From: an uncultured Pseudomonadales bacterium
GTDB lineage: Bacteria > Pseudomonadota > Gammaproteobacteria > Pseudomonadales > Azotimanducaceae
Assembly (NCBI GenBank): GCA_958296195.1
Contig: OY282455.1
Span: forward strand, 2,666,001-2,730,000
Reading direction: 5' to 3'
Length of the DNA stretch: 64,000 bases
Below the pieces are notes generated by a model, which did no database searches, had not been told where the DNA came from, and worked only from the letters and a program-made list of their open reading frames with translations. Each line of letters begins with the position of its first letter. The stretch's first letter is position 1. Of this stretch, positions 1-64,000 are shown piece by piece. A program made the position numbers and the translations under genes.

Positions 1-318
1 CAGATCCAACTCCGCGAACAGGCCGTCGATGTCGAATGTTCTGATGGCCGCCGGCGGCCTGTCCTGAAAGGCGGCTAGGATGATGGCGATCAGGCCGCGC
101 ACGATGTGGGCGTCGCTGTCGATGGCCAAATGCATGAGGCCGCCGCGCAGTTCGGTCACCAGCCAGACTTGGCTTTGGCAGCCACGCACCAAGTTGCCCG
201 GCTTCTTGTCGGCCTCGTTAAGATCGGGCAGATCCTTGCCTAGGTCGATGACGAATTTGTACTTGTCCTCCCAAGCATCGAAGAAGGCGAAGGCGTCGCG
301 AATTTCGTCCAGCTCCAT
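1..318 (-). CDS. sufE: SufE sulfur-acceptor protein (partial, C-terminus off window)
   Basis: SufE takes persulfide sulfur from the cysteine desulfurase SufS onto its own cysteine and hands it to the SufBCD scaffold in the cytoplasm. The 106 visible codons read as a SufE fold, with the acceptor cysteine at residue 47 in the context NLVRGCQSQVWL. The chosen ATG (318-316) begins 11 bases after the sufT stop, so this is the last visible gene of the suf operon. The window edge removes the C-terminus; family members are about 140 residues, so roughly 30 are missing. The family call is firm because both the motif and the operon context agree. Confidence 0.9.
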   Translation of the reverse strand, partial: MELDEIRDAFAFFDAWEDKYKFVIDLGKDLPDLNEADKKPGNLVRGCQSQVWLVTELRGGLMHLAIDSDAHIVRGLIAIILAAFQDRPPAAIRTFDIDGLFAELDL

Positions 319-329
319 GAGCGGTGGCT

Positions 330-854
330 TCAATAAAGGCCCAGCTCCAGTTGCGCTTCCTCGCTCATGCGCTCCCGGGACCAAGGCGGGTCGAACACCA
401 ACTCCACCTCCACGGCCCGCACGAAGGGCACTTGCGCCACGCGCACCTTGACTTCCTCCACCAGCACCGGCCCCATGCCGCAGCCCGGCGCAGTGAGCGT
501 CATCTCCACCAGAACGTCGCCGCCTTCGATGCGGCGCTCATAGATCAAGCCAAGATCGACGATGTTGACCGGAATCTCCGGGTCATAGACGCTGCGCAGC
601 GCCGCATCGACCTGAGCGGGGTCGATTTTGCCGTCCGTGGGTGGTGCAAACTCCAACCTTTCCGGCGTCAGCCCCAAGGCGTCCGCATCGGCGCCGTCCA
701 GCCGCGCCATGTTGCCGTTGAAGACGATGGTGTAGCTGTTGCCCAGGTTTTGGGTGAGCGTCACGAAAGCGCCGGCGGGAACCGTCACCGGGTCCCCGGT
801 GGGCACCAACCGGCCTCGCACTGCACGGCTTAAGGGGACGATGCGTCTTTCCAC
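330..854 (-). CDS. sufT: SufT-type Fe-S maturation protein (DUF59/MIP18 domain)
   Basis: 174 residues. An N-terminal segment of about 75 residues, as in SufT, precedes a DUF59/MIP18 domain (roughly 78-165) with the conserved VYDPEIPVNIVDLGLIY stretch and the APGCGMGP cysteine loop. SufT proteins help maturation of Fe-S proteins, probably as cluster carriers or targeting factors; the exact role is not settled in the family. The start is a GTG whose first base is the last base of the sufA stop (TAGTG), implying translational coupling. It sits between sufA and sufE in the suf operon, which supports the assignment. Confidence 0.9.
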   Translation of the reverse strand: MERRIVPLSRAVRGRLVPTGDPVTVPAGAFVTLTQNLGNSYTIVFNGNMARLDGADADALGLTPERLEFAPPTDGKIDPAQVDAALRSVYDPEIPVNIVDLGLIYERRIEGGDVLVEMTLTAPGCGMGPVLVEEVKVRVAQVPFVRAVEVELVFDPPWSRERMSEEAQLELGLY

Positions 855-1225
855 TAGCTGGTTCGCCCATCCCGGCTGCCTAGGGAGAAGCTCTCGCCGC
901 AGCCGCAGTGGGCGGTGGCGTGGGGGTTCTTGAACTTGAGGCTGCTGTTCAGCCCCTCCGTGACCAAGTCCATTTCGGTGCCCCGCACCAGGGGCAGGTC
1001 GTCTCGGCGAACGTAGAGGGCCAGCCGTTCGCCGACTTCAAAGGGGCGGTCCTCCGCGTCCGGCTGATCGATGTAGTCCAGCGTGTACATGTAGCCGTTG
1101 CAGCCGCTTTCCTTGACGCCAAGGCGCAAGTGGGGGCGGCCCGACTGGGCGATTTGACCGCGGATGTGGCGCACCGCGGCGGCGGTGGCGGTAATGCCGG
1201 CCGGGTTGAAGGTTGCAACGCTCAT
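854..1225 (-). CDS. sufA: A-type Fe-S carrier protein (SufA/IscA/ErpA family)
   Basis: 123-residue HesB/IscA-fold protein that would receive clusters from SufBCD and pass them to apo-proteins. The three cluster-binding cysteines of the family are visible: C42 in KESGCNGYMYTL and C107 and C109 in AHCGCGESF. Length is normal for the family. It lies 84 bases downstream of sufS and overlaps the sufT start by one base, so it belongs to the suf operon. SufA, IscA and ErpA cannot be separated by motif alone; the symbol rests on operon position. Confidence 0.9.
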   Translation of the reverse strand: MSVATFNPAGITATAAAVRHIRGQIAQSGRPHLRLGVKESGCNGYMYTLDYIDQPDAEDRPFEVGERLALYVRRDDLPLVRGTEMDLVTEGLNSSLKFKNPHATAHCGCGESFSLGSRDGRTS

Positions 1226-1309
1226 GCCAAGACCTCTCTGTTGGTCGATCCTCCTTGTGGGCGGGACTTGCCGCCCGAACAGCCAACGGGCAGCGCGGGC
1301 GTCGCCGGC

Positions 1310-2521
1310 TCAGACAAACTCAATCGCTTTCTCAACTCCGGCCGCCAGCCGGTCCACGTCGGCGGGGGAATTATACAGGGCGAAGGAGGCGCGAATGGTG
1401 CCGGGGACGCCCAACCGCTCCATCAGCGGCATGGCGCAGTGATGGCCGGTGCGCACCGCAACGCCTTGCTGGTCCAACAGGGTGCCGAAATCGTGGGCGT
1501 GGCCGCCGTCGATCAGAAAGGAGATGATCGAGGCGCGCTCGCCGGGTTCGCCAATGATGCGAACGCCGGGGATCTGCTTGAGCCGGCTCAAGGCAAGGCG
1601 CACCAGCTCGTGCTCACGCTCCCGCAGCGCTTGGCGCGGCAGGCCGCGCAGATAGTCGATGGCGGCGCCGAAGCCGACGGCGCCGGCGATGTTCGGCGTG
1701 CCGGCTTCGAACTTGTAGGGCAACTGATTGTAGGTGGTCCCCTCTATGGCCACATGCTCGATCATTTCGCCGCCGCCTTGGTAGGGGGGCAGTTCCTCGA
1801 GCAGGTTGGCCTTGCCGTAGAGCGCCCCGATGCCGGTGGGGCCGAACATCTTGTGCGCCGAAAAGGCGTAGAAGTCGCAGTCCAGACGGCGCATGTCCAA
1901 GTCGAAGTGCTGCACGGCTTGGGCGCCGTCGATCAGGGTCATCGCGCCTTGGTCATGGGCCGCCTGAATCAGCGTTTCAATCGGGTTGACCGTACCCAGC
2001 GCGTTGCTGACGTGGCTCACGGCGACCAGCTTGGTGCGGGCGCCTAGCTTGGCGTGGAAGTCGTCGAGATCGATCTCCCCGGCCGGCGTTACCGCGCCGG
2101 CGACCAGCCGTGCTCCGCTGCGTTGGCAAAGCAATTGCCAAGGGACGATGTTGGAGTGGTGCTCCATTTCGGTGACGAGAATCTCATCGCCGGGCTTGAA
2201 GCGTTCGGTGAGGCTTGCGGCCACTAGGTTGATGCCCTCGGTGGTGCCTCTGGTGAAGATGATCTCCCGGCTTTCGGCGGCGCCGATCAAATCCTGGATC
2301 TTGGCGCGGGCGTTCTCCATTGCCGCCGTCGCTTCGTCCGCCAAGGCGTGGGCGGCACGGTGGACATTGGCGTTGTAGTGCTCATAGTAGTGGCGGATGG
2401 CGTCGATGACCGAACGCGGCTTCTGCGTGGTGGCGGCGTTGTCCAAATAGGTCAGCGGCGCTCCGTTGACCGAGCGGGCTAGGATCGGGAAATCGCTGCT
2501 GATGTCGTGCAAATCAGCCAT
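1310..2521 (-). CDS. sufS: Cysteine desulfurase SufS
   Basis: 403-residue PLP-dependent group II cysteine desulfurase that converts cysteine to alanine and supplies sulfur for cluster assembly. The PLP lysine is K224 in FSAHKMFGPTG, and the persulfide-forming cysteine is C362 in RTGHHCAMPL, the motif of the SufS rather than the IscS type. The length matches SufS (about 406). Group II enzymes need SufE, which is present downstream. The gap to sufD is 17 bases. Confidence 0.95.
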   Translation of the reverse strand: MADLHDISSDFPILARSVNGAPLTYLDNAATTQKPRSVIDAIRHYYEHYNANVHRAAHALADEATAAMENARAKIQDLIGAAESREIIFTRGTTEGINLVAASLTERFKPGDEILVTEMEHHSNIVPWQLLCQRSGARLVAGAVTPAGEIDLDDFHAKLGARTKLVAVSHVSNALGTVNPIETLIQAAHDQGAMTLIDGAQAVQHFDLDMRRLDCDFYAFSAHKMFGPTGIGALYGKANLLEELPPYQGGGEMIEHVAIEGTTYNQLPYKFEAGTPNIAGAVGFGAAIDYLRGLPRQALREREHELVRLALSRLKQIPGVRIIGEPGERASIISFLIDGGHAHDFGTLLDQQGVAVRTGHHCAMPLMERLGVPGTIRASFALYNSPADVDRLAAGVEKAIEFV

Positions 2522-2538
2522 TGGCCCGGTCCCCGACC

Positions 2539-3816
2539 TCAGCCGCTGGTTGCGGCGGACAACTGCTGAAGGAAGGAATTCGCCGCCTGTTCGGCGAAGG
2601 GGCCGCTTAAGCCGTCGCGCAAAAAGCCGATGCTCAGCAGCCGTTGCGCCGCCGCTGTCGGCAAGCCGCGGCTTTGCAGGTAGAACAGGGCGTCGTCGTC
2701 CAGGCGCCCGACAGTGGCGCCGTGGGCGCAGCGCACGTCGTCGTTGTAGATCTCCAGCTCCGGCTTGGTGTTGATGTCGGCGTTGGCGCTTAAGGCGAGG
2801 TTGCGGTTGGACAGGTCGGCGTCCGCCCCGGAGGCATGGGGATGGATGTGGATGCGCCCGTTGAAGGTGCAGCGGGCCTTGCCGGACGCCAAGTTGTGCT
2901 GCTTGACGCGGCTGACCGTGCGGTGGCCGATGTGCTCAATGACGTACTGCAGGTCCAGTTGCGCCCCGGCGCTGGCCAAGGCGGCGCCGGTGCTGCCGAA
3001 CCGAGCGCCGGCGCCGTGCAGGGCAACGCTTACGTCCAGGCGTTGGAAAGCCGCCGCTAGGCTCTGGTGGTTGAAGGTCAAGGAGGCGTCTTCGTCAAGT
3101 TCGGCGGCCAACAGGGACCAGCCTTCCCTGGCAGGCGCCAAGTCGGCGCGGGACCAGCGGACCTCAGCGGTTTGGGCTAAGAACAGCAGCACCACCCGTG
3201 TCGCCAGGGTGCCCTGATTGTCGTGCGTAGCTGAAGTGCCCTCTGACTCTGCTTCCGGCGCTCGTGCCGCCAAGACTTGCGGGCTGTTTACCGGTGCTTT
3301 GTTGCTGCGCCTCCCGCGCGTGGCTCGATCGACGACTTCTCCTAAGCGTTGTGGGCCGGAAACGTCGGCAATGGTGGAGGCGCCGGCGTCCGTTTCCTCG
3401 ATCTCCACCCGACAACCAGCGCCCACCCGCAGCAGCAAGGGTGCGGCCACGCCGGGCGTTGCGGCCGGCAGGCGCAAGGGACGGTCCGGCGTTTCGGCCA
3501 CCTCCGCCAGCCAGCCGTCTCCGGCTAGGGCGGCGACGATGCCGGCCAAGGGGTAGCGGTGCAGATTGATCCGGCACTCCGGCGGCGAGGGCAGGGCGGT
3601 GAAGCGCCGCACCCGCACCTGCTCCGGCGCATCCACAAGGGGCGAGCCGCGGGCCATCGGCGCATCCAGCAAGGCTTGGGTGACCTTGCCCAAGGGGGAG
3701 TACTTCCAGGTTTCCCGCGCCAGCTTGCCGGTCAGCGCCCGGCGGCAGCGGGCCAGGCCGGCATCGCCAAGCCATGCCGGCGCCTGCAGTGCCTCTAGCC
3801 CGATTTCGCCAGCCAT
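2539..3816 (-). CDS. sufD: Fe-S assembly scaffold component SufD
   Basis: 425 residues, the usual size for SufD, the non-ATPase partner that forms SufBC2D with SufB and SufC. The C-terminal beta-helix part carries the conserved stretch CAHGATVGRLDDDALFYL followed by QSRG and a helical tail. The N-terminal third and a low-complexity segment in the middle are poorly conserved, as usual for SufD. It overlaps the sufC end by 22 bases, showing tight coupling. Confidence 0.93.
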   Translation of the reverse strand: MAGEIGLEALQAPAWLGDAGLARCRRALTGKLARETWKYSPLGKVTQALLDAPMARGSPLVDAPEQVRVRRFTALPSPPECRINLHRYPLAGIVAALAGDGWLAEVAETPDRPLRLPAATPGVAAPLLLRVGAGCRVEIEETDAGASTIADVSGPQRLGEVVDRATRGRRSNKAPVNSPQVLAARAPEAESEGTSATHDNQGTLATRVVLLFLAQTAEVRWSRADLAPAREGWSLLAAELDEDASLTFNHQSLAAAFQRLDVSVALHGAGARFGSTGAALASAGAQLDLQYVIEHIGHRTVSRVKQHNLASGKARCTFNGRIHIHPHASGADADLSNRNLALSANADINTKPELEIYNDDVRCAHGATVGRLDDDALFYLQSRGLPTAAAQRLLSIGFLRDGLSGPFAEQAANSFLQQLSAATSG

Positions 3817-4543
3817 GCGTAGCCTCGTTCTTCGAGCGTTTCGGCCAGCTTCCTGTCGCCGCTTTCCACGATCCGGCCCTCCGCCAGCACATGCACGAAA
3901 TCCGGCACGATGTGGTTCAGCAGCCTTTGGTAATGGGTAATCAAAAGTACGCCGTTGTCGGCGCTGCGGAAGCGGTTGACGCCGGCGGCGACGGTTTGCA
4001 CGGCGTCTATGTCCAGGCCGGAGTCCGTTTCGTCCAACACCGCCAAGGTGGGCGCCAGCAGGAGCATTTGCAGGATTTCGTTGCGCTTCTTTTCACCGCC
4101 GCTGAAGCCTTCGTTAACGCCGCGCTTGAGGAACTCCGGGTTCAGGGACAGGCTGTCCGCCAAGGTGCGCACCCGCCGCATGAACGCCACGGGGGATTCC
4201 GCCGCTTGGCCGTTGGCCTTGAAATGGCTGTCCTGAGCGGCCTTCAGAAACTCCATGTTGCTGACGCCGGGAATCTCCACCGGGTATTGGAAGGCTAGGA
4301 ACAAGCCGGCTTGCGCCCTTGCTTCGGGCTCCTCTTGGCCCAACGGATGCCCCTTGAAGGCGATTGCTCCGCCGGTCACCTCGTAGCCCGGTCGCCCGGC
4401 CAGCACGTTGGCGAGGGTGCTCTTGCCGGAGCCGTTGGGACCCATGATGGCATGCACCTCCCCGGCCTCCATGCGCAGCGAAAGGCCCTTGAGGATGGCT
4501 TCGCCGCCGACGCTGACATGAAGGTCATCGACCTGCAGCAGGC

Positions 4544-4547
<4 letters not shown>
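3795..4547 (-). CDS. sufC: Fe-S assembly ATPase SufC
   Basis: 250-residue ABC-type ATPase of the SufBCD complex; ATP hydrolysis drives the scaffold conformational change. Walker A is GPNGSGKST (residues 36-44), the signature is [10 protein letters not shown] and Walker B is [12 protein letters not shown], the SufC-specific form. There is no membrane partner, consistent with a soluble ABC protein. Its ATG overlaps the sufB stop by four bases and its end overlaps sufD. Confidence 0.96.
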
Positions 4548-6001
<1,454 letters not shown>

Positions 6002-6220
6002 GGCGGATTCAAGCCCAAGCTCTGCTGCAAAGACGCCGCCCATTGTAACTTTGGTGGGCGGCAATGCCCAAGCGATGCCGCCGGCCAATGCAAGCCGGTG
6101 AACCGAAGCCTTGTTCGGGTATAGTTCACCGCCTGCATGAGCCGGCACACGCGGCGCAGGTTGGCGGGGTTCGGGCCTGTTGCGGCCGACTGCCTTGGAT
6201 TGCCTTACTGGAGGATGCGC

Positions 6221-6559
6221 ATGTCTGTTCCGGTGCCACATCTGGTCACCACCCATTCGGTTCCCGGCCGCGAGGTTCGGGAGGCCCTTGGCATCGTCAG
6301 CGCGGAATGCGTGCTCGGCATCAATGTTTTTCGGGACATGCTCGGCGGCCTGCGGGACTTCTTCGGCGGGCGCAGCGGCACCCATCAGAAGGCGTTGTGG
6401 GAGGCTCGGGAGACCTGCCTTAAGGAACTTGCCGAGGAAGCCTCCGGCCGGGGCGCGGACGCCGTGGTCGGCGTGGACTTGGACTACAGCGAGATAAGCG
6501 GCGGCGGCAAGGGCATGGTGCTGCTGGTGGCCAGCGGAACGGCGGTTCGGCTGCGGTAG
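6221..6559 (+). CDS. YbjQ/UPF0145 family protein
   Basis: 112-residue protein of the YbjQ (UPF0145, DUF74) family, small proteins that form pentameric rings and have no firmly known role; some are called heavy-metal-binding. Family features are the N-terminal [20 protein letters not shown], a variable loop, and the C-terminal [17 protein letters not shown]. The ATG at 6221 is preferred because GGAGG ends six bases upstream; another in-frame ATG lies at 6215. It is divergent from sufB and convergent with the selenoprotein candidate. Confidence 0.85.
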
Positions 6560-6580
6560 CGTCTGCAAGCGGCCGGGCTT

Positions 6581-7576
6581 CTACGGGTTGGTGGCGCCTG
6601 TCTTGGTCGATTGGGGATTCGTTGCAAACTGGCTGGCGACCGGCTGTTCCGGTAACACGCAGCCTGGGCAATCGCCCTTTGCTAGGTGGATGGCCGCTGC
6701 CGCTTCGTCCTCCGGGGTTTGGTGTTGCGGGGTTGGCGAACGTCCAATCCGGTCATCGGCTGGCGCTTCGCCCGCCTTGGGTGCTGGACGCATGGCCCGC
6801 TCCCTCCAACCGTCGCCGTCCGGCCAACGGTGGGGCAGGAGGCGGATTTCCCCTGGCCTGTCGATGGACTCAAGGGCGTTCAGGGCGTCCAGCATGATTC
6901 GGCGCTGCAAAGGCTTGTCATTGGGTGGCCCGGCGGTGCGGCCAAGGGGGAAGTCCAGAAACACCGCCCGGGGCGGCTTGACGGCTTGGGTGATCGACCA
7001 GGCGCAGGAAAGGGAGACGGTGGCGATGCCGCGTTGCTCCAGTTCCCTTGCGATCAATCCCACGGATTGATGGCAGACGGGTCAGACCGGCACCAGCAGG
7101 GCAACATCCACCTCGTCTTTTTGCAGGTGCTCGGCGATGGCCGGCGCCAGCCGCTCCCGCACCAAGCGGGTGGAGTAGATGCCGCCCATGAAGGCGTAGG
7201 CGTTCGGCCCCAACGCGCCGATGCGCCCCTCGGCGGCCAAGTTGCGCAGGGTCTCCAAGGGGAAGACAGCGTTCGGGTCCCGCCTGGCGTCTGTTAGGTC
7301 GTATGCGAAGTGGGTGGCCCGCAGTTCGCTGTTCGGCGTGTCCGAAGGGATGACGCGGAAACTGAAGTCGTCCCGGTAGTGGAAGGCCACTTGACCAACC
7401 TTGTAGATGCCGCCCGAGGCCACCAGCCCCAAACGGGATTGGCTCACGGGTTTCCGCAGCGGGGTGAAAGACGGCGGCTCGTCGTTACGAACCCAACGGT
7501 AGGGGGGGTAGCCCAAGTTGGCGTACTGCTCCCGAGTGCGGGCGATGTAATCCACCGGATTGTTCGGTTGGGACAT
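6581..7576 (-). CDS. GrdB/PrdB-like selenoprotein with in-frame TGA (Sec) codon
   Basis: Reading through one TGA (7084-7082) gives a 331-residue protein of the glycine/sarcosine/betaine/D-proline reductase subunit B-like family. The part before the TGA (164 codons) has the family blocks LGYPPYRWVRNDEPPSFTPL, GGIYKVGQVAFHYRDD and IPSDTPNSELRATHFAYD. The TGA falls in VALLVPV-U-PVCHQSVGLI, a redox UxxC motif; related proteins carry Cys or Sec at this site. The frame continues without a break to FPLGRTAGPPND and a C-terminal tail with a second redox-like motif, CPGC (6670-6659). A perfect hairpin 18 bases after the TGA fits a bacterial SECIS. No Shine-Dalgarno is obvious. The physiological substrate is unknown; no grd or prd partner genes are nearby. 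Confidence 0.8.
7053..7071 (-). promoter_or_regulatory. Putative bacterial SECIS hairpin
   Basis: On the minus strand AUCAAUCC-GUG-GGAUUGAU forms a perfect 8-bp stem with a 3-base loop that starts with G. There are 18 bases between the UGA and the loop. Bacterial SECIS elements are stem-loops just 3' of the Sec UGA with a guanine near the start of a small apical loop, so position and shape fit. This is seen by eye; no folding program was run. Confidence 0.65.
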
Positions 7577-7878
7577 GGCGTCAGGCCGGGTGGCGACTCA
7601 AGAGGCGTTTTGCACCATCGCCAGACAAAGATCAAGCGCAGGGGTCGCGCTCCTTTCTATAGGCGCACTCCGAATTGCAAAGCGAACTGCCGGCCCAACA
7701 AGGTGGTGACGACTTGGTCTTGGCTGTTGGCGACGTTCATTGGGTCCGGATTGCAGGTGCCCGCAGTGGGCAGCGGCGCACCGGGCGGCGGACCGGCATC
7801 GGGCGCACTGCATGAAGGCCGAGGTGAAGGTCCGCCGGCACGCCGACTTTAAGGGCCGGCCGAGGCATGTCTGGTGGG
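7577..7878. other. Intergenic stretch of 302 bases with no intact gene
   Basis: It lies between the start of the selenoprotein candidate and the end of the ABM-domain gene, both on the minus strand. No complete gene, RNA or clear terminator was recognised. The only protein-like signal is a short minus-strand fragment at 7657-7795, listed separately. Confidence 0.5.
7657..7795 (-). pseudogene. Possible remnant of an outer-membrane receptor C-terminus
   Basis: One minus-strand frame ends LLGRQFALQFGVRL followed by TAG (7659-7657). Alternating aromatic and hydrophobic residues at the extreme C-terminus resemble the last strand of an outer-membrane beta-barrel, and the preceding residues include CNPDPMNVANSQD. 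No start or barrel body is present upstream. It could equally be chance. Confidence 0.25.
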
Positions 7879-8232
7879 CTAGTCCTTGGCGGTGAAGAAG
7901 TCCGCCCGGGGGGTCATGGTCTCGTCATAGACCGGCTCCATGAGATCCACCCGGTACTTGTAAATCTCGGAGCCGGTGATGCCGAAGGCGCCGATGTTGT
8001 CCCGCATCCTCAAGTACCACTCGCACTCGAAGTGGGCTTTTAGGGCCGCTTCGCTCTCCCAGCGCTCGAATACCCGGATGCGGCCGGGAATGCGCGGGTC
8101 CGGGCACCAGTCGTAGTCCAGGCAGCCCTCCTCGGTGAGGGCGCCGTCGATCAGGGGCCGCCCCGCCTCCAAGGCCGGGGCCACGTTTTCGGGCGGCATG
8201 TCGATGGTGCCGGAGATGATGATTCTGGTCAT
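7879..8232 (-). CDS. Antibiotic-biosynthesis-monooxygenase (ABM) domain protein
   Basis: 117-residue small ferredoxin-like-fold protein of the ABM/YgiN type: N-terminal RIIISGTIDMPPENV, central CLDYDWCPDPRIPGRIRVFE and ERWESEAALKAHFE, the typical order of the family. Such proteins are dimeric heme- or quinone-modifying monooxygenases, or have no assigned substrate. The ATG at 8232 is chosen because AAGGAGG lies about nine bases upstream; the longer open frame to 8307 lacks this. It is divergent from the acyl-CoA dehydrogenase. Confidence 0.8.
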   Translation of the reverse strand: MTRIIISGTIDMPPENVAPALEAGRPLIDGALTEEGCLDYDWCPDPRIPGRIRVFERWESEAALKAHFECEWYLRMRDNIGAFGITGSEIYKYRVDLMEPVYDETMTPRADFFTAKD

Positions 8233-8255
8233 GTGCGGAAAGCCTCCTTCCGATG

Positions 8256-8309
8256 GATTGCAAAGTTGGCGCTGAATCGGCAAATATGGTGCAAGTTCCG
8301 TTTGCAATC
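8256..8309. promoter_or_regulatory. Inverted repeat in divergent promoter region (possible operator)
   Basis: GATTGCAAA at 8256-8264 and its perfect inverse TTTGCAATC at 8301-8309, separated by 36 bases, sit between the divergent ABM gene and acyl-CoA dehydrogenase. The arrangement suits a regulator binding two half-sites across a shared promoter. No regulator gene is adjacent, so the partner is unknown. Confidence 0.4.
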
Positions 8310-8329
8310 AATGGGGGGGCGCAAAACGC

Positions 8330-9532
8330 ATGGATTTCACCTTCAGCGCCGAGGACGAGGCATTTCGCGCCGAGGTGCAGGCATTTCTGCAGGCCAAGCT
8401 GACCGACGGGATGCGCCAAGCGGCGGCGCGCGTCACCACCGTCTTCGCCGACAAGGATCTCGCCATGCTGTGGCAGGCCATTTTGGTGGAGCAGGGCTGG
8501 GCGGTGCCGTCTTGGCCGGTGGAGCATGGCGGCACCGGCTGGGGAGCAACGAAGAAGTACATCTTCGGCGAGGAACTCGCCCGCGCCGGGGCGCCTGGCC
8601 TGATTCCGCTGGGGCTGCGCATGTTGGCGCCGGTGCTGTTCAAGTACGGCACCAAGCGGCAGAAAGCCCACTACCTGCCGAAGATGCTGTCCGGGGAGCA
8701 CTACTGGTGCCAAGGCTATTCGGAGCCGGGAGCGGGGTCCGACCTCTCCAGCCTGAAGACTGCGGCGGTGCAGGACGGCGACGACTACATCGTCAACGGG
8801 TCGAAAATCTGGACCACCCACGCCCAATTTGCCGACCACATCTTCTGCTTGGTGCGCACGGACAGTTCCGGGCGGCCCCAGCAGGGCATCACCTTTCTGC
8901 TGATTCCCATGGCCACGCCGGGAGTGCGGGTGGCGCCGATCATCACGCTCGCCGCCGACCACGAGGTGAACCAGGTGTTTTTTGACGATGTGCGGGTGCC
9001 CCAGGCCAACCGAGTCGGGCCGGAGCACGACGGCTGGAACGTCGCCAAGTACCTGCTGGAGTTCGAGCGGGGCGGCGGCGGGGCGGCGGCGCGGCTGCGG
9101 GTGTCCATCGACCATCTCCGGGCCATCGCTCAGACCGAGACGGACGGCGCCGCACCCTTGTGGGCGTCCTCGGGCTTTCGCGCTCGGGTCAGCGCCTTGG
9201 ACATCCGCATCGAAGCGCTGCAGTTCGCGGAACTGGTCACCTTGGCCCGCCTGTCCCGAGGGGAGTCGCCGGGGCCGGGCTCCTCGCTGGCGAAGAACAA
9301 CACGGTGGAGATCGACCAAGCCATCAACGAACTGAAGCTGGAGGCGGTGAGCCACTACGCCATGCCGCACGCCAACCTGATCTCCATGAACGGCCACAAC
9401 GAACCCTGGGTGGGGCCGCACCATGCGGAGACGGTGACGCCGCGCTACCTCAATTCCCGCGCCGCCTCCATCTTCGGCGGCGCCAGGGAGGTGCAGAAGA
9501 ACATCATCGCCAAGGTGGTGCTGGGGCTGTAG
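8330..9532 (+). CDS. Acyl-CoA dehydrogenase family protein
   Basis: 400-residue FAD enzyme that would introduce a double bond in an acyl-CoA thioester. Three regions are recognisable: the N-terminal helical domain (FTFSAEDEAFRAEVQAFL), the middle beta domain with GYSEPGAGSDLSSLKTAAV and NGSKIWTTHAQFADHIFCLV, and a C-terminal helical domain ending AREVQKNIIAKVVLGL. It resembles the long-chain or cholesterol-side-chain (FadE-like) clade more than short-chain enzymes, but this is not certain. It is not clearly in an operon; the LLM gene starts 210 bases downstream. Confidence 0.9.
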   Translation: MDFTFSAEDEAFRAEVQAFLQAKLTDGMRQAAARVTTVFADKDLAMLWQAILVEQGWAVPSWPVEHGGTGWGATKKYIFGEELARAGAPGLIPLGLRMLAPVLFKYGTKRQKAHYLPKMLSGEHYWCQGYSEPGAGSDLSSLKTAAVQDGDDYIVNGSKIWTTHAQFADHIFCLVRTDSSGRPQQGITFLLIPMATPGVRVAPIITLAADHEVNQVFFDDVRVPQANRVGPEHDGWNVAKYLLEFERGGGGAAARLRVSIDHLRAIAQTETDGAAPLWASSGFRARVSALDIRIEALQFAELVTLARLSRGESPGPGSSLAKNNTVEIDQAINELKLEAVSHYAMPHANLISMNGHNEPWVGPHHAETVTPRYLNSRAASIFGGAREVQKNIIAKVVLGL

Positions 9533-9741
9533 GAGACTGTTGACGCCGCTCAGGCCAGTCGCGCCCCGTTGCGCTGCCGAGCAGTTGTCGGCGCCGGGTT
9601 GCGGACGTTCGTTTGGCCTTGTCCGCAGTTGAACTGGCGTTGGGCAGTTCCCATTCTGGTGCAATATGCCGGCTAGGGCGGCAATGTCCGTGTGGCCTTG
9701 GCAGGCCCTTGAGGCCAAGTTTTAGGTAGGGAAGGAGGAAT

Positions 9742-10806
9742 ATGGACATCGGCGTTTGCGTGGCGTCCCATGTTGGGGACATCGACTATGTGGTGCGGGC
9801 GGAGGAGCTGGGCTACAGCCATGCTTGGCTGGCGGACAGTCAGATGCTGTGGTCGGACTGCTACGCCGCCTTAGCCTTGGCGGCGGTGCGCACCTCGCGC
9901 ATCCGGCTGGGCACCGGGGTGGCGGTCACCGGCACCCGGCCGGCGCCGGTCAACGCCGCCGCCATCGCCACCATCAACGCACTGGCCCCCGGGCGCACTT
10001 TCTGCGGCGTCGGCGCCGGCAACACCGCCATGCGGGTGATGGGCCAGCCGCCACAGCGCATCGCCGACTACGACGCCTACCTCAGGGAACTGAAGCCGCT
10101 GCTGCGCGGCGGCGAGGCGCTGCACGGCGCGGCCGGCGTCCCCATCCGCCACATCATGCCGGACAAGGGGTTCGTCAACTTCGCTGATGAGATTCCCCTG
10201 TACGTCTCGGGATTCGGCCCCCGTTCCTTGGCCTTGGCCGGCAAGCATGGCGACGGCGCCGTGTTGACCGCGCCCCGCGATGGGGCCGTGATGGCCAACA
10301 TCTGGCGCATGCTCGAGTCTGGCGCACAGGCGCATGGCCGGCGCTTGGATCGGGAGCGGTTCCACGCCGCGGCGTTGACCGCCATGGTGGTGCTCGCAGA
10401 TGGCGAAGCCGCGGATTCAGAGCGGGTGAAGAGCCAGTGCGGGGCCATGGCCATGGCCGCAGTGCATTACGCTTATGATCAATTCCGCAACTTTGGTCGT
10501 CCCCCGCAAAACGCCTTGGCCGGCATCTGGGACGACTACACCAAGCTGCTGGAGTCCTACCCCGCCGAGCGCCGCCATCAGCGCATCCACGGCGGCCACA
10601 ACTGCTGGGTTCTGGAGGAGGAGAAGCGCTTCCTGACGCCCGAGGTGCTGGGCGCCGCCTGCATGATCGGCACTGCCGACCAACTGATCGAACGCCTGCA
10701 CGGCTTGGCCGCCGGCGGCCTCAATCAAGTGATGATCCTGCCGGATTTCGCCACCCGCTTTGAGGTGCTTGAGGAAGTGGCCGCCAAGGTGTTGCCGCAT
10801 GTTTAG
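9742..10806 (+). CDS. LLM-class flavin-dependent oxidoreductase
   Basis: 354-residue luciferase-like TIM-barrel enzyme (FMN or F420 type). Family blocks are IDYVVRAEELGYSHAWLADS, RTSRIRLGTGVAVTGTR, NALAPGRTFCGVGAGN, and a late IGTADQLIERLHGLAAGG that closes the barrel. A strong GGAAGGAGG precedes the ATG. The substrate is not predictable; members with this architecture oxidise or reduce small aliphatic and aromatic compounds or coenzyme-linked groups. Confidence 0.85.
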   Translation: MDIGVCVASHVGDIDYVVRAEELGYSHAWLADSQMLWSDCYAALALAAVRTSRIRLGTGVAVTGTRPAPVNAAAIATINALAPGRTFCGVGAGNTAMRVMGQPPQRIADYDAYLRELKPLLRGGEALHGAAGVPIRHIMPDKGFVNFADEIPLYVSGFGPRSLALAGKHGDGAVLTAPRDGAVMANIWRMLESGAQAHGRRLDRERFHAAALTAMVVLADGEAADSERVKSQCGAMAMAAVHYAYDQFRNFGRPPQNALAGIWDDYTKLLESYPAERRHQRIHGGHNCWVLEEEKRFLTPEVLGAACMIGTADQLIERLHGLAAGGLNQVMILPDFATRFEVLEEVAAKVLPHV

Positions 10807-10933
10807 CGGATAGCTGACGAACCGCCAGCAGGCCTCATCTCAGGAGAAAAATGGCATGTCGTTCTGGAAAGCCACATCGGGGTTGGTGGGTCGCATAGGG
10901 GCGATCTCCGGGTATTGTCCGTCGGTTTGACTG

Positions 10934-11920
10934 TTGGGTTTTGGAAAGGTTGTGGCAACCCCATTGGTTATCGTCACGCGCCGCTGGCCGGAGAAGGTGG
11001 AGGCGGCCATGCGCTCCGTCTTCAAGGTGTACTGCAACGCCGACGACCAGCCCTTTTCCAGCGACGAACTGCGGGCGGCGCTGGCCGAGGCCGACGCCCT
11101 TTGCGCCACGGTCAGCGATCACATTCCAGCCGCCGTGTTCCCCGACGCGCCCCGTTGCCGGATCATCGCCAACTTCGGCGTGGGCGTTAACCACATCGAC
11201 CTCGCCGCCGCCCGCGCCAAGGGCGTTGCCGTCACCAACACGCCGGACGTGCTGACCGAATGCACGGCGGACTTGGCGATGGCGCTCATCCTGATGTCGG
11301 CGCGCCGCGCCGGGGAGGGCGAACGAATGCTGCGCAGTGGCCAATGGCCCGGCTGGCGCCCCACGCAGATGCTCGGCGCCCGGGTATGGGGCCAAACCCT
11401 CGGCATCGTCGGCATGGGACGCATCGGCGCGGCCTTGGCCCGCCGCGCCCATCATGGCTTCGGCATGCGCATCCTCTGCTGCAATCGCAGTCCGGCGCCG
11501 GCGGCGCTGCTTGCGGACTTGCAGGCGGAGCAAATCGACAGCCTTGAGGCGCTGCTCCCCGAGGTCGATTTCCTCTCCCTGCACTGCCCCGCCAACGCCG
11601 CCAGCCATCATTTGATGAATGCGGCAAGGCTGGCCCTCATGCGCCGGAGCGCCCACCTCATCAACACCGCCCGCGGCAGCGTAGTCGATGAACAGGCGTT
11701 GGCGGACGCCCTAAGCAGCGGTGCCATCGCCGGCGCCGGCCTCGATGTCTATGCGGCGGAGCCGCGAGTGCCTGAAAGCCTGCTGCGGCTGCCGAACGTA
11801 GTCCTGTTGCCCCATCTTGGCAGCGCCACCGCAGCCACTAGGGAGGCGATGGGCTTGCGAGCGCTGGAGAACCTCAAGGCGTTCTTTGCCGGTAAGGCGC
11901 CGCGGGATCTATGCAATTGA
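10934..11920 (+). CDS. D-isomer-specific 2-hydroxyacid dehydrogenase
   Basis: About 320-residue NAD(P)-dependent dehydrogenase of the glyoxylate/hydroxypyruvate reductase type. The nucleotide-binding motif is GMGRIG (about residues 160-165) and the catalytic pattern has Arg in NTARGSVVDEQAL and His in LPHLGSAT, with the substrate loop NFGVGVNHIDL near the N-terminus. The start is uncertain: the frame opens with TTG at 10934, and a GTG at 10952 fits the family N-terminus (PLVIVTRRWP) equally well. It interconverts a 2-oxoacid and a D-2-hydroxyacid in the cytosol; the exact substrate is unknown. Confidence 0.88.
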   Translation: MGFGKVVATPLVIVTRRWPEKVEAAMRSVFKVYCNADDQPFSSDELRAALAEADALCATVSDHIPAAVFPDAPRCRIIANFGVGVNHIDLAAARAKGVAVTNTPDVLTECTADLAMALILMSARRAGEGERMLRSGQWPGWRPTQMLGARVWGQTLGIVGMGRIGAALARRAHHGFGMRILCCNRSPAPAALLADLQAEQIDSLEALLPEVDFLSLHCPANAASHHLMNAARLALMRRSAHLINTARGSVVDEQALADALSSGAIAGAGLDVYAAEPRVPESLLRLPNVVLLPHLGSATAATREAMGLRALENLKAFFAGKAPRDLCN

Positions 11921-11969
11921 GGGGCACTTCCGCTAACGGCCTTGGTGGAGTCATGTAGTTCCCAAAACT

Positions 11970-12347
11970 TCAGGTTGAAGTGTCTGGCCGGTCGGCGGGG
12001 TCCAGCAAGGTGAGTCTTTCAAACAAATTCGCCGGCTCCGGTATTCCAACGATGTAAACCATTCGCTCCGTAACCTCTCCCTCCGCATGCAAGGCGCCCG
12101 CGGGAATGACGAGCTTGTCCCCTGGACCGAGAGGCACCCTTCGGCCCTGTTCGTCCAACACATAACTGTTGCCGGCGAGCACGTATCCGCAGTTGTCCAC
12201 GTCGTGCCAGTGCAACGGCAGTTCCGCCATGCGGTCGGATACATAGGTGGTTGGCCACAGATCTTGTTTCTTTATGTCGTCGAGCACTTGCGCCTTCGTT
12301 GTAAAGAAATTGTGGATCACCTGCATTGGGCCTGGTGCGAGTGTCAT
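11970..12347 (-). CDS. Single-domain cupin protein
   Basis: 125-residue cupin. The first metal motif is visible as LPLHWHDVDNCGYVL and the second half as PLGPGDKLVIPAGALHAEG, giving two or three His ligands in a small beta-barrel. An AGGAGG-like sequence (GGAGG) precedes the ATG at 12347. Small cupins of this type are dioxygenases, isomerases or binding proteins; no specific reaction can be assigned. It runs antiparallel to the 2-hydroxyacid dehydrogenase and stands alone. Confidence 0.75.
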   Translation of the reverse strand: MTLAPGPMQVIHNFFTTKAQVLDDIKKQDLWPTTYVSDRMAELPLHWHDVDNCGYVLAGNSYVLDEQGRRVPLGPGDKLVIPAGALHAEGEVTERMVYIVGIPEPANLFERLTLLDPADRPDTST

Positions 12348-12473
12348 AAGGGTATTCCTCCAGACAAAAAAGCATAGCCGCTTGAACTAGGGGCCCGGAC
12401 TGAAATCAAAGCAACAGTTGTTTGCAACTACAAAATCGCCCTGGGTGGTCCGGTGCAGCGCTTTGCGGGCCCG

Positions 12474-13082
12474 CTACATTTTTCGGTAGGTTACGTTCTC
12501 CTTGTCATCCACGACGACGTAACCTTGTTTTTCCAGTTCGCCGATGAGGCCGGAAACCTTCTTGGCGTCAAGTTGGTTGCCAAAAAGGGACTTGATTGTG
12601 TTGGTGAGCGTCTTCTTCTTGCGCGGCCTTGAGTTGCCCTGGGCCTTCAAGTTTTTGACAACGGCGGCAACCTGTGTGTCCTGTGATTTATCACCTACCG
12701 AAGACAGCAGCGGTATGAGGGCAATATCCGTGTGTCTTGCTGCAAGGAGCTTCTTGCTTGCTAGGTGCTTGATAAGCTGATCGTAGCCGGTGTCCTTGGA
12801 GATGACGTGGAAATAGCCATTCGCGTCCTGCGCAGCCAGTTCACCGAGATAGTAGGCGATATGGAAATCAAGGGCGTTCTTGCCGCTGCCGCTGATGGTG
12901 ATGTATTCGGCCTTGTCCCCCAAGCGCTGCATCGGCTTGGCCAGCTCGATGGGAATTTTGGATTGGTTTGCGCCGACAAACACAAACACCTGAAAATCTT
13001 GGTCGCTGCCACCGTCCAGTATCATCGCCAAGTTTTTCGGCTGCACATTCTCGTAGTCAATCAGGATGTAGTTCGTTTGCAT
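12474..13082 (-). CDS. NYN/PIN-like nuclease domain protein
   Basis: 202 residues. The N-terminal two thirds is a PIN-like (NYN-type) fold with acidic residues in the expected places: LIDYENVQ, KNALDFHIAYYLG and SKDTGYDQL. The basic stretch RPRKKKTLTN is followed by a C-terminal winged-helix-like segment (KKVSGLIGELEKQGYVVV), which suggests nucleic-acid binding. PIN/NYN proteins cleave RNA; a role in RNA turnover or defence is inference. The ATG at 13082 matches the family start; the frame extends further upstream without similarity. It lies 50 bases after the Rpn-type gene on the same strand. Confidence 0.72.
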   Translation of the reverse strand: MQTNYILIDYENVQPKNLAMILDGGSDQDFQVFVFVGANQSKIPIELAKPMQRLGDKAEYITISGSGKNALDFHIAYYLGELAAQDANGYFHVISKDTGYDQLIKHLASKKLLAARHTDIALIPLLSSVGDKSQDTQVAAVVKNLKAQGNSRPRKKKTLTNTIKSLFGNQLDAKKVSGLIGELEKQGYVVVDDKENVTYRKM

Positions 13083-13132
13083 GGGTAAGCTAGGGTTGAG
13101 GGACAGGTTGGGCAGTATATCCAAATTCCGCT

Positions 13133-14218
13133 TCACCCCGACCTGTTTATCAGCAGGCCGGATACTAGGGACAACAGTTCGTCCCCGTTGCCGCACTCTA
13201 GGACCCAATCGCCCACCCTGTCCAAATCCTTCTGCTCCGTCAGGTCCTCCAACAGGCCGGCCAAGCGCTCCGCCGTCCCGGCGCCGAACTTCAGCGCGGC
13301 TTGGCGGCTGATGAGGTGCGCACCTCCTTCTGTGCGGCCTTGGGCGATGCCCTGCTGGACGCCACGTTCAATGCCCCGCTCAATACCTCGCTCAAAGGCT
13401 TCCGCCCGCACCTTGGCGTCCCACCTGTCCCAAGCCGCTTCCGCTACCGTCGCCATGACCGCTCCCTTCGTTTGCTCAAGTTCCTCAAAGGCCGGAAAGC
13501 CCGCGCCGCCGCCGCTCTTGTGCTCCCACAGCGCCCGCGCCCAAGCGTGCAGCGCCCGCCGGAACGCCTCGTCCCCCGCGCCGGGGAAGCGGGCCGACTC
13601 CTCCAGCAGGCACGGCAGCAACGCCTGGGGCGTCCCCGCCGCCTGCAGCCGCACCGTCGCCGAGACCCGGTTGTCCAAGGGCCAATCCTCCGCCGGCCGC
13701 GCCCCCGAAGTCAAGGCCCCGCCCGCCGCCAGAAGACGGTACGCCTGCGGCTGCAGCAGCGCCAAGTCCCGCTCCATCCGCTCCGAGGGCAGCGGCGCCA
13801 AGTCGCTCGCCCGGCCGGCGGCGGTCCAAGGCGCGCTGCCGTTGTACACCACCACCGGCAGCACCCAAGGCCGGCCGCCCTCCTGTCCCGCCGCGCCGCT
13901 GCGGGCCACCCGGGCCAGCAGCAGCTCCGCGTACTCGCGCATGCGCTTGGCCATGCGCCGGTCCACCTCGGACTGGAATTCCAGTAGAAGGAGGATTTGG
14001 GGCCGCTCGCCGTCGCCAAGCCGCCTCCGGCGCAGCCGCACCCTGAACGCCATGTCGCCTTGGCGCTTGCGGTGGTCTGCGTCCAGGAACTCCGGGGAAC
14101 GATCCTCCAAGGTGGCGAGGTCCAGTTCGTCCACCCATTTGCGGGCAACGAGTCGCAGCAGATCGGCGGCCACTTCGGGCAGGCCGTAGATGTATTTGTG
14201 GGCGGCGTCGTGGTCCAT
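13133..14218 (-). CDS. Rpn/YhgA-type PD-(D/E)XK recombination-promoting nuclease
   Basis: 361-residue protein of the Rpn family (transposase_31/YhgA-like), whose members are PD-(D/E)XK DNA endonucleases that promote RecA-independent recombination. The core shows the acidic residue in GDMAFRV and the LLLLEFQSE strand. The family tail is visible as a QG-rich heptad-like repeat, ERGIERGIERGVQQGIAQGR, followed by a short helical domain. These genes are often multicopy and variable between strains. It is divergent from the DsbA-like gene. Confidence 0.82.
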   Translation of the reverse strand: MDHDAAHKYIYGLPEVAADLLRLVARKWVDELDLATLEDRSPEFLDADHRKRQGDMAFRVRLRRRRLGDGERPQILLLLEFQSEVDRRMAKRMREYAELLLARVARSGAAGQEGGRPWVLPVVVYNGSAPWTAAGRASDLAPLPSERMERDLALLQPQAYRLLAAGGALTSGARPAEDWPLDNRVSATVRLQAAGTPQALLPCLLEESARFPGAGDEAFRRALHAWARALWEHKSGGGAGFPAFEELEQTKGAVMATVAEAAWDRWDAKVRAEAFERGIERGIERGVQQGIAQGRTEGGAHLISRQAALKFGAGTAERLAGLLEDLTEQKDLDRVGDWVLECGNGDELLSLVSGLLINRSG

Positions 14219-14471
14219 GCGGATACCCTAGAGGGTTCGCAAGTGAAAGAATGTAGGAAATAGCTGCAACTGGCGTATGAGATCGACTTTGGGGCTGAGG
14301 GATGGGGCTGCGGGCGGTCGCTGGCTCGGTGTTGGCGGTTTCCCCGCCCAGTGCAATTCCCTCCAGGGCGGCGTTTCGTTGTGTTGTTGGGGCTGCAGTC
14401 GCAGCTTGGGCTTCATTGCAGCGCTCCGAAATCGGTTATGGTGCAAGGACACTGCGGATTGGGGGCCGTGA

Positions 14472-15788
14472 ATGAAGCCTGAAACCGCCATTAGGTCGTT
14501 GGTTATGCGGGCGTTGGCGAGCCGCTGGCGGCGGGGGGTGGTGCGTGCTCGCGGGCGGACGCGGCGACGGCTGCAAGGCGGCGGTCCCACCGTTCACTAC
14601 TTTCATCAGGCGGACGATCCCTACAGCCATTTGGCGGTGCAGGTCCTGCCGCGGCTGCAGGAGAGGTATCAGGTGCGGTTTGCGCCGCATTTGGCGCCGG
14701 AGCAGGGCGCCGCCTTCGCCGGCGACCTGGAGCGCTATCCCCGCTGGGCGCTTGCGGATGCGGCGGACGTCGCCCCCTTCTACGGTTTGTCCTTTCCCAA
14801 GGATGCGGCGTTGCCCGGCGCGGATGAGGTGTGGGCGGCCAATCAAGCGTTGGCCGAGCAGTTGGCTTGCGGGGGCTTTGCGGAAGCCGCCGTGAAGGTG
14901 GGGGAGGCCCTATGGCGTGGCGCTGTTCAGGTAGGGGAGGGCGCTTCCGCAGAGGCGGTGCGCCATGCCTTGCGCCAAGGCGAGGCGTTGCGCCGGCGGT
15001 TGGGGCACTACCGCGGCGGCATGCTCCACTTTGAGGGGGAGTGGTATTGGGGCGTTGATAGGCTTTGCCGGCTGGAGGAGCGGCTGGTGGCGGAAGGCTT
15101 CAGCCGTGCGCCCAACGCGCCCCCCTGCGTACCCCAGCCCAAGGCTCAAGCTGCCACCGCGCCGCCCTTGGCTGGTGGCGAGGGCGCGACCTTGGAGTTT
15201 TATGTCTCCCTGCGCAGCCCCTATACGGCGATCAGCTTTCGCCGCACCTTGGACCTGGCCGCCGGCCTGGGCGCCAACGTCGTGTTAAAGCCGGTGCTGC
15301 CCATGATGATGCGCGGCGTTCCCGCGCCGGCGGCCAAGGGCATCTACATCATGAATGACGTGCGCCGGGAGGCCGAGGCGGCCGGGCAGCGCTTTGGTCG
15401 GATAGTGGACCCTTTTGGCGAGCCTGTGCGGCAAGCGTTCTCCCTCTATCCCTGGGCGCGGGAAAGTGGGCGCGCCGCCGAATACCTGCAATCCTATCTT
15501 GACGCGGCCTTTGCCGACGGCATCGACATCGGTTCCCACAGGGGTCTGCGCCGGGTGGTCGAGCGGGCTGGGTTGCCCTGGCGGGAGGCGGCGGCGCAGC
15601 TTGGCAACGACGGTTGGCGGGAGGAGCTTGAGCGCAACTTGGCGGACATGAACGAACTGGGGCTTTGGGGTGTGCCCAGCTACTGCGTTTCCGGCGGCGC
15701 CAAGCCGGGCCGCTTCAGTTGCTGGGGGCAGGACCGCCTGTGGCGGGTGGAGGCGGAGATTGCGGCGCGAACCGCTACGGTAGCCTGA
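14472..15788 (+). CDS. Tandem DsbA/GST-kappa-like (HCCA isomerase type) protein
   Basis: 438 residues made of two thioredoxin-superfamily domains of the DsbA/HCCA-isomerase family. Domain 1 (about 38-220) starts with VHYFHQADDPYSHLAVQVL, and domain 2 (about 238-430) with LEFYVSLRSPYTAISFRRTL and ends with the cis-proline loop GVPSYCVSG. Both active-site helices carry D/S-PY-S/T instead of CxxC, as in 2-hydroxychromene-2-carboxylate isomerases and kappa GSTs. That makes a glutathione-dependent isomerase or binding role more likely than disulfide exchange. No signal peptide is clear. Tandem architecture is uncommon. Confidence 0.75.
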   Translation: MKPETAIRSLVMRALASRWRRGVVRARGRTRRRLQGGGPTVHYFHQADDPYSHLAVQVLPRLQERYQVRFAPHLAPEQGAAFAGDLERYPRWALADAADVAPFYGLSFPKDAALPGADEVWAANQALAEQLACGGFAEAAVKVGEALWRGAVQVGEGASAEAVRHALRQGEALRRRLGHYRGGMLHFEGEWYWGVDRLCRLEERLVAEGFSRAPNAPPCVPQPKAQAATAPPLAGGEGATLEFYVSLRSPYTAISFRRTLDLAAGLGANVVLKPVLPMMMRGVPAPAAKGIYIMNDVRREAEAAGQRFGRIVDPFGEPVRQAFSLYPWARESGRAAEYLQSYLDAAFADGIDIGSHRGLRRVVERAGLPWREAAAQLGNDGWREELERNLADMNELGLWGVPSYCVSGGAKPGRFSCWGQDRLWRVEAEIAARTATVA

Positions 15789-16031
15789 CGTGGGCGTCCA
15801 TGCCGCTGACGCCGCCCTAAAATGTGGTGCTTTTTCAATGAGTTGTCGGGAATTTTCAGAACCCTAGTGAATCCGGCCCAGCGGTCTGTGTCGGCTTCGT
15901 TGGCTTAGGCGGATGGATGTTTGGGGGTAGTGGTTGGGAACTTGCGGGCGACCAACGGCGCGTTTTGGCTTGAATCTCAACCGGGGACGTCCCCATAATC
16001 GCCCTTTACCTATCGAAGTAGGAGGCAATGA

Positions 16032-16505
16032 ATGGCTAACGAAGCGCTGGAGAAGGGCCGGGAGGTGCTGGCCGCCCGCATAGGGCAGGCGTCCGAGCCG
16101 ACCGATTGGTTTGAGATGACTCAGGAGCGCGTCAACGACTTTGCGGACGCCACCCTGGACCACCAGTGGATTCATGTGAACCCGGAGCGGGCCAAGCAGG
16201 GGCCGTTTGGGGCGCCCATCGCCCACGGCCAACTCACCATGTCACTGATGAGTTTCCTGCCGGGCGGCGAGGGCATCGGCATTCCGCAAGTGCCGGGCGT
16301 GAAGATGGGCATCAACTACGGCTGGAACCGGGTGCGCTTCCCGGCGCCGGTGCCAGTGGGCGCCCGTATGCGCACCAAGGGCGAGATCCTGAGCGTTGAC
16401 GTCAAGGGCAACATGCTGGAGGTGGTCAACCAGCTGACCGTGGAGGTGGAGGGTCAAGGCAAGCCGGCCTGCGTCGGCGAAAGCGTGTTGCGGCTCGTTT
16501 TCTGA
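16032..16505 (+). CDS. MaoC-family (R)-specific hydratase
   Basis: 157-residue hot-dog-fold protein of the MaoC/NodN dehydratase family. The hydratase motif is visible in VNDFADATLDHQWIHVNPER, with the catalytic Asp and His, followed by FGAPIAHGQLTMSLMSFLPG. Members hydrate trans-2-enoyl-CoA to (R)-3-hydroxyacyl-CoA. The ATG at 16032 has AGGAGG about ten bases upstream. It is convergent with ridA. Confidence 0.88.
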   Translation: MANEALEKGREVLAARIGQASEPTDWFEMTQERVNDFADATLDHQWIHVNPERAKQGPFGAPIAHGQLTMSLMSFLPGGEGIGIPQVPGVKMGINYGWNRVRFPAPVPVGARMRTKGEILSVDVKGNMLEVVNQLTVEVEGQGKPACVGESVLRLVF

Positions 16506-16547
16506 AGCAGACGCCCTGTTCAACCTTGGCCCCGCGCTGCGGCAAAC

Positions 16548-16994
16548 CTATCCGGAAATGACGGCTGCGGTTCCCTCCACCTCAATGAGGAACTCCGGAC
16601 GCACCAAACGCGACACCACCAAGAGCGTGTTGGGCGGATAGTGCGTGGTGGAGAACAGCTTCGGAAACAGCTTGGCCCGCTCTGCGTAGAAGGCGCTCAA
16701 GTGCTCCGGCTTGGTCACGTAGGTGGTGAACTTGGCTACGCTGTCCATGCTGGCGCCGGCGCCTTCAAGCACGGCTTTCATGTTGTTGAACACCTGCCGC
16801 ATCTGCGTCTCGAAATCGCCTTGCCCCACGCTTGCGCCGTTGCCGTCCACCGATAGCTGCCCGGCCACAAACACCAGCTTGTCGGCGACGGCCCGGGTCG
16901 CGACGGAGTACAGGCCGATGGGCGCGGCGTCGGCAATGGTCAGGTATTCAACCTCTGCATGGGCGCCTTGGGCCTTAACTTCCCGTTTGCTCAT
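16548..16994 (-). CDS. RidA family (YjgF/UK114) deaminase-like protein
   Basis: 148 residues with the RidA fold: IGLYSVATRAVADKLVFVAG, the arginine region VSRLVRPEFLIEVEGTAAV and the helix FNNMKAVLEGAGASMDSVAK. RidA proteins hydrolyse reactive enamine/imine intermediates; subfamily members act in catabolic pathways of aromatics and amino acids. The ATG at 16994 is preceded by GAGGA and lies 10 bases downstream of the Rieske gene stop, so the two are co-transcribed. That link suggests a role in the same catabolic pathway. Confidence 0.85.
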   Translation of the reverse strand: MSKREVKAQGAHAEVEYLTIADAAPIGLYSVATRAVADKLVFVAGQLSVDGNGASVGQGDFETQMRQVFNNMKAVLEGAGASMDSVAKFTTYVTKPEHLSAFYAERAKLFPKLFSTTHYPPNTLLVVSRLVRPEFLIEVEGTAAVISG

Positions 16995-17004
16995 GTCCTC
17001 GTCC

Positions 17005-18222
17005 TCATCCGCATTGTTCAACATAGTCCCTGCACCGCTTCAACAGCCATCTGTTGATCTGCGGCAGGGTCTCCTCCAGATAGCAGTAGCGGCCGCGCGG
17101 CGCATACTTTGAGTGCAGCCCTTGCTGCACATGCTTGTTGGTGGTGAAATCCTGCTGGTTGAAGATGTCGTTGAACTCATCCTGCTTCCTGGCCCGCTCC
17201 TCAATGTCGGGCATTTCCAGGCACTCCTTGGCGAACAGCCAGCTCACCTTCAGGTTAATGCTGTCGGGCGTAATCGGCACGATTTGGAAGATGAAGACCA
17301 TGTCGGGCATGGCGGAGAAGAACAGGAAGGGCGGTATGGTGGCGAACATCGCCCGGTTCAGCTCCTCCTCGGTGAGCGTTTTGATCGGCGGAAACAGCAT
17401 GTGCGCATCGTCGGGGCCCTGAAGGTCGTATTGGGGCTTCTCGTCCTCCTCAAACCAGCCGGTGATGTAGGTCCAGTGATGGATGGAGGCGTCGCTCGGC
17501 ACATGGTCTTCGTAGCGGGAGTTCTTGGGTGCTAGGTAGTCGTGCTCCATCGGATGCACCCAGGGGGTGTGGTAGGGCTCCATGGCGTTCTCGACCCAGA
17601 TCTTCCAGTTGCCCGGAATCTCCCCGTAGTCGTGAATCACCGGGCCGACTTTCAGGTCGGCCTTGACGAAGTTCTCGATGTGGGGTTGGAGTTTTTGCAG
17701 GGAAGGCGCCAGCGGCTCGGCGTCCTCATCGAAATTGATGAACAGGAACCCGTTCCAATTCTCAAACCTGATGGCCGGCAAGGCGTTGCCTTGCCTGAGT
17801 TCCTTAAGGGGGCAGGTCTTGTTCATCTCCGGTGCTCCCATAAGGTTGCCGTTCAGGTCATAGGTCCAGTTGTGGTAGGGGCAGCGGAACAGCTTGGCGG
17901 AGCCGTTTTCAACCACCAGAGGCCGGGAGCGATGGCGGCATACTGCGGACATGGCCTTGATGCCGCCGTCCCTGGTGCGCACGACCACCACCGGCTCGCC
18001 GAGTATGTTGTCTGCCAAATAGTTCCCAGCCTCGGGAATTTGGCTCTCGTGGCCGACGTAGAGCCAACAGCGCCGATATATGGCCTCTTTCTCGAACTCG
18101 AGAAACTCCTTTGAGGTGTAGCACTCCGGCGGCAGGGTGCGCGCCTCGTCAACGGCGCGGGTGGATGCCTCCATTTGGTCCAGCACTGAGCGAATTCGGT
18201 CGCTGACGACGGGTGAGTCCAT
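17005..18222 (-). CDS. Rieske ring-hydroxylating oxygenase, alpha subunit
   Basis: 405-residue Rieske non-heme iron oxygenase. The [2Fe-2S] ligands are C95/H97 (CRHRS) and C114/H117 (CPYHNW); two mononuclear iron His ligands are H218 and H223 in ENAMEPYHTPWVHP. It hydroxylates or demethylates an organic substrate using electrons from a ferredoxin or reductase. The ATG at 18222 has AGGAG upstream; longer in-frame starts lack one. It is transcribed away from the MBL-TonB operon across an AT-rich promoter region and is followed by ridA. No beta subunit is adjacent, so an alpha-only enzyme is likely. Confidence 0.92.
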   Translation of the reverse strand: MDSPVVSDRIRSVLDQMEASTRAVDEARTLPPECYTSKEFLEFEKEAIYRRCWLYVGHESQIPEAGNYLADNILGEPVVVVRTRDGGIKAMSAVCRHRSRPLVVENGSAKLFRCPYHNWTYDLNGNLMGAPEMNKTCPLKELRQGNALPAIRFENWNGFLFINFDEDAEPLAPSLQKLQPHIENFVKADLKVGPVIHDYGEIPGNWKIWVENAMEPYHTPWVHPMEHDYLAPKNSRYEDHVPSDASIHHWTYITGWFEEDEKPQYDLQGPDDAHMLFPPIKTLTEEELNRAMFATIPPFLFFSAMPDMVFIFQIVPITPDSINLKVSWLFAKECLEMPDIEERARKQDEFNDIFNQQDFTTNKHVQQGLHSKYAPRGRYCYLEETLPQINRWLLKRCRDYVEQCG

Positions 18223-18265
18223 GCGGTTGGTTCTCCTGTGTGTGTTTCCAAGGGAGTGAATCGAA

Positions 18266-18294
18266 GTAATATCATATAAAATATCTGAAAACAA
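18266..18294 (-). promoter_or_regulatory. Sigma70-like promoter for the Rieske-ridA operon
   Basis: On the minus strand TTGTTT (18294-18289), a 17-base spacer and TATTAC (18271-18266). Transcription would begin near 18258, leaving a leader of about 36 bases that includes the AGGAG site before the ATG at 18222. Confidence 0.45.
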
Positions 18295-18520
18295 CAGCAG
18301 GCGTCATCCCCTTTTTGCGCCTTTGGGGTGGCCGGATTGGCCGCTAGCAGCCTGTGCCCCGCGCAGTCTATCGACTCTTGAAGCTGTTGACGGGGCGCTG
18401 AGGCGGTCCACGGGCAGGTGCTGGTTCGCTCGACTTGCGATTTGCCACCGATTTTGGCGCCGCCCCGCGGGAAAACCTTAATTAATTGAATTATATAGAA
18501 ATTTTTTTGGAAAAGGAGGG

Positions 18521-18551
18521 TTGACAATTACTCGGCTATACGGGCTACAAT
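18521..18551 (+). promoter_or_regulatory. Sigma70-like promoter for the MBL-TonB receptor operon
   Basis: A perfect TTGACA (18521-18526) and TACAAT (18546-18551) with a 19-base spacer. Transcription would begin close to 18558, which is the first ATG of the downstream gene, so the message could be leaderless. The sequence is the clearest promoter in the window. Confidence 0.6.
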
Positions 18552-18557
18552 TAAATA

Positions 18558-19640
18558 ATGCATCATATTAAATACATGATTAGTCAAAGCGCTACACCCA
18601 CAAAGCTTGCCGCTGGCTTGTTTTCACTGGTAATGGCCGCCTTGAGCTGGTCGGCGCAGCCCAGCGGTCAGGAGGCGACGGAAAGCCCCAAGGTGGCCGC
18701 ACCGATGGAGTGGTGGCACAGCATCAAGAAGGTGAATCCGGGCCCGCCACGCTGGTTGGCGCCGGAGGGCGCCAAATCCTACGTCGTCATGCTGGGTACC
18801 GCACCTCCGCCGCCCTTTCCCTATCGGGCCGGCATTGGGGTGGCGGTCATCGCCGGGGGGGTGCCCTACATAGTCGATGCGGGGGAGGGCATTCTGCGCT
18901 CAACCGTTAAGGCCAGCTTGGCACATGGCGAAAGGTTCAGCGATGAGCTGTCGATGCACAACCTTTCCCGCCTGTTCCTGACCCATTTGCATGTCGATCA
19001 CACCGCCGGGCTGCCCGGTATCACCACCCTGCTTTGGGCCATGCATCGGCCGACGCCTATGCAGATCTACGGCCCCCCCGGCACCACGGATATGATCAGA
19101 AAGCTGGAAGAAGCCTTTAAGTTGGACATTCACGATCGGGTCGTGGGCGAGAAAAATCCCCATGACTGGCGCAGCGTCCCCCATGACGTCAGCAAGGACG
19201 GCCTGATCTACGAGGACCAAAACGTCCGCGTGGAAGCCTTCGCCCACCAGCATTCGGCCACCCTCAAGGCTTTCGCCTATCGCTTCACCACGTCGGACCG
19301 CTCCTTCCTCATCGCCGGGGACGGCACCTACGACGAAAGGTTGACGGCGGCGGCCCGAAACGCCGATGTGCTGGTAACGGAGGCGCATACGGAGGACAAC
19401 TTCCATCGCGTCCTGTGGGGCGGTGAGACCGAGGAGGAGAGGAGGCAGACCATCTTCGGCCTCTACCACATGCGCCCCAGCCTGCTCGCTGAGCTAGCCA
19501 GCAAGGCCGGCGTGAAAACCGTCGTGCTCTATCACGAAGGCAACCTGTCGCACCCCTTCGAGAGCGAGGCGTTGCTGAACGAAGTCAAGCGCCACTACGA
19601 GGGAGTCGTCTATTCCTCGAGGGATGGAGACGTGTTCTAA
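18558..19640 (+). CDS. Exported metallo-beta-lactamase-fold hydrolase
   Basis: 360 residues. A signal peptide is apparent (KLAAGLFSLVMAALSWSAQPS). The MBL metal motif is LTHLHVDHTAGLPG, with later metal ligands in HQHSATLKAFAYRF, IAGDGTYD and LYHEGNL. The pattern resembles the RNase Z/arylsulfatase-like MBL group, not a classical antibiotic beta-lactamase. The second ATG, at 18576, would also give a good signal peptide. It starts the operon with the TonB receptor 51 bases downstream, so it probably processes the imported substrate or its ester in the periplasm. Confidence 0.85.
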   Translation: MHHIKYMISQSATPTKLAAGLFSLVMAALSWSAQPSGQEATESPKVAAPMEWWHSIKKVNPGPPRWLAPEGAKSYVVMLGTAPPPPFPYRAGIGVAVIAGGVPYIVDAGEGILRSTVKASLAHGERFSDELSMHNLSRLFLTHLHVDHTAGLPGITTLLWAMHRPTPMQIYGPPGTTDMIRKLEEAFKLDIHDRVVGEKNPHDWRSVPHDVSKDGLIYEDQNVRVEAFAHQHSATLKAFAYRFTTSDRSFLIAGDGTYDERLTAAARNADVLVTEAHTEDNFHRVLWGGETEEERRQTIFGLYHMRPSLLAELASKAGVKTVVLYHEGNLSHPFESEALLNEVKRHYEGVVYSSRDGDVF

Positions 19641-19691
19641 ACCTGTTGGATGCCGTCCAGGCATTCCAGCAAAAATTGGGAGAGCGGAACT

Positions 19692-22007
19692 ATGGGCAAG
19701 ACAGCAGCGTTAGGGCTATTCTCGGTGTTCGCCTTGGTGTGCCTAAGCGGGCCGGCGCTGGCTCAGGAAGGACAATTAGTCGAGGCGGCGGACGACTATT
19801 CCCATCTTGTATTGGAGGAAATTCTCGTCACGGCGCAAAAAAGGGAGCGCAACCTGCAGGAGACGCCCATAGCGGTGACCGCGCTTACCGCGTCCTATCT
19901 GGACAACTTCAACATTGACGAGGTGTCCGAAATCGGCGCCCGCAGCCCGGGTTTCTCCATGCAGCAAACCGATCGCTCCACCACCTATCTGTCGTTGCGC
20001 GGCTCCTTTGCCTCGGTGGCCGCGCCGGGGTTCGACCAGCCCGTGGCCGTGTTCATCGATGAGGTTTACTACGGGCGGGTCAGCGAGCTGCAGTTTGATC
20101 TGATCGACATCGCCCGCGTGGAGGTGTTGCGGGGTCCGCAGGGCACCCTGTTCGGGCGCAACGTGGTGGGCGGCGCCATCAGCATCATCACCGAGGAGCC
20201 CGACGAGGACGCCAGAGGCAGCATCAAGGCTTCCTTCGGTAACCTGAACTCGGTCAACGTCGGCGCCAAGGCCTCGGGTCCACTTGGCGACAACGTCTTT
20301 GCCGGTGTGGCGCTCAAATATGAAGACGCCGACGGCTGGGCCACCAACGCCGTAACAGGCGGCAAGCAGGGGGGGGTGGAGCTGTTCTCTGGGCGCGGCA
20401 AGTTGCGCTTCCTGCCCAGCGACAGCGTTGATGTCACCTTGACGGCGCAGTATTCCCAAGACCAGTCGGGCGGCATTCCGTTCTTCGCCATACATGGCGA
20501 CCCCCAGCTTTTGCCTGGGGTGATCATCAACGACGATGAGGACTACAGCAGCAGCACCACCCAGCTAGCCGTGGATGGCGGCACCGATCGGGATTCCTAC
20601 GGCTTCAGCGCCAATTTGCAATGGGACAATGATTGGCTCGGCGGCGCCACTCTGGTGTCCATCACCTCGTGGCGCGACAGCAACGCCGTCTCCACCGACT
20701 TGGAGGAAGTGCCCTTTCCCGACCCCAGTCAGTTCTTCCGCTTCAGCAACGATTCGGACGTGCAGCAGTTTTCCCAGGAATTGCGTTTGGAGGGCGAAAG
20801 CGGTCCTCTGGCTTGGACCACGGGGCTGTACTACTTGAATCTTGACGTTCAACGCATGAGCTGGTTTAGCGCCAATGTCGGGCTGCCTGGCTCCTTTCTT
20901 GACGTGACTCCCGGCCCGCCCTTCATTCCCATTCGCTTTGCCACGCAGCGGGACTCCAGGGTGAAAACCAAGTCCTATGCGGTGTTCGGTGAATTCACCT
21001 ACGCCCTCAATGATTGGTCCAACCTGACTTTGGGCGGCCGCTGGACAAAGGACAAAAAAACCGGGACGACCGCCGTTGCCGGGCGACAGCCCAGCCCCTT
21101 CCTGAGGTTTGATCAACTGCCGGGCTACAGCGTTCCGCTGGACGACAGTTGGGATGCCTTCACCCCCAGGATCATCTACGACCTGTCCTTTGACGATGTG
21201 GGCCCCTTCGACAATATTTTTGGCTACGCCACCATTGCGCGCGGCTTTAAGTCCGGTGGTTACAACCTGGCGGACAACGCCGCAGGCGCCCAAACCTCGT
21301 TCGATCCTGAACTGTCGTGGAATTACGAAATCGGGATCAAGACGCGCTTCTGGAACGACCGAGGCCAGCTCAACGCCGCGCTCTTCCAAGTTAAGAGCAA
21401 GGATCTCCAAGTGAACCAGATTCTGGATGCCGGCGGCATTCCCACCACCTTCACGAGCAACGCCGGCAAATCGAAGGTTCGGGGCGTGGAACTGGAGGGT
21501 TCGCTGCTGATGTCGGAGAACTTGCAGGCGAACTTCACCTACGCCTATACGGACGGGAAGTACACCGAATTCCTCAGCCGAAACGCCAACACCGGGCAAC
21601 TTCAGGACTTCTCCGGCAACCGCCTGCCGCAGACGCCGGAAAACACTGTAAGCTTTGACTTGGAGTACAGCGTACCGTTGGCGATTGGCGAGTTGTCCCT
21701 GCTTGGCAACCTCTCCTTTCGGGATGACGTCACCTTCAATCCGGACGCCGCCAACGAGGAAAGGAGCATTTTTGACAACACGGGCTTCATTAACCTCAAT
21801 CTTACGGCCTCATACGAAAGAGGGCCTTGGAAAGTGTCCCTCTGGGGCAAGAATCTGACCAATGAGCGGAGCCTGGTCTTTGTGGTGGATGCCCTAGCCG
21901 GCGCCTTCCTGACGCCTCCGGAGGTGTTTTCCGGGGAGGACTACTTCACTGGCGGCATATCCAATCCGAGGACCTACGGCGTCACCGTATCCAGATCTTG
22001 GGAATAG
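19692..22007 (+). CDS. TonB-dependent outer-membrane receptor
   Basis: 771 residues with a signal peptide ending GPALA-Q, a TonB-box-like EEILVTAQKRERNL, the plug motif GPQGTLFGRNVVGGAISIIT and a beta-barrel ending YGVTVSRSW. The ATG at 19692 was chosen over an upstream in-frame start because it gives the signal peptide directly. Such receptors of the Sphingomonas/gamma type import organic substrates as well as chelates. Position between an exported hydrolase and an aromatic-type catabolic set suggests uptake of the catabolic substrate. Confidence 0.93.
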   Translation: MGKTAALGLFSVFALVCLSGPALAQEGQLVEAADDYSHLVLEEILVTAQKRERNLQETPIAVTALTASYLDNFNIDEVSEIGARSPGFSMQQTDRSTTYLSLRGSFASVAAPGFDQPVAVFIDEVYYGRVSELQFDLIDIARVEVLRGPQGTLFGRNVVGGAISIITEEPDEDARGSIKASFGNLNSVNVGAKASGPLGDNVFAGVALKYEDADGWATNAVTGGKQGGVELFSGRGKLRFLPSDSVDVTLTAQYSQDQSGGIPFFAIHGDPQLLPGVIINDDEDYSSSTTQLAVDGGTDRDSYGFSANLQWDNDWLGGATLVSITSWRDSNAVSTDLEEVPFPDPSQFFRFSNDSDVQQFSQELRLEGESGPLAWTTGLYYLNLDVQRMSWFSANVGLPGSFLDVTPGPPFIPIRFATQRDSRVKTKSYAVFGEFTYALNDWSNLTLGGRWTKDKKTGTTAVAGRQPSPFLRFDQLPGYSVPLDDSWDAFTPRIIYDLSFDDVGPFDNIFGYATIARGFKSGGYNLADNAAGAQTSFDPELSWNYEIGIKTRFWNDRGQLNAALFQVKSKDLQVNQILDAGGIPTTFTSNAGKSKVRGVELEGSLLMSENLQANFTYAYTDGKYTEFLSRNANTGQLQDFSGNRLPQTPENTVSFDLEYSVPLAIGELSLLGNLSFRDDVTFNPDAANEERSIFDNTGFINLNLTASYERGPWKVSLWGKNLTNERSLVFVVDALAGAFLTPPEVFSGEDYFTGGISNPRTYGVTVSRSWE

Positions 22008-22010
22008 GCA

Positions 22011-22727
22011 ATGACAGCGGAAACCACAGATGGCGGCTTGAGCCGCGAGGGGATGACGCGGCTGCAGCCCCCAAGGGTTCGCACCATCGTCGACAACGTC
22101 ATGCAGTCCATTCGGTTGGCGATCCTGTCCAGCAAGCTGCCGCCGGGCAGCCGCCTGCGGCAGTCCGAGTTGGCCAAGCAATTGGGCGTGAGCATTACGC
22201 CGGTGCGTGAGGCTTTGCGTGAATTGACCTCGGCGGGCTTAGTGGACTTTGACCCCTATTGCGGGGCTGTGGTGCATACGCCGACCACGGAGGAGTTGGA
22301 GAACGTTTACGCCGTTCGCGTTCAGCTCATGCCCCTCAACATAAGATTGGGCGTCCTCAACATCACGGACACCCGATTGGCCGAAGCTCGTGCGCTTACG
22401 CGGCTTATGGAGCAGGCTCAGGAACAAGGCGTTTGGGTGGAGCTGAACCGCCAGTTCCACCGGATTTTGGACAGCGCCCATGAGAACGAGCAACTCCGTG
22501 ACATTCTCGGCGGTTTGTCGGACCTTTCCGAACTCTATGTCAATTTGGCGGCCGGGGCGCGCAGCAGCCGCCGCGAATCCGCCGATGTTGAGCATGGGGA
22601 GCTGTTGGACGCCTACGCCACGCGGGATGTGGAGCGCGCCGTCCGGATCACTGTGCAGCACCTGCAAACCACCGTGGAGGCGGCCAAGGCGGCGTTCAAA
22701 ACCCCGGCGGTCGAAAAGTCCGCATGA
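22011..22727 (+). CDS. GntR-family regulator with FCD domain
   Basis: 238 residues. The N-terminal winged helix shows the family pattern LPPGSRLRQSELAKQLGVS followed by PVREALRELTSAGLV; the C-terminal all-helical FCD domain includes LNRQFHRILDSA and the late acidic helices. FCD regulators bind organic acids or acyl-CoAs and usually repress the neighbouring catabolic genes. It begins three bases after the TonB receptor stop and is followed by the extradiol dioxygenase, so it probably controls this operon. Confidence 0.9.
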   Translation: MTAETTDGGLSREGMTRLQPPRVRTIVDNVMQSIRLAILSSKLPPGSRLRQSELAKQLGVSITPVREALRELTSAGLVDFDPYCGAVVHTPTTEELENVYAVRVQLMPLNIRLGVLNITDTRLAEARALTRLMEQAQEQGVWVELNRQFHRILDSAHENEQLRDILGGLSDLSELYVNLAAGARSSRRESADVEHGELLDAYATRDVERAVRITVQHLQTTVEAAKAAFKTPAVEKSA

Positions 22728-22785
22728 AGGCCGCAAGCTGCGCCTGTCAACTCGGTGTGCGCATTGGATTAGGAGGCAACCCACC

Positions 22786-23760
22786 ATGGCACAGATAGTT
22801 TCCGCCATCAGCATGTCCCATGCGCCGGGCCTGTCCGGTTGGCCGGAGGCCGCCGCGCCGGAGGTGTTGGCGCGCATCAAGGCGGCGTTGGAGCGCATAA
22901 AGGGCTACCTGGAGGACAGCAAGCCGGATGTGATGGTTGCCTTCTTGGACGACCACTTTGAAAACCATTTTCGAACCCTGATGCCGTCCTTGGCGGTGCC
23001 CGTGGCGCCCGTTCACCGAGGACCCACCGAAGAATGGCGGGAGTTGCTTAGGTTTGAACGCACCGCTGAGATGCCCGGCGCGGAAGATCTAAGCGCCCAC
23101 CTGCTAAAGCACTTGGTCACGTCGGGCTTTGACGCGGCGCGCATGGGCAGCGCCCAGTTCGGCAACAACCTGATGACGCCGCTGCAATACATCCACCCAG
23201 CCTTGGAAATACCCCTTGCGCCCGTTTTCATCAACGTCTTCTCCCCGCCTCTGATGACCTTTGATCGCGCCTATGCGTTGGGTGAGGCCGTGCGCCGGGC
23301 CTTGGCCGAACGCGATGAGCGGGTTGCCTTGCTGGCCACTGGCGGCCTGTCGCATCAGCCTCCTTTCTGGATGGAGAATTCGCCGAAGGATGACCTCATG
23401 CTGCAGCGCATGAAGCGTTTTCAAATCGAAGGCTTTGCAGTGTTCGATGAGGATCCAAATCTGTTCGCGGATTGCGGCCAATACGAAATGCAAATGGCGC
23501 AGGAGGCGCTGCAATCCAAGCGCAAGATCATCAACGAAGAGTGGGACCGAAAATTCCTAGCCGCCATTGGCGGTGGCGACAGCACCTATGTGCGCTCGCT
23601 GGCCTACGAGGAAGTGGAGCGGGAGGGCGGCAACGGCGCCCATGAAGCCTTGCTGTGGGCGGCGCTTATGGGCGCCATGCAGGGCGCTCCCGCCAATGTG
23701 TTGAACTATGAGGCGGTCAACGAGTTCATTTGCGGCATGGCCTTCGCCATTTACGACTAA
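22786..23760 (+). CDS. LigB-type extradiol ring-cleavage dioxygenase
   Basis: 324-residue class III extradiol dioxygenase (LigB superfamily). Likely iron ligands are the His in SMSHAPG (residue 13), the His residues in LDDHFENHF and a Glu in the C-terminal half; the catalytic His is in GGLSHQPP. It cleaves a catecholic or gallate-like ring. AGGAGG stands nine bases before the ATG at 22786. It is followed by an FAH-family gene, the normal next step for hydrolysing or isomerising a ring-fission product. Confidence 0.88.
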   Translation: MAQIVSAISMSHAPGLSGWPEAAAPEVLARIKAALERIKGYLEDSKPDVMVAFLDDHFENHFRTLMPSLAVPVAPVHRGPTEEWRELLRFERTAEMPGAEDLSAHLLKHLVTSGFDAARMGSAQFGNNLMTPLQYIHPALEIPLAPVFINVFSPPLMTFDRAYALGEAVRRALAERDERVALLATGGLSHQPPFWMENSPKDDLMLQRMKRFQIEGFAVFDEDPNLFADCGQYEMQMAQEALQSKRKIINEEWDRKFLAAIGGGDSTYVRSLAYEEVEREGGNGAHEALLWAALMGAMQGAPANVLNYEAVNEFICGMAFAIYD

Positions 23761-23793
23761 TGGAAGCAAGCGTATGGAAACGGAGCAAGGCCG

Positions 23794-24687
23794 TTGAAGC
23801 TGGTTAGCTACCTTCACCTAGGGTCTGTCGGGGTCGGCGCGGTGCATCCCGCCGAAGACGCCATCCTTCCGCTCAGCACGGGCGCAAATGCCTTGCCCGA
23901 TGACATCAATGATTTCATTGCAATGGGCGATGCCGGCTTGGCGATGGCGGCGGCCGTTGTGGAGCGGGGCGCTGCCGACCTCATTCCACTGGAGCAAGCC
24001 AAGTTGTTGGCGCCGGTGCCGCGCCCGTGCCGCAACATCATCTGCGTGGGCAAAAACTACCGCGAGCACGCCGTCGAATTTGCCGGCAGCGGCTACGACT
24101 CCACGGCGGCGCAGGGCAAGGTTCCCGACCACCCCATCATTTTCACTAAAGCGCCCAGTTCGGTGATTGGCCCGGACGAGGGCATTGAAGCGGATCTGGA
24201 CCCGACCTCCAGCATTGACTATGAAGGCGAACTGGGCGTCGTGATCGGCAGGGGCGGGCGCGGCATCGCCGCGGAGAACTGCGCCGACCACGTTTACGGC
24301 TACACCATCATTAACGACGTGACCTCGCGGCGCCTTCAGGCTCGGCACCAGCAATGGTTCATCGGCAAGAGCATAGACACCTTCTGTCCCATGGGGCCCT
24401 GGTTGGTGACCGCTGACGAGATTGCCGATGTCGCTCAACTCCGGTTGCAGACCCGGGTCAACGGCGAAGTCAGGCAGGACGCCATGATGTCCGACCTGAT
24501 TTTCAGCATCCCGACATTGCTGGAAACGCTTTCCGCCAGCATCAGCCTGCAGGCCGGCGACATCATCGCCACCGGTACGCCGGCCGGCGTCGGCATCGGC
24601 TTTGATCCGCCGAAGTTTCTAAACCGGGGCGACCAGGTTGCAGTGTCCATCGAGCAGCTGGGCGAATTGCGCAACCCGGTGGTGTGA
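23794..24687 (+). CDS. Fumarylacetoacetate hydrolase family protein
   Basis: 297 residues of the FAH superfamily. Core motifs are CVGKNYREHAVEF, IIFTKAPSSVIGP, the metal-binding DYEGELGVVIG and GYTIINDVTSRRLQ. The family includes hydrolases, decarboxylases and isomerases acting on diketo acids from aromatic ring cleavage. The start is a TTG with GGAG eight bases upstream; no better ATG exists in frame. It lies between the dioxygenase and the amidase in the same direction, so it probably acts on the ring-fission product. Confidence 0.87.
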   Translation: MKLVSYLHLGSVGVGAVHPAEDAILPLSTGANALPDDINDFIAMGDAGLAMAAAVVERGAADLIPLEQAKLLAPVPRPCRNIICVGKNYREHAVEFAGSGYDSTAAQGKVPDHPIIFTKAPSSVIGPDEGIEADLDPTSSIDYEGELGVVIGRGGRGIAAENCADHVYGYTIINDVTSRRLQARHQQWFIGKSIDTFCPMGPWLVTADEIADVAQLRLQTRVNGEVRQDAMMSDLIFSIPTLLETLSASISLQAGDIIATGTPAGVGIGFDPPKFLNRGDQVAVSIEQLGELRNPVV

Positions 24688-24709
24688 CCAAACCGAAGCA
24701 ATCAAGCAG

Positions 24710-26155
24710 ATGCAAAAAGCTGAATTGTGGCGGTGGGGCGCGGCGGCGACTGCCGAGGCCATAGCCCGGCAGGAGGTTAGCTGCGCCGAGGTGCTCGAAG
24801 CGCATCTAGCCCGCGTCGCCGAGATGAACCCAAAGTTCAATGCGATCATTCATGATCAGTCCGCTTCGGCAAGGCAGGCCGCGGCCGCGGCCGACCGAGC
24901 CGTCGAGGCGGGTGCTGCCTTAGGGCCTCTGCACGGCGTGCCGATAACCATCAAGGACAATGCCGATCAAATCGGCCAGCCGACCACCCACGGCGTGCCG
25001 GCATTTGCGCACAACGTCGCCACGGAAAACGCTCCAGCCGTCGAAAATCTGCTGCAGGCCGGCGCCATCGTCATGGGCCGCACCAATGTGCCGGAGTTCA
25101 ATTTCCGCTACCACACCGACAATCCGCTGTTCGGCGCCACTCTGAATCCTTGGGACGCCCGCATCACGCCGGGCGGCTCCAGTGGTGGTGCGGCGGTGTG
25201 TGCGCTGACGGGCATGGGCTGCTTGGCGCACGGCAGCGATTTGGCCGGCTCCTTGCGTCAGCCGGCTTTTTGCACCGGCGTGGCCACCATCAAGCCGACC
25301 ATGAACCGAGTGGGTGGCTACAACTCCACCGCGCCGGGCGACCGTCCTCTTGGCATGGTGACGATGGCCACCCAAGGGCCTATGGCGCGTCATGCCGCCG
25401 ACCTGCGCTTGGGCTTGCAGGTCATGGCCGGCCCCACCAGCGCCGACCCGCTGTGGACGCCGGCGCCTTTGGCCTACGAACCCAGCAGCAAACCGAGGCG
25501 GGTGGCGGTGCAGCACAGCTTGGCCGGCGCGGATACGCATCCGGCCATCACCGAAGCCATCGACCGAGCCGCCGGCTACTTGGCGGACGCCGGCTACAAA
25601 GTGGAGCAGGGCGGCACGGCGCCCAGCATGGAAGCCGCGGCCAGAAACAGCGCGGCGCTGTTCATGACGGAGTGCCAATACGTCTATCGAAAAGCCATCG
25701 CCGAACTCGGTTCCCCGGCGGTGAACAACATGCTGAACGGCTTTGAAGCGCTTTATCCGGTGCAGGACATTGAGGGCTACATCCGCGACCAAGGCGAACA
25801 CCTTGCCCTGATGCGCGAGTGGTCGCGGTTCTTTGAGCGGTTTGACTTGCTGCTGGGGCCGGTTTCCACGGCTTTGCCCACGCCAGCGGCGGATGAGGAG
25901 TCCAGCGTCGAGCGCGCCAGCGAGATCATTCTCTCCAACCAGGCCCTTTTTGCCGTCAACATGCTGGGGCTGCCGGCCGCCGCGGCGCCGACGGGACTGC
26001 ACGATCAGCTGCCGGTCGGCGTCCAAATCATTGGCCCGAGATTCCGCGAAGACCTGTGCTTGGACGCTGTGGAGGTGCTCGAGCAGCGAGTCGGCGTGTT
26101 GGCGGAAGAGCTTTGGCGGGAGATGGACGACATTTTCGCCGGAGAGCAGGCGTGA
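24710..26155 (+). CDS. Amidase signature family hydrolase
   Basis: 481 residues. The catalytic triad blocks are visible: Lys in GVPITIKDNADQ, the cis-Ser in GGSSGGAAV and the nucleophile Ser in GSDLAGSLRQPAF. The family hydrolyses amides, including acyl- and aryl-amides. The ATG at 24710 is chosen because the family N-terminus (ELWRWGAAATAEAIARQEVS) starts there. It is co-directional with FAH and overlaps the next gene by four bases. In this island it may release an amine or acid from the imported substrate. Confidence 0.9.
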   Translation: MQKAELWRWGAAATAEAIARQEVSCAEVLEAHLARVAEMNPKFNAIIHDQSASARQAAAAADRAVEAGAALGPLHGVPITIKDNADQIGQPTTHGVPAFAHNVATENAPAVENLLQAGAIVMGRTNVPEFNFRYHTDNPLFGATLNPWDARITPGGSSGGAAVCALTGMGCLAHGSDLAGSLRQPAFCTGVATIKPTMNRVGGYNSTAPGDRPLGMVTMATQGPMARHAADLRLGLQVMAGPTSADPLWTPAPLAYEPSSKPRRVAVQHSLAGADTHPAITEAIDRAAGYLADAGYKVEQGGTAPSMEAAARNSAALFMTECQYVYRKAIAELGSPAVNNMLNGFEALYPVQDIEGYIRDQGEHLALMREWSRFFERFDLLLGPVSTALPTPAADEESSVERASEIILSNQALFAVNMLGLPAAAAPTGLHDQLPVGVQIIGPRFREDLCLDAVEVLEQRVGVLAEELWREMDDIFAGEQA

Positions 26156-27372
26156 AGTTCAGAACGGCTATGCCGCGGCGGGCCGCAACGGCGTTCGTCT
26201 GGATGCTTTTGCCGGCATTGGGCCTGTTTCCCGGCGCGGTCGATGCTGCGCAGGGCGCGGCTGCGGAAGGTGCCGCTGAAGCCGAGTTTTTCCGCAATCA
26301 CTACTTCCCCAACACCGAAGTCCTCGCTGGGAACGAAATGCGCGTGATTGCGTTGGGCACGGGGATGCCCGGATTGCGCAAGTCCCAGGCATCGAGTTCC
26401 TGGTTTGTGGAGCTGGGAAATGGGGACAAGTTCTTTTTCGATTTGGGAACGGCTTCGCAAAGCAACTTCGCCATGCTGCAGGTGCCGCTGGAGCAGGCCA
26501 ACAAGGTGTTTCTGAGCCATCTGCACATCGATCACGCCGGGGATCTGGACGCCCTGTGGATTGCCGGCTGGGTGGCGGGCCGTTACGAACAGCCGCTGCG
26601 GGTGTGGGGGCCTTCGGGTTTGACGCCGGAACTGGGAACCCGACATTTTCTTGAGATGATGCAAAAAACTTGGCGTTGGGACATCGTCAGCCGGCACGGC
26701 AAACTGCCGGCGGCTGGGGCTGAATTGGAGATCAACGAATTCGATTACGCCAAGGCGCAAACGGTGTATGCGGAAAACGACGTCAAGATCGTCGCCTTCC
26801 CGGCGCCTCATGTGATGGACGGCCCGGTCAGCTACAAGCTGGAGTGGAGCGGCCTGAGCTTCGTTTACTCCGGGGACACTGCGGCCAGCACCCTTTATGT
26901 GGAGAACGCCAAGGGCGCCGATTTGTCCGTGCATGAAATCTTTCCCTTGCCTGCGCATCTTCGGGAGCGCTTCGGTTGGAACGATCAAATGGCCGATTTC
27001 ATCGGCAATGTGATGCACACCTCGCCCGAAGCCGCCGGCGAGGTCTTTGCTCTAACCAAGCCGCGCTTGGCGGTCGGCACCCATTTTTACAACGATTTCG
27101 ACACCGCCCAGGAAGTGCAGGCAGCCGTCCGCTCCACCTACGACGGCCCCTTGGCGCTGGCCCGGGACGGCATGGTGTTCAACGTCACCAAGGAGGACAT
27201 CAGGATGCGCATGCTGGTGGGGTCGGAGCACACCTATTTGCAGGCAATACAGGCGGAACAATTCCTGGAGCTGGAGCGGAAGCCCGGAACAGGACTGTCG
27301 GACTGGTTGCGCGACAGCATGTTGTTCAAGCCGGACAGCATGGAGTTGGTCCCGCAGGAACTGAGTCGATGA
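26152..27372 (+). CDS. Exported MBL-fold hydrolase (second copy in island)
   Basis: 406 residues with an N-terminal signal peptide (FVWMLLPALGLFPGAVDAA) and the MBL motif SHLHIDHAGDLDALW; further ligands lie in FPAPHVMDGPVS, YSGDTAAS and the late VGTHFYND. The start is GTG at 26152, overlapping the amidase stop as GTGA, with GGAG upstream. It is distantly similar to the first MBL protein of the island but longer at the C-terminus. A periplasmic hydrolase of the imported substrate is the best guess. Confidence 0.85.
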   Translation: MKFRTAMPRRAATAFVWMLLPALGLFPGAVDAAQGAAAEGAAEAEFFRNHYFPNTEVLAGNEMRVIALGTGMPGLRKSQASSSWFVELGNGDKFFFDLGTASQSNFAMLQVPLEQANKVFLSHLHIDHAGDLDALWIAGWVAGRYEQPLRVWGPSGLTPELGTRHFLEMMQKTWRWDIVSRHGKLPAAGAELEINEFDYAKAQTVYAENDVKIVAFPAPHVMDGPVSYKLEWSGLSFVYSGDTAASTLYVENAKGADLSVHEIFPLPAHLRERFGWNDQMADFIGNVMHTSPEAAGEVFALTKPRLAVGTHFYNDFDTAQEVQAAVRSTYDGPLALARDGMVFNVTKEDIRMRMLVGSEHTYLQAIQAEQFLELERKPGTGLSDWLRDSMLFKPDSMELVPQELSR

Positions 27373-27737
27373 TCGGCTACATCACGCTGGGAACCAACGA
27401 TTTGCAGCGGGCCGCGGCCTTCTACGACGCCCTGCTGGCGGAAATCGGCGTCGGCCGGGTCAGGGAAACGGAGCTGTTCATAGCCTGGGGCACTTCCATG
27501 GAAGCGCCCAAGCTCTGCGTCACCAAGCCCTACGACGGCAACCCGGCAAGCGCCGGCAACGGCGTCATGGTGGCTTTGGCCATGCCAAGCACCGAACAAG
27601 TGGATGCCCTTTACAACAAGGCGATTGCCCTAGGCGCTCAGGACGAAGGAGCGCCTGGTCAGCGGGATGAGCATTACTACGGCGCTTACTTCCGGGACTT
27701 GGACGGCAACAAGCTCAATGCCTTTTTCATGGCGTAG
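27369..27737 (+). CDS. VOC (glyoxalase/extradiol-like) family protein
   Basis: 122 residues with a single vicinal-oxygen-chelate unit: IGYITLGTNDLQRAAAFYDA, ELFIAWGTSM and the C-terminal HYYGAYFRDLDGNKLNAFF. The ATG overlaps the preceding stop (ATGA), so it is co-translated with the MBL gene. Members bind metals or thiols and act as dioxygenases, lyases or resistance proteins; no specific role can be fixed. Confidence 0.85.
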   Translation: MIGYITLGTNDLQRAAAFYDALLAEIGVGRVRETELFIAWGTSMEAPKLCVTKPYDGNPASAGNGVMVALAMPSTEQVDALYNKAIALGAQDEGAPGQRDEHYYGAYFRDLDGNKLNAFFMA

Positions 27738-27907
27738 AAAGATGGCGCAACGCAAAGCCTTCGGCAATCTCGGTTGCTTGAGCATTGGGCCGTGCAACCT
27801 GCGCTTTTTCTGCGCCCCGTGCCTCAATGCAGCTGTAAGTGACGCGGTCGGCCAAGACCGGACGGGCCAGCACAGTTTCAACAATCCCTTAACTTGGAGG
27901 AATCCTT

Positions 27908-28774
27908 ATGAGCAACGGTGATTTTCGCTTCGGTGTCATCGACATCCCCTACGAGCCTTACACCGAGTTGGTGAAGCGTTGGCAGTTAGTTGAAGATCTG
28001 GGCTTCGACTATCTGTTCACCCCCGACCATGCGGCGGGCATGGACGACATTGCGGAACCCCTCGGAGACGGTTGGGTCACCTTGGCGGCCATGGCGGTCC
28101 ATACCCAAAGGGTGCGTATCGGCACCATGGTCTGCAATCCCATCATTCGCCATCCGGCCATCATCGCCAAGCAGGCGGCGGCGATAGATGACCTGTCCCA
28201 AGGGCGCTTGGAATTGGGCATCGGCACCGGCGTCATGCCCAACGACCACGAAGCGGTGGGTGAAGCCTATTGGGATTGGCCGGAACGTCGCGCCCGGTTT
28301 GTTGAAGCCATCGCCATTGTCGATGAGCTGCTGCGCGGCAATGAAACGAACTTTGCCGGCGAATACTACAAGAGCCACACTCGAACCTGCCCGGGGCCGG
28401 TGCAGAGCCCGCGCCCGCCGATCACGGTTGGCGGCCAGCATCGGGTGATGCTGGAGACGGCGGCGCGGTACGCGGACCGCTGGAACACCCACGGGCCGAT
28501 CGGCGCCAGCTTGGAGGATGTTCTACAGAAGACCGAGAAGCAAATGGCGGCAGTGGACCGAATGTGCGAGCAGGCGGGCCGCGACCCAGCGGCGTTGAAG
28601 CGCTCGATCATCTGCGTGGAGTCCTTGGATTGTTGGGGCTCGGACGATGCCCTCAATCGGCTGGTTGAGCAGTTTTCGGCCCTTGGAGTGCGGGAGTTCA
28701 TACTGCCTTGGCCGGGCGACGCCGGCATGGTGGAGCGGGCCGCCCAAGTGATGAATCAATGGAAACAAGCCTGA
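27908..28774 (+). CDS. LLM-class flavin/F420-dependent oxidoreductase
   Basis: 288-residue luciferase-like monooxygenase. Family blocks are LVEDLGFDYLFTPDHAAGM, HTQRVRIGTMVCNPIIRHPA and DDLSQGRLELGIGTGVMPND, with the closing FSALGVREFILPWPGDAG. GGAGG stands eight bases before the ATG. There is a 170-base gap after the VOC gene, so it may have its own promoter. It belongs to the same catabolic island; the reaction is unknown. Confidence 0.87.
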   Translation: MSNGDFRFGVIDIPYEPYTELVKRWQLVEDLGFDYLFTPDHAAGMDDIAEPLGDGWVTLAAMAVHTQRVRIGTMVCNPIIRHPAIIAKQAAAIDDLSQGRLELGIGTGVMPNDHEAVGEAYWDWPERRARFVEAIAIVDELLRGNETNFAGEYYKSHTRTCPGPVQSPRPPITVGGQHRVMLETAARYADRWNTHGPIGASLEDVLQKTEKQMAAVDRMCEQAGRDPAALKRSIICVESLDCWGSDDALNRLVEQFSALGVREFILPWPGDAGMVERAAQVMNQWKQA

Positions 28775-28860
28775 TCGTTCAAGGCCGGGCCATGCGGCAG
28801 CGCTCTCTGCGGCGCAGCCCTTGGCTTGGCCTGCGATCCCACTGATGCGGTGCTGACGGC

Positions 28861-29109
28861 ATGGAGTGGCATGACGTCCTTGGCAATGTCGGGGTCTTTT
28901 TGATCGTTTGCGCCTACTTCGCGCTGCAGATGGAGAAACTGGCGTCGAACTCCTACGGCTATCTCTTCATGAATTTGGTGGGCGCTGCGTTGGTGATCGT
29001 CTCCTTGCGGTACGAATTCAATCTTTCCGCTTTGTTGGTTGAGGCGTTTTGGGTGTTGATCAGCCTCATGGGGCTGGCCAAAAGGTTCAGGTCGCCGCAA
29101 CAGACTTAG
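28861..29109 (+). CDS. CBU_0592-like small membrane protein
   Basis: 82 residues with three predicted membrane segments (about 9-24, 32-50 and 54-72): VGVFLIVCAYFALQM, FMNLVGAALVIVSL and VEAFWVLISLMGL. The pattern matches the CBU_0592 family of small membrane proteins, which has no known function. The next small membrane gene follows closely, with a ferredoxin one base after that. Confidence 0.7.
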   Translation: MEWHDVLGNVGVFLIVCAYFALQMEKLASNSYGYLFMNLVGAALVIVSLRYEFNLSALLVEAFWVLISLMGLAKRFRSPQQT

Positions 29110-29125
29110 TTTGGGAGTGTTTGGT

Positions 29126-29338
29126 ATGGGTGCAATGGCAAGGAAAGCACTGATTCCGGGCCTGTTTGGCGGCTTGATGGGTGCCGTGGTGAGCTTCCTA
29201 GTCATTTTTTTGTTGGCGCCTTTGCCGGATTCGCCATTGGCGCATGGCCTCAGCAATGGCGTTAGTGGTTTGGTCAGTGGCTTTATGGGGGGATTCATGG
29301 GCCTGATGATGCATCTGAGGAAGTCTAGGGGGGCTTGA
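29126..29338 (+). CDS. Small Gly-rich two-helix membrane protein
   Basis: 70 residues, not recognised. Two hydrophobic, glycine-rich stretches (LIPGLFGGLMGAVVSFLVIF and GVSGLVSGFMGGFMGLMM) could form a hairpin in the membrane; the loop between them is short and polar. The ATG at 29126 is taken rather than the TTG at 29111. The gene ends one base before the ferredoxin GTG, so the two are translated together. Confidence 0.55.
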   Translation: MGAMARKALIPGLFGGLMGAVVSFLVIFLLAPLPDSPLAHGLSNGVSGLVSGFMGGFMGLMMHLRKSRGA

Positions 29339-29339
29339 A

Positions 29340-29660
29340 GTGCCGTTGGTGACCTACATTGACCATGAAGGCGCCGTCTTTGACGTACAGGTGGAGACCG
29401 GTCGCTCAGTGATGCAGGGCGCCACGGAAAACCTGATCGAGGGAATTGTCGCCGAATGCGGCGGTTGCTGTTCCTGCGCCACCTGCCACTGCTATGTGGA
29501 TGAGGCATGGCTGGGCAAGCTCGAGGAGCCATCCGATGTGGAGAAGGACATGCTCGAGTGCGCTGTCGATCCCAAGCCCAACAGCCGGCTGTCCTGCCAA
29601 ATCACGGTGACTGACGAACTCGATGGGCTGGTGGTGCGCCTGCCGGAATCCCAGTTTTAA
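29340..29660 (+). CDS. [2Fe-2S] ferredoxin
   Basis: 106 residues of the adrenodoxin/ThnA type: it starts with VTYIDHEGAVFDVQVETG and has the cluster motif ECGGCCSCATC (C-x5-C-x2-C) and a fourth Cys in LSCQIT. Such ferredoxins deliver electrons to Rieske oxygenases or P450s. The start is GTG, one base after the preceding stop. No flavoprotein reductase is adjacent. It is the only ferredoxin seen in the window and could serve any of the three Rieske oxygenases or the P450. Confidence 0.92.
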   Translation: MPLVTYIDHEGAVFDVQVETGRSVMQGATENLIEGIVAECGGCCSCATCHCYVDEAWLGKLEEPSDVEKDMLECAVDPKPNSRLSCQITVTDELDGLVVRLPESQF

Positions 29661-29770
29661 CCTGAGCACTTGGCGTTCGGCCGAGGCCGATTGCCGGCCC
29701 CGGCATTGCAGTCAGGCTGTCGCCGCTTTCGGCCAGCGCTAGGCGCCAAATCCTGTTGTGGAGCCGTGAT

Positions 29771-31177
29771 CTATGCGCCGGCGTCCTGCAAGGCCCGAAC
29801 GCGGTCCGTGTAGGCTCGGTGCCCCTGCAGCAGCAGGCCGGCCGCCAGTGGGCCGATGACCGCGGCGACCAAGGCCAAGGACTTTGCCACCGCCTTGGGG
29901 TCGGCAAACACATATTCTGTGCCTGCGGCCACCAGAGTGGGGCCGAGAGCTAGGCCGATGATGTTGGTGGTCACCACATAGAGGCCGGAGACCACGCCGC
30001 GCATGTCGTTGGGCGTGACCAGCTGCATGGAGGAGGTCATCAACGCCAAGGGCAGGGTGACGAAGAAGCTGGCGCCGAACACGCAGGCCAGGCCGGCGTA
30101 GGGGTCGGCCTGCCAAGGCAGCAGCAGCAGGCTCCCCGTTGCCGCCAAGCCGGCCCCGGCGGCGATGCGCAGGGACTGATCACCTTGGCCCCGCGCCCGC
30201 AGCGCCCGGGCGACGGTTGGCCCAGAAAGCACGCCGGCGGCGCCGGCCAGCATGGCGACCAAGCCGTAGATGCGCCCCGCCTGCGCCAAGTCCCATTCAT
30301 AGACCCGCACCATCACCGTGGGAATCCAGCCCTGCAGGCCGTACAGCATGACCACGATGCAGGGTGTGCCCACATGAATGGACAGGTAGATGCGCCAGTT
30401 CCGCCGCAAGTAGCGCCGGATGTCCGCCCAAGGCGGCGCCGTCGAGCGCTGCCGGTTTTTGCGCGCCGGCTCGCGCACAGTCATGAGCAGGGCGGAGATC
30501 AAAATGCCCGGCAGTCCGACGGCGATGAAGGTGAATTGCCAAGGCGCCAACTGGCCGAGCAGGGGCAGGGCAATGCTCTCCGTCTGTCGAGACCAGTCGA
30601 GCACCTCGGCGCCGGCGATCATGGCGATGCCGGCGCCTAGGTACGGCCCCATGAGATAGACGCTGATGGGGCGGGGCAGGCGCTGCGGCGGGAAGTAGTC
30701 CGACAGCACCGACCAGGCGGCCGGCGTCAACGCCGCCTCGCCGGCGCCCACTCCCAAGCGGGCGGCAAACAATTGCGTATAGGTGCGGGAGAGGCCGCAG
30801 GCCACGGTGGTGGCGCTCCAGACCACAACGCCGCCGATCATGATGGCGACCCGGTTGAAGCGGTCCACCATGCGGCCGATGGGCACGCTCAAGCCAACGT
30901 AGGTGAAGACGAACGCCAGCCCTTGCAGTAGGCTGATTTGGGTGTCGGAGATGCCAAGGTCTTGCTGGATGGGCTGCACCAGCAGGTTCAGCACCTGCCG
31001 GTCCACGAAGGAGAAGGTGAACGCCAAGAGCAGCGTGAAAGTGACGTACCAGCCGTAGCGGGGATTCGGCCAGCCGGATTCGTCGGGGGAGGAAGCTGGG
31101 GGTTGGGGGAAAGAGGGAGAGTGAGGGTGCGTTTGAACAGGACCAGTCGGTTCGTGTTGAGAGGGACTTTGGGGCAT
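29771..31177 (-). CDS. MFS transporter
   Basis: 468-residue major facilitator with about 12 hydrophobic segments. The N-terminal half shows FSFVDRQVLNLLVQPIQQDL and the A-motif-like VPIGRMVDRFNRVAIM typical of organic anion/hexuronate-type MFS proteins found beside catabolic genes. The ATG at 31177 is chosen over the longer frame, which runs antisense into the deacylase. No clear Shine-Dalgarno is visible. It is divergent from the amidohydrolase, so the pair probably handles one substrate. Confidence 0.9.
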   Translation of the reverse strand: MPQSPSQHEPTGPVQTHPHSPSFPQPPASSPDESGWPNPRYGWYVTFTLLLAFTFSFVDRQVLNLLVQPIQQDLGISDTQISLLQGLAFVFTYVGLSVPIGRMVDRFNRVAIMIGGVVVWSATTVACGLSRTYTQLFAARLGVGAGEAALTPAAWSVLSDYFPPQRLPRPISVYLMGPYLGAGIAMIAGAEVLDWSRQTESIALPLLGQLAPWQFTFIAVGLPGILISALLMTVREPARKNRQRSTAPPWADIRRYLRRNWRIYLSIHVGTPCIVVMLYGLQGWIPTVMVRVYEWDLAQAGRIYGLVAMLAGAAGVLSGPTVARALRARGQGDQSLRIAAGAGLAATGSLLLLPWQADPYAGLACVFGASFFVTLPLALMTSSMQLVTPNDMRGVVSGLYVVTTNIIGLALGPTLVAAGTEYVFADPKAVAKSLALVAAVIGPLAAGLLLQGHRAYTDRVRALQDAGA

Positions 31178-31286
31178 GTCTGCTGGGCGCTCGGCCGGCG
31201 AAAGCGCCGCATTATACTTGTCGCTTGCCGCCTCGTCTGTGCAGGCGGCGGAGGCTCTTTGGGAATGCTGGGAAAGAGGGGGCATC

Positions 31287-32999
31287 ATGCTTGATCTGAT
31301 CATCAAAAACGGGCGCATCATCGACGGCGCCGGCACCGCGGAGGCGGAAGGCGACGTCGGCGTCAAGGATGGGCGCATCGTCGCCTTGGGCTTGGTGAAC
31401 GAAGATGCGCAAGAGGTGCTCGACGCCGCCGGCTGCGCCGTGGCGCCGGGCTTCGTCGATGTCCACACCCACTATGACGCCCAGGTGTTTTGGGACCCGG
31501 CGCTTAGCCCCTCCTGCCACCATGGCGTGACCACGGTTTTCGGCGGCAACTGCGGCTTCAGCATTGCGCCCCTAAGCCCGGAGGCCGCGCCCTATCTGCT
31601 GCGGATGCTGGCTAGGGTGGAAGGCATGCCGGAAGCCTGCCTGGAGGAGGGGGTGCCTTGGAATTGGCGCAGCTTTGGCGACTACCTGGCCCGAATCGAG
31701 GGCCATTTGGGCGTCAACGCCGGCTTCCTGGCGGGGCACAGCGCCATCCGTCGGGTGGTGATGGGCGAACGGGCAGTGGGGGAGCGGGCCAACGCCGACG
31801 AATTGGAGGCCATGAAGGCGCTGTTGGCGGAGAGCCTTGAACAGGGCGCGGTGGGCTTCTCCACCTCCCTTTCGACCACCCACAACGACGGCGATGGCCA
31901 GCCGGTGCCATCCCGCCACGCCGCCTACGATGAAATTCTGGAGCTGGCCCGGGTGGCGGGCCGCCACGAAGGCACCTCGGTTGAAGTTGTGCCGGGGGTA
32001 GGCCTTTTCCCGGACGAGGTGCGGCAGTTGCTGTCCGACCTGTCCACCGAGTCCCGCCGTCCGGTGAATTGGAATGTTCTCAATCCCGGCCCGGAGGAAC
32101 AGTTGCGGAACCAGCTGGGCATCAGCGACATCGCCCGGCGCGACGGCGGCAAGGTGGTGGGGCTGACCATGCCGCAGCCGACGGTGCTGCGCCTGAACCT
32201 CCACGGCGGCATGGTGTTTGACGCCATGCAGGGCTGGGCGGACCTGTTCAAGCTGCCTGTAGCCGAGCGCATGGAGGTGCTCAAGGACCCGGAGCGTCGC
32301 CAGGCGTTGGACGCCAGCGCCAAGTCCGGCGGTCCCTTCCAATCCATTTCCGATTGGCGGCGCTGGATGGTTCATGCGGTGTTTGATCCGGCGCACAAGG
32401 ACTTGGAAGGCCGCATGATTGGCGACATCGCCGCCGAGCGGGGCCAAGCCCCCTTTGCCGTCATGATCGATTTGGCGTTGGCGGAGGGATTGCGCACCTC
32501 CTTCATTCCATTGGACTTTTTTGGCGGCGCCGATGAATCCCTGTGGCCGCAGCGGGCGAGGCTGTGGGCCGACGACCGCACCGTGATCGGCGCATCCGAC
32601 GCCGGCGCCCATCTGGACATGATCGACACCTTCACCTACGCCACCCGCATGTTGGCGGATGGCGTGCGCAAGCATGGACTGATCTCCCTTGAAGAGGCAG
32701 TGCATCAGCTCACCCAAGTGCCGGCCGAATTGCTGGACCTGCGTGAGCGCGGCCTGCTGCGCACCGGCTGGCATGCCGACATCGTGGTGTTTGATCCGGA
32801 TACGGTGGGGCCGGGGCCAATTGAGATGCGCTCCGACCTGCCGGCCGGCGAAGCCCGTGTTTACGCCGAAGCGGAGGGTATGCGGGCGGTGTTCGTCAAC
32901 GGGCGCTGCATTGTGCGCGACGGCAAGCACACCGGAGCGCTGCCAGGCAAGGCGCTGCGCTCCGGAGCGGACACCTATACGCCGGCCGCCACTTTTTGA
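31287..32999 (+). CDS. D-aminoacylase-type amidohydrolase
   Basis: 570 residues of the N-acyl-D-amino-acid deacylase branch of the amidohydrolase superfamily. Metal and substrate motifs are VDVHTHYDAQVFWDP, HHGVTTVFGGNCGFSIAPL and the late GASDAGAHLDMIDTFTYATR. The N-terminus MLDLIIKNGRIIDGAG is the family start. Members deacylate N-acyl-D-amino acids or hydrolyse related amides. The gene faces an MFS transporter across 109 bases. Confidence 0.88.
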   Translation: MLDLIIKNGRIIDGAGTAEAEGDVGVKDGRIVALGLVNEDAQEVLDAAGCAVAPGFVDVHTHYDAQVFWDPALSPSCHHGVTTVFGGNCGFSIAPLSPEAAPYLLRMLARVEGMPEACLEEGVPWNWRSFGDYLARIEGHLGVNAGFLAGHSAIRRVVMGERAVGERANADELEAMKALLAESLEQGAVGFSTSLSTTHNDGDGQPVPSRHAAYDEILELARVAGRHEGTSVEVVPGVGLFPDEVRQLLSDLSTESRRPVNWNVLNPGPEEQLRNQLGISDIARRDGGKVVGLTMPQPTVLRLNLHGGMVFDAMQGWADLFKLPVAERMEVLKDPERRQALDASAKSGGPFQSISDWRRWMVHAVFDPAHKDLEGRMIGDIAAERGQAPFAVMIDLALAEGLRTSFIPLDFFGGADESLWPQRARLWADDRTVIGASDAGAHLDMIDTFTYATRMLADGVRKHGLISLEEAVHQLTQVPAELLDLRERGLLRTGWHADIVVFDPDTVGPGPIEMRSDLPAGEARVYAEAEGMRAVFVNGRCIVRDGKHTGALPGKALRSGADTYTPAATF

Positions 33000-33337
33000 C
33001 GAACCGGCGGCAGCCGTGCAGGTCGGAGGGGATTTGCCGCCGAACCGCGCCCGTCAGGAGCGTTTTCTTGCGAGGGGTTCGCTGCGCACTTCGGCTGAAG
33101 CTCCGCCATGCTGCGCGGCCTGCTCGATCCGCCTCGCCACGACTGTGCCGACTGAGCCTCCAGAACCTCTGCCTCGGTTCAGCCGCTCCCCGGCTGAAGC
33201 TCTCTTATGCGAGGGGCTTCCCCCCTCGCGCTCCCTAGCTGAAGGCTCCTTCATGCGAGGGGCTTCCCCCTCGCGCTCCCCGGCTGAAGGCTCTTTCATG
33301 CGAGGGGTTCCCCCTCGCGCTCCCTAGCTGAAGGCTC
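33000..33337. other. Intergenic region of 338 bases dominated by a repeat array
   Basis: It lies between the D-aminoacylase-type gene (+) and the end of the NTF2-fold gene (-). The right half is a tandem repeat described separately. Both strands stay open here only because the repeat unit is close to 45 bases. No other gene or RNA was recognised. Confidence 0.5.
33184..33337. repeat. Tandem ~45-bp repeat, each unit with an 8-bp hairpin
   Basis: Four copies of CGCTCCCYMGCTGAAG start at 33184, 33229, 33274 and 33318 (periods 45, 45 and 44). Between them are three inverted repeats, GCGAGGGG/CCCCTCGC, at 33209-33229, 33255-33274 and 33300-33318, with loops of 5, 4 and 3 bases. A degraded copy, GCGAGGGGTTC followed by CGGCTGAAGCTCC, is seen at 33070-33103. 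The array ends at the stop of the minus-strand NTF2 gene, so it may also act as a terminator. Confidence 0.85.
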
Positions 33338-33886
33338 TTATTTGCGGGCGACCGCGGGACCGAGCGGGCGGTCTTCGCCGGATAGCTGCACCAGTTCCAT
33401 GTCGTGGATGCGCCAGCCGTCGCCGGGGTAGTAGCGCACCTTGTCGAGGTACATGCCGATGAAGACCCACACGCTGTCCTGCCGGGCGTGCCAAGCTTGC
33501 AGGTAGCTGCTCATTTCGGCTTCGCCAGCGGTGACGTTGCCCTCCGCGTCCACTTCCAGAAGGTTCAGCTCCACCAGTTGGCTGCCGACGAGGTGCTGGG
33601 TGGAGACGTACTCCTGCAGTGCGTTTTGCGCCACCTCCACCCAGCCGTCCGGCCCGTCGGCTTCAAGGCCGACTTCGCCACCGGCGGAAGTGCGGATTTG
33701 GGCGTCCGGCGTGAAGATCCGGTGGTAGATGCGCCGACCCTCGGCGATGGATTCGGCGCTGCATTCGCCGATGAGGTCCGTCGCCCTGGCGTAGCGGCGG
33801 CGCAGGTACTCGATTTCCTGGCGGGCGATGGCCGCCTGGAGCGGGGTGGCGGCAAGTGTGTCTTGGACCGATGTTGAATCACTCAT
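33338..33886 (-). CDS. NTF2/SnoaL-fold protein
   Basis: 182 residues of the SnoaL-like (NTF2) fold: RQEIEYLRRRYARATDLIGE, a central RTSAGGEVGLE region and the strands VWVFIGMYLDKVRYYPGDG followed by WRIHDMELVQ. These proteins act as small isomerases, hydratases or as beta-type subunits of oxygenases. The ATG at 33886 has AGGA upstream and gives the family N-terminus; the frame continues upstream without similarity. It is on the same strand as the SDR at 34088. Confidence 0.75.
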   Translation of the reverse strand: MSDSTSVQDTLAATPLQAAIARQEIEYLRRRYARATDLIGECSAESIAEGRRIYHRIFTPDAQIRTSAGGEVGLEADGPDGWVEVAQNALQEYVSTQHLVGSQLVELNLLEVDAEGNVTAGEAEMSSYLQAWHARQDSVWVFIGMYLDKVRYYPGDGWRIHDMELVQLSGEDRPLGPAVARK

Positions 33887-34087
33887 GACTATTCCTGATG
33901 GCTTGTTGGTTTGCTCCGGGTCTTGGGCAACGCTGCTGCGGCGGCTGAGGATGGCCAAAGAGCGCCGCAAGACGGCAAGTTCTCGCCTTGATTGCCACCT
34001 TCGCCTCGTGCCCGACGAGGCGTGGCAATGCGCTTGGAGCGCATCGCCCAAGTTGGCGGTGCGGTTGCTTGCGGCATGGCGCAGCGC

Positions 34088-34924
34088 CTACAGCCCGCTT
34101 CTGCCGGCCTCCCGGATCATGGGCTGATACTGGTCGAAGGCCGGTGGGTTGGGTGAGGAGCCCGTGGTTATGCCGGCGTCCGTGGTCAGGGTGTGGCCAT
34201 TGGTGTAGCCGGATTCGTCGCTGGCCAGCCAGAGGGCCGCGTTGGCCACATCCTCCGCCAGCCCCGGCCGGTCCTTCAGGGGCGAGTTGGCGGCCAGGGT
34301 CTTCTTGGTTTCCTCAATGGCCGCGGGGTCGCCAGTGGTGACGTTGGCCACCATGGGCGTCGCCATGCCCGCCGGGGAGATGCAGTTGACGCGGATGCCG
34401 AAGCGGCAAAGCTCCGCCCCAGCGCTTTTGGTGAGGCCCACCACGGCGTGCTTGGCGGCGGTGTAGGTGTGCGGGCCGAGGCCGCCCAAGATGCCGGCGG
34501 TGCTGGACATGCTGACGATGGCGCCGGACCCCTGCGCCTTCATCACCCGCGCCGCGTGCTTGACGCCGTAGAAGACGCCGTTCAGCAGGATGTCCAAGGT
34601 GGCCCTCCATTCCGCCGCCGGGGTGGTGTCGATGGGGCCAACCGCGCCGACGATGCCGGCGTTGTTGAACATGACGTCCAAGCGGCCAAAGGAACGGACC
34701 GCCGTGTCCACGAGATTGGCGATGTCGTCCTCGGAGGTGACGTCGCAGCGCACGAAGACGGCGCTGCCCCCCAGTTCGGCGGCGATGGCGGCGCCGGCGT
34801 CCTGCTGAATGTCTCCCAACGCCACCTTGCAGCCTTCGCTGACGAACAGCCGCGCCGCGGTGGCGCCAAAGCCGCTGGCGGCGCCGGTGATGGCCGCCAC
34901 CTTGCCTTCGAGTCTTGCTCCCAT
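34088..34924 (-). CDS. Short-chain dehydrogenase/reductase (SDR)
   Basis: 278-residue classical SDR: cofactor motif TGAASGFG near the N-terminus, NNAG, the catalytic Ser in SMSSTAGILGG and the YxxxK pair in HTYTAAKHAVVGL. Asp in ALGDIQ suggests NAD rather than NADP. It oxidises or reduces a hydroxyl or keto group, probably in the same pathway as the neighbouring NTF2-fold protein. The ATG follows a GGGGGAATT sequence. Confidence 0.92.
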   Translation of the reverse strand: MGARLEGKVAAITGAASGFGATAARLFVSEGCKVALGDIQQDAGAAIAAELGGSAVFVRCDVTSEDDIANLVDTAVRSFGRLDVMFNNAGIVGAVGPIDTTPAAEWRATLDILLNGVFYGVKHAARVMKAQGSGAIVSMSSTAGILGGLGPHTYTAAKHAVVGLTKSAGAELCRFGIRVNCISPAGMATPMVANVTTGDPAAIEETKKTLAANSPLKDRPGLAEDVANAALWLASDESGYTNGHTLTTDAGITTGSSPNPPAFDQYQPMIREAGRSGL

Positions 34925-35022
34925 AATTCCCCCTGAGAAATTGCTATGGCGGCCTATCTTCAGGAATCGATGTGGAATGTCAATCTTCGCCGGCGGGCCG
35001 CGCTCCGATCATCTACTTTCGC

Positions 35023-35051
35023 TTGTTGCGGTGCGTCACCAAGAGTACACT
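35023..35051 (+). promoter_or_regulatory. Sigma70-like promoter of the toxin-antitoxin operon
   Basis: TTGTTG (35023-35028), 17 bases, then TACACT (35046-35051), immediately upstream of an inverted repeat and the antitoxin ATG at 35082. Confidence 0.45.
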
Positions 35052-35068
35052 CCTAAATGACACTTAGG
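35052..35068. promoter_or_regulatory. Possible antitoxin operator palindrome
   Basis: CCTAA (35052-35056) and TTAGG (35064-35068) are exact inverse copies around a 7-base centre. They overlap the expected transcription start of the toxin-antitoxin operon, where autoregulating antitoxins usually bind. Confidence 0.45.
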
Positions 35069-35081
35069 GGTGCATGGACTT

Positions 35082-35330
35082 ATGGAAGTGACTGCAAAGG
35101 GCCTTAGAAGTCAGGTGGGCGCGATCTTGGCCTGCTTGGACCGCGGCGAAACGGTGACGATCACCTATCGGGGCAAGCCTAGGGCGAAGCTGGTGGGCAT
35201 AGAGCAGGAAGGCAGGGTAAAGCAGCAGGGCGAGAGTTTGCCCGCCTTCGGCATGTGGCGGGACCGCACTGACATGGTCAATGTGGAAGCGTACCTTGGG
35301 GCTCTGCGCAAGGCCCGCGATGCTGGTTGA
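35082..35330 (+). CDS. Phd/YefM-type antitoxin
   Basis: 82-residue antitoxin. The N-terminus EVTAKGLRSQVGAILACLDRG followed by ETVTITYRGKPRAKLVGI is the DNA-binding Phd/YefM fold; the C-terminal tail (GMWRDRTDMVNVEAYLGALR) would wrap the toxin. The ATG at 35082 is used; a GTG at 35070 is in frame. It overlaps the toxin gene by 11 bases, the usual translational coupling of such pairs. Confidence 0.88.
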   Translation: MEVTAKGLRSQVGAILACLDRGETVTITYRGKPRAKLVGIEQEGRVKQQGESLPAFGMWRDRTDMVNVEAYLGALRKARDAG

Positions 35331-35697
35331 CACGGATGTCCTGATTTGGCTCTTTCGCGGGCGCAGCTCGGCACGGCAGGCCATTGCCGAATGTCGGCCC
35401 GTTGAACTATCCGCGGTGACCTACATGGAGCTTGTCCAAGGCGTGCGCGACAAAGAGGAGCTTAAGCTGCTGCGGCAAACGATCCGGCTGCAGGAATGGC
35501 GCATTCTGCCAATCACCGAAGACGTTGGTCATCGGGCGACAATGTATCTTGAAAACCATGCCTTAGGGGATGGCCTGCGCTTGGCGGACGCCCTGATAGC
35601 CGCCTCCGCGGTGCAGTGGGGTGCAGCGCTGATGACTGCGAATACCCGCCACTACAGATGCATACCGGACATTTCGCTGGTTCCCTACAGTCCTTAG
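35320..35697 (+). CDS. vapC: VapC-type PIN-domain toxin
   Basis: 125-residue PIN-domain ribonuclease. Acidic residues sit in MLVDTDVLIWLFRG, TYMELVQGVRD and RLADALIAASAVQWG, and NTRHY forms the usual C-terminal block. VapC toxins cleave tRNA or rRNA to slow growth when the antitoxin is lost. The ATG lies within the antitoxin end (11-base overlap). Length is typical. Confidence 0.9.
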   Translation: MLVDTDVLIWLFRGRSSARQAIAECRPVELSAVTYMELVQGVRDKEELKLLRQTIRLQEWRILPITEDVGHRATMYLENHALGDGLRLADALIAASAVQWGAALMTANTRHYRCIPDISLVPYSP

Positions 35698-36002
35698 TTG
35701 CATCCTCGCCGATGGGGGTTAGTTCCTAGGGCGGCAAAGCAGCCACAAGACTAGCGGGCGTCAGGGCGGTCGCCTGGAGGTGCCCCGACGCCTGTGCATT
35801 TTCACCTATAGTTGACTTTACTGTCGAAATATCCATGCCTCTGTCGGCGGCAGGCAGAACAGGCTTGGGGCACCCATCGCCTGCCGCCGGGCAGCGGCGC
35901 ACCGAGCTGGTTGATGGCGATTGGCTTGGGCGTGGCGTTCGTTGACATCGGCGCCGCGCCTGAATAAGTTACCCGCTTTCACTTGCGGAGGTTGGAGGCG
36001 TT
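35698..36002. other. Intergenic region of 305 bases
   Basis: It lies between the toxin gene and the first Rieske oxygenase of the second island. It carries one copy of a 24-base element that recurs upstream of the DUF4143 ATPase (listed separately). AGG-rich sequence just before 36003 gives the ribosome site (GGAGG at 35994-35998). No gene seen. Confidence 0.5.
35799..35822 (+). repeat. 24-base dispersed repeat, copy 1
   Basis: Identical over 24 bases to 45654-45677 and in the same orientation; it contains TTTTCACCTATAG then TTGACTTTACT. Copy 2 lies just upstream of a DUF4143 ATPase; here there is no such gene, so this may be a footprint of a lost copy or a shared promoter element. Confidence 0.8.
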
Positions 36003-37373
36003 ATGTCAGAAGTTGCTGAGGATTGGAGAGGCCATCCGGCGCCGGATTGGCGGCGCCCGGCCATTGGCGAGCACCCGATTCAGGGCCATCGCTACACCAG
36101 TCGGGAATTCTTCGAGCGCGAGTTCGAGCACATGTGGACCAAGGTGTGGCTGCTGCTCGGCCGGGAGGAGGAAATGCCCAACCCGGGGGACTGGCAGCGG
36201 GAGGACGTGGGACCGGAGTCCATCCTCATGGTGCGCCAGAAGGACGGCTCCGTCAGGGCCTTCTACAACGTCTGCCAGCATCGGGGCAACCGCTTGGTTT
36301 TCGAGGAGAAGGGCCATGTGCGGCGCTTCGTCTGCAAGTACCACAGCTGGGCCTTCATGCCGGACGGCGAGTTGAACTTCGCCCAGGACGCGGAGGACTT
36401 TCCCCAGGGCAACCCCTGCGGCAAGGTGCGCCTGAACGAGGTCAAGTGCGAGACCTTCGCCGGTTTCATCTGGGTGAACATGGATCCGGAGGCCGGGCCC
36501 TTGCAGGACTACCTCGGCCCCATTTGGGAGGACTGGAGCATGTATCCGGTGGCGGACATGCGCCGCTACCTAGCCTACACGGTGAACGTGCCCTGCAACT
36601 GGAAGGTCATTCAGGACAACTTCAACGAGTCCTACCACCTGCGCTCCGTGCATCCGGAAGCGGCGGTGCAGATCGAGGAGGGCTACAAGGAAACGCAGTT
36701 CGACATGTGTGACGAGGCGCATGGCCGCATGGTCATGCACGCCGGCTATCCGGCCCGCTCGCTGGAGGGCAACAAGCTGCGGGCGCCGCTGATGGCGTTG
36801 ATGCGGGAGTGGGACTTGGACCCCGCCGACTTCCGCGGCCGCGAGCGTGACATCCGCCTGGCCCTGCAGCGGCAGAAGCGCAAGCTCGGCCCCGAGCGCG
36901 GCTTCACTCACTACGACAACCTGCGCGACGAGCAGTTGACGGACTTCTACCACTACACCGTCTTCCCCAACTTCGCGGTCTCCATCACTGCGGACGGTTT
37001 CCATTTCCTGCGCTCCCGCCCCCATCCCACGAACCCGGAGCAGTGCGTGTTCGACAACTGGTTCTACGCCACGGAGCCGGAGGGCGAGACCCGTCCGGTC
37101 GGCACCCCGGCCGGCTTGGTGCCGCGCGGCGCCAAGGTGGAGCACGAGATCATCGACTACGGAGACAAGAGCATCGGCCTCGGCATGGACCAGGACATGT
37201 CCATCACTACCGGCCAGCAGCTCGGCTTCCGCTCCCGGGGCTATCGGGGGGTCTATCTCTCCGGCCAGGAGGCGCGCATCCGCCGCTACCACGAGGTGAT
37301 CGACGAGTACCTGCAGGGCGTTCGCCCGCACGGCCGGCTGAACGCCCGGCCGGCGTCGGTCAGGTCGATTTAG
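36003..37373 (+). CDS. Rieske ring-hydroxylating oxygenase, alpha subunit (copy 1)
   Basis: 456 residues. Rieske ligands are C91/H93 (CQHRG) and C111/H114 (CKYHSW); two mononuclear iron ligands are H212 and H217 in NFNESYHLRSVHPE. The C-terminal half holds a variable substrate pocket. It is strikingly similar to the protein at 38797, block by block. It opens an operon with the SDR, whose GTG overlaps its stop. No ferredoxin or reductase is adjacent. Confidence 0.93.
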   Translation: MSEVAEDWRGHPAPDWRRPAIGEHPIQGHRYTSREFFEREFEHMWTKVWLLLGREEEMPNPGDWQREDVGPESILMVRQKDGSVRAFYNVCQHRGNRLVFEEKGHVRRFVCKYHSWAFMPDGELNFAQDAEDFPQGNPCGKVRLNEVKCETFAGFIWVNMDPEAGPLQDYLGPIWEDWSMYPVADMRRYLAYTVNVPCNWKVIQDNFNESYHLRSVHPEAAVQIEEGYKETQFDMCDEAHGRMVMHAGYPARSLEGNKLRAPLMALMREWDLDPADFRGRERDIRLALQRQKRKLGPERGFTHYDNLRDEQLTDFYHYTVFPNFAVSITADGFHFLRSRPHPTNPEQCVFDNWFYATEPEGETRPVGTPAGLVPRGAKVEHEIIDYGDKSIGLGMDQDMSITTGQQLGFRSRGYRGVYLSGQEARIRRYHEVIDEYLQGVRPHGRLNARPASVRSI

Positions 37374-38182
37374 TGGGTGCCCACAGCGGCAAGGTGGCCG
37401 TCGTCACCGGCGCCAGCCGAGGCATTGGCAAGGGCATTGCCCGCGCGTTTGGCGAGCAGGGCGCCACGGTCTATGTCACGGGGCGCACCAGCGGGGATGG
37501 CGAACGCACCATCGACACCACCGCCCGCATGGTCAGCGAAGCCGGCGGCGAAGGTCGCGCCATCCGTTGCGACCACGGTGACGATGCGGCCATCGCCGAG
37601 CTCTTTGCGCAGATTGGCGATGAGGCCGGGCGCATCGACTTCCTCATCAACAACGTTTACAAAATCCCCGACCCGCCGGCTTGGGGCGGCGGCTTCTGGG
37701 ATCATCCCATCCAGATTTGGGACGACCAGGTGGGCATTGGCCTGCGCGCCCACTATGTCGCTAGTTGGCACGCCGCGCCGCTGCTGTTCAAGGCGGCGTC
37801 GGGGGCGGCCATCGTCAACGTTTCCTCTCCCGGCGGCCAGAAGTATCACTTCTCCTGCTCCTATGGCACCGGCAAGGCCGGCTTGGACCGGCTCACTGCG
37901 GACATGGCGCTGGAGCTCGAGCCCAAGGGCGTGGCGGCGGTGGCGCTCTACCCGGGCTCGGTCTCCACGGAGTTCATTCAGGATGCGGCCGCGGCCCGGG
38001 GCATGGACCTTTCCAAGTCGCAGACGCCGCTCTTCGTCGGCCGGTCGGTGACCGCTTTGCTGGCCAGCGGGGACTTGCTGACGCGCACCGGCAGCATTCA
38101 GTGGGTCGAGGATCTCGCCGAGGAGTTTGACTTGGTGGATGAGCACGGCCGGCGTCCGCCGGGCTATGCGGAGCGGGGCTGA
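37373..38182 (+). CDS. SDR similar to DHRS1-type dehydrogenases
   Basis: 269-residue SDR. Cofactor site TGASRGIGKGIA; catalytic Ser in VNVSSPGGQKY and YxxxK in CSYGTGKAGLD. The insert NNVYKIPDPPAWGGGFWD and the following QIWDDQVGIGLRAHYVASWH are characteristic of the DHRS1-like branch, which acts on steroids and other lipophilic ketones in animals. The start is a GTG (37373) sharing one base with the upstream stop, with the family N-terminus GAHSGKVAVVTGASRG. It lies between two Rieske genes, so it probably oxidises a hydroxylated product. Confidence 0.87.
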   Translation: MGAHSGKVAVVTGASRGIGKGIARAFGEQGATVYVTGRTSGDGERTIDTTARMVSEAGGEGRAIRCDHGDDAAIAELFAQIGDEAGRIDFLINNVYKIPDPPAWGGGFWDHPIQIWDDQVGIGLRAHYVASWHAAPLLFKAASGAAIVNVSSPGGQKYHFSCSYGTGKAGLDRLTADMALELEPKGVAAVALYPGSVSTEFIQDAAAARGMDLSKSQTPLFVGRSVTALLASGDLLTRTGSIQWVEDLAEEFDLVDEHGRRPPGYAERG

Positions 38183-38275
38183 AGGCCGCTTGTTGGAATT
38201 CGATTTGGGCCTAAGACCGTCGGTGAGACAGGACCCTAGGTCAGCAGGCGGGAAAGGTTGCACGGAGGCGGGGCG

Positions 38276-38800
38276 ATGGCGGAAACGGGCAGGGTGCCGA
38301 GCTTGGCGGAGATGGCGGATCGATTGGCCATTCAGGACGTGCTCGCCCAACACAGCCGCGGCGTTGACCGGGCTGACGAAGCCATTCTTAAGTCCGCCTA
38401 CTGGCCGGATGCGGAGGTGGCCTACGGCGGCTTCAACGGCCCAGCCCACGAGTTCTGCGAGATGCTGCCCGGCGCCATCAAGCGCTACGCCGGAACCCAG
38501 CACACCATCACCAATGTTTCCATTGAGCTGCGCGGCGACGAGGCGCGGGTGGAGACCTATGTCACCGCCTACCACTACCTCGCCGCTGAGGGCGGCGATA
38601 CGGAGATGACCTATCTGGGCCGCTACCTGGACCGGATGCGGAAGCGCGATGACGTCTGGAGGATCCTGCATCGGCGGGTGGTGATGGACTGGAACCAAAA
38701 CGCTCCCGCCAGCGCCGTGTTGGAAGGCCCGCCCTTCGCTGGGCTGGCCCGCGGCGCCCGCCGTCCAACGGACCCGCTGTACGCCCACTTGGCGGAGTGA
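38276..38800 (+). CDS. SnoaL/NTF2-fold protein in Rieske operon
   Basis: 174 residues with the SnoaL_4-like start MADRLAIQDVLAQHSRGVDR, a middle TQHTITNVSIELRGDEARV and the C-terminal RKRDDVWRILHRRVVMDW. NTF2-fold proteins occur as small subunits of ring-hydroxylating oxygenases and as dehydratases or isomerases; here it is next to a Rieske alpha subunit. The ATG at 38276 has GGAGG about seven bases upstream. The end overlaps the next start by four bases. Confidence 0.8.
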   Translation: MAETGRVPSLAEMADRLAIQDVLAQHSRGVDRADEAILKSAYWPDAEVAYGGFNGPAHEFCEMLPGAIKRYAGTQHTITNVSIELRGDEARVETYVTAYHYLAAEGGDTEMTYLGRYLDRMRKRDDVWRILHRRVVMDWNQNAPASAVLEGPPFAGLARGARRPTDPLYAHLAE

Positions 38801-40137
38801 CCCCGCAAATGAACGCCATTCCCGATTGGCCGCAACAGCAATTGCGCGGCCATCCCATTGAAGGACGCCGCTACCGCTGTCGCGAGTTCTTTGAGCGCGA
38901 ATGGGAGGGCATGTGGACCCGGGTGTGGCTGCTCTTGGGCCGCGAGTCCGAAATCCCCAACCCTGGGGACTGGCAGCGCGAGGACGTGGGGCCGGAGTCC
39001 ATCCTGATGGTGCGCCAGCAGGACGGCGGCGTCAAGGCGTTCTACAACGTCTGCCAGCATCGCGGCAACCGGCTGGTCCACGAGGAGAAGGGCAGCGTCC
39101 GCCGCTTCGTCTGCAAGTACCATAGCTGGGCCTTCCTGCCGGATGGAGAGCTCAACTTCGCCCCGGACGCCGACGATTTTCCGCAAGGCGACCCCTGCGG
39201 CCGGCTGCGCTTGGAGTCCCTGCCCTGCGAGGCCTTCGCCGGCTTCATTTGGGTGAACATGGACCCGAACTGCGGCAGCCTCCAGGACTACCTTGGCCCA
39301 GTGTGGCATGACTGGTCCCGCTACGGCCTGGAGACCTGGAAGCGCTATGTGGCGCTCACCACCACCGTGCCCTGCAACTGGAAGGTGGTGCTGGACAACT
39401 TCAACGAGTCCTACCATGTGCCCACGGTGCATCGCATCGTCGGCGACCCGGCGGAGCGCCGCCGCATGCACTCCGGTGTGGACACCGACCGGCGCAACAC
39501 CCGCTTCGACCTCTCCGACGAAGGCCACAATCGCATGATCATGCCCGGCGGCTACGCCGGCGCTTCGCTGAACGAAGACGGCTCCGTCGGCGAGCCCCTA
39601 TCCTCCATCCTGCATGAATGGGAGCTGGACGCGGCGGATTTCAAGGACCGCCCGGAAGCCACCCGTGAGGCCCTGCAGGAGGCGAAGCGGCGGCTGGGGC
39701 CGGCCCGCGGCTACCGCCACTACGAAAAGATGGCGGACGAGCAGTTCACTGACGCCTTCCACTACACCCTGTTCCCCAACTTCGCGGTGTCTCTCTGGGC
39801 GGACGGCTTCCACTTCCTGCGCGCTCGCCCGCACCCGACGGACCCGGAGCAGTGCATCTTCGACAACTGGTGGTACGCCAGCCAGCCGGAAGGGGAGACC
39901 ACTCCGGTGCGCACCACGGCGGGCATCGTCGAGCGCGACCACGAGTGCGAGCACGAAACCTTCAAGCTGGGCGAACGCTCCATGGGCCGCACCATCGACC
40001 AGGACCTCGCCATCTTCCCCTCCCAGCAACTCGGCTTCCGCTCCCGCGGCTACAAACGCGCCTACTTGGCCGGCCAGGAAAGCCGGGTGGGGCGCTTCCA
40101 CGAACTGATTGACGACTACATCGAAGGCCGGCGCTAG
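38797..40137 (+). CDS. Rieske ring-hydroxylating oxygenase, alpha subunit (copy 2)
   Basis: 446 residues. Rieske ligands are C86/H88 and C106/H109, and mononuclear iron ligands are in NFNESYHVPTVHR. Most blocks match the copy at 36003 (for example GDWQREDVGPESILMVRQ is identical), but the region after the iron site differs, suggesting a different substrate or a second oxidation step. The start is GTG at 38797, overlapping the preceding stop; ATG at 38809 is the alternative. It ends the operon before a hairpin. Confidence 0.93.
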   Translation: MTPQMNAIPDWPQQQLRGHPIEGRRYRCREFFEREWEGMWTRVWLLLGRESEIPNPGDWQREDVGPESILMVRQQDGGVKAFYNVCQHRGNRLVHEEKGSVRRFVCKYHSWAFLPDGELNFAPDADDFPQGDPCGRLRLESLPCEAFAGFIWVNMDPNCGSLQDYLGPVWHDWSRYGLETWKRYVALTTTVPCNWKVVLDNFNESYHVPTVHRIVGDPAERRRMHSGVDTDRRNTRFDLSDEGHNRMIMPGGYAGASLNEDGSVGEPLSSILHEWELDAADFKDRPEATREALQEAKRRLGPARGYRHYEKMADEQFTDAFHYTLFPNFAVSLWADGFHFLRARPHPTDPEQCIFDNWWYASQPEGETTPVRTTAGIVERDHECEHETFKLGERSMGRTIDQDLAIFPSQQLGFRSRGYKRAYLAGQESRVGRFHELIDDYIEGRR

Positions 40138-40161
40138 CAAGCCTGCGGACGTCGGCTTGCT
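40136..40161. terminator. Hairpin between convergent Rieske and TetR genes
   Basis: AGCAAGCC (40136-40143) and GGCTTGCT (40154-40161) form an 8-bp stem with a 10-base loop, starting within the Rieske stop codon. There is no T-run, so a simple intrinsic terminator is uncertain, but the location between convergent genes fits one. Confidence 0.4.
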
Positions 40162-40207
40162 TGTGGGCAGGGGCAGGGGGTCGCCGCGGTGCGCAAGGCT
40201 CTGTTTG

Positions 40208-40861
40208 TCAATCCTGTCCCGTCGGCCGTTCGACCCGGCCAAGGACGTCTTGGAAGCTGCGGCGCAGCTCCCGCTTCAGCCACAGCAGCATCTTTTTGGC
40301 GGGCACCTTGGGGCCGTCGATCCGGCATGAGACGGCCATGCCATCCAGCAGGAACCGGGTCAGGTAGTTGGCGCGGCTGAAAGCCTCCGACAGGGCGAGG
40401 TCCGGGAATATCCGCTTCGTCGTTTCGTACCTGGCCACTTCAAAAGCCTCCAGAGCCGGCTTCAGCACCTTTGCCAGCTCCTTGTCGGTGCGGGCGGCGA
40501 TCATCAACTCCTGGAAAACGATGAAGGTGGGTGTGCTCAACTGCCGCCAATAGGCGTCTATGCCTTCTTCGATTCGGGTATAGACAGCGCCTCGTTGCGT
40601 CTCCACCTCCTGGGCTTCATAGATGTCCAGCCACTGCTTGCTCAGGTGCTCCACGGTGGCCCGGATCAGCTCGAAGCGGGTGGGGAAGTGGTGCAGCATG
40701 GCGCCCCTGGAGACCCCAGCGACGGCGGCGATGTTCTCGGTCGTCGTGTTCGCGTAGCCTTGCTCGTAAAAGCAGCGCACCGCTGCGTCCAGAACAAGGG
40801 TTCGGGTGTTTTCGCTCTTGGTTTGCTGCCAAGTCTTGCGTCCGTCCTGCTTTGCCGGCAT
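40208..40861 (-). CDS. TetR-family transcriptional regulator
   Basis: 217 residues. The HTH is visible: LDAAVRCFYEQGYANTTTEN, then IAAVAGVSRGAMLHHFPTRF, followed by a variable ligand-binding domain. The ATG at 40861 has GAGGGA-like sequence upstream; an alternative ATG is at 40906. It is divergent from the ThuA gene, so it likely controls the ThuA-TonB and perhaps the Rieske genes. Confidence 0.9.
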   Translation of the reverse strand: MPAKQDGRKTWQQTKSENTRTLVLDAAVRCFYEQGYANTTTENIAAVAGVSRGAMLHHFPTRFELIRATVEHLSKQWLDIYEAQEVETQRGAVYTRIEEGIDAYWRQLSTPTFIVFQELMIAARTDKELAKVLKPALEAFEVARYETTKRIFPDLALSEAFSRANYLTRFLLDGMAVSCRIDGPKVPAKKMLLWLKRELRRSFQDVLGRVERPTGQD

Positions 40862-41052
40862 GCCGCTTCCCTCGCTCCTCTGTGCATGGTTTTGGCGTAT
40901 GGACATCTTGCTGCCCAAGCCTATATTGTAGCGGGCTCTGCGGGGGTCGATGCGAAGGTGGATGAGGTGGTCGCAACGGAGGATGTGGACATTGAGTTCG
41001 TTCTGCTCGCCGCGCCGCTGCCGCCGATCGTGCATTGGCTGAAGCAGCGGGC

Positions 41053-41853
41053 ATGAAGGAGGTGCTCCTGGTCACCAAGGGGCATCCGTTCGAGCGGGCG
41101 CCCTTTTTCGACATCTTTGACGCCATGCCCGGCGTCAACTGGACCCATGTGGAGCAGCCGGCCGCACAGGCCCTGTTCAATGTGCAGCAGGCCCGCCGCT
41201 ACGACGCCTATGTGCTTTACGACATGCCCGGCATCCGCTTTCGCCAAGGGGCGGCGCCGGAGTTCATCGAGCCGGACGAGGACTACAAGCGTGACTTCCT
41301 GGCCCTGCTTGAAGCGGGGCATGGGTTCGTCTTCCTGCACCACGCCATCGCCGGCTGGCCGGCTTGGGAGGACTACGCCGGCGTCATCGGCGGGCGCTTT
41401 CTGTACATGCCTGGGGAACTGCGCGGCCGTCCCCGGCAGGATTCCGGCTATCGGCACCAGGTGGCCCACAACGTTCAGGTGGTGGCGCAGCATCCGGTGA
41501 CCGCCGGCCTGCCGCCATCCTTTCCCATGACCGATGAACTTTACCTATACGAGGTGTTTGAGGATGAGGTGACGCCCCTGCTGCGCAGCGACTACGCCTT
41601 CACCCGCAGCAACTTCTACTCCGCGGCCAGCGTGGTTCGGGACGGCAAGATGTTCGACAACGAGGGCTGGCGCCACGACGACGGCAGCAACTTGGTGGGC
41701 TGGACCAAGCGCTGCGGCCAAAGCCGCAGCGTTTATCTGCAAGGCGGCGATGACCCCGCCGCCTACGCCAACGGCCACTATCGCCAATTGATCGCCAACG
41801 CCATCGACTGGGCGGCGGCTTGGGCGGAGGACGCCGCCGGCCAAGACGCCTGA
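41053..41853 (+). CDS. ThuA-like domain protein
   Basis: 266 residues of the ThuA (trehalose utilization) family, a class-I-glutamine-amidotransferase-like fold: KEVLLVTKGHPFERAPFFD, GHGFVFLHHAIAGWPAWEDY and the late FDNEGWRHDDGSNLVGWTKR. Real function is poorly known; members appear in sugar and aromatic catabolic loci. The frame extends upstream to a TTG at 41035 but MKEVLLVTKG is the family start. Confidence 0.82.
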   Translation: MKEVLLVTKGHPFERAPFFDIFDAMPGVNWTHVEQPAAQALFNVQQARRYDAYVLYDMPGIRFRQGAAPEFIEPDEDYKRDFLALLEAGHGFVFLHHAIAGWPAWEDYAGVIGGRFLYMPGELRGRPRQDSGYRHQVAHNVQVVAQHPVTAGLPPSFPMTDELYLYEVFEDEVTPLLRSDYAFTRSNFYSAASVVRDGKMFDNEGWRHDDGSNLVGWTKRCGQSRSVYLQGGDDPAAYANGHYRQLIANAIDWAAAWAEDAAGQDA

Positions 41854-41980
41854 CCGTCTCCCCGAGGGCCGGCGCCATGATGGAGATTTTGGTTGCAATC
41901 CGCAGTAACATCGCCTTAGATTTTGGTTCGCGGGCGCTTTGGTCGCCGTGTTTTGGAGGGGAATCAATGGGAGGAGATCA

Positions 41981-44437
41981 ATGAAAACAGGAATTCGCCT
42001 GCCGGTGTTTTGCGCATTGGCCTTGGCGGTGGCGGTCGCCGCCGCCCAAGGCCTGGAGCGGGATGCCTCCGGCATGATCGAGGAGATCATCGTCACCACC
42101 AAGCGTGGCGATGCGCAGAACGTGCAGACCATGGCGGAGGCGGTCACCGCCTTTTCCGGTCCGGCCTTGGAGCGGGAGTTCGCCGTCTCCCTGGAGGACT
42201 TCAACCACGCCATACCCAACGTGCAGTTGGAGCATGTGGGCCTGTTCCAGGCGGCGGCGTCCTTCAACATGCGCGGCATCGGCACCGCCGGCATCGAGAG
42301 CTTTGCCGACCCGGTGGTGGCCGTGTTTGTCGATGACGTTTACTACTCGCGCAACGCCGTGGCCCTGCTGGATTTGTTCGATGTGGAGTCCGTCACCGCT
42401 TATCGAGGCCCGCAAGGCACCCTGTACGGGCGCAACGCCTTCGCCGGCGCCATCGCTGTGCGCACCAAGCGGCCGCAACTCGAGGCGCGGCTCTTTGAGG
42501 CGCATCTGGACGTCGGCAACGCCGGGCGGCGCAATGTCGGCGTGGTGGCCAACCAGCCCCTAAGCGAACGGGCCGCCCTCCGGGTGGCGCTCAACTACCA
42601 TGAGTTGGCCGGCTTCTTCAAAAACGACGGAGTGGTGCTGGAAAGCTACCGTCCGCCCGGCGCGGCCGGCCCGGCGGCCTTGGTCACCCGCATTGACGAC
42701 GACAAGAAGGGAGACCGCGAGAACGGCGAACGCTCCCTCTTGATCCGCCCCAGCCTGCGTTTTGAGCCCAACGAGGCTTGGCGCATCGACTTAGTCGGAG
42801 AGTATTGGCAGGACAAGGGGGACGGCACCGCCAATTGGACCCAGTGCTATCAGCCGGGCAGCCTGCCGCCGCCGCTGGGCAATGGGCCGAGCGGCGCCTC
42901 CAGCGTTCATGCCCAGTTCGGCTTCCCCTGCAAGGATCCGTTTGGGGACGACCGCTTCGGCATTGAGGGCGACGGCAGCGATCCCTTTGAGGTCGGCTTC
43001 AACCTCTCCCCCAACCAAACCATTCAGGACATTTGGGGCATCACTCTGGAAAGCCGCTACGACACGGACATCGGCGCCTTTACCTTCGTTTTCAATCACC
43101 GGGAGGTGGAGGAGGACATCACCACGGACACGGACGGCTACAACTGGGATGTCTTCGCCAGCACTCGGCTGCAGGAGTTTGAATCGACCCAGGCGGAACT
43201 GCGTTTCGCCACCACCTTGAATGAGGATCTGGACGTGCTGACCGGCCTGTTCTACCTGTCGGACAGCTACGACGTTCAGCAATACCTCTGGATATTTCTG
43301 GACAGCGCCCTGTTCGGCGGCGGCGGTTACGGCCGGGACAATCCGGCCGTCAGTTGGGGCACCAACGGCCAGGAGCGCTACTCGGTGGCTGGCTACGCGC
43401 AATTCGATTGGCATCTCAGCGCCCGCTGGACGCTAAACGCCGGCGGCCGCCTCACCTACGAAAAGAAGCATGACGTGCTGGGCATGGCCATCAACGACAG
43501 CGCCTGCCCGCCGGGGCAAACGCCGGCCACTGCGCCCTGCAACGGTGTGCCCTTCTCCGGCAGTGACCCAACGGACGTGACGGACTTCGACCCGTCCGTC
43601 CGCTTCGGCCCGGTTAGCGAAAGTTGGACCACCTTCTCCCCGCGTCTCGGAGTGGAGTACCAAGCCAACGACGAGGTGCTGCTGTTCGCCTTCTGGCAGC
43701 GGGCGTTCAAGTCCGGCGGCTTCGTGAACAACGCCGGCACCTTGCCGGTGTTCTCCTCGCCCTACGACGACGAGCAGGTCGATAACTTTGAGGTCGGTGT
43801 GCGCAGCGACTTGCTGGACAATCGGCTGCGCCTCAACGTCAACCTGTTCTATGCGGAGTACAAGGACTTGCAGCGCGGTGTGATCCGGGCGGCCCCCACC
43901 TCCACCGGCCAGGAAACCTTCACCGACAACGCCGCTGGAGCGGAGTCCATGGGCGCTGAAGTGTCATTCAGCTTGGTGCCGGCGCCCGGCTTCAACATAA
44001 ACGGCAACATCGGCTATCTGGACATTGAGTACAAGGGCTTCGTGGCGGATCTGACCGGCGACGGCGTGGAGACGGACAACAGCGCCCTGGACTTGGTGCG
44101 GGCGCCGAAGTGGGACTTAAGCCTTGGCGCCTCCTACGCCTTTGACTTGGCGGACCTGGGTTCCGTCACTCTCAGCACAAGGTTCAGCCACACCAGCGAG
44201 CTGGCGCTGACCACTCCCAACGACGTTGGCTTTGTGCGGGACCCCTTGAGCACCTTGGACGCCCAGGCGGTTTGGGAATCCGACGACGGGCGCTACCGCT
44301 TCGCTTTGTGGGGCAAGAACCTCTCCGACAACGTGGAGCGCTTGGGCGGTACGCCGGTGGCCACGCTGTTCGCCTTCGCCGCTCCGACCCAACCGCGGCA
44401 ATACGGCGCCACCATGGTGATGTCGCTGGGGAACTAG
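41981..44437 (+). CDS. TonB-dependent outer-membrane receptor (second)
   Basis: 818 residues. Signal peptide (LPVFCALALAVAVAAA), TonB box region EEIIVTTKRGDAQN, plug motif GPQGTLYGRNAFAGAI and a barrel ending YGATMVMSLGN. A strong GGAGGAG precedes the ATG. It lies 127 bases after the ThuA gene and ahead of a terminator-like hairpin. Substrate import for the Rieske island is the likely role; siderophore synthesis genes are absent. Confidence 0.93.
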   Translation: MKTGIRLPVFCALALAVAVAAAQGLERDASGMIEEIIVTTKRGDAQNVQTMAEAVTAFSGPALEREFAVSLEDFNHAIPNVQLEHVGLFQAAASFNMRGIGTAGIESFADPVVAVFVDDVYYSRNAVALLDLFDVESVTAYRGPQGTLYGRNAFAGAIAVRTKRPQLEARLFEAHLDVGNAGRRNVGVVANQPLSERAALRVALNYHELAGFFKNDGVVLESYRPPGAAGPAALVTRIDDDKKGDRENGERSLLIRPSLRFEPNEAWRIDLVGEYWQDKGDGTANWTQCYQPGSLPPPLGNGPSGASSVHAQFGFPCKDPFGDDRFGIEGDGSDPFEVGFNLSPNQTIQDIWGITLESRYDTDIGAFTFVFNHREVEEDITTDTDGYNWDVFASTRLQEFESTQAELRFATTLNEDLDVLTGLFYLSDSYDVQQYLWIFLDSALFGGGGYGRDNPAVSWGTNGQERYSVAGYAQFDWHLSARWTLNAGGRLTYEKKHDVLGMAINDSACPPGQTPATAPCNGVPFSGSDPTDVTDFDPSVRFGPVSESWTTFSPRLGVEYQANDEVLLFAFWQRAFKSGGFVNNAGTLPVFSSPYDDEQVDNFEVGVRSDLLDNRLRLNVNLFYAEYKDLQRGVIRAAPTSTGQETFTDNAAGAESMGAEVSFSLVPAPGFNINGNIGYLDIEYKGFVADLTGDGVETDNSALDLVRAPKWDLSLGASYAFDLADLGSVTLSTRFSHTSELALTTPNDVGFVRDPLSTLDAQAVWESDDGRYRFALWGKNLSDNVERLGGTPVATLFAFAAPTQPRQYGATMVMSLGN

Positions 44438-44439
44438 AG

Positions 44440-44463
44440 CGCCCCGGTTGCGCAACTGGGGCG
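44440..44463 (+). terminator. Terminator-like hairpin after TonB receptor
   Basis: CGCCCCGGTT/AACTGGGGCG forms a 10-bp stem with one G-T wobble and a GCGC loop, three bases after the TonB receptor stop. It lies between convergent genes and has no T-run beyond TTG. Confidence 0.5.
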
Positions 44464-44531
44464 TTGCGCTCATGCGGCGGCAAGCGCTGGCGGCCAGGCC
44501 GCCGCCTTGCAGCGCAGGAGCGGCTTGAGCC

Positions 44532-45542
44532 TTAGCTGGCCCGCACCATCAGCTTGCCGGTGTTGAAGCCCTCAAACAGCTTGATCAGCGCCCGCGGCAG
44601 CTCCTTGAAGCTGTCGATGACGGTGGTTTGCTGCTTGAGCAACCCGGCGTCTATCCAGCCGCGCATCTCTGCGGTGGCCTCTTTGAAGCGGTGCGCGTAG
44701 TCGATGACGATGAAGCCCTCCATGCGCGCTCGGCGGAACACTAGGTTGAAGTAGTTCTTCGGCCCCGGCAGCGGTCCCGTGGCGTTGTACCTGGAGATGC
44801 CGCCGCAGATGACGATGCGGGCGTTCATGGCGATGCGGGCTAGGCAGATGTCCAGAATCTCGCCGCCCACGTTGTCGAAGAAGATGTTGATGCCCTTGGG
44901 GCACAGCCGGGAGAGCTCGGCCTTGGCGTCCGCCGTCCTGTAGTTGAAGGCGCCGTCAAAGCCCAGCTCGTCAGTGAGCCAAGCGCATTTTTCGTCGCTG
45001 CCGGCCATGCCGAACACCGTGCAGCCTTTGAGCTTGGCGATCTGTCCGGCCACGCTGCCGGTGGCCCCGGCGGCGCCGCTGATGACCACGACGTCGCCGG
45101 CCTTGGGCTGCCCGATCTCCAAAAGCCCAAAATACGCGGTCATGCCGGTGCCGCCGAGGACCCCTAGGGCTACAGTGGGATCAATGCCGGCGTCAAACGC
45201 CCGCATCGGCAGGTTCTTGCCGTCGGAGACCGCGTAGTCCTGCATCCCGAAGGCGCCGGACACCAGCGTGCCCTCCGGGTAGGAGGGGTTGTTTGAGGCC
45301 ACCACCTCGCCCACCGCCCCGGCGCGCATGACGTCGCCAAGCTGCAGCGGGGCGACGTAGTCCGCCCGGTTCTCCATCTGCCCGCGCATGGAGGGGTCCA
45401 GCGAGATGTAGCCGGTTTTGATGAGGGCCTCCCCGGCCCCCGGCTTGGGCACGGCGACCTCCCGGTACTCGAAGTCCGACTCCTTGACCATCCCGTGCGG
45501 CCGGGCGGCCAGCAAAAATTGACGGTTGACGCCTTCGCTCAT
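44532..45542 (-). CDS. NADP-dependent MDR oxidoreductase (PTGR/CurA-like)
   Basis: 336 residues of the medium-chain reductase branch that reduces alkenals, enones and related lipids. Motifs are GGTGMTAYFGLLEIGQPKAG, VVISGAAGATGSVAGQIAK and INIFFDNVGGEILD. There is no zinc site, as in the leukotriene B4 12-hydroxydehydrogenase-like group. GGGAGGAGC lies just before the ATG at 45542. It may reduce an unsaturated intermediate in the second island. Confidence 0.9.
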   Translation of the reverse strand: MSEGVNRQFLLAARPHGMVKESDFEYREVAVPKPGAGEALIKTGYISLDPSMRGQMENRADYVAPLQLGDVMRAGAVGEVVASNNPSYPEGTLVSGAFGMQDYAVSDGKNLPMRAFDAGIDPTVALGVLGGTGMTAYFGLLEIGQPKAGDVVVISGAAGATGSVAGQIAKLKGCTVFGMAGSDEKCAWLTDELGFDGAFNYRTADAKAELSRLCPKGINIFFDNVGGEILDICLARIAMNARIVICGGISRYNATGPLPGPKNYFNLVFRRARMEGFIVIDYAHRFKEATAEMRGWIDAGLLKQQTTVIDSFKELPRALIKLFEGFNTGKLMVRAS

Positions 45543-45653
45543 GCCTTTGCTCCTCCCATCGCGGTGCAACCCGCATTATGCGTTGGCTGCGCCGCAAAGA
45601 AAACCGTCAGTTGCTTGCGCGGCATCCACTAAATCCTCATTGGGAATTTGGGG

Positions 45654-45677
45654 TTTTCACCTATAGTTGACTTTACT
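45654..45677 (+). repeat. 24-base dispersed repeat, copy 2
   Basis: Identical to 35799-35822. Just downstream GACTTTACTCATG occurs twice, at 45669-45681 and 45701-45713, before the ATPase ATG at 45727. The structured leader travels with the ATPase gene. Confidence 0.8.
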
Positions 45678-45726
45678 CATGAATGATATAGAGTTCGCCT
45701 GACTTTACTCATGCGAATTTCACTTG

Positions 45727-46875
45727 ATGGCCACGAAGCCGAACAGGCTGCTTCGCTATCTTTCCGTCCCAGTCAGGGACGATCTGCGCAGCAAGATGGT
45801 GTTTCTTGGCGGCCCCCGCCAAGTGGGCAAGACAACATTGGCGCTGTCGCTTCTGCAGGCGGATGGGCCAAGACACCCAGGATACCTGAATTGGGATGAT
45901 CCCCATGTTCGCCCGGGCTTGCTGCGGGGGGACCTGCCCGGTGGCGAAGATGTCCTCGTCCTGGACGAGATCCACAAGTTCCCTCGCTGGCGCAATCTGG
46001 TCAAAGGGCTTTACGACACCCAAGGCGACCGCGTTGCCCTTTTGGTGACGGGCTCCGCTAGGCTGGACCACTATCGAAAGGGTGGCGATTCCCTGCAGGG
46101 GCGCTACCACCACTACCGCCTGCACCCCTTCTCCCTGAATGAGCTCGTCGCCGACCCGTCGCCAAAAGACTTGGAAGCGCTGCTGCAGTTCGGCGGCTTT
46201 CCCGAACCTCTGCTGGCCGGCAATGTGCGCACTTGGCGGCGCTGGCAGCGGGAGAGGTTGGTGCGAGTGGTGCATGATGACCTGCGCGACCTCGAAAACG
46301 TGCGCCAGGTCGCCTTGGTGGAACTGCTCGTCGAGGCGCTGCCGAGTCGCGTGGGATCACCGCTGTCCATTAGAAGCCTGAGCGAAGATTTGCAGGTTGC
46401 GCACCAAACTGTGGAGCGCTGGTTGAGCATCCTCGAGAACCTTTACGTCTGCTTCCGCATTCCGCCGTTTGGCGCACCTCGGATACGCGCCGTGAAAAAA
46501 GAGAACAAGCTTTACCTGTGGGACTGGTCGCAGGTGCCGGATAAAGGGCCGCGCTTTGAAAACTTGGTCGCCTGCCAACTATTGAAGTACTGCCATCATC
46601 AGGAGGATACCGAAGGCCATCGCATGGAACTGCGGTTCCTCCGGGACACCGACCGCCGCGAAGTGGACTTCGTGGTGATGCGGGACGGTGCGCCTTTGTT
46701 CGCGGTGGAGTGCAAGTCAGGCGAGAAGTCATTGAATCCGGCGATACCCTACTTTCGGGAGAGAACCCCCATCCCCCGCTTTCACCAAGTCCACCTAGGC
46801 GAGCAGGACCGACTCACTGGCGGCGTCCGCATCCTGCCTTTCCGCACCTTTTGCCGAGAACTTGAGCTGCCCTGA
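45727..46875 (+). CDS. AAA ATPase with DUF4143 domain
   Basis: 382 residues. Walker A is GGPRQVGKTTLALSL (about 29-43) and Walker B is VLVLDEIHKFPRW; the sensor segment is LLVTGSARLDHYRKGGDSLQ. The C-terminal DUF4143 region carries a nuclease-like acidic pair in REVDFVV and FAVECKSGEKS (PD-(D/E)XK-like). Members are widespread, multicopy genes of unknown function, often linked to defence or mobile regions. No Shine-Dalgarno is seen before the ATG. Confidence 0.88.
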   Translation: MATKPNRLLRYLSVPVRDDLRSKMVFLGGPRQVGKTTLALSLLQADGPRHPGYLNWDDPHVRPGLLRGDLPGGEDVLVLDEIHKFPRWRNLVKGLYDTQGDRVALLVTGSARLDHYRKGGDSLQGRYHHYRLHPFSLNELVADPSPKDLEALLQFGGFPEPLLAGNVRTWRRWQRERLVRVVHDDLRDLENVRQVALVELLVEALPSRVGSPLSIRSLSEDLQVAHQTVERWLSILENLYVCFRIPPFGAPRIRAVKKENKLYLWDWSQVPDKGPRFENLVACQLLKYCHHQEDTEGHRMELRFLRDTDRREVDFVVMRDGAPLFAVECKSGEKSLNPAIPYFRERTPIPRFHQVHLGEQDRLTGGVRILPFRTFCRELELP

Positions 46876-46894
46876 CGTGGATGGGGGATCCACG
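46876..46894 (+). terminator. Hairpin directly after DUF4143 ATPase
   Basis: CGTGGAT (46876-46882), loop GGGGG, ATCCACG (46888-46894), starting right after the stop codon. The stem is perfect; the following sequence has only a weak T-rich tract. Confidence 0.4.
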
Positions 46895-46942
46895 GTGATT
46901 TGATGGTATTTTGGCCCGAACTCCCGGACTGCGCCTGTTGCC

Positions 46943-47188
46943 GTGCCCACTGCTCCGCCCGACTTTGACTGCTGCGTTGACGCGCTGGGCCTGCTCTGCC
47001 CGGAGCCGCTCATGGTGGTGCGCAACCGGGTGCGGGAGATGGACGCCGGCCAAGTGCTGCATGTGCTGGCGGACGACCCCTCCACTAAGCGGGACTTCAC
47101 CAACTTCTGCCATTTCATGGGGCATGAGCTGCTCGCGCAGCGGGAGCGGGAAGGCCGCCTTGAATACTGGTTGCGCAAGGGGGGTTGA
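46943..47188 (+). CDS. tusA: TusA/SirA-family sulfurtransferase
   Basis: 81-residue TusA-fold protein. The sulfur-carrying Cys is in DALGLLCPEPLMVVRNRV (CPxP motif). TusA accepts persulfide sulfur and directs it to tRNA thiolation or molybdenum cofactor. Start is GTG at 46943 with no strong ribosome site. A C-terminal FCHFMGHELLAQ block is as in the family. Confidence 0.85.
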   Translation: MPTAPPDFDCCVDALGLLCPEPLMVVRNRVREMDAGQVLHVLADDPSTKRDFTNFCHFMGHELLAQREREGRLEYWLRKGG

Positions 47189-47299
47189 CTCGGCGATGGA
47201 TGATTTTCAATGTGTTTTTGAGGCAGCCCGGCTCTGTTGAGCCAGTGTGCCCATCCTTGCGGCCGGGCGGCGGCAGGGCGCTCCTGGGAGGGAAGCCGC

Positions 47300-47884
47300 G
47301 TGGCTAGCCTGAGCGTCCTCCACTACTTCGCCTACGGCAGCAACATGAATCCGGCTAGGGTGCGGGCGCGGGGTTTAGAGGTCGCCGACCTCCGCGGCGC
47401 CTATTTGACGGGCCTGAAGCTGGTCTTCGACAAGGTCTCGCGCCAGCATCCGGGCGCCGCCCACGCCAACATCGTTTATGCGCCCGGCGAGCGGGTGGAG
47501 GGTGTGCTCTACCGGCTGGCGAGCGCCGCGGAAATCCTCAAGATGGACCCCTTCGAGCGGGCGCCTTGGAACTACGGGCGGGATGCGGTGCTGGTGCGCG
47601 TTCCTTGCCCTGCATCCGCAGGAAAGGCCCAGGCTGCGACTGGCCCCGCCCCCCTAAGAAGGTCTGAGTACGACGCCGTGGCGGATGCTTCCGGCGACTC
47701 GATGGTGCCCGCTTGGACCTACTTCGCCAATCCAGCGGCAAGACGACCGGGCTTGAAGCCCCCGGCGGAGTATCTTGCCCACATGCTGGCCGGCAGGGAC
47801 TATCTGTCGGCGGACTATTTTCGGTGGCTCGCTCGCACGGAGGTCGCCTTTGCTACTGCCGATAGTGGTCCAGAAAACGCTTGA
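47300..47884 (+). CDS. Gamma-glutamylcyclotransferase family protein
   Basis: 194 residues of the GGCT fold: substrate loop YFAYGSNMNPARV and a Glu in DPFERAPWNYGRD at the usual active-site position. The family releases 5-oxoproline from gamma-glutamyl peptides. Start is GTG at 47300 with GGGAGGG upstream. It overlaps the end of the convergent aminotransferase by 32 bases. Confidence 0.85.
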   Translation: MASLSVLHYFAYGSNMNPARVRARGLEVADLRGAYLTGLKLVFDKVSRQHPGAAHANIVYAPGERVEGVLYRLASAAEILKMDPFERAPWNYGRDAVLVRVPCPASAGKAQAATGPAPLRRSEYDAVADASGDSMVPAWTYFANPAARRPGLKPPAEYLAHMLAGRDYLSADYFRWLARTEVAFATADSGPENA

Positions 47885-49136
47885 GGCGGCCGATGGCGTC
47901 CTGCAGCTCGTCCGCATGGGGCAGGAAGACGATGCGGAAGTGGTCCGGATGCGGCCAATTGAAGCCGCTGCCCTGCACCACCAGCAGCTTTTCCTGGCGC
48001 AGCAGGTCCAAGGCGAATTGCTCGTCGTTGCGGATGTGGAAGCGTTCGGGGCACAACCTTGGAAAAAAATAGAGGGCGCCACGAGGCTTGACGCAGGAGA
48101 GCCCTTCGATTTCGCTTAGCAGCCGCCAGGCCAGCTCCCGCTGCTCGTGTAGCCTTCCGCCGGGGCGGGTGTATTCGGTGATGGACTGATAGCCGCCGAG
48201 GGCTGTCTGCACGGCGTGCTGGGTGGGCACATTGGCGCACAGGCGCATGGACGCCAGCATGTTCAGCCCTTCGATGTAGCTCTGAGCGCGGTGCTTGGCG
48301 CCGCTGACCACCAGCCAGCCGGTGCGGAAGCCGGCCGCCCGGTAGGATTTGGACAGGCCGCTGAAGGTGAGCGCCAGAAGGTCGTCCGCCAAGGTGGAGA
48401 CCGGAATGTACTCGGCGTCGTCATAGACGATCTTGTCGTAGATCTCGTCGGCCATGACGACGAGGTCGTGGCGCCTCGCTATTTCGACCAACCCTTGCAG
48501 CGTCTCCCGGCCATAGACTGCGCCGGTGGGGTTGTTCGGGTTGATGATGACCAAGACCTTGGCGCGGAGGGTGATCTTCGCCTCCAAGTCGGCCAAGTCC
48601 GGCGCCCAGCCCTCGTTCTCGTTGCAGAGATAGTGGACTGGCTTGCCGTCGCATAGATTCACCGCCGCTGTCCAGAGCGGATAGTCCGGCGCCGGGATGA
48701 GCACTTCGTCGCCGATTTCTAGCAGGCCCTGCAAGGCCATCATCAAAAGCTCCGAAACGCCGTTGCCGATATATACGTCGTCAATGTCCACGTCCGCGGC
48801 ACCGAGCTGCTGCATGTATTGCATGACCGCCTTGCGGGCGGAGTACAGGCCCTTGGCGCCGCAGTAGCCTTGGGAGCGAGGCAGGTTGTGGATCACGTCG
48901 CGCAGGATCTCCTCCGGCGCATCAAAGCCGAAGGGCGCGGGGTTGCCGACGTTCAGCTTGATGATCCGATGTCCCTCCTCCTCCAGCCGAGTGGCTTCGT
49001 CGAGCACCGGGCCGCGGATGTCGTAGCAGACGTCATTGAGCTTGCTGGACTTGCGAATGGGCCGGCTCCTGGCGGGAACCAGCTCAGTGACCGGACTGAC
49101 GGCGCGGCGCGGCGTCTGGTTTTGTGCTTTCGTCAT
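47853..49136 (-). CDS. alaA: Alanine-type aminotransferase (AlaA/YfbQ-like)
   Basis: 427 residues, PLP-dependent class I aminotransferase. Motifs are IINPNNPTGAVYG, VMADEIYDKIVYD, the PLP lysine in FSGLSKSYRAAGFRTGW and the arginine block HFRIVFLP near the end. It closely fits the glutamate-pyruvate aminotransferase AlaA. The ATG at 49136 gives the family N-terminus. It has a long N-terminal tail of about 25 residues before the conserved LNDVCYDIRGPV. Confidence 0.88.
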   Translation of the reverse strand: MTKAQNQTPRRAVSPVTELVPARSRPIRKSSKLNDVCYDIRGPVLDEATRLEEEGHRIIKLNVGNPAPFGFDAPEEILRDVIHNLPRSQGYCGAKGLYSARKAVMQYMQQLGAADVDIDDVYIGNGVSELLMMALQGLLEIGDEVLIPAPDYPLWTAAVNLCDGKPVHYLCNENEGWAPDLADLEAKITLRAKVLVIINPNNPTGAVYGRETLQGLVEIARRHDLVVMADEIYDKIVYDDAEYIPVSTLADDLLALTFSGLSKSYRAAGFRTGWLVVSGAKHRAQSYIEGLNMLASMRLCANVPTQHAVQTALGGYQSITEYTRPGGRLHEQRELAWRLLSEIEGLSCVKPRGALYFFPRLCPERFHIRNDEQFALDLLRQEKLLVVQGSGFNWPHPDHFRIVFLPHADELQDAIGRLKRFLDHYRQ

Positions 49137-49279
49137 GCGGGCCTTGGCGATATCATGCGGCTCGGCGCTGCCGTGCATTCGAATGTTCGGCCACCAGCTT
49201 GGGCAGCCTAGACTAGCACGGCCCGAAGCTGGGAGCGAGAAGCGCCGGCAAGCCGGCCGCTGGACGCAAGGAGCAACTG

Positions 49280-49696
49280 ATGACCAGAATCCGCAAGACC
49301 GACGAGCAGTGGCGGGAGCAGCTCACGCCGGATGAGTTTCAAATCACCCGCATGGCCGGCACCGAACGGGCCTTCACCGGCATCTATTGGAACACCAAAA
49401 CCCCGGGGGTTTACAACTGCAAATGCTGCGACGCATCCCTGTTCAAGGCGGACACCAAGTACGACTCCGGCACCGGCTGGCCGAGCTTCCATTCGCCCAT
49501 CGCGCCGCAAGTGGTCGCCACCCGGGAGGACCACAGCTTGGGAATGCGTCGGGTTGAGGTGCTTTGCGCCGCTTGCGACGCCCATCTTGGCCACTTGTTT
49601 CCAGATGGGCCGGCGCCCACGGGCTTGCGCTACTGCTTGAACTCGGCGTCGCTGTCATTGGCGGCGCTGCAGGCGGGCAAGGGCCAAGGCTGCTGA
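49280..49696 (+). CDS. msrB: Peptide methionine (R)-S-oxide reductase MsrB
   Basis: 138-residue MsrB: zinc cysteines in YNCKCCDASLF and LCAACDAHLGH, catalytic loop GLRYCLNSASLSL with the nucleophilic Cys, and the GTGWPSFHSPI block. Repairs oxidised methionine in proteins. The resolving Cys is not obvious. AAGGAG precedes the ATG. Confidence 0.95.
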   Translation: MTRIRKTDEQWREQLTPDEFQITRMAGTERAFTGIYWNTKTPGVYNCKCCDASLFKADTKYDSGTGWPSFHSPIAPQVVATREDHSLGMRRVEVLCAACDAHLGHLFPDGPAPTGLRYCLNSASLSLAALQAGKGQGC

Positions 49697-49803
49697 CGGG
49701 AGTGTACCAAGCCGCGCATTCCCGCGCTGGTTGACTGGATGTGCGGGCGGCGGCCGACGGCCGACGCCGGCCGTGCAAGCCCGTCGGTTGGCCTAGTGGC
49801 GAA

Positions 49804-50763
49804 CTATTCGCCTTGCAGCAAATTGGCCGGAGCGTACTGGTCGGTGAGCAAGCGGGCGCCGACATCCCAATCGATCTTGGTGGAAAACCGCGCTGGGTAG
49901 TCCTGAATGGGGACGCCGTAGGGAGCGAGAGGCGCCGCAAGCGCCTTGGCGCGAGCGGTGAGCGTCATCAGGCTGGGCAATGCACGATGGCCGGCGAGAA
50001 TGATGCGGTTGCCGCTTTGACGCAGACGAAGGTTGAAAAACGATCCGAATACATCTCTATAAGTTACTGATTCATGGTCATAAAGTTTGCTTGTAGCGAA
50101 GGTATTTGCCGCCAATGCTCCGTTTTCCTGAAGCAGCGCCAGCACCTCTCTGAGGAATTCCCGAGTCATCAGGTGTTCGGGAATGTAGTCGGCCCCGAAG
50201 GCGTCGAGCATGATGAGGTCGTAGACGGGACCGGCCTGGCTGGCCCGGCGGGTGAACACTCTGGCGTCCTGAACATGCACGCGCAGGTTGTCACCCGCAG
50301 TGAAGCCGAAGTAGCGCTGGGCCACCTTGACTACGGCGGGGTCGATCTCCACCACGTCGATGTCGGCTTCTGGATGGAGCGCGGCCAAGGCCATCGGCAG
50401 GGTGCCGCCGCCGAGGCCGATGATGAGCGCCCGGCTTGGCGAGGGGTTCAGCAGCAGGGCGGCCATCATCATCTTGGTGTAGGTCAGCGCCATTTCCTTG
50501 GGACGGCGCTGGTCCAAGCAGGACTGCTTGCGCTGCATCCGCCGTTGGCTGAACTGCAGGCAGAGGGTGGAAGCCTGTTTGGTCACCAGAATGGTTTGGT
50601 AAAGCGAGCGCTCCCGGTGAATGACCTCCGCCGCGGCGCCTTGAGCCGCTAGGGCCGCCGCCAACGCCAGCCCGCAAAGCGTGCGTTGGGAGGCGGCGAA
50701 CGGCCGCAACCTTTGCCGCCGTTGAACGCTCGCAGCCCAAGTCCGACAGGCTGCTGGTTTCAT
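49804..50763 (-). CDS. Spermidine-synthase-like protein, catalytic part, exported?
   Basis: 319 residues. The Rossmann methyltransferase/spermidine-synthase core is visible: IIGLGGGTLPMALAA, DIDVVEIDPAVVKVAQRYF and YDLIMLDAFGADYIPEHL. The N-terminus has a hydrophobic LCGLALAAALAAQGAAA stretch that looks like a signal or membrane anchor, which is odd for a decarboxylated-SAM enzyme. Its ATG overlaps the preceding membrane gene stop by four bases; together they match the fused MFS/spermidine-synthase proteins, here split. A role other than polyamine synthesis is possible. Confidence 0.8.
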   Translation of the reverse strand: MKPAACRTWAASVQRRQRLRPFAASQRTLCGLALAAALAAQGAAAEVIHRERSLYQTILVTKQASTLCLQFSQRRMQRKQSCLDQRRPKEMALTYTKMMMAALLLNPSPSRALIIGLGGGTLPMALAALHPEADIDVVEIDPAVVKVAQRYFGFTAGDNLRVHVQDARVFTRRASQAGPVYDLIMLDAFGADYIPEHLMTREFLREVLALLQENGALAANTFATSKLYDHESVTYRDVFGSFFNLRLRQSGNRIILAGHRALPSLMTLTARAKALAAPLAPYGVPIQDYPARFSTKIDWDVGARLLTDQYAPANLLQGE

Positions 50764-51401
50764 CGATGCAGCCGGCTGACGACAAGCGCCGTCGCGCCCA
50801 TCAGCAGCAGCGTCCCGGTCAGCAGGTTTAGGATGGTGTTGATCTCCCACCAGAGCACGAAATAGAAGCTGGTCCCCAAGGTGCCGAGGGCGCTGCCAGC
50901 GGTGGAGATGAAGTAGAGCCGGCCGGCGACGTTGCCGGACTCCTCCTTGGTGCGCACGAGCAGGCGCACGGAATAGGGCGCGATCATGCCCAGCATCGCC
51001 GTAGGGCAAACGAACAGCAGGGTGGAGGCGGCCAAGGCGCCGTAGCGGGGGTCGGCAACGGCCATGAATATTCGATTCATGGCCGGCTCGGCGAAGTAAA
51101 CCAGGGGATAGAGCAATAGGGCGCCGCCCAGGAAAATTCCCGCGAAGCGGCCCAAGGACGGCGAACGCAGCGACCATTTGCCGCCCAGCAGGTAGCCGAG
51201 CGCCAAGCTCGCCATGAACACCGTGATGATGCCGCCCCAGACGTAGATGCCGCCGCCGAAGTAGGGTGCCAGCACCCGCCCGCCGAGCAGTTCCAGGGAC
51301 ATGATGACGAAGCCGCCGCCAAAGGCGAGGGCGTGGACCAGCATCGACAAAAGGTGAACCCGTTTGATGGGGTGCTTGAGTTTACAAATTGACCTGTCCA
51401 A
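50760..51401 (-). CDS. Membrane partner of spermidine-synthase-like protein
   Basis: 213 residues with about six hydrophobic segments (for example [37 protein letters not shown] and [19 protein letters not shown]). It matches the N-terminal membrane half of fused MFS/spermidine-synthase proteins. Start is ATG at 51401; 51344 is a possible alternative ([10 protein letters not shown]). The two genes overlap and are probably one functional unit. Confidence 0.75.
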
Positions 51402-51499
51402 TTAACAACTTGGGCGCCGCACGGGAACTAGCGTCGGCGCTGGTTTTTTGGTGGACCAGGCGGCAACCACCTGTTTTCGGCGCCTCGTTCCCAAGTAAA

Positions 51500-52435
51500 A
51501 TGCCTTACCCCAACTGGCGCGGAGCCAAGTTCTTGCAGCAGCTCACCCATCTTCAGCGGCTTGAGGCCGAGAGCATCCACATCATGCGCGAGGTGATGGC
51601 CGAGGCCGAGCGCCCGGTGATGCTCTACTCCATCGGCAAGGATTCGTCGGTGATGCTGCACTTGGCGCTCAAGGCGTTCCACCCCTCGCCGCCGCCCTTT
51701 CCGCTGCTGCATGTGGATACCGGCTGGAAGTTTCGGGAGATGATCGCCTTCCGGGACCGGCGCGCCAAGGAGCTTGGCGTGGACCTCATCGTGCATAAAA
51801 ACCAAGAGGGGCTGGCCAAGGGCATCGGGCCGGTCAGCCACGGCTCCGACGTCCACACCGACGTGATGAAGACCCAGGCGCTGAAGCAGGCCCTGGACGC
51901 CCACGGCTTCGACGCCGCCTTTGGCGGCGCCCGCCGGGACGAGGAGAAGTCCCGGGCCAAGGAGCGGGTGTTCTCCTTCCGCAACGCCCACCATCGCTGG
52001 GACCCCAAGAACCAGCGCCCGGAGTTCTGGAGCCTCTACAACGGCCGAGTGCGGCCCGGCGAGAGCATGCGGGTGTTTCCCCTGTCCAATTGGACGGAGC
52101 TGGACATCTGGCTGTACATCCGCGAGGAGAACATCCCCATCGTCCCCCTGTACTTTGCCGCCGAGCGCCCCGTCGTCGAGCGCGACGGCCAGCTGATCAT
52201 GGTCGATGACGAGCGCCTGCCCCTGCATCCCGGCGAGGCGCCGAGCCGGCGGCGGGTGCGCTTCCGCACTCTGGGCTGCTATCCGCTCACCGGCGCCCTG
52301 GAATCCGACGCCGATGACTTGGAGGGCATCATCCGGGAGATGCTGGTGGCTCGAACCTCCGAGCGCGAGGGCCGGATGATCGACCACGACGTCGCGGCCT
52401 CCATGGAGAAGAAAAAGCAGGAGGGCTACTTTTGA
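51500..52435 (+). CDS. cysD: Sulfate adenylyltransferase subunit 2 (CysD)
   Basis: 311 residues. The ATP-pyrophosphatase loop is [18 protein letters not shown], followed by [13 protein letters not shown] and [16 protein letters not shown], all typical of CysD. With CysN it makes APS from sulfate and ATP. It is directly coupled to cysNC (stop and start share one base). No cysH is beside it. Confidence 0.95.
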
Positions 52436-54363
52436 TGGGCGAAGCAACCGCCGCAGCCGTGCCCCAGGAAGGCGCCGAGGCCTCCGCAAGCCTGGCCGAC
52501 CAATTGCGTCGGCAAGGTGCCCAAACGGCCTTGCGCTTCCTCACCTGCGGCAGTGTCGATGACGGCAAGAGCACCCTGATTGGGCGCCTGCTGTACGACG
52601 CCAAGCTGGTGTTCGAAGACCAGTTGGCGGCGTTGGCGGCGGACAGCAAGACCCAAGGCACCCAGGGCGGCGATCTCGACTTCGCGCTGTTGGTCGATGG
52701 CCTGGCGGCGGAGCGCGAGCAGGGCATCACCATCGACGTTGCCTACCGCTACTTCACCACGGACCGGCGCAAGTTCGTGGTCGCCGACGCACCCGGCCAT
52801 GAGCAGTACACCCGCAACATGGCCACCGGCGCGTCCAACTCGGAGTTGGCGGTCATTCTGGTCGATGCCCGCAAGGGCGTATTGACCCAGACCCGGCGGC
52901 ACAGCTACATCGCGGCGCTGTTCGGCATCCGGCACTTCGTGCTGGCGGTCAACAAGATGGACCTCGTGGGCTACGACCAAGCGGTTTTCGCTGACATTGA
53001 ACGCAGCTATCGGAGCTTTGCCGCCCAGTTGGGCGGTCTTGACATCGTCGCCATCCCCATCTCCGCGCTCAGGGGCGACAACGTCGCCCGCGCCAGCGAG
53101 GCCATGCCTTGGCACCAAGGCCCGGCCCTGCTGCCCCATCTTGAGGCCGTGGCGGTGGAGGGGGGCGAGGGCCTTGGCGCCTTCCGCATGCCGGTGCAGT
53201 GGGTGAATCGACCCAATGCGGATTTCCGCGGCTTCAGCGGCACCGTCGTCAGCGGTTTGGTGCGCCCCGGCGACGCCCTCGTGGCCTTGCCTTCCGGCCG
53301 GGCCTCCCGGGTGGAGCGCATCCACACGTTTGACGGCGAACTGCCGGCCGCTGGTCCGGGGCAGGCCGTCACCCTGACATTGGCGGACGCCATCGACGTG
53401 AGCCGCGGGGATGTGCTCTGCGCCGCGGAGCGGCCGGCGCAGCTGTCGGACCAGTTGGCCGTGCATCTGCTGTGGATGAGCGAGGACGCCCTGATCCCCG
53501 GCCGCCAATATCGACTGAAGTGCGCCGCCCGCACGGTCAACTGCGTGGTGACGGAGCTCAAGCACGCCGTCAACGTGAACACCTTGGAGGCCCATGCGGC
53601 GAAGAAGCTGGAGCTGAACGGCGTCGGCGTGGCCAACATCAGCTTGAACGAGCGCCTGGTCTTTGAGCCGTTCGGGCAAAGCCCGGCCCTCGGCGGCTTC
53701 ATCCTGATCGACCGGCGCTCCAACGCTACGGTGGGCGTGGGCGTCTTCGACTTCTCCCTGCGCCGGGCGGACAACGTGGTTTGGCAGGCTTTGACCGTCG
53801 ATAAGGCCCACCGGGCCTCGCTGAAGCACCAAAGGCCCTGCGTGATCTGGCTGACTGGGCTGTCCGGATCAGGCAAATCGACCATCGCCAACTTGCTGGA
53901 GAGCCGCCTGCACGATCTGCACCGCCACACCTACACCTTGGACGGCGACAACGTGCGCCACGGCCTGACCCGGGATCTGGGCTTCACCGAGACGGACCGG
54001 GTGGAGAACGTGCGCCGCATCGGCGAAACCGCCAAGCTGATGGTCGATGCCGGCCTGATCGTCATCGTCGCCTTCATTTCGCCCTACCGTTCGGAGCGGC
54101 GCATGGTGCGGCGGCTGCTGGAGGAGGGGGAATTCATCGAAGCCTTTGTCCATACGCCGCTTGCCGTCTGCGAAGCCCGGGACCCCAAGGGGCTGTACCG
54201 CAAGGCCCGGGCCGGCGAGATCACCAACTTCACCGGCATCGACGCCGAATACCAATCGCCGGAGAACCCGGAACTGACTCTGGACACCGTGGCCCTGACG
54301 GCGGAGCAGAGCGTGGAGAAAATCCTCGACCACCTCCGCAGCGCCGGTGTGCTGCAGCCATAG
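52435..54363 (+). CDS. cysNC: Bifunctional CysN/CysC: ATP sulfurylase GTPase and APS kinase
   Basis: 642 residues. The N-terminal GTPase half shows [16 protein letters not shown], the [20 protein letters not shown] switch region and [10 protein letters not shown]. The C-terminal APS kinase has [15 protein letters not shown] (about 475-489) and [16 protein letters not shown]. It makes PAPS from APS and is the product that sulfotransferases need. The P450 and sulfotransferase lie downstream in the same direction. Confidence 0.95.
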
Positions 54364-54486
54364 GGGGATCGGGGGACTGGGCGGATGTTGAGAGACTGGC
54401 GCTGTAAGGAAAGCCTCTCTTGGATGGTTTAATGCTACGCTTTGGCGCGGCAAGGGAATGAGCAATGGACACCATGAATTCTGAGG

Positions 54487-54502
54487 CCCCCCCCCCCCCC
54501 CC
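54487..54502 (+). repeat. Poly-C tract of 16 (possible phase-variation switch)
   Basis: Sixteen consecutive C residues sit between the best start (ATG at 54465, with AGGGA about seven bases upstream) and the P450 frame. With 16 C the ATG frame is one base off; 15 or 18 C would put it in frame. Long homopolymers are also prone to sequencing or assembly error. Confidence 0.9.
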
Positions 54503-54567
54503 GAAGGCTGAAGTCGCCGCCAGGAGGCGTTGGGGAGAAAGTCCCGCTGCGTTTCTCAGCAGAACTC

Positions 54568-56511
54568 TTGCTGCTGCTGTTGAACGAGGACGCCGGAGAC
54601 TTGGCCTTCGTGCCGGAGGCGACCTTGCGCCACACCTTGGCCGGCGCGGCGTTGATGGACCTTGCACTCGAAAACCGCATCGATACGGACGCCGAGCAAC
54701 TGACGGTGATCGATGCTTCGCCGGTGGGCGACGAACTGCTGGACCCGGCGTTGGCGAGCATTGCGGAGAGCGGCACGACGCACGACGCCGAATACTGGGT
54801 GCGGCGCCTTGCCGCAGATGGCGACCGCATCCGCACCGTTGCGCTTGAGCGGCTGGTCGCCGCCGGCATTCTGCAATCCGCCGAGGCGGGCGACATGGCG
54901 CTGTCGCCCAAGGTGGCCCGGGCGCACCGGTATCCAACTGTCGAAGGGGGGGCCGAGCAGGAGGTGCGGCTGCGCATCATGGGCGTGCTGTTTGGCGATG
55001 ACATTCCCGCGCCGCGGGACATCGTGATCATCTGCCTCGCCAACGCCTGCGGCATGTTCGAGCGACTGCTCGACAAAGCCGAACTCGACGAGGTGCGCGA
55101 ACGTCTCGACTTGGTGGGGAGCATGGACCTAATCGGCCAGGCCGTGACGCAAGCCGTGCGGACGTCCGGCCGCGAAGAGGCGCCCAAGCCGGCGCCCGCG
55201 AAGGAGATACCCAAGGTCAAGGGCGGCCTGTTGCTTGGCAGTGCCCGCGAAGCGGCCCAGGACGTGCGGGCGCTTTTCACCGAGCAGTACTTGAAGCTTG
55301 GCCCAGTGTTTGAGGTTCGCCTGCTGCAGCGACGGCAGCTCGTGCTCGCCGGCCCGGAGGCCAATCAGTTCGTCAACCGCAAGGGCCGGCTTTACCTGAG
55401 TTCCGGCCCTCTGCGCGGCTTGGCGGATGGTTTTGGGGCGGCGCGGCTCATGCTCAACATGGACGGCAAGGATCATGTCGCCATGCGCAAGGCGTTCGCT
55501 CCGGCCTTCTCTCGCGCACGGTTCCAAGGGTTTCTGGAGCCGGCGAGCCAGACCGTGCGGCGTGTCGTGGCGACTTGGCCGCAAGGCCGAGCCATCAAGC
55601 CCCTGTACGCCGTGCAGGGGCTCATCGCCGACCAGACGGGCGAAGTTCTGGCCGGCGAGCCCTGTTCGGAGTATCTGGAGGACATGGTGGTGTTCCTCGA
55701 GACTGTGATCACCACCAAAATAGCCAAGCAGTTGCCGATGTTCCTGTTCGCCCGCAAGTTCAGGAAGGCGCGGGCGCGCATTGAGGAGCTCGCTCGCAAG
55801 AGCTTGCAGTCGCACCGGCCGGGCGGCCCCTTGCACAACTCGGGAGACCTCGTCAGCGACCTGCTCGACCTGCACGAGGCCGATCCGCAATTCATGCCCG
55901 AAATCGACATGATCGCCATGGCCTTGGCCCCCTATTTGCTCGGCATCGAGACGGTTGCCAACACTTGCGTGTTCACGCTCTACGCGATACTGAAGCATCC
56001 GGACATCAGGGCGCAGGTGGTTGCGGAGGCCGACGAGTTCTTTTCCGGCCCGCTGACGGCGGAGCGCTTGGACGAGATGGACGTGACGCATCGAGTCTTG
56101 CTGGAATCGCTGCGCATGTACCCGGCGGTGCCGGTGTTCTCCCGCATGGTGGCGAACTCCTTCGACTTCGCCGGATATCACATCCCGACGGGCGAAGAGG
56201 TGTTTGTGGCGAGCACGGTGACCCATCGCCTGCCGGAGTTCTTTCCGGACCCGGACCGGTTCGACATAGACCGCTATCTGCCCGAACGCGCCGAGCATCG
56301 GCAAGCCAATGCGTTCGTCCCGTTCGGGTTCGGACACCACCGCTGCGTGGGCAGCGGCTTTGCGGAAACGCAAACGCTGCTGACCATCGCGGCCATTCTG
56401 CACTCTGCGGAACTGGAAATGGATCCGCCGGACTACGAACTGAAGATGACCAACGTGCCGACCCCGCGACCTAGCAAGAGGTTCAAGTTCAAGGTGAATC
56501 GGCTGCGTTAG
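54568..56511 (+). CDS. GPP34 (GOLPH3-like) domain fused to cytochrome P450
   Basis: The open frame gives 647 residues from a TTG at 54568, but the GPP34 fold clearly begins further upstream (VPLRFSAELLLLLLNEDAGD, from about 54541), so the true start is probably the ATG at 54465, which is out of frame across a C16 run. Domain 1 (about 1-155) is GPP34-like: ATLRHTLAGAALMDLALE, and RTVALERLVAAGILQ. Domain 2 (about 210-645) is P450: LGIETVANT in helix I, ESLR (E513-R516) and the heme loop FGFGHHRCVG with Cys593. Domain 1 may anchor the enzyme at an acidic-lipid membrane. It sits between cysNC and a sulfotransferase. Confidence 0.85.
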   Translation: MLLLLNEDAGDLAFVPEATLRHTLAGAALMDLALENRIDTDAEQLTVIDASPVGDELLDPALASIAESGTTHDAEYWVRRLAADGDRIRTVALERLVAAGILQSAEAGDMALSPKVARAHRYPTVEGGAEQEVRLRIMGVLFGDDIPAPRDIVIICLANACGMFERLLDKAELDEVRERLDLVGSMDLIGQAVTQAVRTSGREEAPKPAPAKEIPKVKGGLLLGSAREAAQDVRALFTEQYLKLGPVFEVRLLQRRQLVLAGPEANQFVNRKGRLYLSSGPLRGLADGFGAARLMLNMDGKDHVAMRKAFAPAFSRARFQGFLEPASQTVRRVVATWPQGRAIKPLYAVQGLIADQTGEVLAGEPCSEYLEDMVVFLETVITTKIAKQLPMFLFARKFRKARARIEELARKSLQSHRPGGPLHNSGDLVSDLLDLHEADPQFMPEIDMIAMALAPYLLGIETVANTCVFTLYAILKHPDIRAQVVAEADEFFSGPLTAERLDEMDVTHRVLLESLRMYPAVPVFSRMVANSFDFAGYHIPTGEEVFVASTVTHRLPEFFPDPDRFDIDRYLPERAEHRQANAFVPFGFGHHRCVGSGFAETQTLLTIAAILHSAELEMDPPDYELKMTNVPTPRPSKRFKFKVNRLR

Positions 56512-56563
56512 CCACTCGGGGCCAGGCCAAGCCCCTGATCTTCGATAAGCATGGAAGAGCAAA

Positions 56564-57676
56564 ATGGACAACGACTTTCATCCCTGCTCCTTCGCGCCCC
56601 TGTCTGTTTGGGCTCGCCTCATTTACGAAAATGGCGGCGTGCCCCGGCCCTATTGGGGGAGGGCCGCACGCGTTCTGGGCATCTCCGCCCTCACCTCGCC
56701 GCTGCGCCTCGCGGAGTATCTGAGGCATTCGCGGCGGGTGGACGATGTCGTCTTGGCGCCGCCGCTGTTCGTCCTCGGCTATGCGCGTTCCGGCACCACG
56801 CATTTGCAGAACCTCCTCGCGCAGGACGCTCGCTACGGCTATTTCACCACTTGGCAGGGCGCCGCGTCGCCATTCGCGTTGGTTGGCCGCGGATGGTTGA
56901 AACGGCTTGCCGAGCGGGGCATGGCGAGCGCTGGCGATCAGACGCGGCCGATGGACAACGTGAAAATAACCCTGGACACCCCGCAGGAAGAGGATCTCGC
57001 TTTCGCCAACATTTCGCCGGCCTCGTTCATACATCAGTTGTCCTTTCCGCAACAGTCCATGCGGATGCTGGAAAAGTGCGTTCTGCTGCAGGCCGGCGCG
57101 TTGTCGCCGGCGGAGTTGCTGCATTGGGAGCGCACCTACCTGCGAGTGCTGCGCAAGGCGTCGCTGCTCGCGGACGGCAAGCCCCTGATGCTCCGCAACA
57201 CGGTGAACACCGGACGTGTCGATCATCTGCTGCGCCTCTTTCCCCGTGCGAAGTTCATTCACATCGTGCGCAGTCCCTACGCGGTGTATCCGTCCGTGCT
57301 GCACCTGTATCGCACCTTGCTGCCCCTGTATCAGCTGGACCGCTACGACTGGAACGAGATGGAGGCCTGGCTGGTGGAGATGTACCGCCGGGTGATGACG
57401 AAGTATCTGCACGATCGCGAGCGCATCCCCGCCGGCCATCTCGCCGAGGTGCGTTACGAAGATCTGGAGCGGGATCCCTTGGGCGAATTGACCCGCCTTT
57501 ATCGGGAACTCGACCTGCCGGACTGGAGCGATGCCAAGCCCGCCGTGGCGGCCTACCTGCAAACCCTGTCCGGCTACCAGAAAAATAAATTGCCGATGCA
57601 GCGCGCAGACATCGAACGGGTGAGCGAGCAGTGGCGCTTCGCGGTGGAGGCTTGGGGCTACGAACCGCCTCTTTAG
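56564..57676 (+). CDS. PAPS-dependent sulfotransferase
   Basis: 370 residues of the Sulfotransfer_3-like family. The 5'-phosphosulfate loop is LGYARSGTTHLQNLLAQD and the 3'-phosphate site is IHIVRSPYAVYPSVL. It would transfer sulfate from PAPS to a hydroxyl. It starts 52 bases after the P450 stop and its PAPS supply genes are just upstream. Its end overlaps the convergent enoyl-CoA hydratase stop by four bases. Confidence 0.88.
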   Translation: MDNDFHPCSFAPLSVWARLIYENGGVPRPYWGRAARVLGISALTSPLRLAEYLRHSRRVDDVVLAPPLFVLGYARSGTTHLQNLLAQDARYGYFTTWQGAASPFALVGRGWLKRLAERGMASAGDQTRPMDNVKITLDTPQEEDLAFANISPASFIHQLSFPQQSMRMLEKCVLLQAGALSPAELLHWERTYLRVLRKASLLADGKPLMLRNTVNTGRVDHLLRLFPRAKFIHIVRSPYAVYPSVLHLYRTLLPLYQLDRYDWNEMEAWLVEMYRRVMTKYLHDRERIPAGHLAEVRYEDLERDPLGELTRLYRELDLPDWSDAKPAVAAYLQTLSGYQKNKLPMQRADIERVSEQWRFAVEAWGYEPPL

Positions 57677-58443
57677 CGTCCCTTCCAGTTGGGCTTGCGC
57701 TTTTCCGCGAACGCCTTGGGGCCTTCAATGAAGTCCTCGCTGTGACGCATGGCCTTGACGGATTCGTAGTGGCGCCCCATCGCCTCCTCCAAGGAGGCGG
57801 TGTCCAAGCCCCGGTACACGGCCTCCTTGCTGGCGCGGATGGACAGCGGGGCGCATTCGCATATTTGCTGCGCCCAGTGCAGGGTCTCCTCCATGAGGTG
57901 GTCATGGGGCGCCACCGCGTTGACGAAGCCTAGCTGCAAGCCTTCCTGGGCGCCCACATGGCGTCCGGTGAGGATCATGCCCAAGGCCCGCTTCGCGCCG
58001 ATTTGCCGCGGCAGGCGATTGAGGCCCCCGGCTAGGGCGGCCAGCCCCACCTTGGGCTCCGGCAAGGCGAACACGGCCTTCTCCGAGGCGATGATGAGGT
58101 CGCAGGCCAAGGCGATCTCGAAGCCGCCGCCCATGGCCACGCCGTTGACCGCGGCGAGCACCGGCTTATGCAGGTCAAAGCGGGAGGTTAGGCCGCCGAA
58201 GCCGCGGGGCATGGGCGTGCGCTCGCCGCCCTCGGCCTGGTAGCGCAGGTCGTTGCCGGCGGAAAAAGCCCGCCCGGCGCCGGTTATGATGGCCACCCAA
58301 AGATCGTCATCCGCCGCGAATTCGTCAAACACTTCGCCAAGCTCGGCGTTGGCCGGCGGGTGCAGGGCGTTCAGCCGTTCCGGCCGGGCCAAGGTTACGG
58401 TCATGATATGGTCGGATTTGCCAATTTCGCAGTACTTGGGCAT
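57673..58443 (-). CDS. Enoyl-CoA hydratase/isomerase family protein
   Basis: 256-residue crotonase-fold protein: oxyanion-hole regions RAFSAGNDLRY and NGVAMGGGFEIALACD, and PKVGLAALAGGLNRLPR. It is close to carnitinyl-CoA dehydratase-type members; the exact substrate is unknown. Not clearly in an operon with the sulfotransferase, as it is convergent with it. Confidence 0.9.
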   Translation of the reverse strand: MPKYCEIGKSDHIMTVTLARPERLNALHPPANAELGEVFDEFAADDDLWVAIITGAGRAFSAGNDLRYQAEGGERTPMPRGFGGLTSRFDLHKPVLAAVNGVAMGGGFEIALACDLIIASEKAVFALPEPKVGLAALAGGLNRLPRQIGAKRALGMILTGRHVGAQEGLQLGFVNAVAPHDHLMEETLHWAQQICECAPLSIRASKEAVYRGLDTASLEEAMGRHYESVKAMRHSEDFIEGPKAFAEKRKPNWKGR

Positions 58444-58544
58444 GGGTTCTCCCCTCTCGTTGTTGTGTCGAATGAGCGGCCTTGGTGCGCCGCTGCGCCG
58501 CTGCCGCCTGCTTTTACTCGATTCGTCGTTGCTGGTCTAGCCGC

Positions 58545-59573
58545 ATGTTTGGCCGCGCCCTTCCCACGCAGCTTAAATTCTGGCCGTGGTTGGCTTGGCT
58601 AGTGATGGCGTCCGCCTGCGGTGGGGTGGGGGAGTTTGGCCGCTACCAGGGCGACGCCCTCGGCACTAGGGTTGATGTCACCTACGGCGGCTGTCGAGGC
58701 GGCATTGGTCAGGCCGTGGCAGGGGAGCTGGAGCGGGTCGAGGCGGAGATGTCGCCTTGGCGGCCGGATTCGGTCATCTCCCACTTCAACGCCGGGGCCG
58801 CGCACCGCTGGGTGCCGGTTCCCAGCGCCTTGGCGAAGGTCGTCGCCCAAGGCTTGGCGCTTTCCCGGCAATCTGCAGGCGCTTTCGATTTGACCGTTGC
58901 GCCCTTGGTCAATCTATGGGGGTTCGGTCCGCAGCCCCGGGAGGGATTGCCCGATGCGGCGGCAATCGGGGCGGCCTTGGCGCGGGTGGGCTACGCCCGG
59001 CTGGAGGTGCGACTGCAGCCGCCGGCGCTGCGCAAAAAGTCGCTGTCCTTGGCCGTGGATCTGTCCGCCATCGGCAAGGGCCATGCGGTGGACCGAGTGA
59101 CGGCGCTGCTGGGGAGTCTGGGTTGCCGCAGCTATTTGGTGAACATCGGCGGCGAGGTGCGGACGCTGGGCCGCAATCCCCAAGGGGCGGCTTGGCGCGT
59201 TGGGGTGGAGCATCCGGATGGCGGCGCCCCGGTGCGGGTGTTGGCCCTGTCGGGTGAGGCGGCGGCCACTTCCGGCGACTACCGCAATTTCCGCATGGAC
59301 GGAGCGCGGCGCCTAAGCCACACCTTGGACCCCCGCACCGGCCGTCCGGTGCAGCATCGGCTTGCCGCGGTGACCGTGGTGGCGGCCAGCGCCGCCGAGG
59401 CGGACGGCTTGGCGACCCTAATCAACGTATTGGGTCCGCAAGCGGGGCTGCGCTTCGCGCAGAGTCGAAACTTGGCGGCCTTATTGTTGACGCGGGCGGC
59501 GGAGGGCGGGGCGGGGTCCCTTCGGGAAAGCTATACTGACCCCATGGGCAAGTATTTCGTCGCTGCGCCCTAG
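58545..59573 (+). CDS. apbE: FAD:protein FMN transferase (ApbE), lipoprotein
   Basis: 342 residues. N-terminal lipobox-like LVMASACGG suggests a lipoprotein in the periplasm. ApbE blocks: GDALGTRVDVTYG, the SPWRPDSVISHFN loop, VDLSAIGKGHAVDRVTALL and HTLDPRTGRPVQHRLAAVTV. It attaches FMN to Thr of target proteins such as NqrB/C or RnfG. The ATG at 58545 gives the cleanest signal; longer starts exist. Targets are not in this window. Confidence 0.9.
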   Translation: MFGRALPTQLKFWPWLAWLVMASACGGVGEFGRYQGDALGTRVDVTYGGCRGGIGQAVAGELERVEAEMSPWRPDSVISHFNAGAAHRWVPVPSALAKVVAQGLALSRQSAGAFDLTVAPLVNLWGFGPQPREGLPDAAAIGAALARVGYARLEVRLQPPALRKKSLSLAVDLSAIGKGHAVDRVTALLGSLGCRSYLVNIGGEVRTLGRNPQGAAWRVGVEHPDGGAPVRVLALSGEAAATSGDYRNFRMDGARRLSHTLDPRTGRPVQHRLAAVTVVAASAAEADGLATLINVLGPQAGLRFAQSRNLAALLLTRAAEGGAGSLRESYTDPMGKYFVAAP

Positions 59574-59606
59574 TGTTTCCCAACTAGTTGAAGAAAGTGC
59601 TTTTTA

Positions 59607-60971
59607 TTGAAGAAACAAAGGCTTGGCGCTGTGTTCGCGCCGGTCAAGCCGGCGTTGGCGGCAGGTGGCATGGCGGTTGGCGATAAGCCCGCCTTGGAGC
59701 GGAAACCCGCATGGGCGAACCTTCCGGCGCGGATTTTGCGCGACAGCTGGTTCGCCGCCGACCTCAGCCGCCGCTACGCCTTCGCCGCCGGCGGCGCCAA
59801 TTCCCTGATAGGCCGGATTGCCGTAGCCGGGCTGGCGCTCAGCGTCGCCGTGCTCATAGCCGTGCTCTCCATCATCAACGGCTTCGAGCGGGAGTTTCGG
59901 GAAAGGGTGTTCGGCGTTCTGCCTCATGCGGGGCTGCACGGGCGGGCGCCCTTTGTCGGCGACGAGGCCGAAGCGGCCGCCCTGGCGGCCTTGCCATCGA
60001 TCGTTGGCGCGGCGCCCTTCGCCCAGGGTGCCGCTCTCGCCGTCAGCGGGGAGGGCGTCCAAGGGGTGTTGCTGACCGGCGTTGAACCGAGTTCCCACCA
60101 GCGGGTTTCGGCGCTGCAGCAGCACCTCGTTGGCGGGGATTTGGCGAGACTGCGACCGGGGGAGTTCAGCGTGGTTCTAGGCGCTCGCCTTGCCGCCCGC
60201 CTAGGAGTGGGGCAGGGGGACGGGGTCCTCCTGATGCTGCCGCTTGGTTCCTTGACGCCGGCGGGGCTGGTGCCGCGTCAAAAGCGCTTCAAGGTGGTTG
60301 ACCTGTTGCGCTCCGGCTCCGAACTGGACGGCCGAGCGGTCTTCGTCCATCTCGCGGACGCTCAGCGCCTGTTTCGCCTCGGCGCCAAGGTCCACGGCTA
60401 TCAACTCAAGGTGGCGGACTTGGATGCCGCGCAACAGGCGGCTGATGAGGCGCTCGCCCTGCTTGGCGACGAGCGCTTCTACGCCCGCACTTGGATGAGC
60501 ACCCACGGCAACCTGCACCAAGCCATCGGTGCCCAGAAGGCGAGCATGTTCGTGCTGCTGGCGTTTTTGGTTGGGGTGGCGGCCTTCAACCTGGTTTCCA
60601 CTCTAGTCATGGCGGTGGAGCGGAGAGGCCCGGACATCGCCATTCTCAAGACTCTGGGCGCATCCACCGGTGCCCTGGTGGGTGGCTTCACGCTGCTCGG
60701 CGCCTTGATCGGCGGCCTCGGCGTGCTGCTTGGGGTGCTGGGCGGCTGCGCCTTGGCCGGCTTGCTGCCGGCAGCCTTCGCTTGGGTCAACGACGGCTTG
60801 GCGCTGGACCTGATGAATCAATACTTCATCGACTACCTGCCGGTGGACGTCTGGCCGCAGGACGTCTTCAGCGTTGCCGCCGTGTCCTTTGGGCTGTGCC
60901 TGGTCTGTGCGCTCTATCCTGCTTGGCGGGCCGCTCGGCTGCTGCCGAGCCGGGCGCTGGCCCATGAATGA
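59607..60971 (+). CDS. lolC: Lipoprotein-releasing ABC permease LolC-like
   Basis: 454 residues of the LolC/LolE family: TM1 (VAGLALSVAVLIAVLSIING), a large periplasmic domain, then three more membrane segments (FVLLAFLVGVAAFNLVSTLV, and two in 700-960 region of the gene) as in FtsX-type permeases. The TTG start gives an N-terminal tail about 45 residues longer than usual; ATG at 59670 is an alternative. It overlaps lolD by eight bases. Together with LolD and LolE it extracts lipoproteins from the inner membrane. Confidence 0.88.
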   Translation: MKKQRLGAVFAPVKPALAAGGMAVGDKPALERKPAWANLPARILRDSWFAADLSRRYAFAAGGANSLIGRIAVAGLALSVAVLIAVLSIINGFEREFRERVFGVLPHAGLHGRAPFVGDEAEAAALAALPSIVGAAPFAQGAALAVSGEGVQGVLLTGVEPSSHQRVSALQQHLVGGDLARLRPGEFSVVLGARLAARLGVGQGDGVLLMLPLGSLTPAGLVPRQKRFKVVDLLRSGSELDGRAVFVHLADAQRLFRLGAKVHGYQLKVADLDAAQQAADEALALLGDERFYARTWMSTHGNLHQAIGAQKASMFVLLAFLVGVAAFNLVSTLVMAVERRGPDIAILKTLGASTGALVGGFTLLGALIGGLGVLLGVLGGCALAGLLPAAFAWVNDGLALDLMNQYFIDYLPVDVWPQDVFSVAAVSFGLCLVCALYPAWRAARLLPSRALAHE

Positions 60972-61641
60972 GCCGGTGCTGCGGGCCTTGGGCCTGTGCA
61001 AGGCGTTCGAGCAGGGCGGCGTCCGCATCGAAGTCTTGCGCAACCTGTCCTTGGAGATCCAAGCTGGCGAGCGGGTGGCGATTTTCGGACGCTCCGGCTC
61101 CGGCAAGAGCACCCTGCTGCACCTGCTGGCCGGCCTTGACGATCCGGATGCCGGGGAGGTTTGGGTTGGCGGCGCCCGCTGCAGCGCCGCCGGCGTCGGC
61201 GAGCGGGCGCGGCTGCGCAACCGCCACATGGGATTTGTTTACCAAATGCACCATCTGTTGCCGGAGTTCTCCGCCTTGGAGAACGTTCTGATGCCGTTGC
61301 GGCTGCGCGGTCTGACGCGGCGCGCCGCGGAACCCGAAGCGATGGCGATGCTGGGGGCCGTTGGCCTGGGGAGGCGGTTGGCGCATCGCCCGGCGGAACT
61401 GTCGGGAGGCGAGCGGCAACGGGTCGCCGTCGCCCGCGCCCTGGTGGGCAAGCCGGACATCGTGCTGGCCGACGAGCCCACCGGCAACTTGGATCAGGAC
61501 AATGCGCAGCAAGTGTTCGACCTCATGCAGACCCTAAGCGATGAGTTTGCCGTAGCATTGGTTTTGGTGACCCACGATCAGGGCGTCGCCACCGCCATGC
61601 ACCGTACGCTGCGCTTGGACGGGGGAGTTCTAAGCCCCTAG
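60964..61641 (+). CDS. lolD: Lipoprotein-releasing ABC ATPase LolD
   Basis: 225 residues. Walker A is GRSGSGKSTLLHLLAGLD, signature LSGGERQRVAVARALV, Walker B IVLADEPTGNLD; the LolD-type MGFVYQMHHLLPEFSALENV is also present. ATG overlaps the lolC stop. Energises the LolCDE complex. Confidence 0.96.
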   Translation: MNEPVLRALGLCKAFEQGGVRIEVLRNLSLEIQAGERVAIFGRSGSGKSTLLHLLAGLDDPDAGEVWVGGARCSAAGVGERARLRNRHMGFVYQMHHLLPEFSALENVLMPLRLRGLTRRAAEPEAMAMLGAVGLGRRLAHRPAELSGGERQRVAVARALVGKPDIVLADEPTGNLDQDNAQQVFDLMQTLSDEFAVALVLVTHDQGVATAMHRTLRLDGGVLSP

Positions 61642-61852
61642 TCAGGGGGGCACGAAGCCCGCGTTGTTGTGGGCGAAGCGCCTTGGATTTTAGGAGGTCA
61701 TACGCGAAATTGAACGGCTCCGCTGAATGCAAATTGCGCGGTTCGCACACCCCCGCCCGGCACGATTCCGGCGCGATCGTCCCCCTCCTTGGTGATTCGT
61801 CGGAACGATGCGGCCAAATGCGCCGGCGAAGTCCTTGGCGAGGCTTGCCGGC

Positions 61853-63073
61853 ATGAAGTTGGCTCTTTGGATCGCCTTGCGCCATCTGCTGCGCACCGAC
61901 AACCGCTATGTGCGCCTTGTTAACTGGATGTCGCTCTTGGGCCTTGGCGTCGGCGTTCTGGTTTTGACCGTGGTGGTCAGCGTCATGAACGGCTTTGACG
62001 CGGAACTGCGCATCCGCATTCTGGGCACCGTGCCCCATGTGGTGCTGCCGGATGTGGCGGCGGCGGACCCGGCGGCGGTCTCGGCTCTGCCCGGCGTCGC
62101 TTCCGCCTACCGATTTTTTGAGGCGTCCGGCATGCTGGCCAGCGCCGCGGCGGTGGCGCCTGTCGCCGTTTACGGGGTGGAGCCGGCGAACGGGACGGCA
62201 TCGGCCGGCGCCTTGCCCTTGGCCGGCATCGACGCGCAGATGTTCGACATCGGCCTTCTGGAGGCCTTGCGGCAGCCGGCCGGGCTGGTCATGGGCTTGG
62301 GCTTGGCCCGACAGCTCGGCTTGGCGTTGGGGGACGAGGTGCGGTTGATCGTGCCGGAAGGCGTCCAAGGCGGCGTTCGTCCGCACTTCAAGCGCTACCG
62401 GCTGAGCGGCCTGTTCGCCCTCGGCGCGGAGTTCGACTACGGCTTGATCGTCGTGCCGCGCAGTTCCTTCTCCGCCTTGGAGCGCCAGGCGTTGGGCGCC
62501 GACGGTGTGCGGGTGGCTTTGGAAGATCCGCTTGCGGCGGACAGCTTCGCCGCCCGCTGGAGTGGACGCAGTGGTGAAGTCCCTGCGGAGCTTTGGACCC
62601 AGAACTACGGGGAGCTCTTTCAGGCGGTTCGCATCGAAAAGGCGCTGATGTTCCTGATCCTGCTGTTGGTGGTGGCGATCGCCGGATTCAACATCGTCGC
62701 TGGGCAGACCATGGTGGTCGATGGCAAGCGGGCGGACATCGCCGTGCTGCGCACCTTGGGGGCAACGGGCGCCTTGGTGCGGCGGGTGTTCCTGCTGCAG
62801 GGCTTGGCGGTGGCTGGCATCGGCATCATTGCCGGGCTTGCGCTTGGAGTGTTGGCCGCCGGCCACATCGGAGTGATCATTGCCGAAGTGGAGTCCTGGC
62901 TGGATTTTCGCCTGTTGGAGGGCACCTACTTTGACGCCGTGCCTGCAAAGGTGGCGATGGTGGATCTCGTCATCATCGGCGGCGCGTCTTGGCTGCTGTG
63001 CCTGCTGGCCGCTTGGCTGCCGGCCCGCCGCGCCGCCGACCAAGCACCGATCAAGGGGCTGCATCTGCCTTAG
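61853..63073 (+). CDS. lolE: Lipoprotein-releasing ABC permease LolE-like
   Basis: 406 residues starting at the ATG at 61853 (an upstream ATG at 61808 is possible). N-terminal IALRHLLRTDNRYVRLVNWM and LTVVVSVMNGFDAELRIRIL are typical of LolC/E; the C-terminal membrane part contains ALMFLILLLVVAIAGFNIVA and DIAVLRTLGATGALVRRVF. A gap of about 210 bases follows lolD, larger than usual. Its end overlaps the DUF2062 gene by 23 bases. Confidence 0.9.
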   Translation: MKLALWIALRHLLRTDNRYVRLVNWMSLLGLGVGVLVLTVVVSVMNGFDAELRIRILGTVPHVVLPDVAAADPAAVSALPGVASAYRFFEASGMLASAAAVAPVAVYGVEPANGTASAGALPLAGIDAQMFDIGLLEALRQPAGLVMGLGLARQLGLALGDEVRLIVPEGVQGGVRPHFKRYRLSGLFALGAEFDYGLIVVPRSSFSALERQALGADGVRVALEDPLAADSFAARWSGRSGEVPAELWTQNYGELFQAVRIEKALMFLILLLVVAIAGFNIVAGQTMVVDGKRADIAVLRTLGATGALVRRVFLLQGLAVAGIGIIAGLALGVLAAGHIGVIIAEVESWLDFRLLEGTYFDAVPAKVAMVDLVIIGGASWLLCLLAAWLPARRAADQAPIKGLHLP

Positions 63074-63590
63074 CTTTGCGCTTCGCCCTCCGTCTTACCC
63101 GCCAACGGCGGATGACGTGCAGGCGCCAGAGCACCCGCACGACGACGAAACCGCTCACCCCCGCCACCCAGCCGCAGAGCAGGCTGCCGAAGATGAGCGG
63201 ATAGCCTATGCGGGCCAAGTTGGCCCAAATCCAACCCAGGCTTAGGTCGATGGTCTCGACCTCCACCCGCATGTCCAGCAACCAAGCGCCCAAGCGATAG
63301 GTGAAGTAGAACATGGGCGCGATGGTCAAGGGATTGGATATCCAGACCAAGACGATGGCGATTGGCAGGTTGCAACGAAACACCACCACCAGCGCCGCCG
63401 CCGGCAGCATTTGCAAAGGGATCGGCAAAAAGGCGCAAAACAGCCCGATGAAGGCGGCGCCGGCCGCGGTGCGCCGGTTCAGCTGCCAAATTTCGCTCCG
63501 ATGCAGCAAAAGTCCCAAGGGACGCAGGGCGGGATTCGCACGAATTTCATCGGCGTTTGGCAGGTGCCGGCGCAGCAGTTCTTTTGGCAT
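63051..63590 (-). CDS. DUF2062 domain membrane protein
   Basis: 179 residues of the DUF2062 family: a short N-terminal PNADEIRANPALRPLGLLLH, then membrane segments FIGLFCAFLPIPLQMLPAA and VLVWISNPLTIAPMFYFTYR, the hallmark NPLT motif. Function is unknown. The gene is adjacent to comEC and lolE in many gammaproteobacteria, which supports the taxonomic call. Divergent from comEC with nine bases between the starts. Confidence 0.85.
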   Translation of the reverse strand: MPKELLRRHLPNADEIRANPALRPLGLLLHRSEIWQLNRRTAAGAAFIGLFCAFLPIPLQMLPAAALVVVFRCNLPIAIVLVWISNPLTIAPMFYFTYRLGAWLLDMRVEVETIDLSLGWIWANLARIGYPLIFGSLLCGWVAGVSGFVVVRVLWRLHVIRRWRVRRRAKRKAKADAAP

Positions 63591-63599
63591 AAAGCCATT

Positions 63600-64000
63600 A
63601 TGCCTTTCATTCGCATCATGGTGTGGCTGGCCTTGGCGGCCTTGGCCGCAGCGGCGCTCCTCGACATGCGCCAAACGGCCCTGGCGGAGCGCGTTCCGCA
63701 TTGCGCCGCCGAGCACAGCCGGGAGCTGTTGGTCTCGGTGGCTGCGGTGGATGTCGCCGCCGCCACTGCAACCGACACAGAGCCTCCTCGGCTGCGCCTG
63801 CTGGCGGACGTGCTGGAGGACGAAGCGCTCCGCTGCCGGCTCCAGGGCCGTCGCCTAAGGCTCAATTGGTACGTCGCGCCGTCGCTCGAAGTTGGCGAAG
63901 TTTGGCGCGTGGTCGCCAGCGTTCGCGCGCCTTGGGGCCACCAAAATCCCGGTGGCTTCGACTATGAACGCTGGCTGATGAGTCAAGGCATCAACGGCGT
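63600..64000 (+). CDS. comEC: ComEC/Rec2 DNA-uptake protein (partial, N-terminus)
   Basis: 133 codons visible, cut by the window end. Family features of the N-terminal DUF4131 part: LNWYVAPSLEVGEVWRVVAS and GHQNPGGFDYERWLMSQGI, preceded by a membrane segment (WLALAALAAAALLDM). ComEC forms the inner-membrane channel for transformation. The start at 63600 sits nine bases from the divergent DUF2062 start. Confidence 0.9.
   Translation, partial: MPFIRIMVWLALAALAAAALLDMRQTALAERVPHCAAEHSRELLVSVAAVDVAAATATDTEPPRLRLLADVLEDEALRCRLQGRRLRLNWYVAPSLEVGEVWRVVASVRAPWGHQNPGGFDYERWLMSQGING

Follow-up and report, generated by a model that had tools for sequence, protein, structure and literature searches.

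A predicted PrdB-like selenocysteine protein of an Azotimanducaceae bacterium branches apart from D-proline reductase PrdB and carries a C-terminal CxxC tail

Does the in-frame TGA of a PrdB-like gene in an uncultured Pseudomonadales bacterium encode selenocysteine (Sec), and what kind of enzyme would result? The gene lies in a stretch of 64,000 nucleotides of contig OY282455.1, hereafter called the window, and is the one PrdB-like match in a single-contig genome of 4.31 Mb. GrdB and PrdB carry Sec in a UxxC motif and act with partner proteins (see PMC13188914), and a reference title in PMC1088965 places the pyruvoyl group of D-proline reductase on PrdA. The original prediction, made from the DNA letters, described a free-standing GrdB/PrdB-like selenoprotein with the motif VPV-U-PVCHQS and a CPGC motif at 6659-6670. 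Both motifs were found as described, the translation reading LVPV-U-PVCHQS with U as residue 165. The features of the gene are collected in Table 1.

Table 1. Coordinates, within the window, of the PrdB-like gene and its predicted features
Feature	Position	Strand	Basis
PrdB-like predicted selenoprotein gene	6581..7576	(-)	331 residues with TGA read as Sec; translation
PrdB-like core, residues 34-250	6827..7477	(-)	NCBIfam TIGR04483 and Pfam GRDB matches
Predicted Sec codon TGA (U165)	7082..7084	(-)	TGA in relatives; Cys/Sec in wider homologs
Cys168, putative resolving cysteine of UxxC	7073..7075	(-)	Cys in 87/87 alignment rows
Putative bacterial SECIS-type hairpin, 8-bp stem, GUG loop	7053..7071	(-)	fold, synonymous-codon null, covariation
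Clade-specific C-terminal tail, residues 274-306, CPGC at its end	6659..6757	(-)	tail alignment
CPGC motif (C303, C306)	6659..6670	(-)	translation; CxxC conserved in clade

Relatives were collected by one scan of genome contigs with six peptide patterns, none of which touched the TGA column. The scan returned 34 loci from the Pseudomonadota, Acidobacteriota, Actinomycetota and Chloroflexota, and TGA was present at the Sec column in all 34 of them. The wider homologs had either Sec or Cys in this column (CPVCHQ or CPICHQ), which agrees with the claim that the single in-frame TGA occupies the redox position. Family-like sequence had also been claimed for more than 80 residues past the TGA; homology extended for 86 codons, up to residue 250, after which the tail reached C306, and homologs, rather than ending before the TGA, ran on past it. 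In the comparison of the window gene with that of its nearest relative (L022), dN/dS was 0.15 before the TGA and 0.18 after it. Over all pairs compared, the ratio ranged from 0.15 to 0.27 before the TGA (5 pairs; dS was undefined for the window and L026), from 0.06 to 0.23 between the TGA and residue 250 (6 pairs), and from 0.19 to 0.48 in the tail (5 pairs). These ratios indicate that purifying selection persists downstream of the TGA.

In the RNA after the TGA we noted a hairpin, AUCAAUCC-GUG-GGAUUGAU, with the stem starting after 10 nt and the loop after 18 nt. The original prediction had a hairpin "18 bases after the TGA"; the hairpin stands, and the 18 bases are the distance to its loop, not to its stem. 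Its folding energy was not unusual: dinucleotide shuffling gave z -0.45, with values at least as low in 69 of 200 cases. When the same peptide was recoded with synonymous codons, the window gene gave p = 0.019 for minimum folding energy (MFE) and p = 0.003 for its 8 of 8 stem pairs. Against the same recoding, 25 of the 35 Sec genes showed enriched stem pairing (p <= 0.05); as the stem positions of this test are those folded in the window gene, it is biased towards that gene and its close relatives. By MFE, 18 of the 35 reached p <= 0.05. Of the 18 Cys homologs collected, nine were examined, with 0/9 by stem and 0/9 by MFE. The hairpin was weaker in the eight actinobacterial members, where the stem test was passed by none and the MFE test by four, with MFE p > 0.5 in three. 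In a further set of 20 Sec loci (19 of the window's family, one of its order) no more than 5 passed the MFE test.

Covariation was assessed in 50 Sec genes, comprising 13 of the 35 clade rows, all 20 of the same-family or same-order loci and 17 of the 20 other non-PrdB Sec rows. The five Sec PrdB rows have a different sequence downstream of the TGA and for that reason were not included, an exclusion that favours the stem. In this set 88.5% of stem cells were paired vs 72.0% after shuffling, 7 of the 8 stem pairs had changed on both sides, and the covariation score was 0.473 vs a shuffled mean of 0.151, with none of 500 shuffles as high. Pairing failed for the loop-closing pair in 23 and for the outermost pair in 11 of the 50 genes. 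Within the clade alone (27 of its 35 rows, 8 near-duplicates being left out) covariation was modest, with 2/8 pairs changed on both sides; a slide by one column covaried equally (0.102 vs 0.100) but brought just 50.5% of cells into pairs. Since an invariant Val codon fixes the GU of the loop in the clade, this GU gives no independent evidence there. A search of the window against Rfam returned no match.

The presence of sel genes had been proposed as a check, and selA, selB, the tRNA-Sec gene (selC) and selD were all found in the window's own genome (scores of 517.3 for SelA, 400.9 for SelB, 273.8 for SelD and 74.4 bits for tRNA-Sec), with selA, selB and tRNA-Sec in one run and selD nearby. 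SelB also scored above its cut-off in 34/34 genomes of the relatives. The sequence features by which a bacterial selenoprotein is recognised, namely UGA at the redox column, a SECIS hairpin downstream of it and selA, selB, selC and selD in the genome, were thus all found. Taken together, these data make it almost certain, as far as comparative sequence analysis can tell, that the host's SelA, SelB, tRNA-Sec and SelD serve to insert Sec at this UGA, directed by the SECIS hairpin next to it. The reading of the TGA as a true stop, a pseudogene scar or a sequencing error, which is compatible with the ordinary folding energy of the hairpin against shuffles, was rejected and retains practically no probability in the face of the same TGA at 34/34 loci from four phyla, selection after the TGA, a covarying SECIS and complete sel machinery. 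The SelD of this genome (L056:12820-15225, on contig C1 of the window genome G000), near selA, selB and tRNA-Sec, has a fused N-terminal domain resembling pyridine-nucleotide-disulfide oxidoreductases.

The next question was which family this protein belongs to. The NCBIfam model of PrdB, TIGR04483, matched residues 34-250 with 167.5 bits, below its cut-off of 300, whereas two true PrdB controls scored 421.5 and 424.7 bits. GrdB-type NCBIfam models scored 51-56 bits, all below their cut-offs; TIGR01918, for instance, reached 54.2 bits vs a cut-off of 65.45, over model positions 265-421 of 431. The Pfam GRDB model (PF07355) matched residues 80-162 with 38.3 bits, above its gathering score of 22, and sequence searches of the PDB gave no convincing relative. 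The name "GrdB/PrdB-like" is kept at the level of the superfamily and refined, the protein being nearer to PrdB than to the GrdB-type models.

In a tree of 87 proteins the clade of the window protein (clade A) had support of 99/93 and true PrdB (6 rows) 100/100, and the two stood apart; L084 and L085, with translations shorter than 190 residues, were dropped from this tree and from the tail count below. With 20 more loci (and with 20 clade rows and 9 near-duplicates left out) the support of clade A fell to 85/77, and a sister clade without CxxC joined it at 95/95. The window protein lay outside the PrdB clade in both trees. Clade A was gathered by means of the window protein itself, a bias in favour of its coherence. 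We conclude from these comparisons that the gene very probably encodes a genuine Sec protein that belongs to the GrdB/PrdB superfamily but not to the clade of D-proline reductase.

The window protein shares with PrdB the homologous core, the Sec and Cys of UxxCH, and the conserved residues D100, P106 and P210. It differs in length (331 residues vs 241-242, with about 90 extra at both ends, including the CxxC tail) and in the stem after the TGA, the same stem being absent from the five Sec PrdBs examined. With GrdB it shares UxxC and a distant match to the GrdB C-terminal part; in the GrdB models this match does not start before about position 264. As the NCBIfam scores fall below the cut-offs, the model match is partial and no GrdE-type gene (PF09338) was found in the window genome, the GrdB reading was rejected. 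A further comparison is with two alphaproteobacterial proteins annotated as "glycine/sarcosine/betaine reductase selenoprotein B family protein" (L075 and L076; 39-41% identity). They have CPVCHQ or CPICHQ at the Sec column and, like the window gene, no reductase partner among their annotated neighbours, but differ in having Cys instead of Sec, no CxxC tail and no hairpin enrichment. The Cys homolog from Roseomonas (L075:6890-8362) adjoins a SelO gene.

Partners were looked for as PF09338 genes (PrdA/GrdE type). None was found in the window genome, which is 98% complete, or in 33 of the 34 relatives' genomes, whose completeness is not given. Both PrdB-bearing control records were matched (5 and 3 matches), but the control genes adjoining prdB score only 78-84 bits, so that a far more divergent PrdA could escape the search. 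The sole clade genome with a PF09338 gene (G406:C195:56878-58110, 468.8 bits) is the home of L030. By comparison, prdA lies one small gene away from the annotated prdB in three plasmids, of Terrisporobacter, Ligilactobacillus and Enterococcus.

The original prediction had further stated that no reductase partners are near. Indeed, no part of a glycine or proline reductase was seen among the Pfam-annotated genes of the window (4 and 7 in two rounds), which encode a YbjQ-like protein, SUF proteins, an ABM-domain protein, an acyl-CoA dehydrogenase, a luciferase-like monooxygenase, a 2-hydroxyacid dehydrogenase, a cupin and a PIN-domain protein. Across the clade, no neighbour held a fixed place in different phyla, and most shared neighbours were limited to close relatives. 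The largest cross-phylum group, ABC-type ATPases at 17 loci, varied in distance and orientation, as did the other such groups, one of adh_short type (only the member at L030 being annotated) and two of small unannotated proteins; a group at 15 loci, on the opposite strand across the ABC genes, has the look of shadow ORFs. Annotated neighbours in the clade included SufB, a methyltransferase, a CTP transferase, a prenyltransferase, an M17 peptidase and a DinB/FGE-sulfatase protein, and those of the PrdB-like paralogs were common to two to four loci only; neither set gave a hint at the substrate. The term "free-standing" is thus supported genome-wide, by the failure to find PF09338 and by the want of a neighbour fixed across phyla. 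In the window and in L022 the gene immediately precedes a SUF cluster for iron-sulfur assembly (window 1310-6568; L022:6107-9485), an arrangement seen at none of the other annotated loci. At L051, a protein with DinB_2 and FGE-sulfatase domains (L051:3500-4894), presumably EgtB/SenA-like by its architecture, lies immediately upstream of the clade member.

We also followed the distribution of PrdB-like genes in the 97 relatives searched. Within the window's family, 55 of 61 genomes had a match, with up to six per genome, vs 1 of 36 genomes from other families of the order. The family matches, summed from the table, number 138, a tally in which an extra stop is given in several rows and some pieces may be counted double; three lack an in-frame stop, and two of these three are short adjacent pieces on one contig. 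In all 20 loci read out, which were picked from rows listing TGA, the TGA was at the active site. A sample of 398 genomes of the phylum yielded 18 matches, spread over 16 genomes, and 15 of these matches were without TGA; among 396 genomes from the phylum of the L045 genome, 69 had a match, and four of the matches listed were without a stop.

On this evidence the protein is very probably not a D-proline reductase: TIGR04483 stays below its cut-off, the clade is separate and the genome has no PF09338 match. A D-proline-type reductase with an unrecognised or very divergent PrdA would fit the retention of true PrdB residues such as D100, P106, UxxC and P210, as well as the PF09338 gene in one of the relatives' genomes. 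We consider it most improbable, given the positive controls beside the negative searches, the shifting neighbours, the position of the clade in the trees and the several paralogs per genome, which would be odd for one fixed complex. In the genomes searched no PrdA-type partner is recognisable, and the known pyruvoyl mechanism of PrdA would therefore not be available to the window protein, which is probably a different, uncharacterised selenium enzyme.

As to the tail, CxxC was present within the last 40 residues in 34 of 35 clade rows vs 0 of 52 others, the exception, L052, being a protein that ends earlier. In the tail alignment (11 rows) the residues D, R, R, P, Q, D, C and C were invariant. 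The 19 top-scoring further loci of the same family had CxxC in 19/19, having been ranked by a model that contains the tail and with several probably repeating earlier species. In a set of 20 loci of the same family or order, made up of lower-scoring ones and L151, it occurred only in L151, a protein placed with clade A. In the sister clade the tail is of PRYQ or PQYQ type and ends without cysteines. The absence of the motif from L052 and the sister clade indicates that the core does not need CxxC everywhere.

How, then, might the protein work? We propose, with moderate confidence in the scheme as a whole, a Sec protein of the GrdB/PrdB superfamily that would act alone, without PrdA, as a thiol/selenol reductase with a tail relay. 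With no PrdA partner recognised, Sec165 would itself attack a small electrophilic substrate, at a bond of C-X, disulfide-like or peroxide type, after which Cys168 would resolve the intermediate to a selenenylsulfide; these roles are suggested by the conservation of both residues. The C-terminal CPGC arm would then reduce the selenenylsulfide and pass the disulfide to thioredoxin, replacing a PrdC-type electron donor. Redox catalysis at UxxC is likely on these grounds. A role of the tail as an intramolecular redox relay is tentative, its single basis being that CxxC conservation is restricted to the clade. In two same-family paralogs of another class (L137:4001-4792 and L144:3965-4810), which lie outside the 87 alignment rows and have the motif UPLDHQ, Asp replaces the resolving Cys while the TGA is kept, so that this Cys is dispensable in some relatives.

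Alternatively, the protein may serve in selenium handling or peroxide defence and not as a metabolic reductase. Such a role would be compatible with the number of paralogs, with the conservation around UxxC and with the SelO gene beside one Cys homolog; we regard it as improbable, as no recurrent link to sel genes or oxidative stress appeared among the annotated neighbours chosen (10 + 9 + 10 + 10 proteins) and the conserved residues outside UxxC seem to fit a substrate-handling family. A further alternative concerns the tail only. The original prediction had offered a resolving or a metal site as roles of CPGC. CxxC could bind a metal (Zn or Fe) or act in docking or regulation, with thioredoxin or glutathione regenerating Sec165 directly. 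The tight spacing of CxxC with variable inner residues (CPTC in 17, CPGC in 7, CLTC in 3, and others) and the retention of the PRYQ-type tail, without the cysteines, in the sister clade would be in line with this. We hold it to be unlikely, yet the best of the alternatives: two cysteines with no other conserved His or Cys in the tail are thin for a metal site in one chain, and CPxC is a redox-typical sequence.

Returning to the reading of a PrdA-free reductase, Sec PrdB-like proteins outside the clostridia are not new in published listings. Sec-containing "proline reductase PrdB" with UxxC is listed with 42 genes for the Sargasso Sea (PMC1088965) and, under pfam07355, with 235 genes for GOS (PMC2398784), and both sources rank it with the commonest selenoprotein families in ocean metagenomes. 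The literature consulted (PMC2398784, PMC1088965, PMC13188914, PMC9312934, PMC1794560, PMC5029168, PMC1914089) also lists a Sec "proline reductase" for Anaeromyxobacter and a Geobacter. The marine proteins share UxxC and the habitat with the window protein and, compared by description, may include its clade; the two metagenome papers differ in using the proline reductase name, and the word PrdA is absent from both main texts (PMC1088965, PMC2398784). Our literature search of CC0, CC BY and CC BY-SA papers found no description of a PrdA-less, CxxC-tailed clade, nor of a family-wide expansion to as many as six paralogs per genome.

Tested at the genome level, PrdB-like Sec proteins occur where no PrdA is recognisable and where their paralogs have multiplied, which makes the assignment as proline reductase testable. 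It is conceivable, though somewhat doubtful, that a large class of partner-free selenoenzymes exists, in which PrdB-like cores in several paralog clades have moved off PrdA/pyruvoyl chemistry and a CxxC reducing arm was gained in the present one. In that case the name "proline reductase" may be wrong for many of the marine proteins annotated with it. The substrate of such a group is a tractable question. Genomes with many paralogs, nearly all of them with an in-frame TGA, are exemplified by G854 and G877 of the window's GTDB family, the window genome having its one match. One paralog class (L135, L140, L147, L148 and L152) combines UPxCT motifs with a long C-terminal extension, to total lengths of about 360-406 residues, and DUF3604 proteins (L134:1078-3120 and L149:5000-6925) adjoin two different PrdB-like Sec paralogs.
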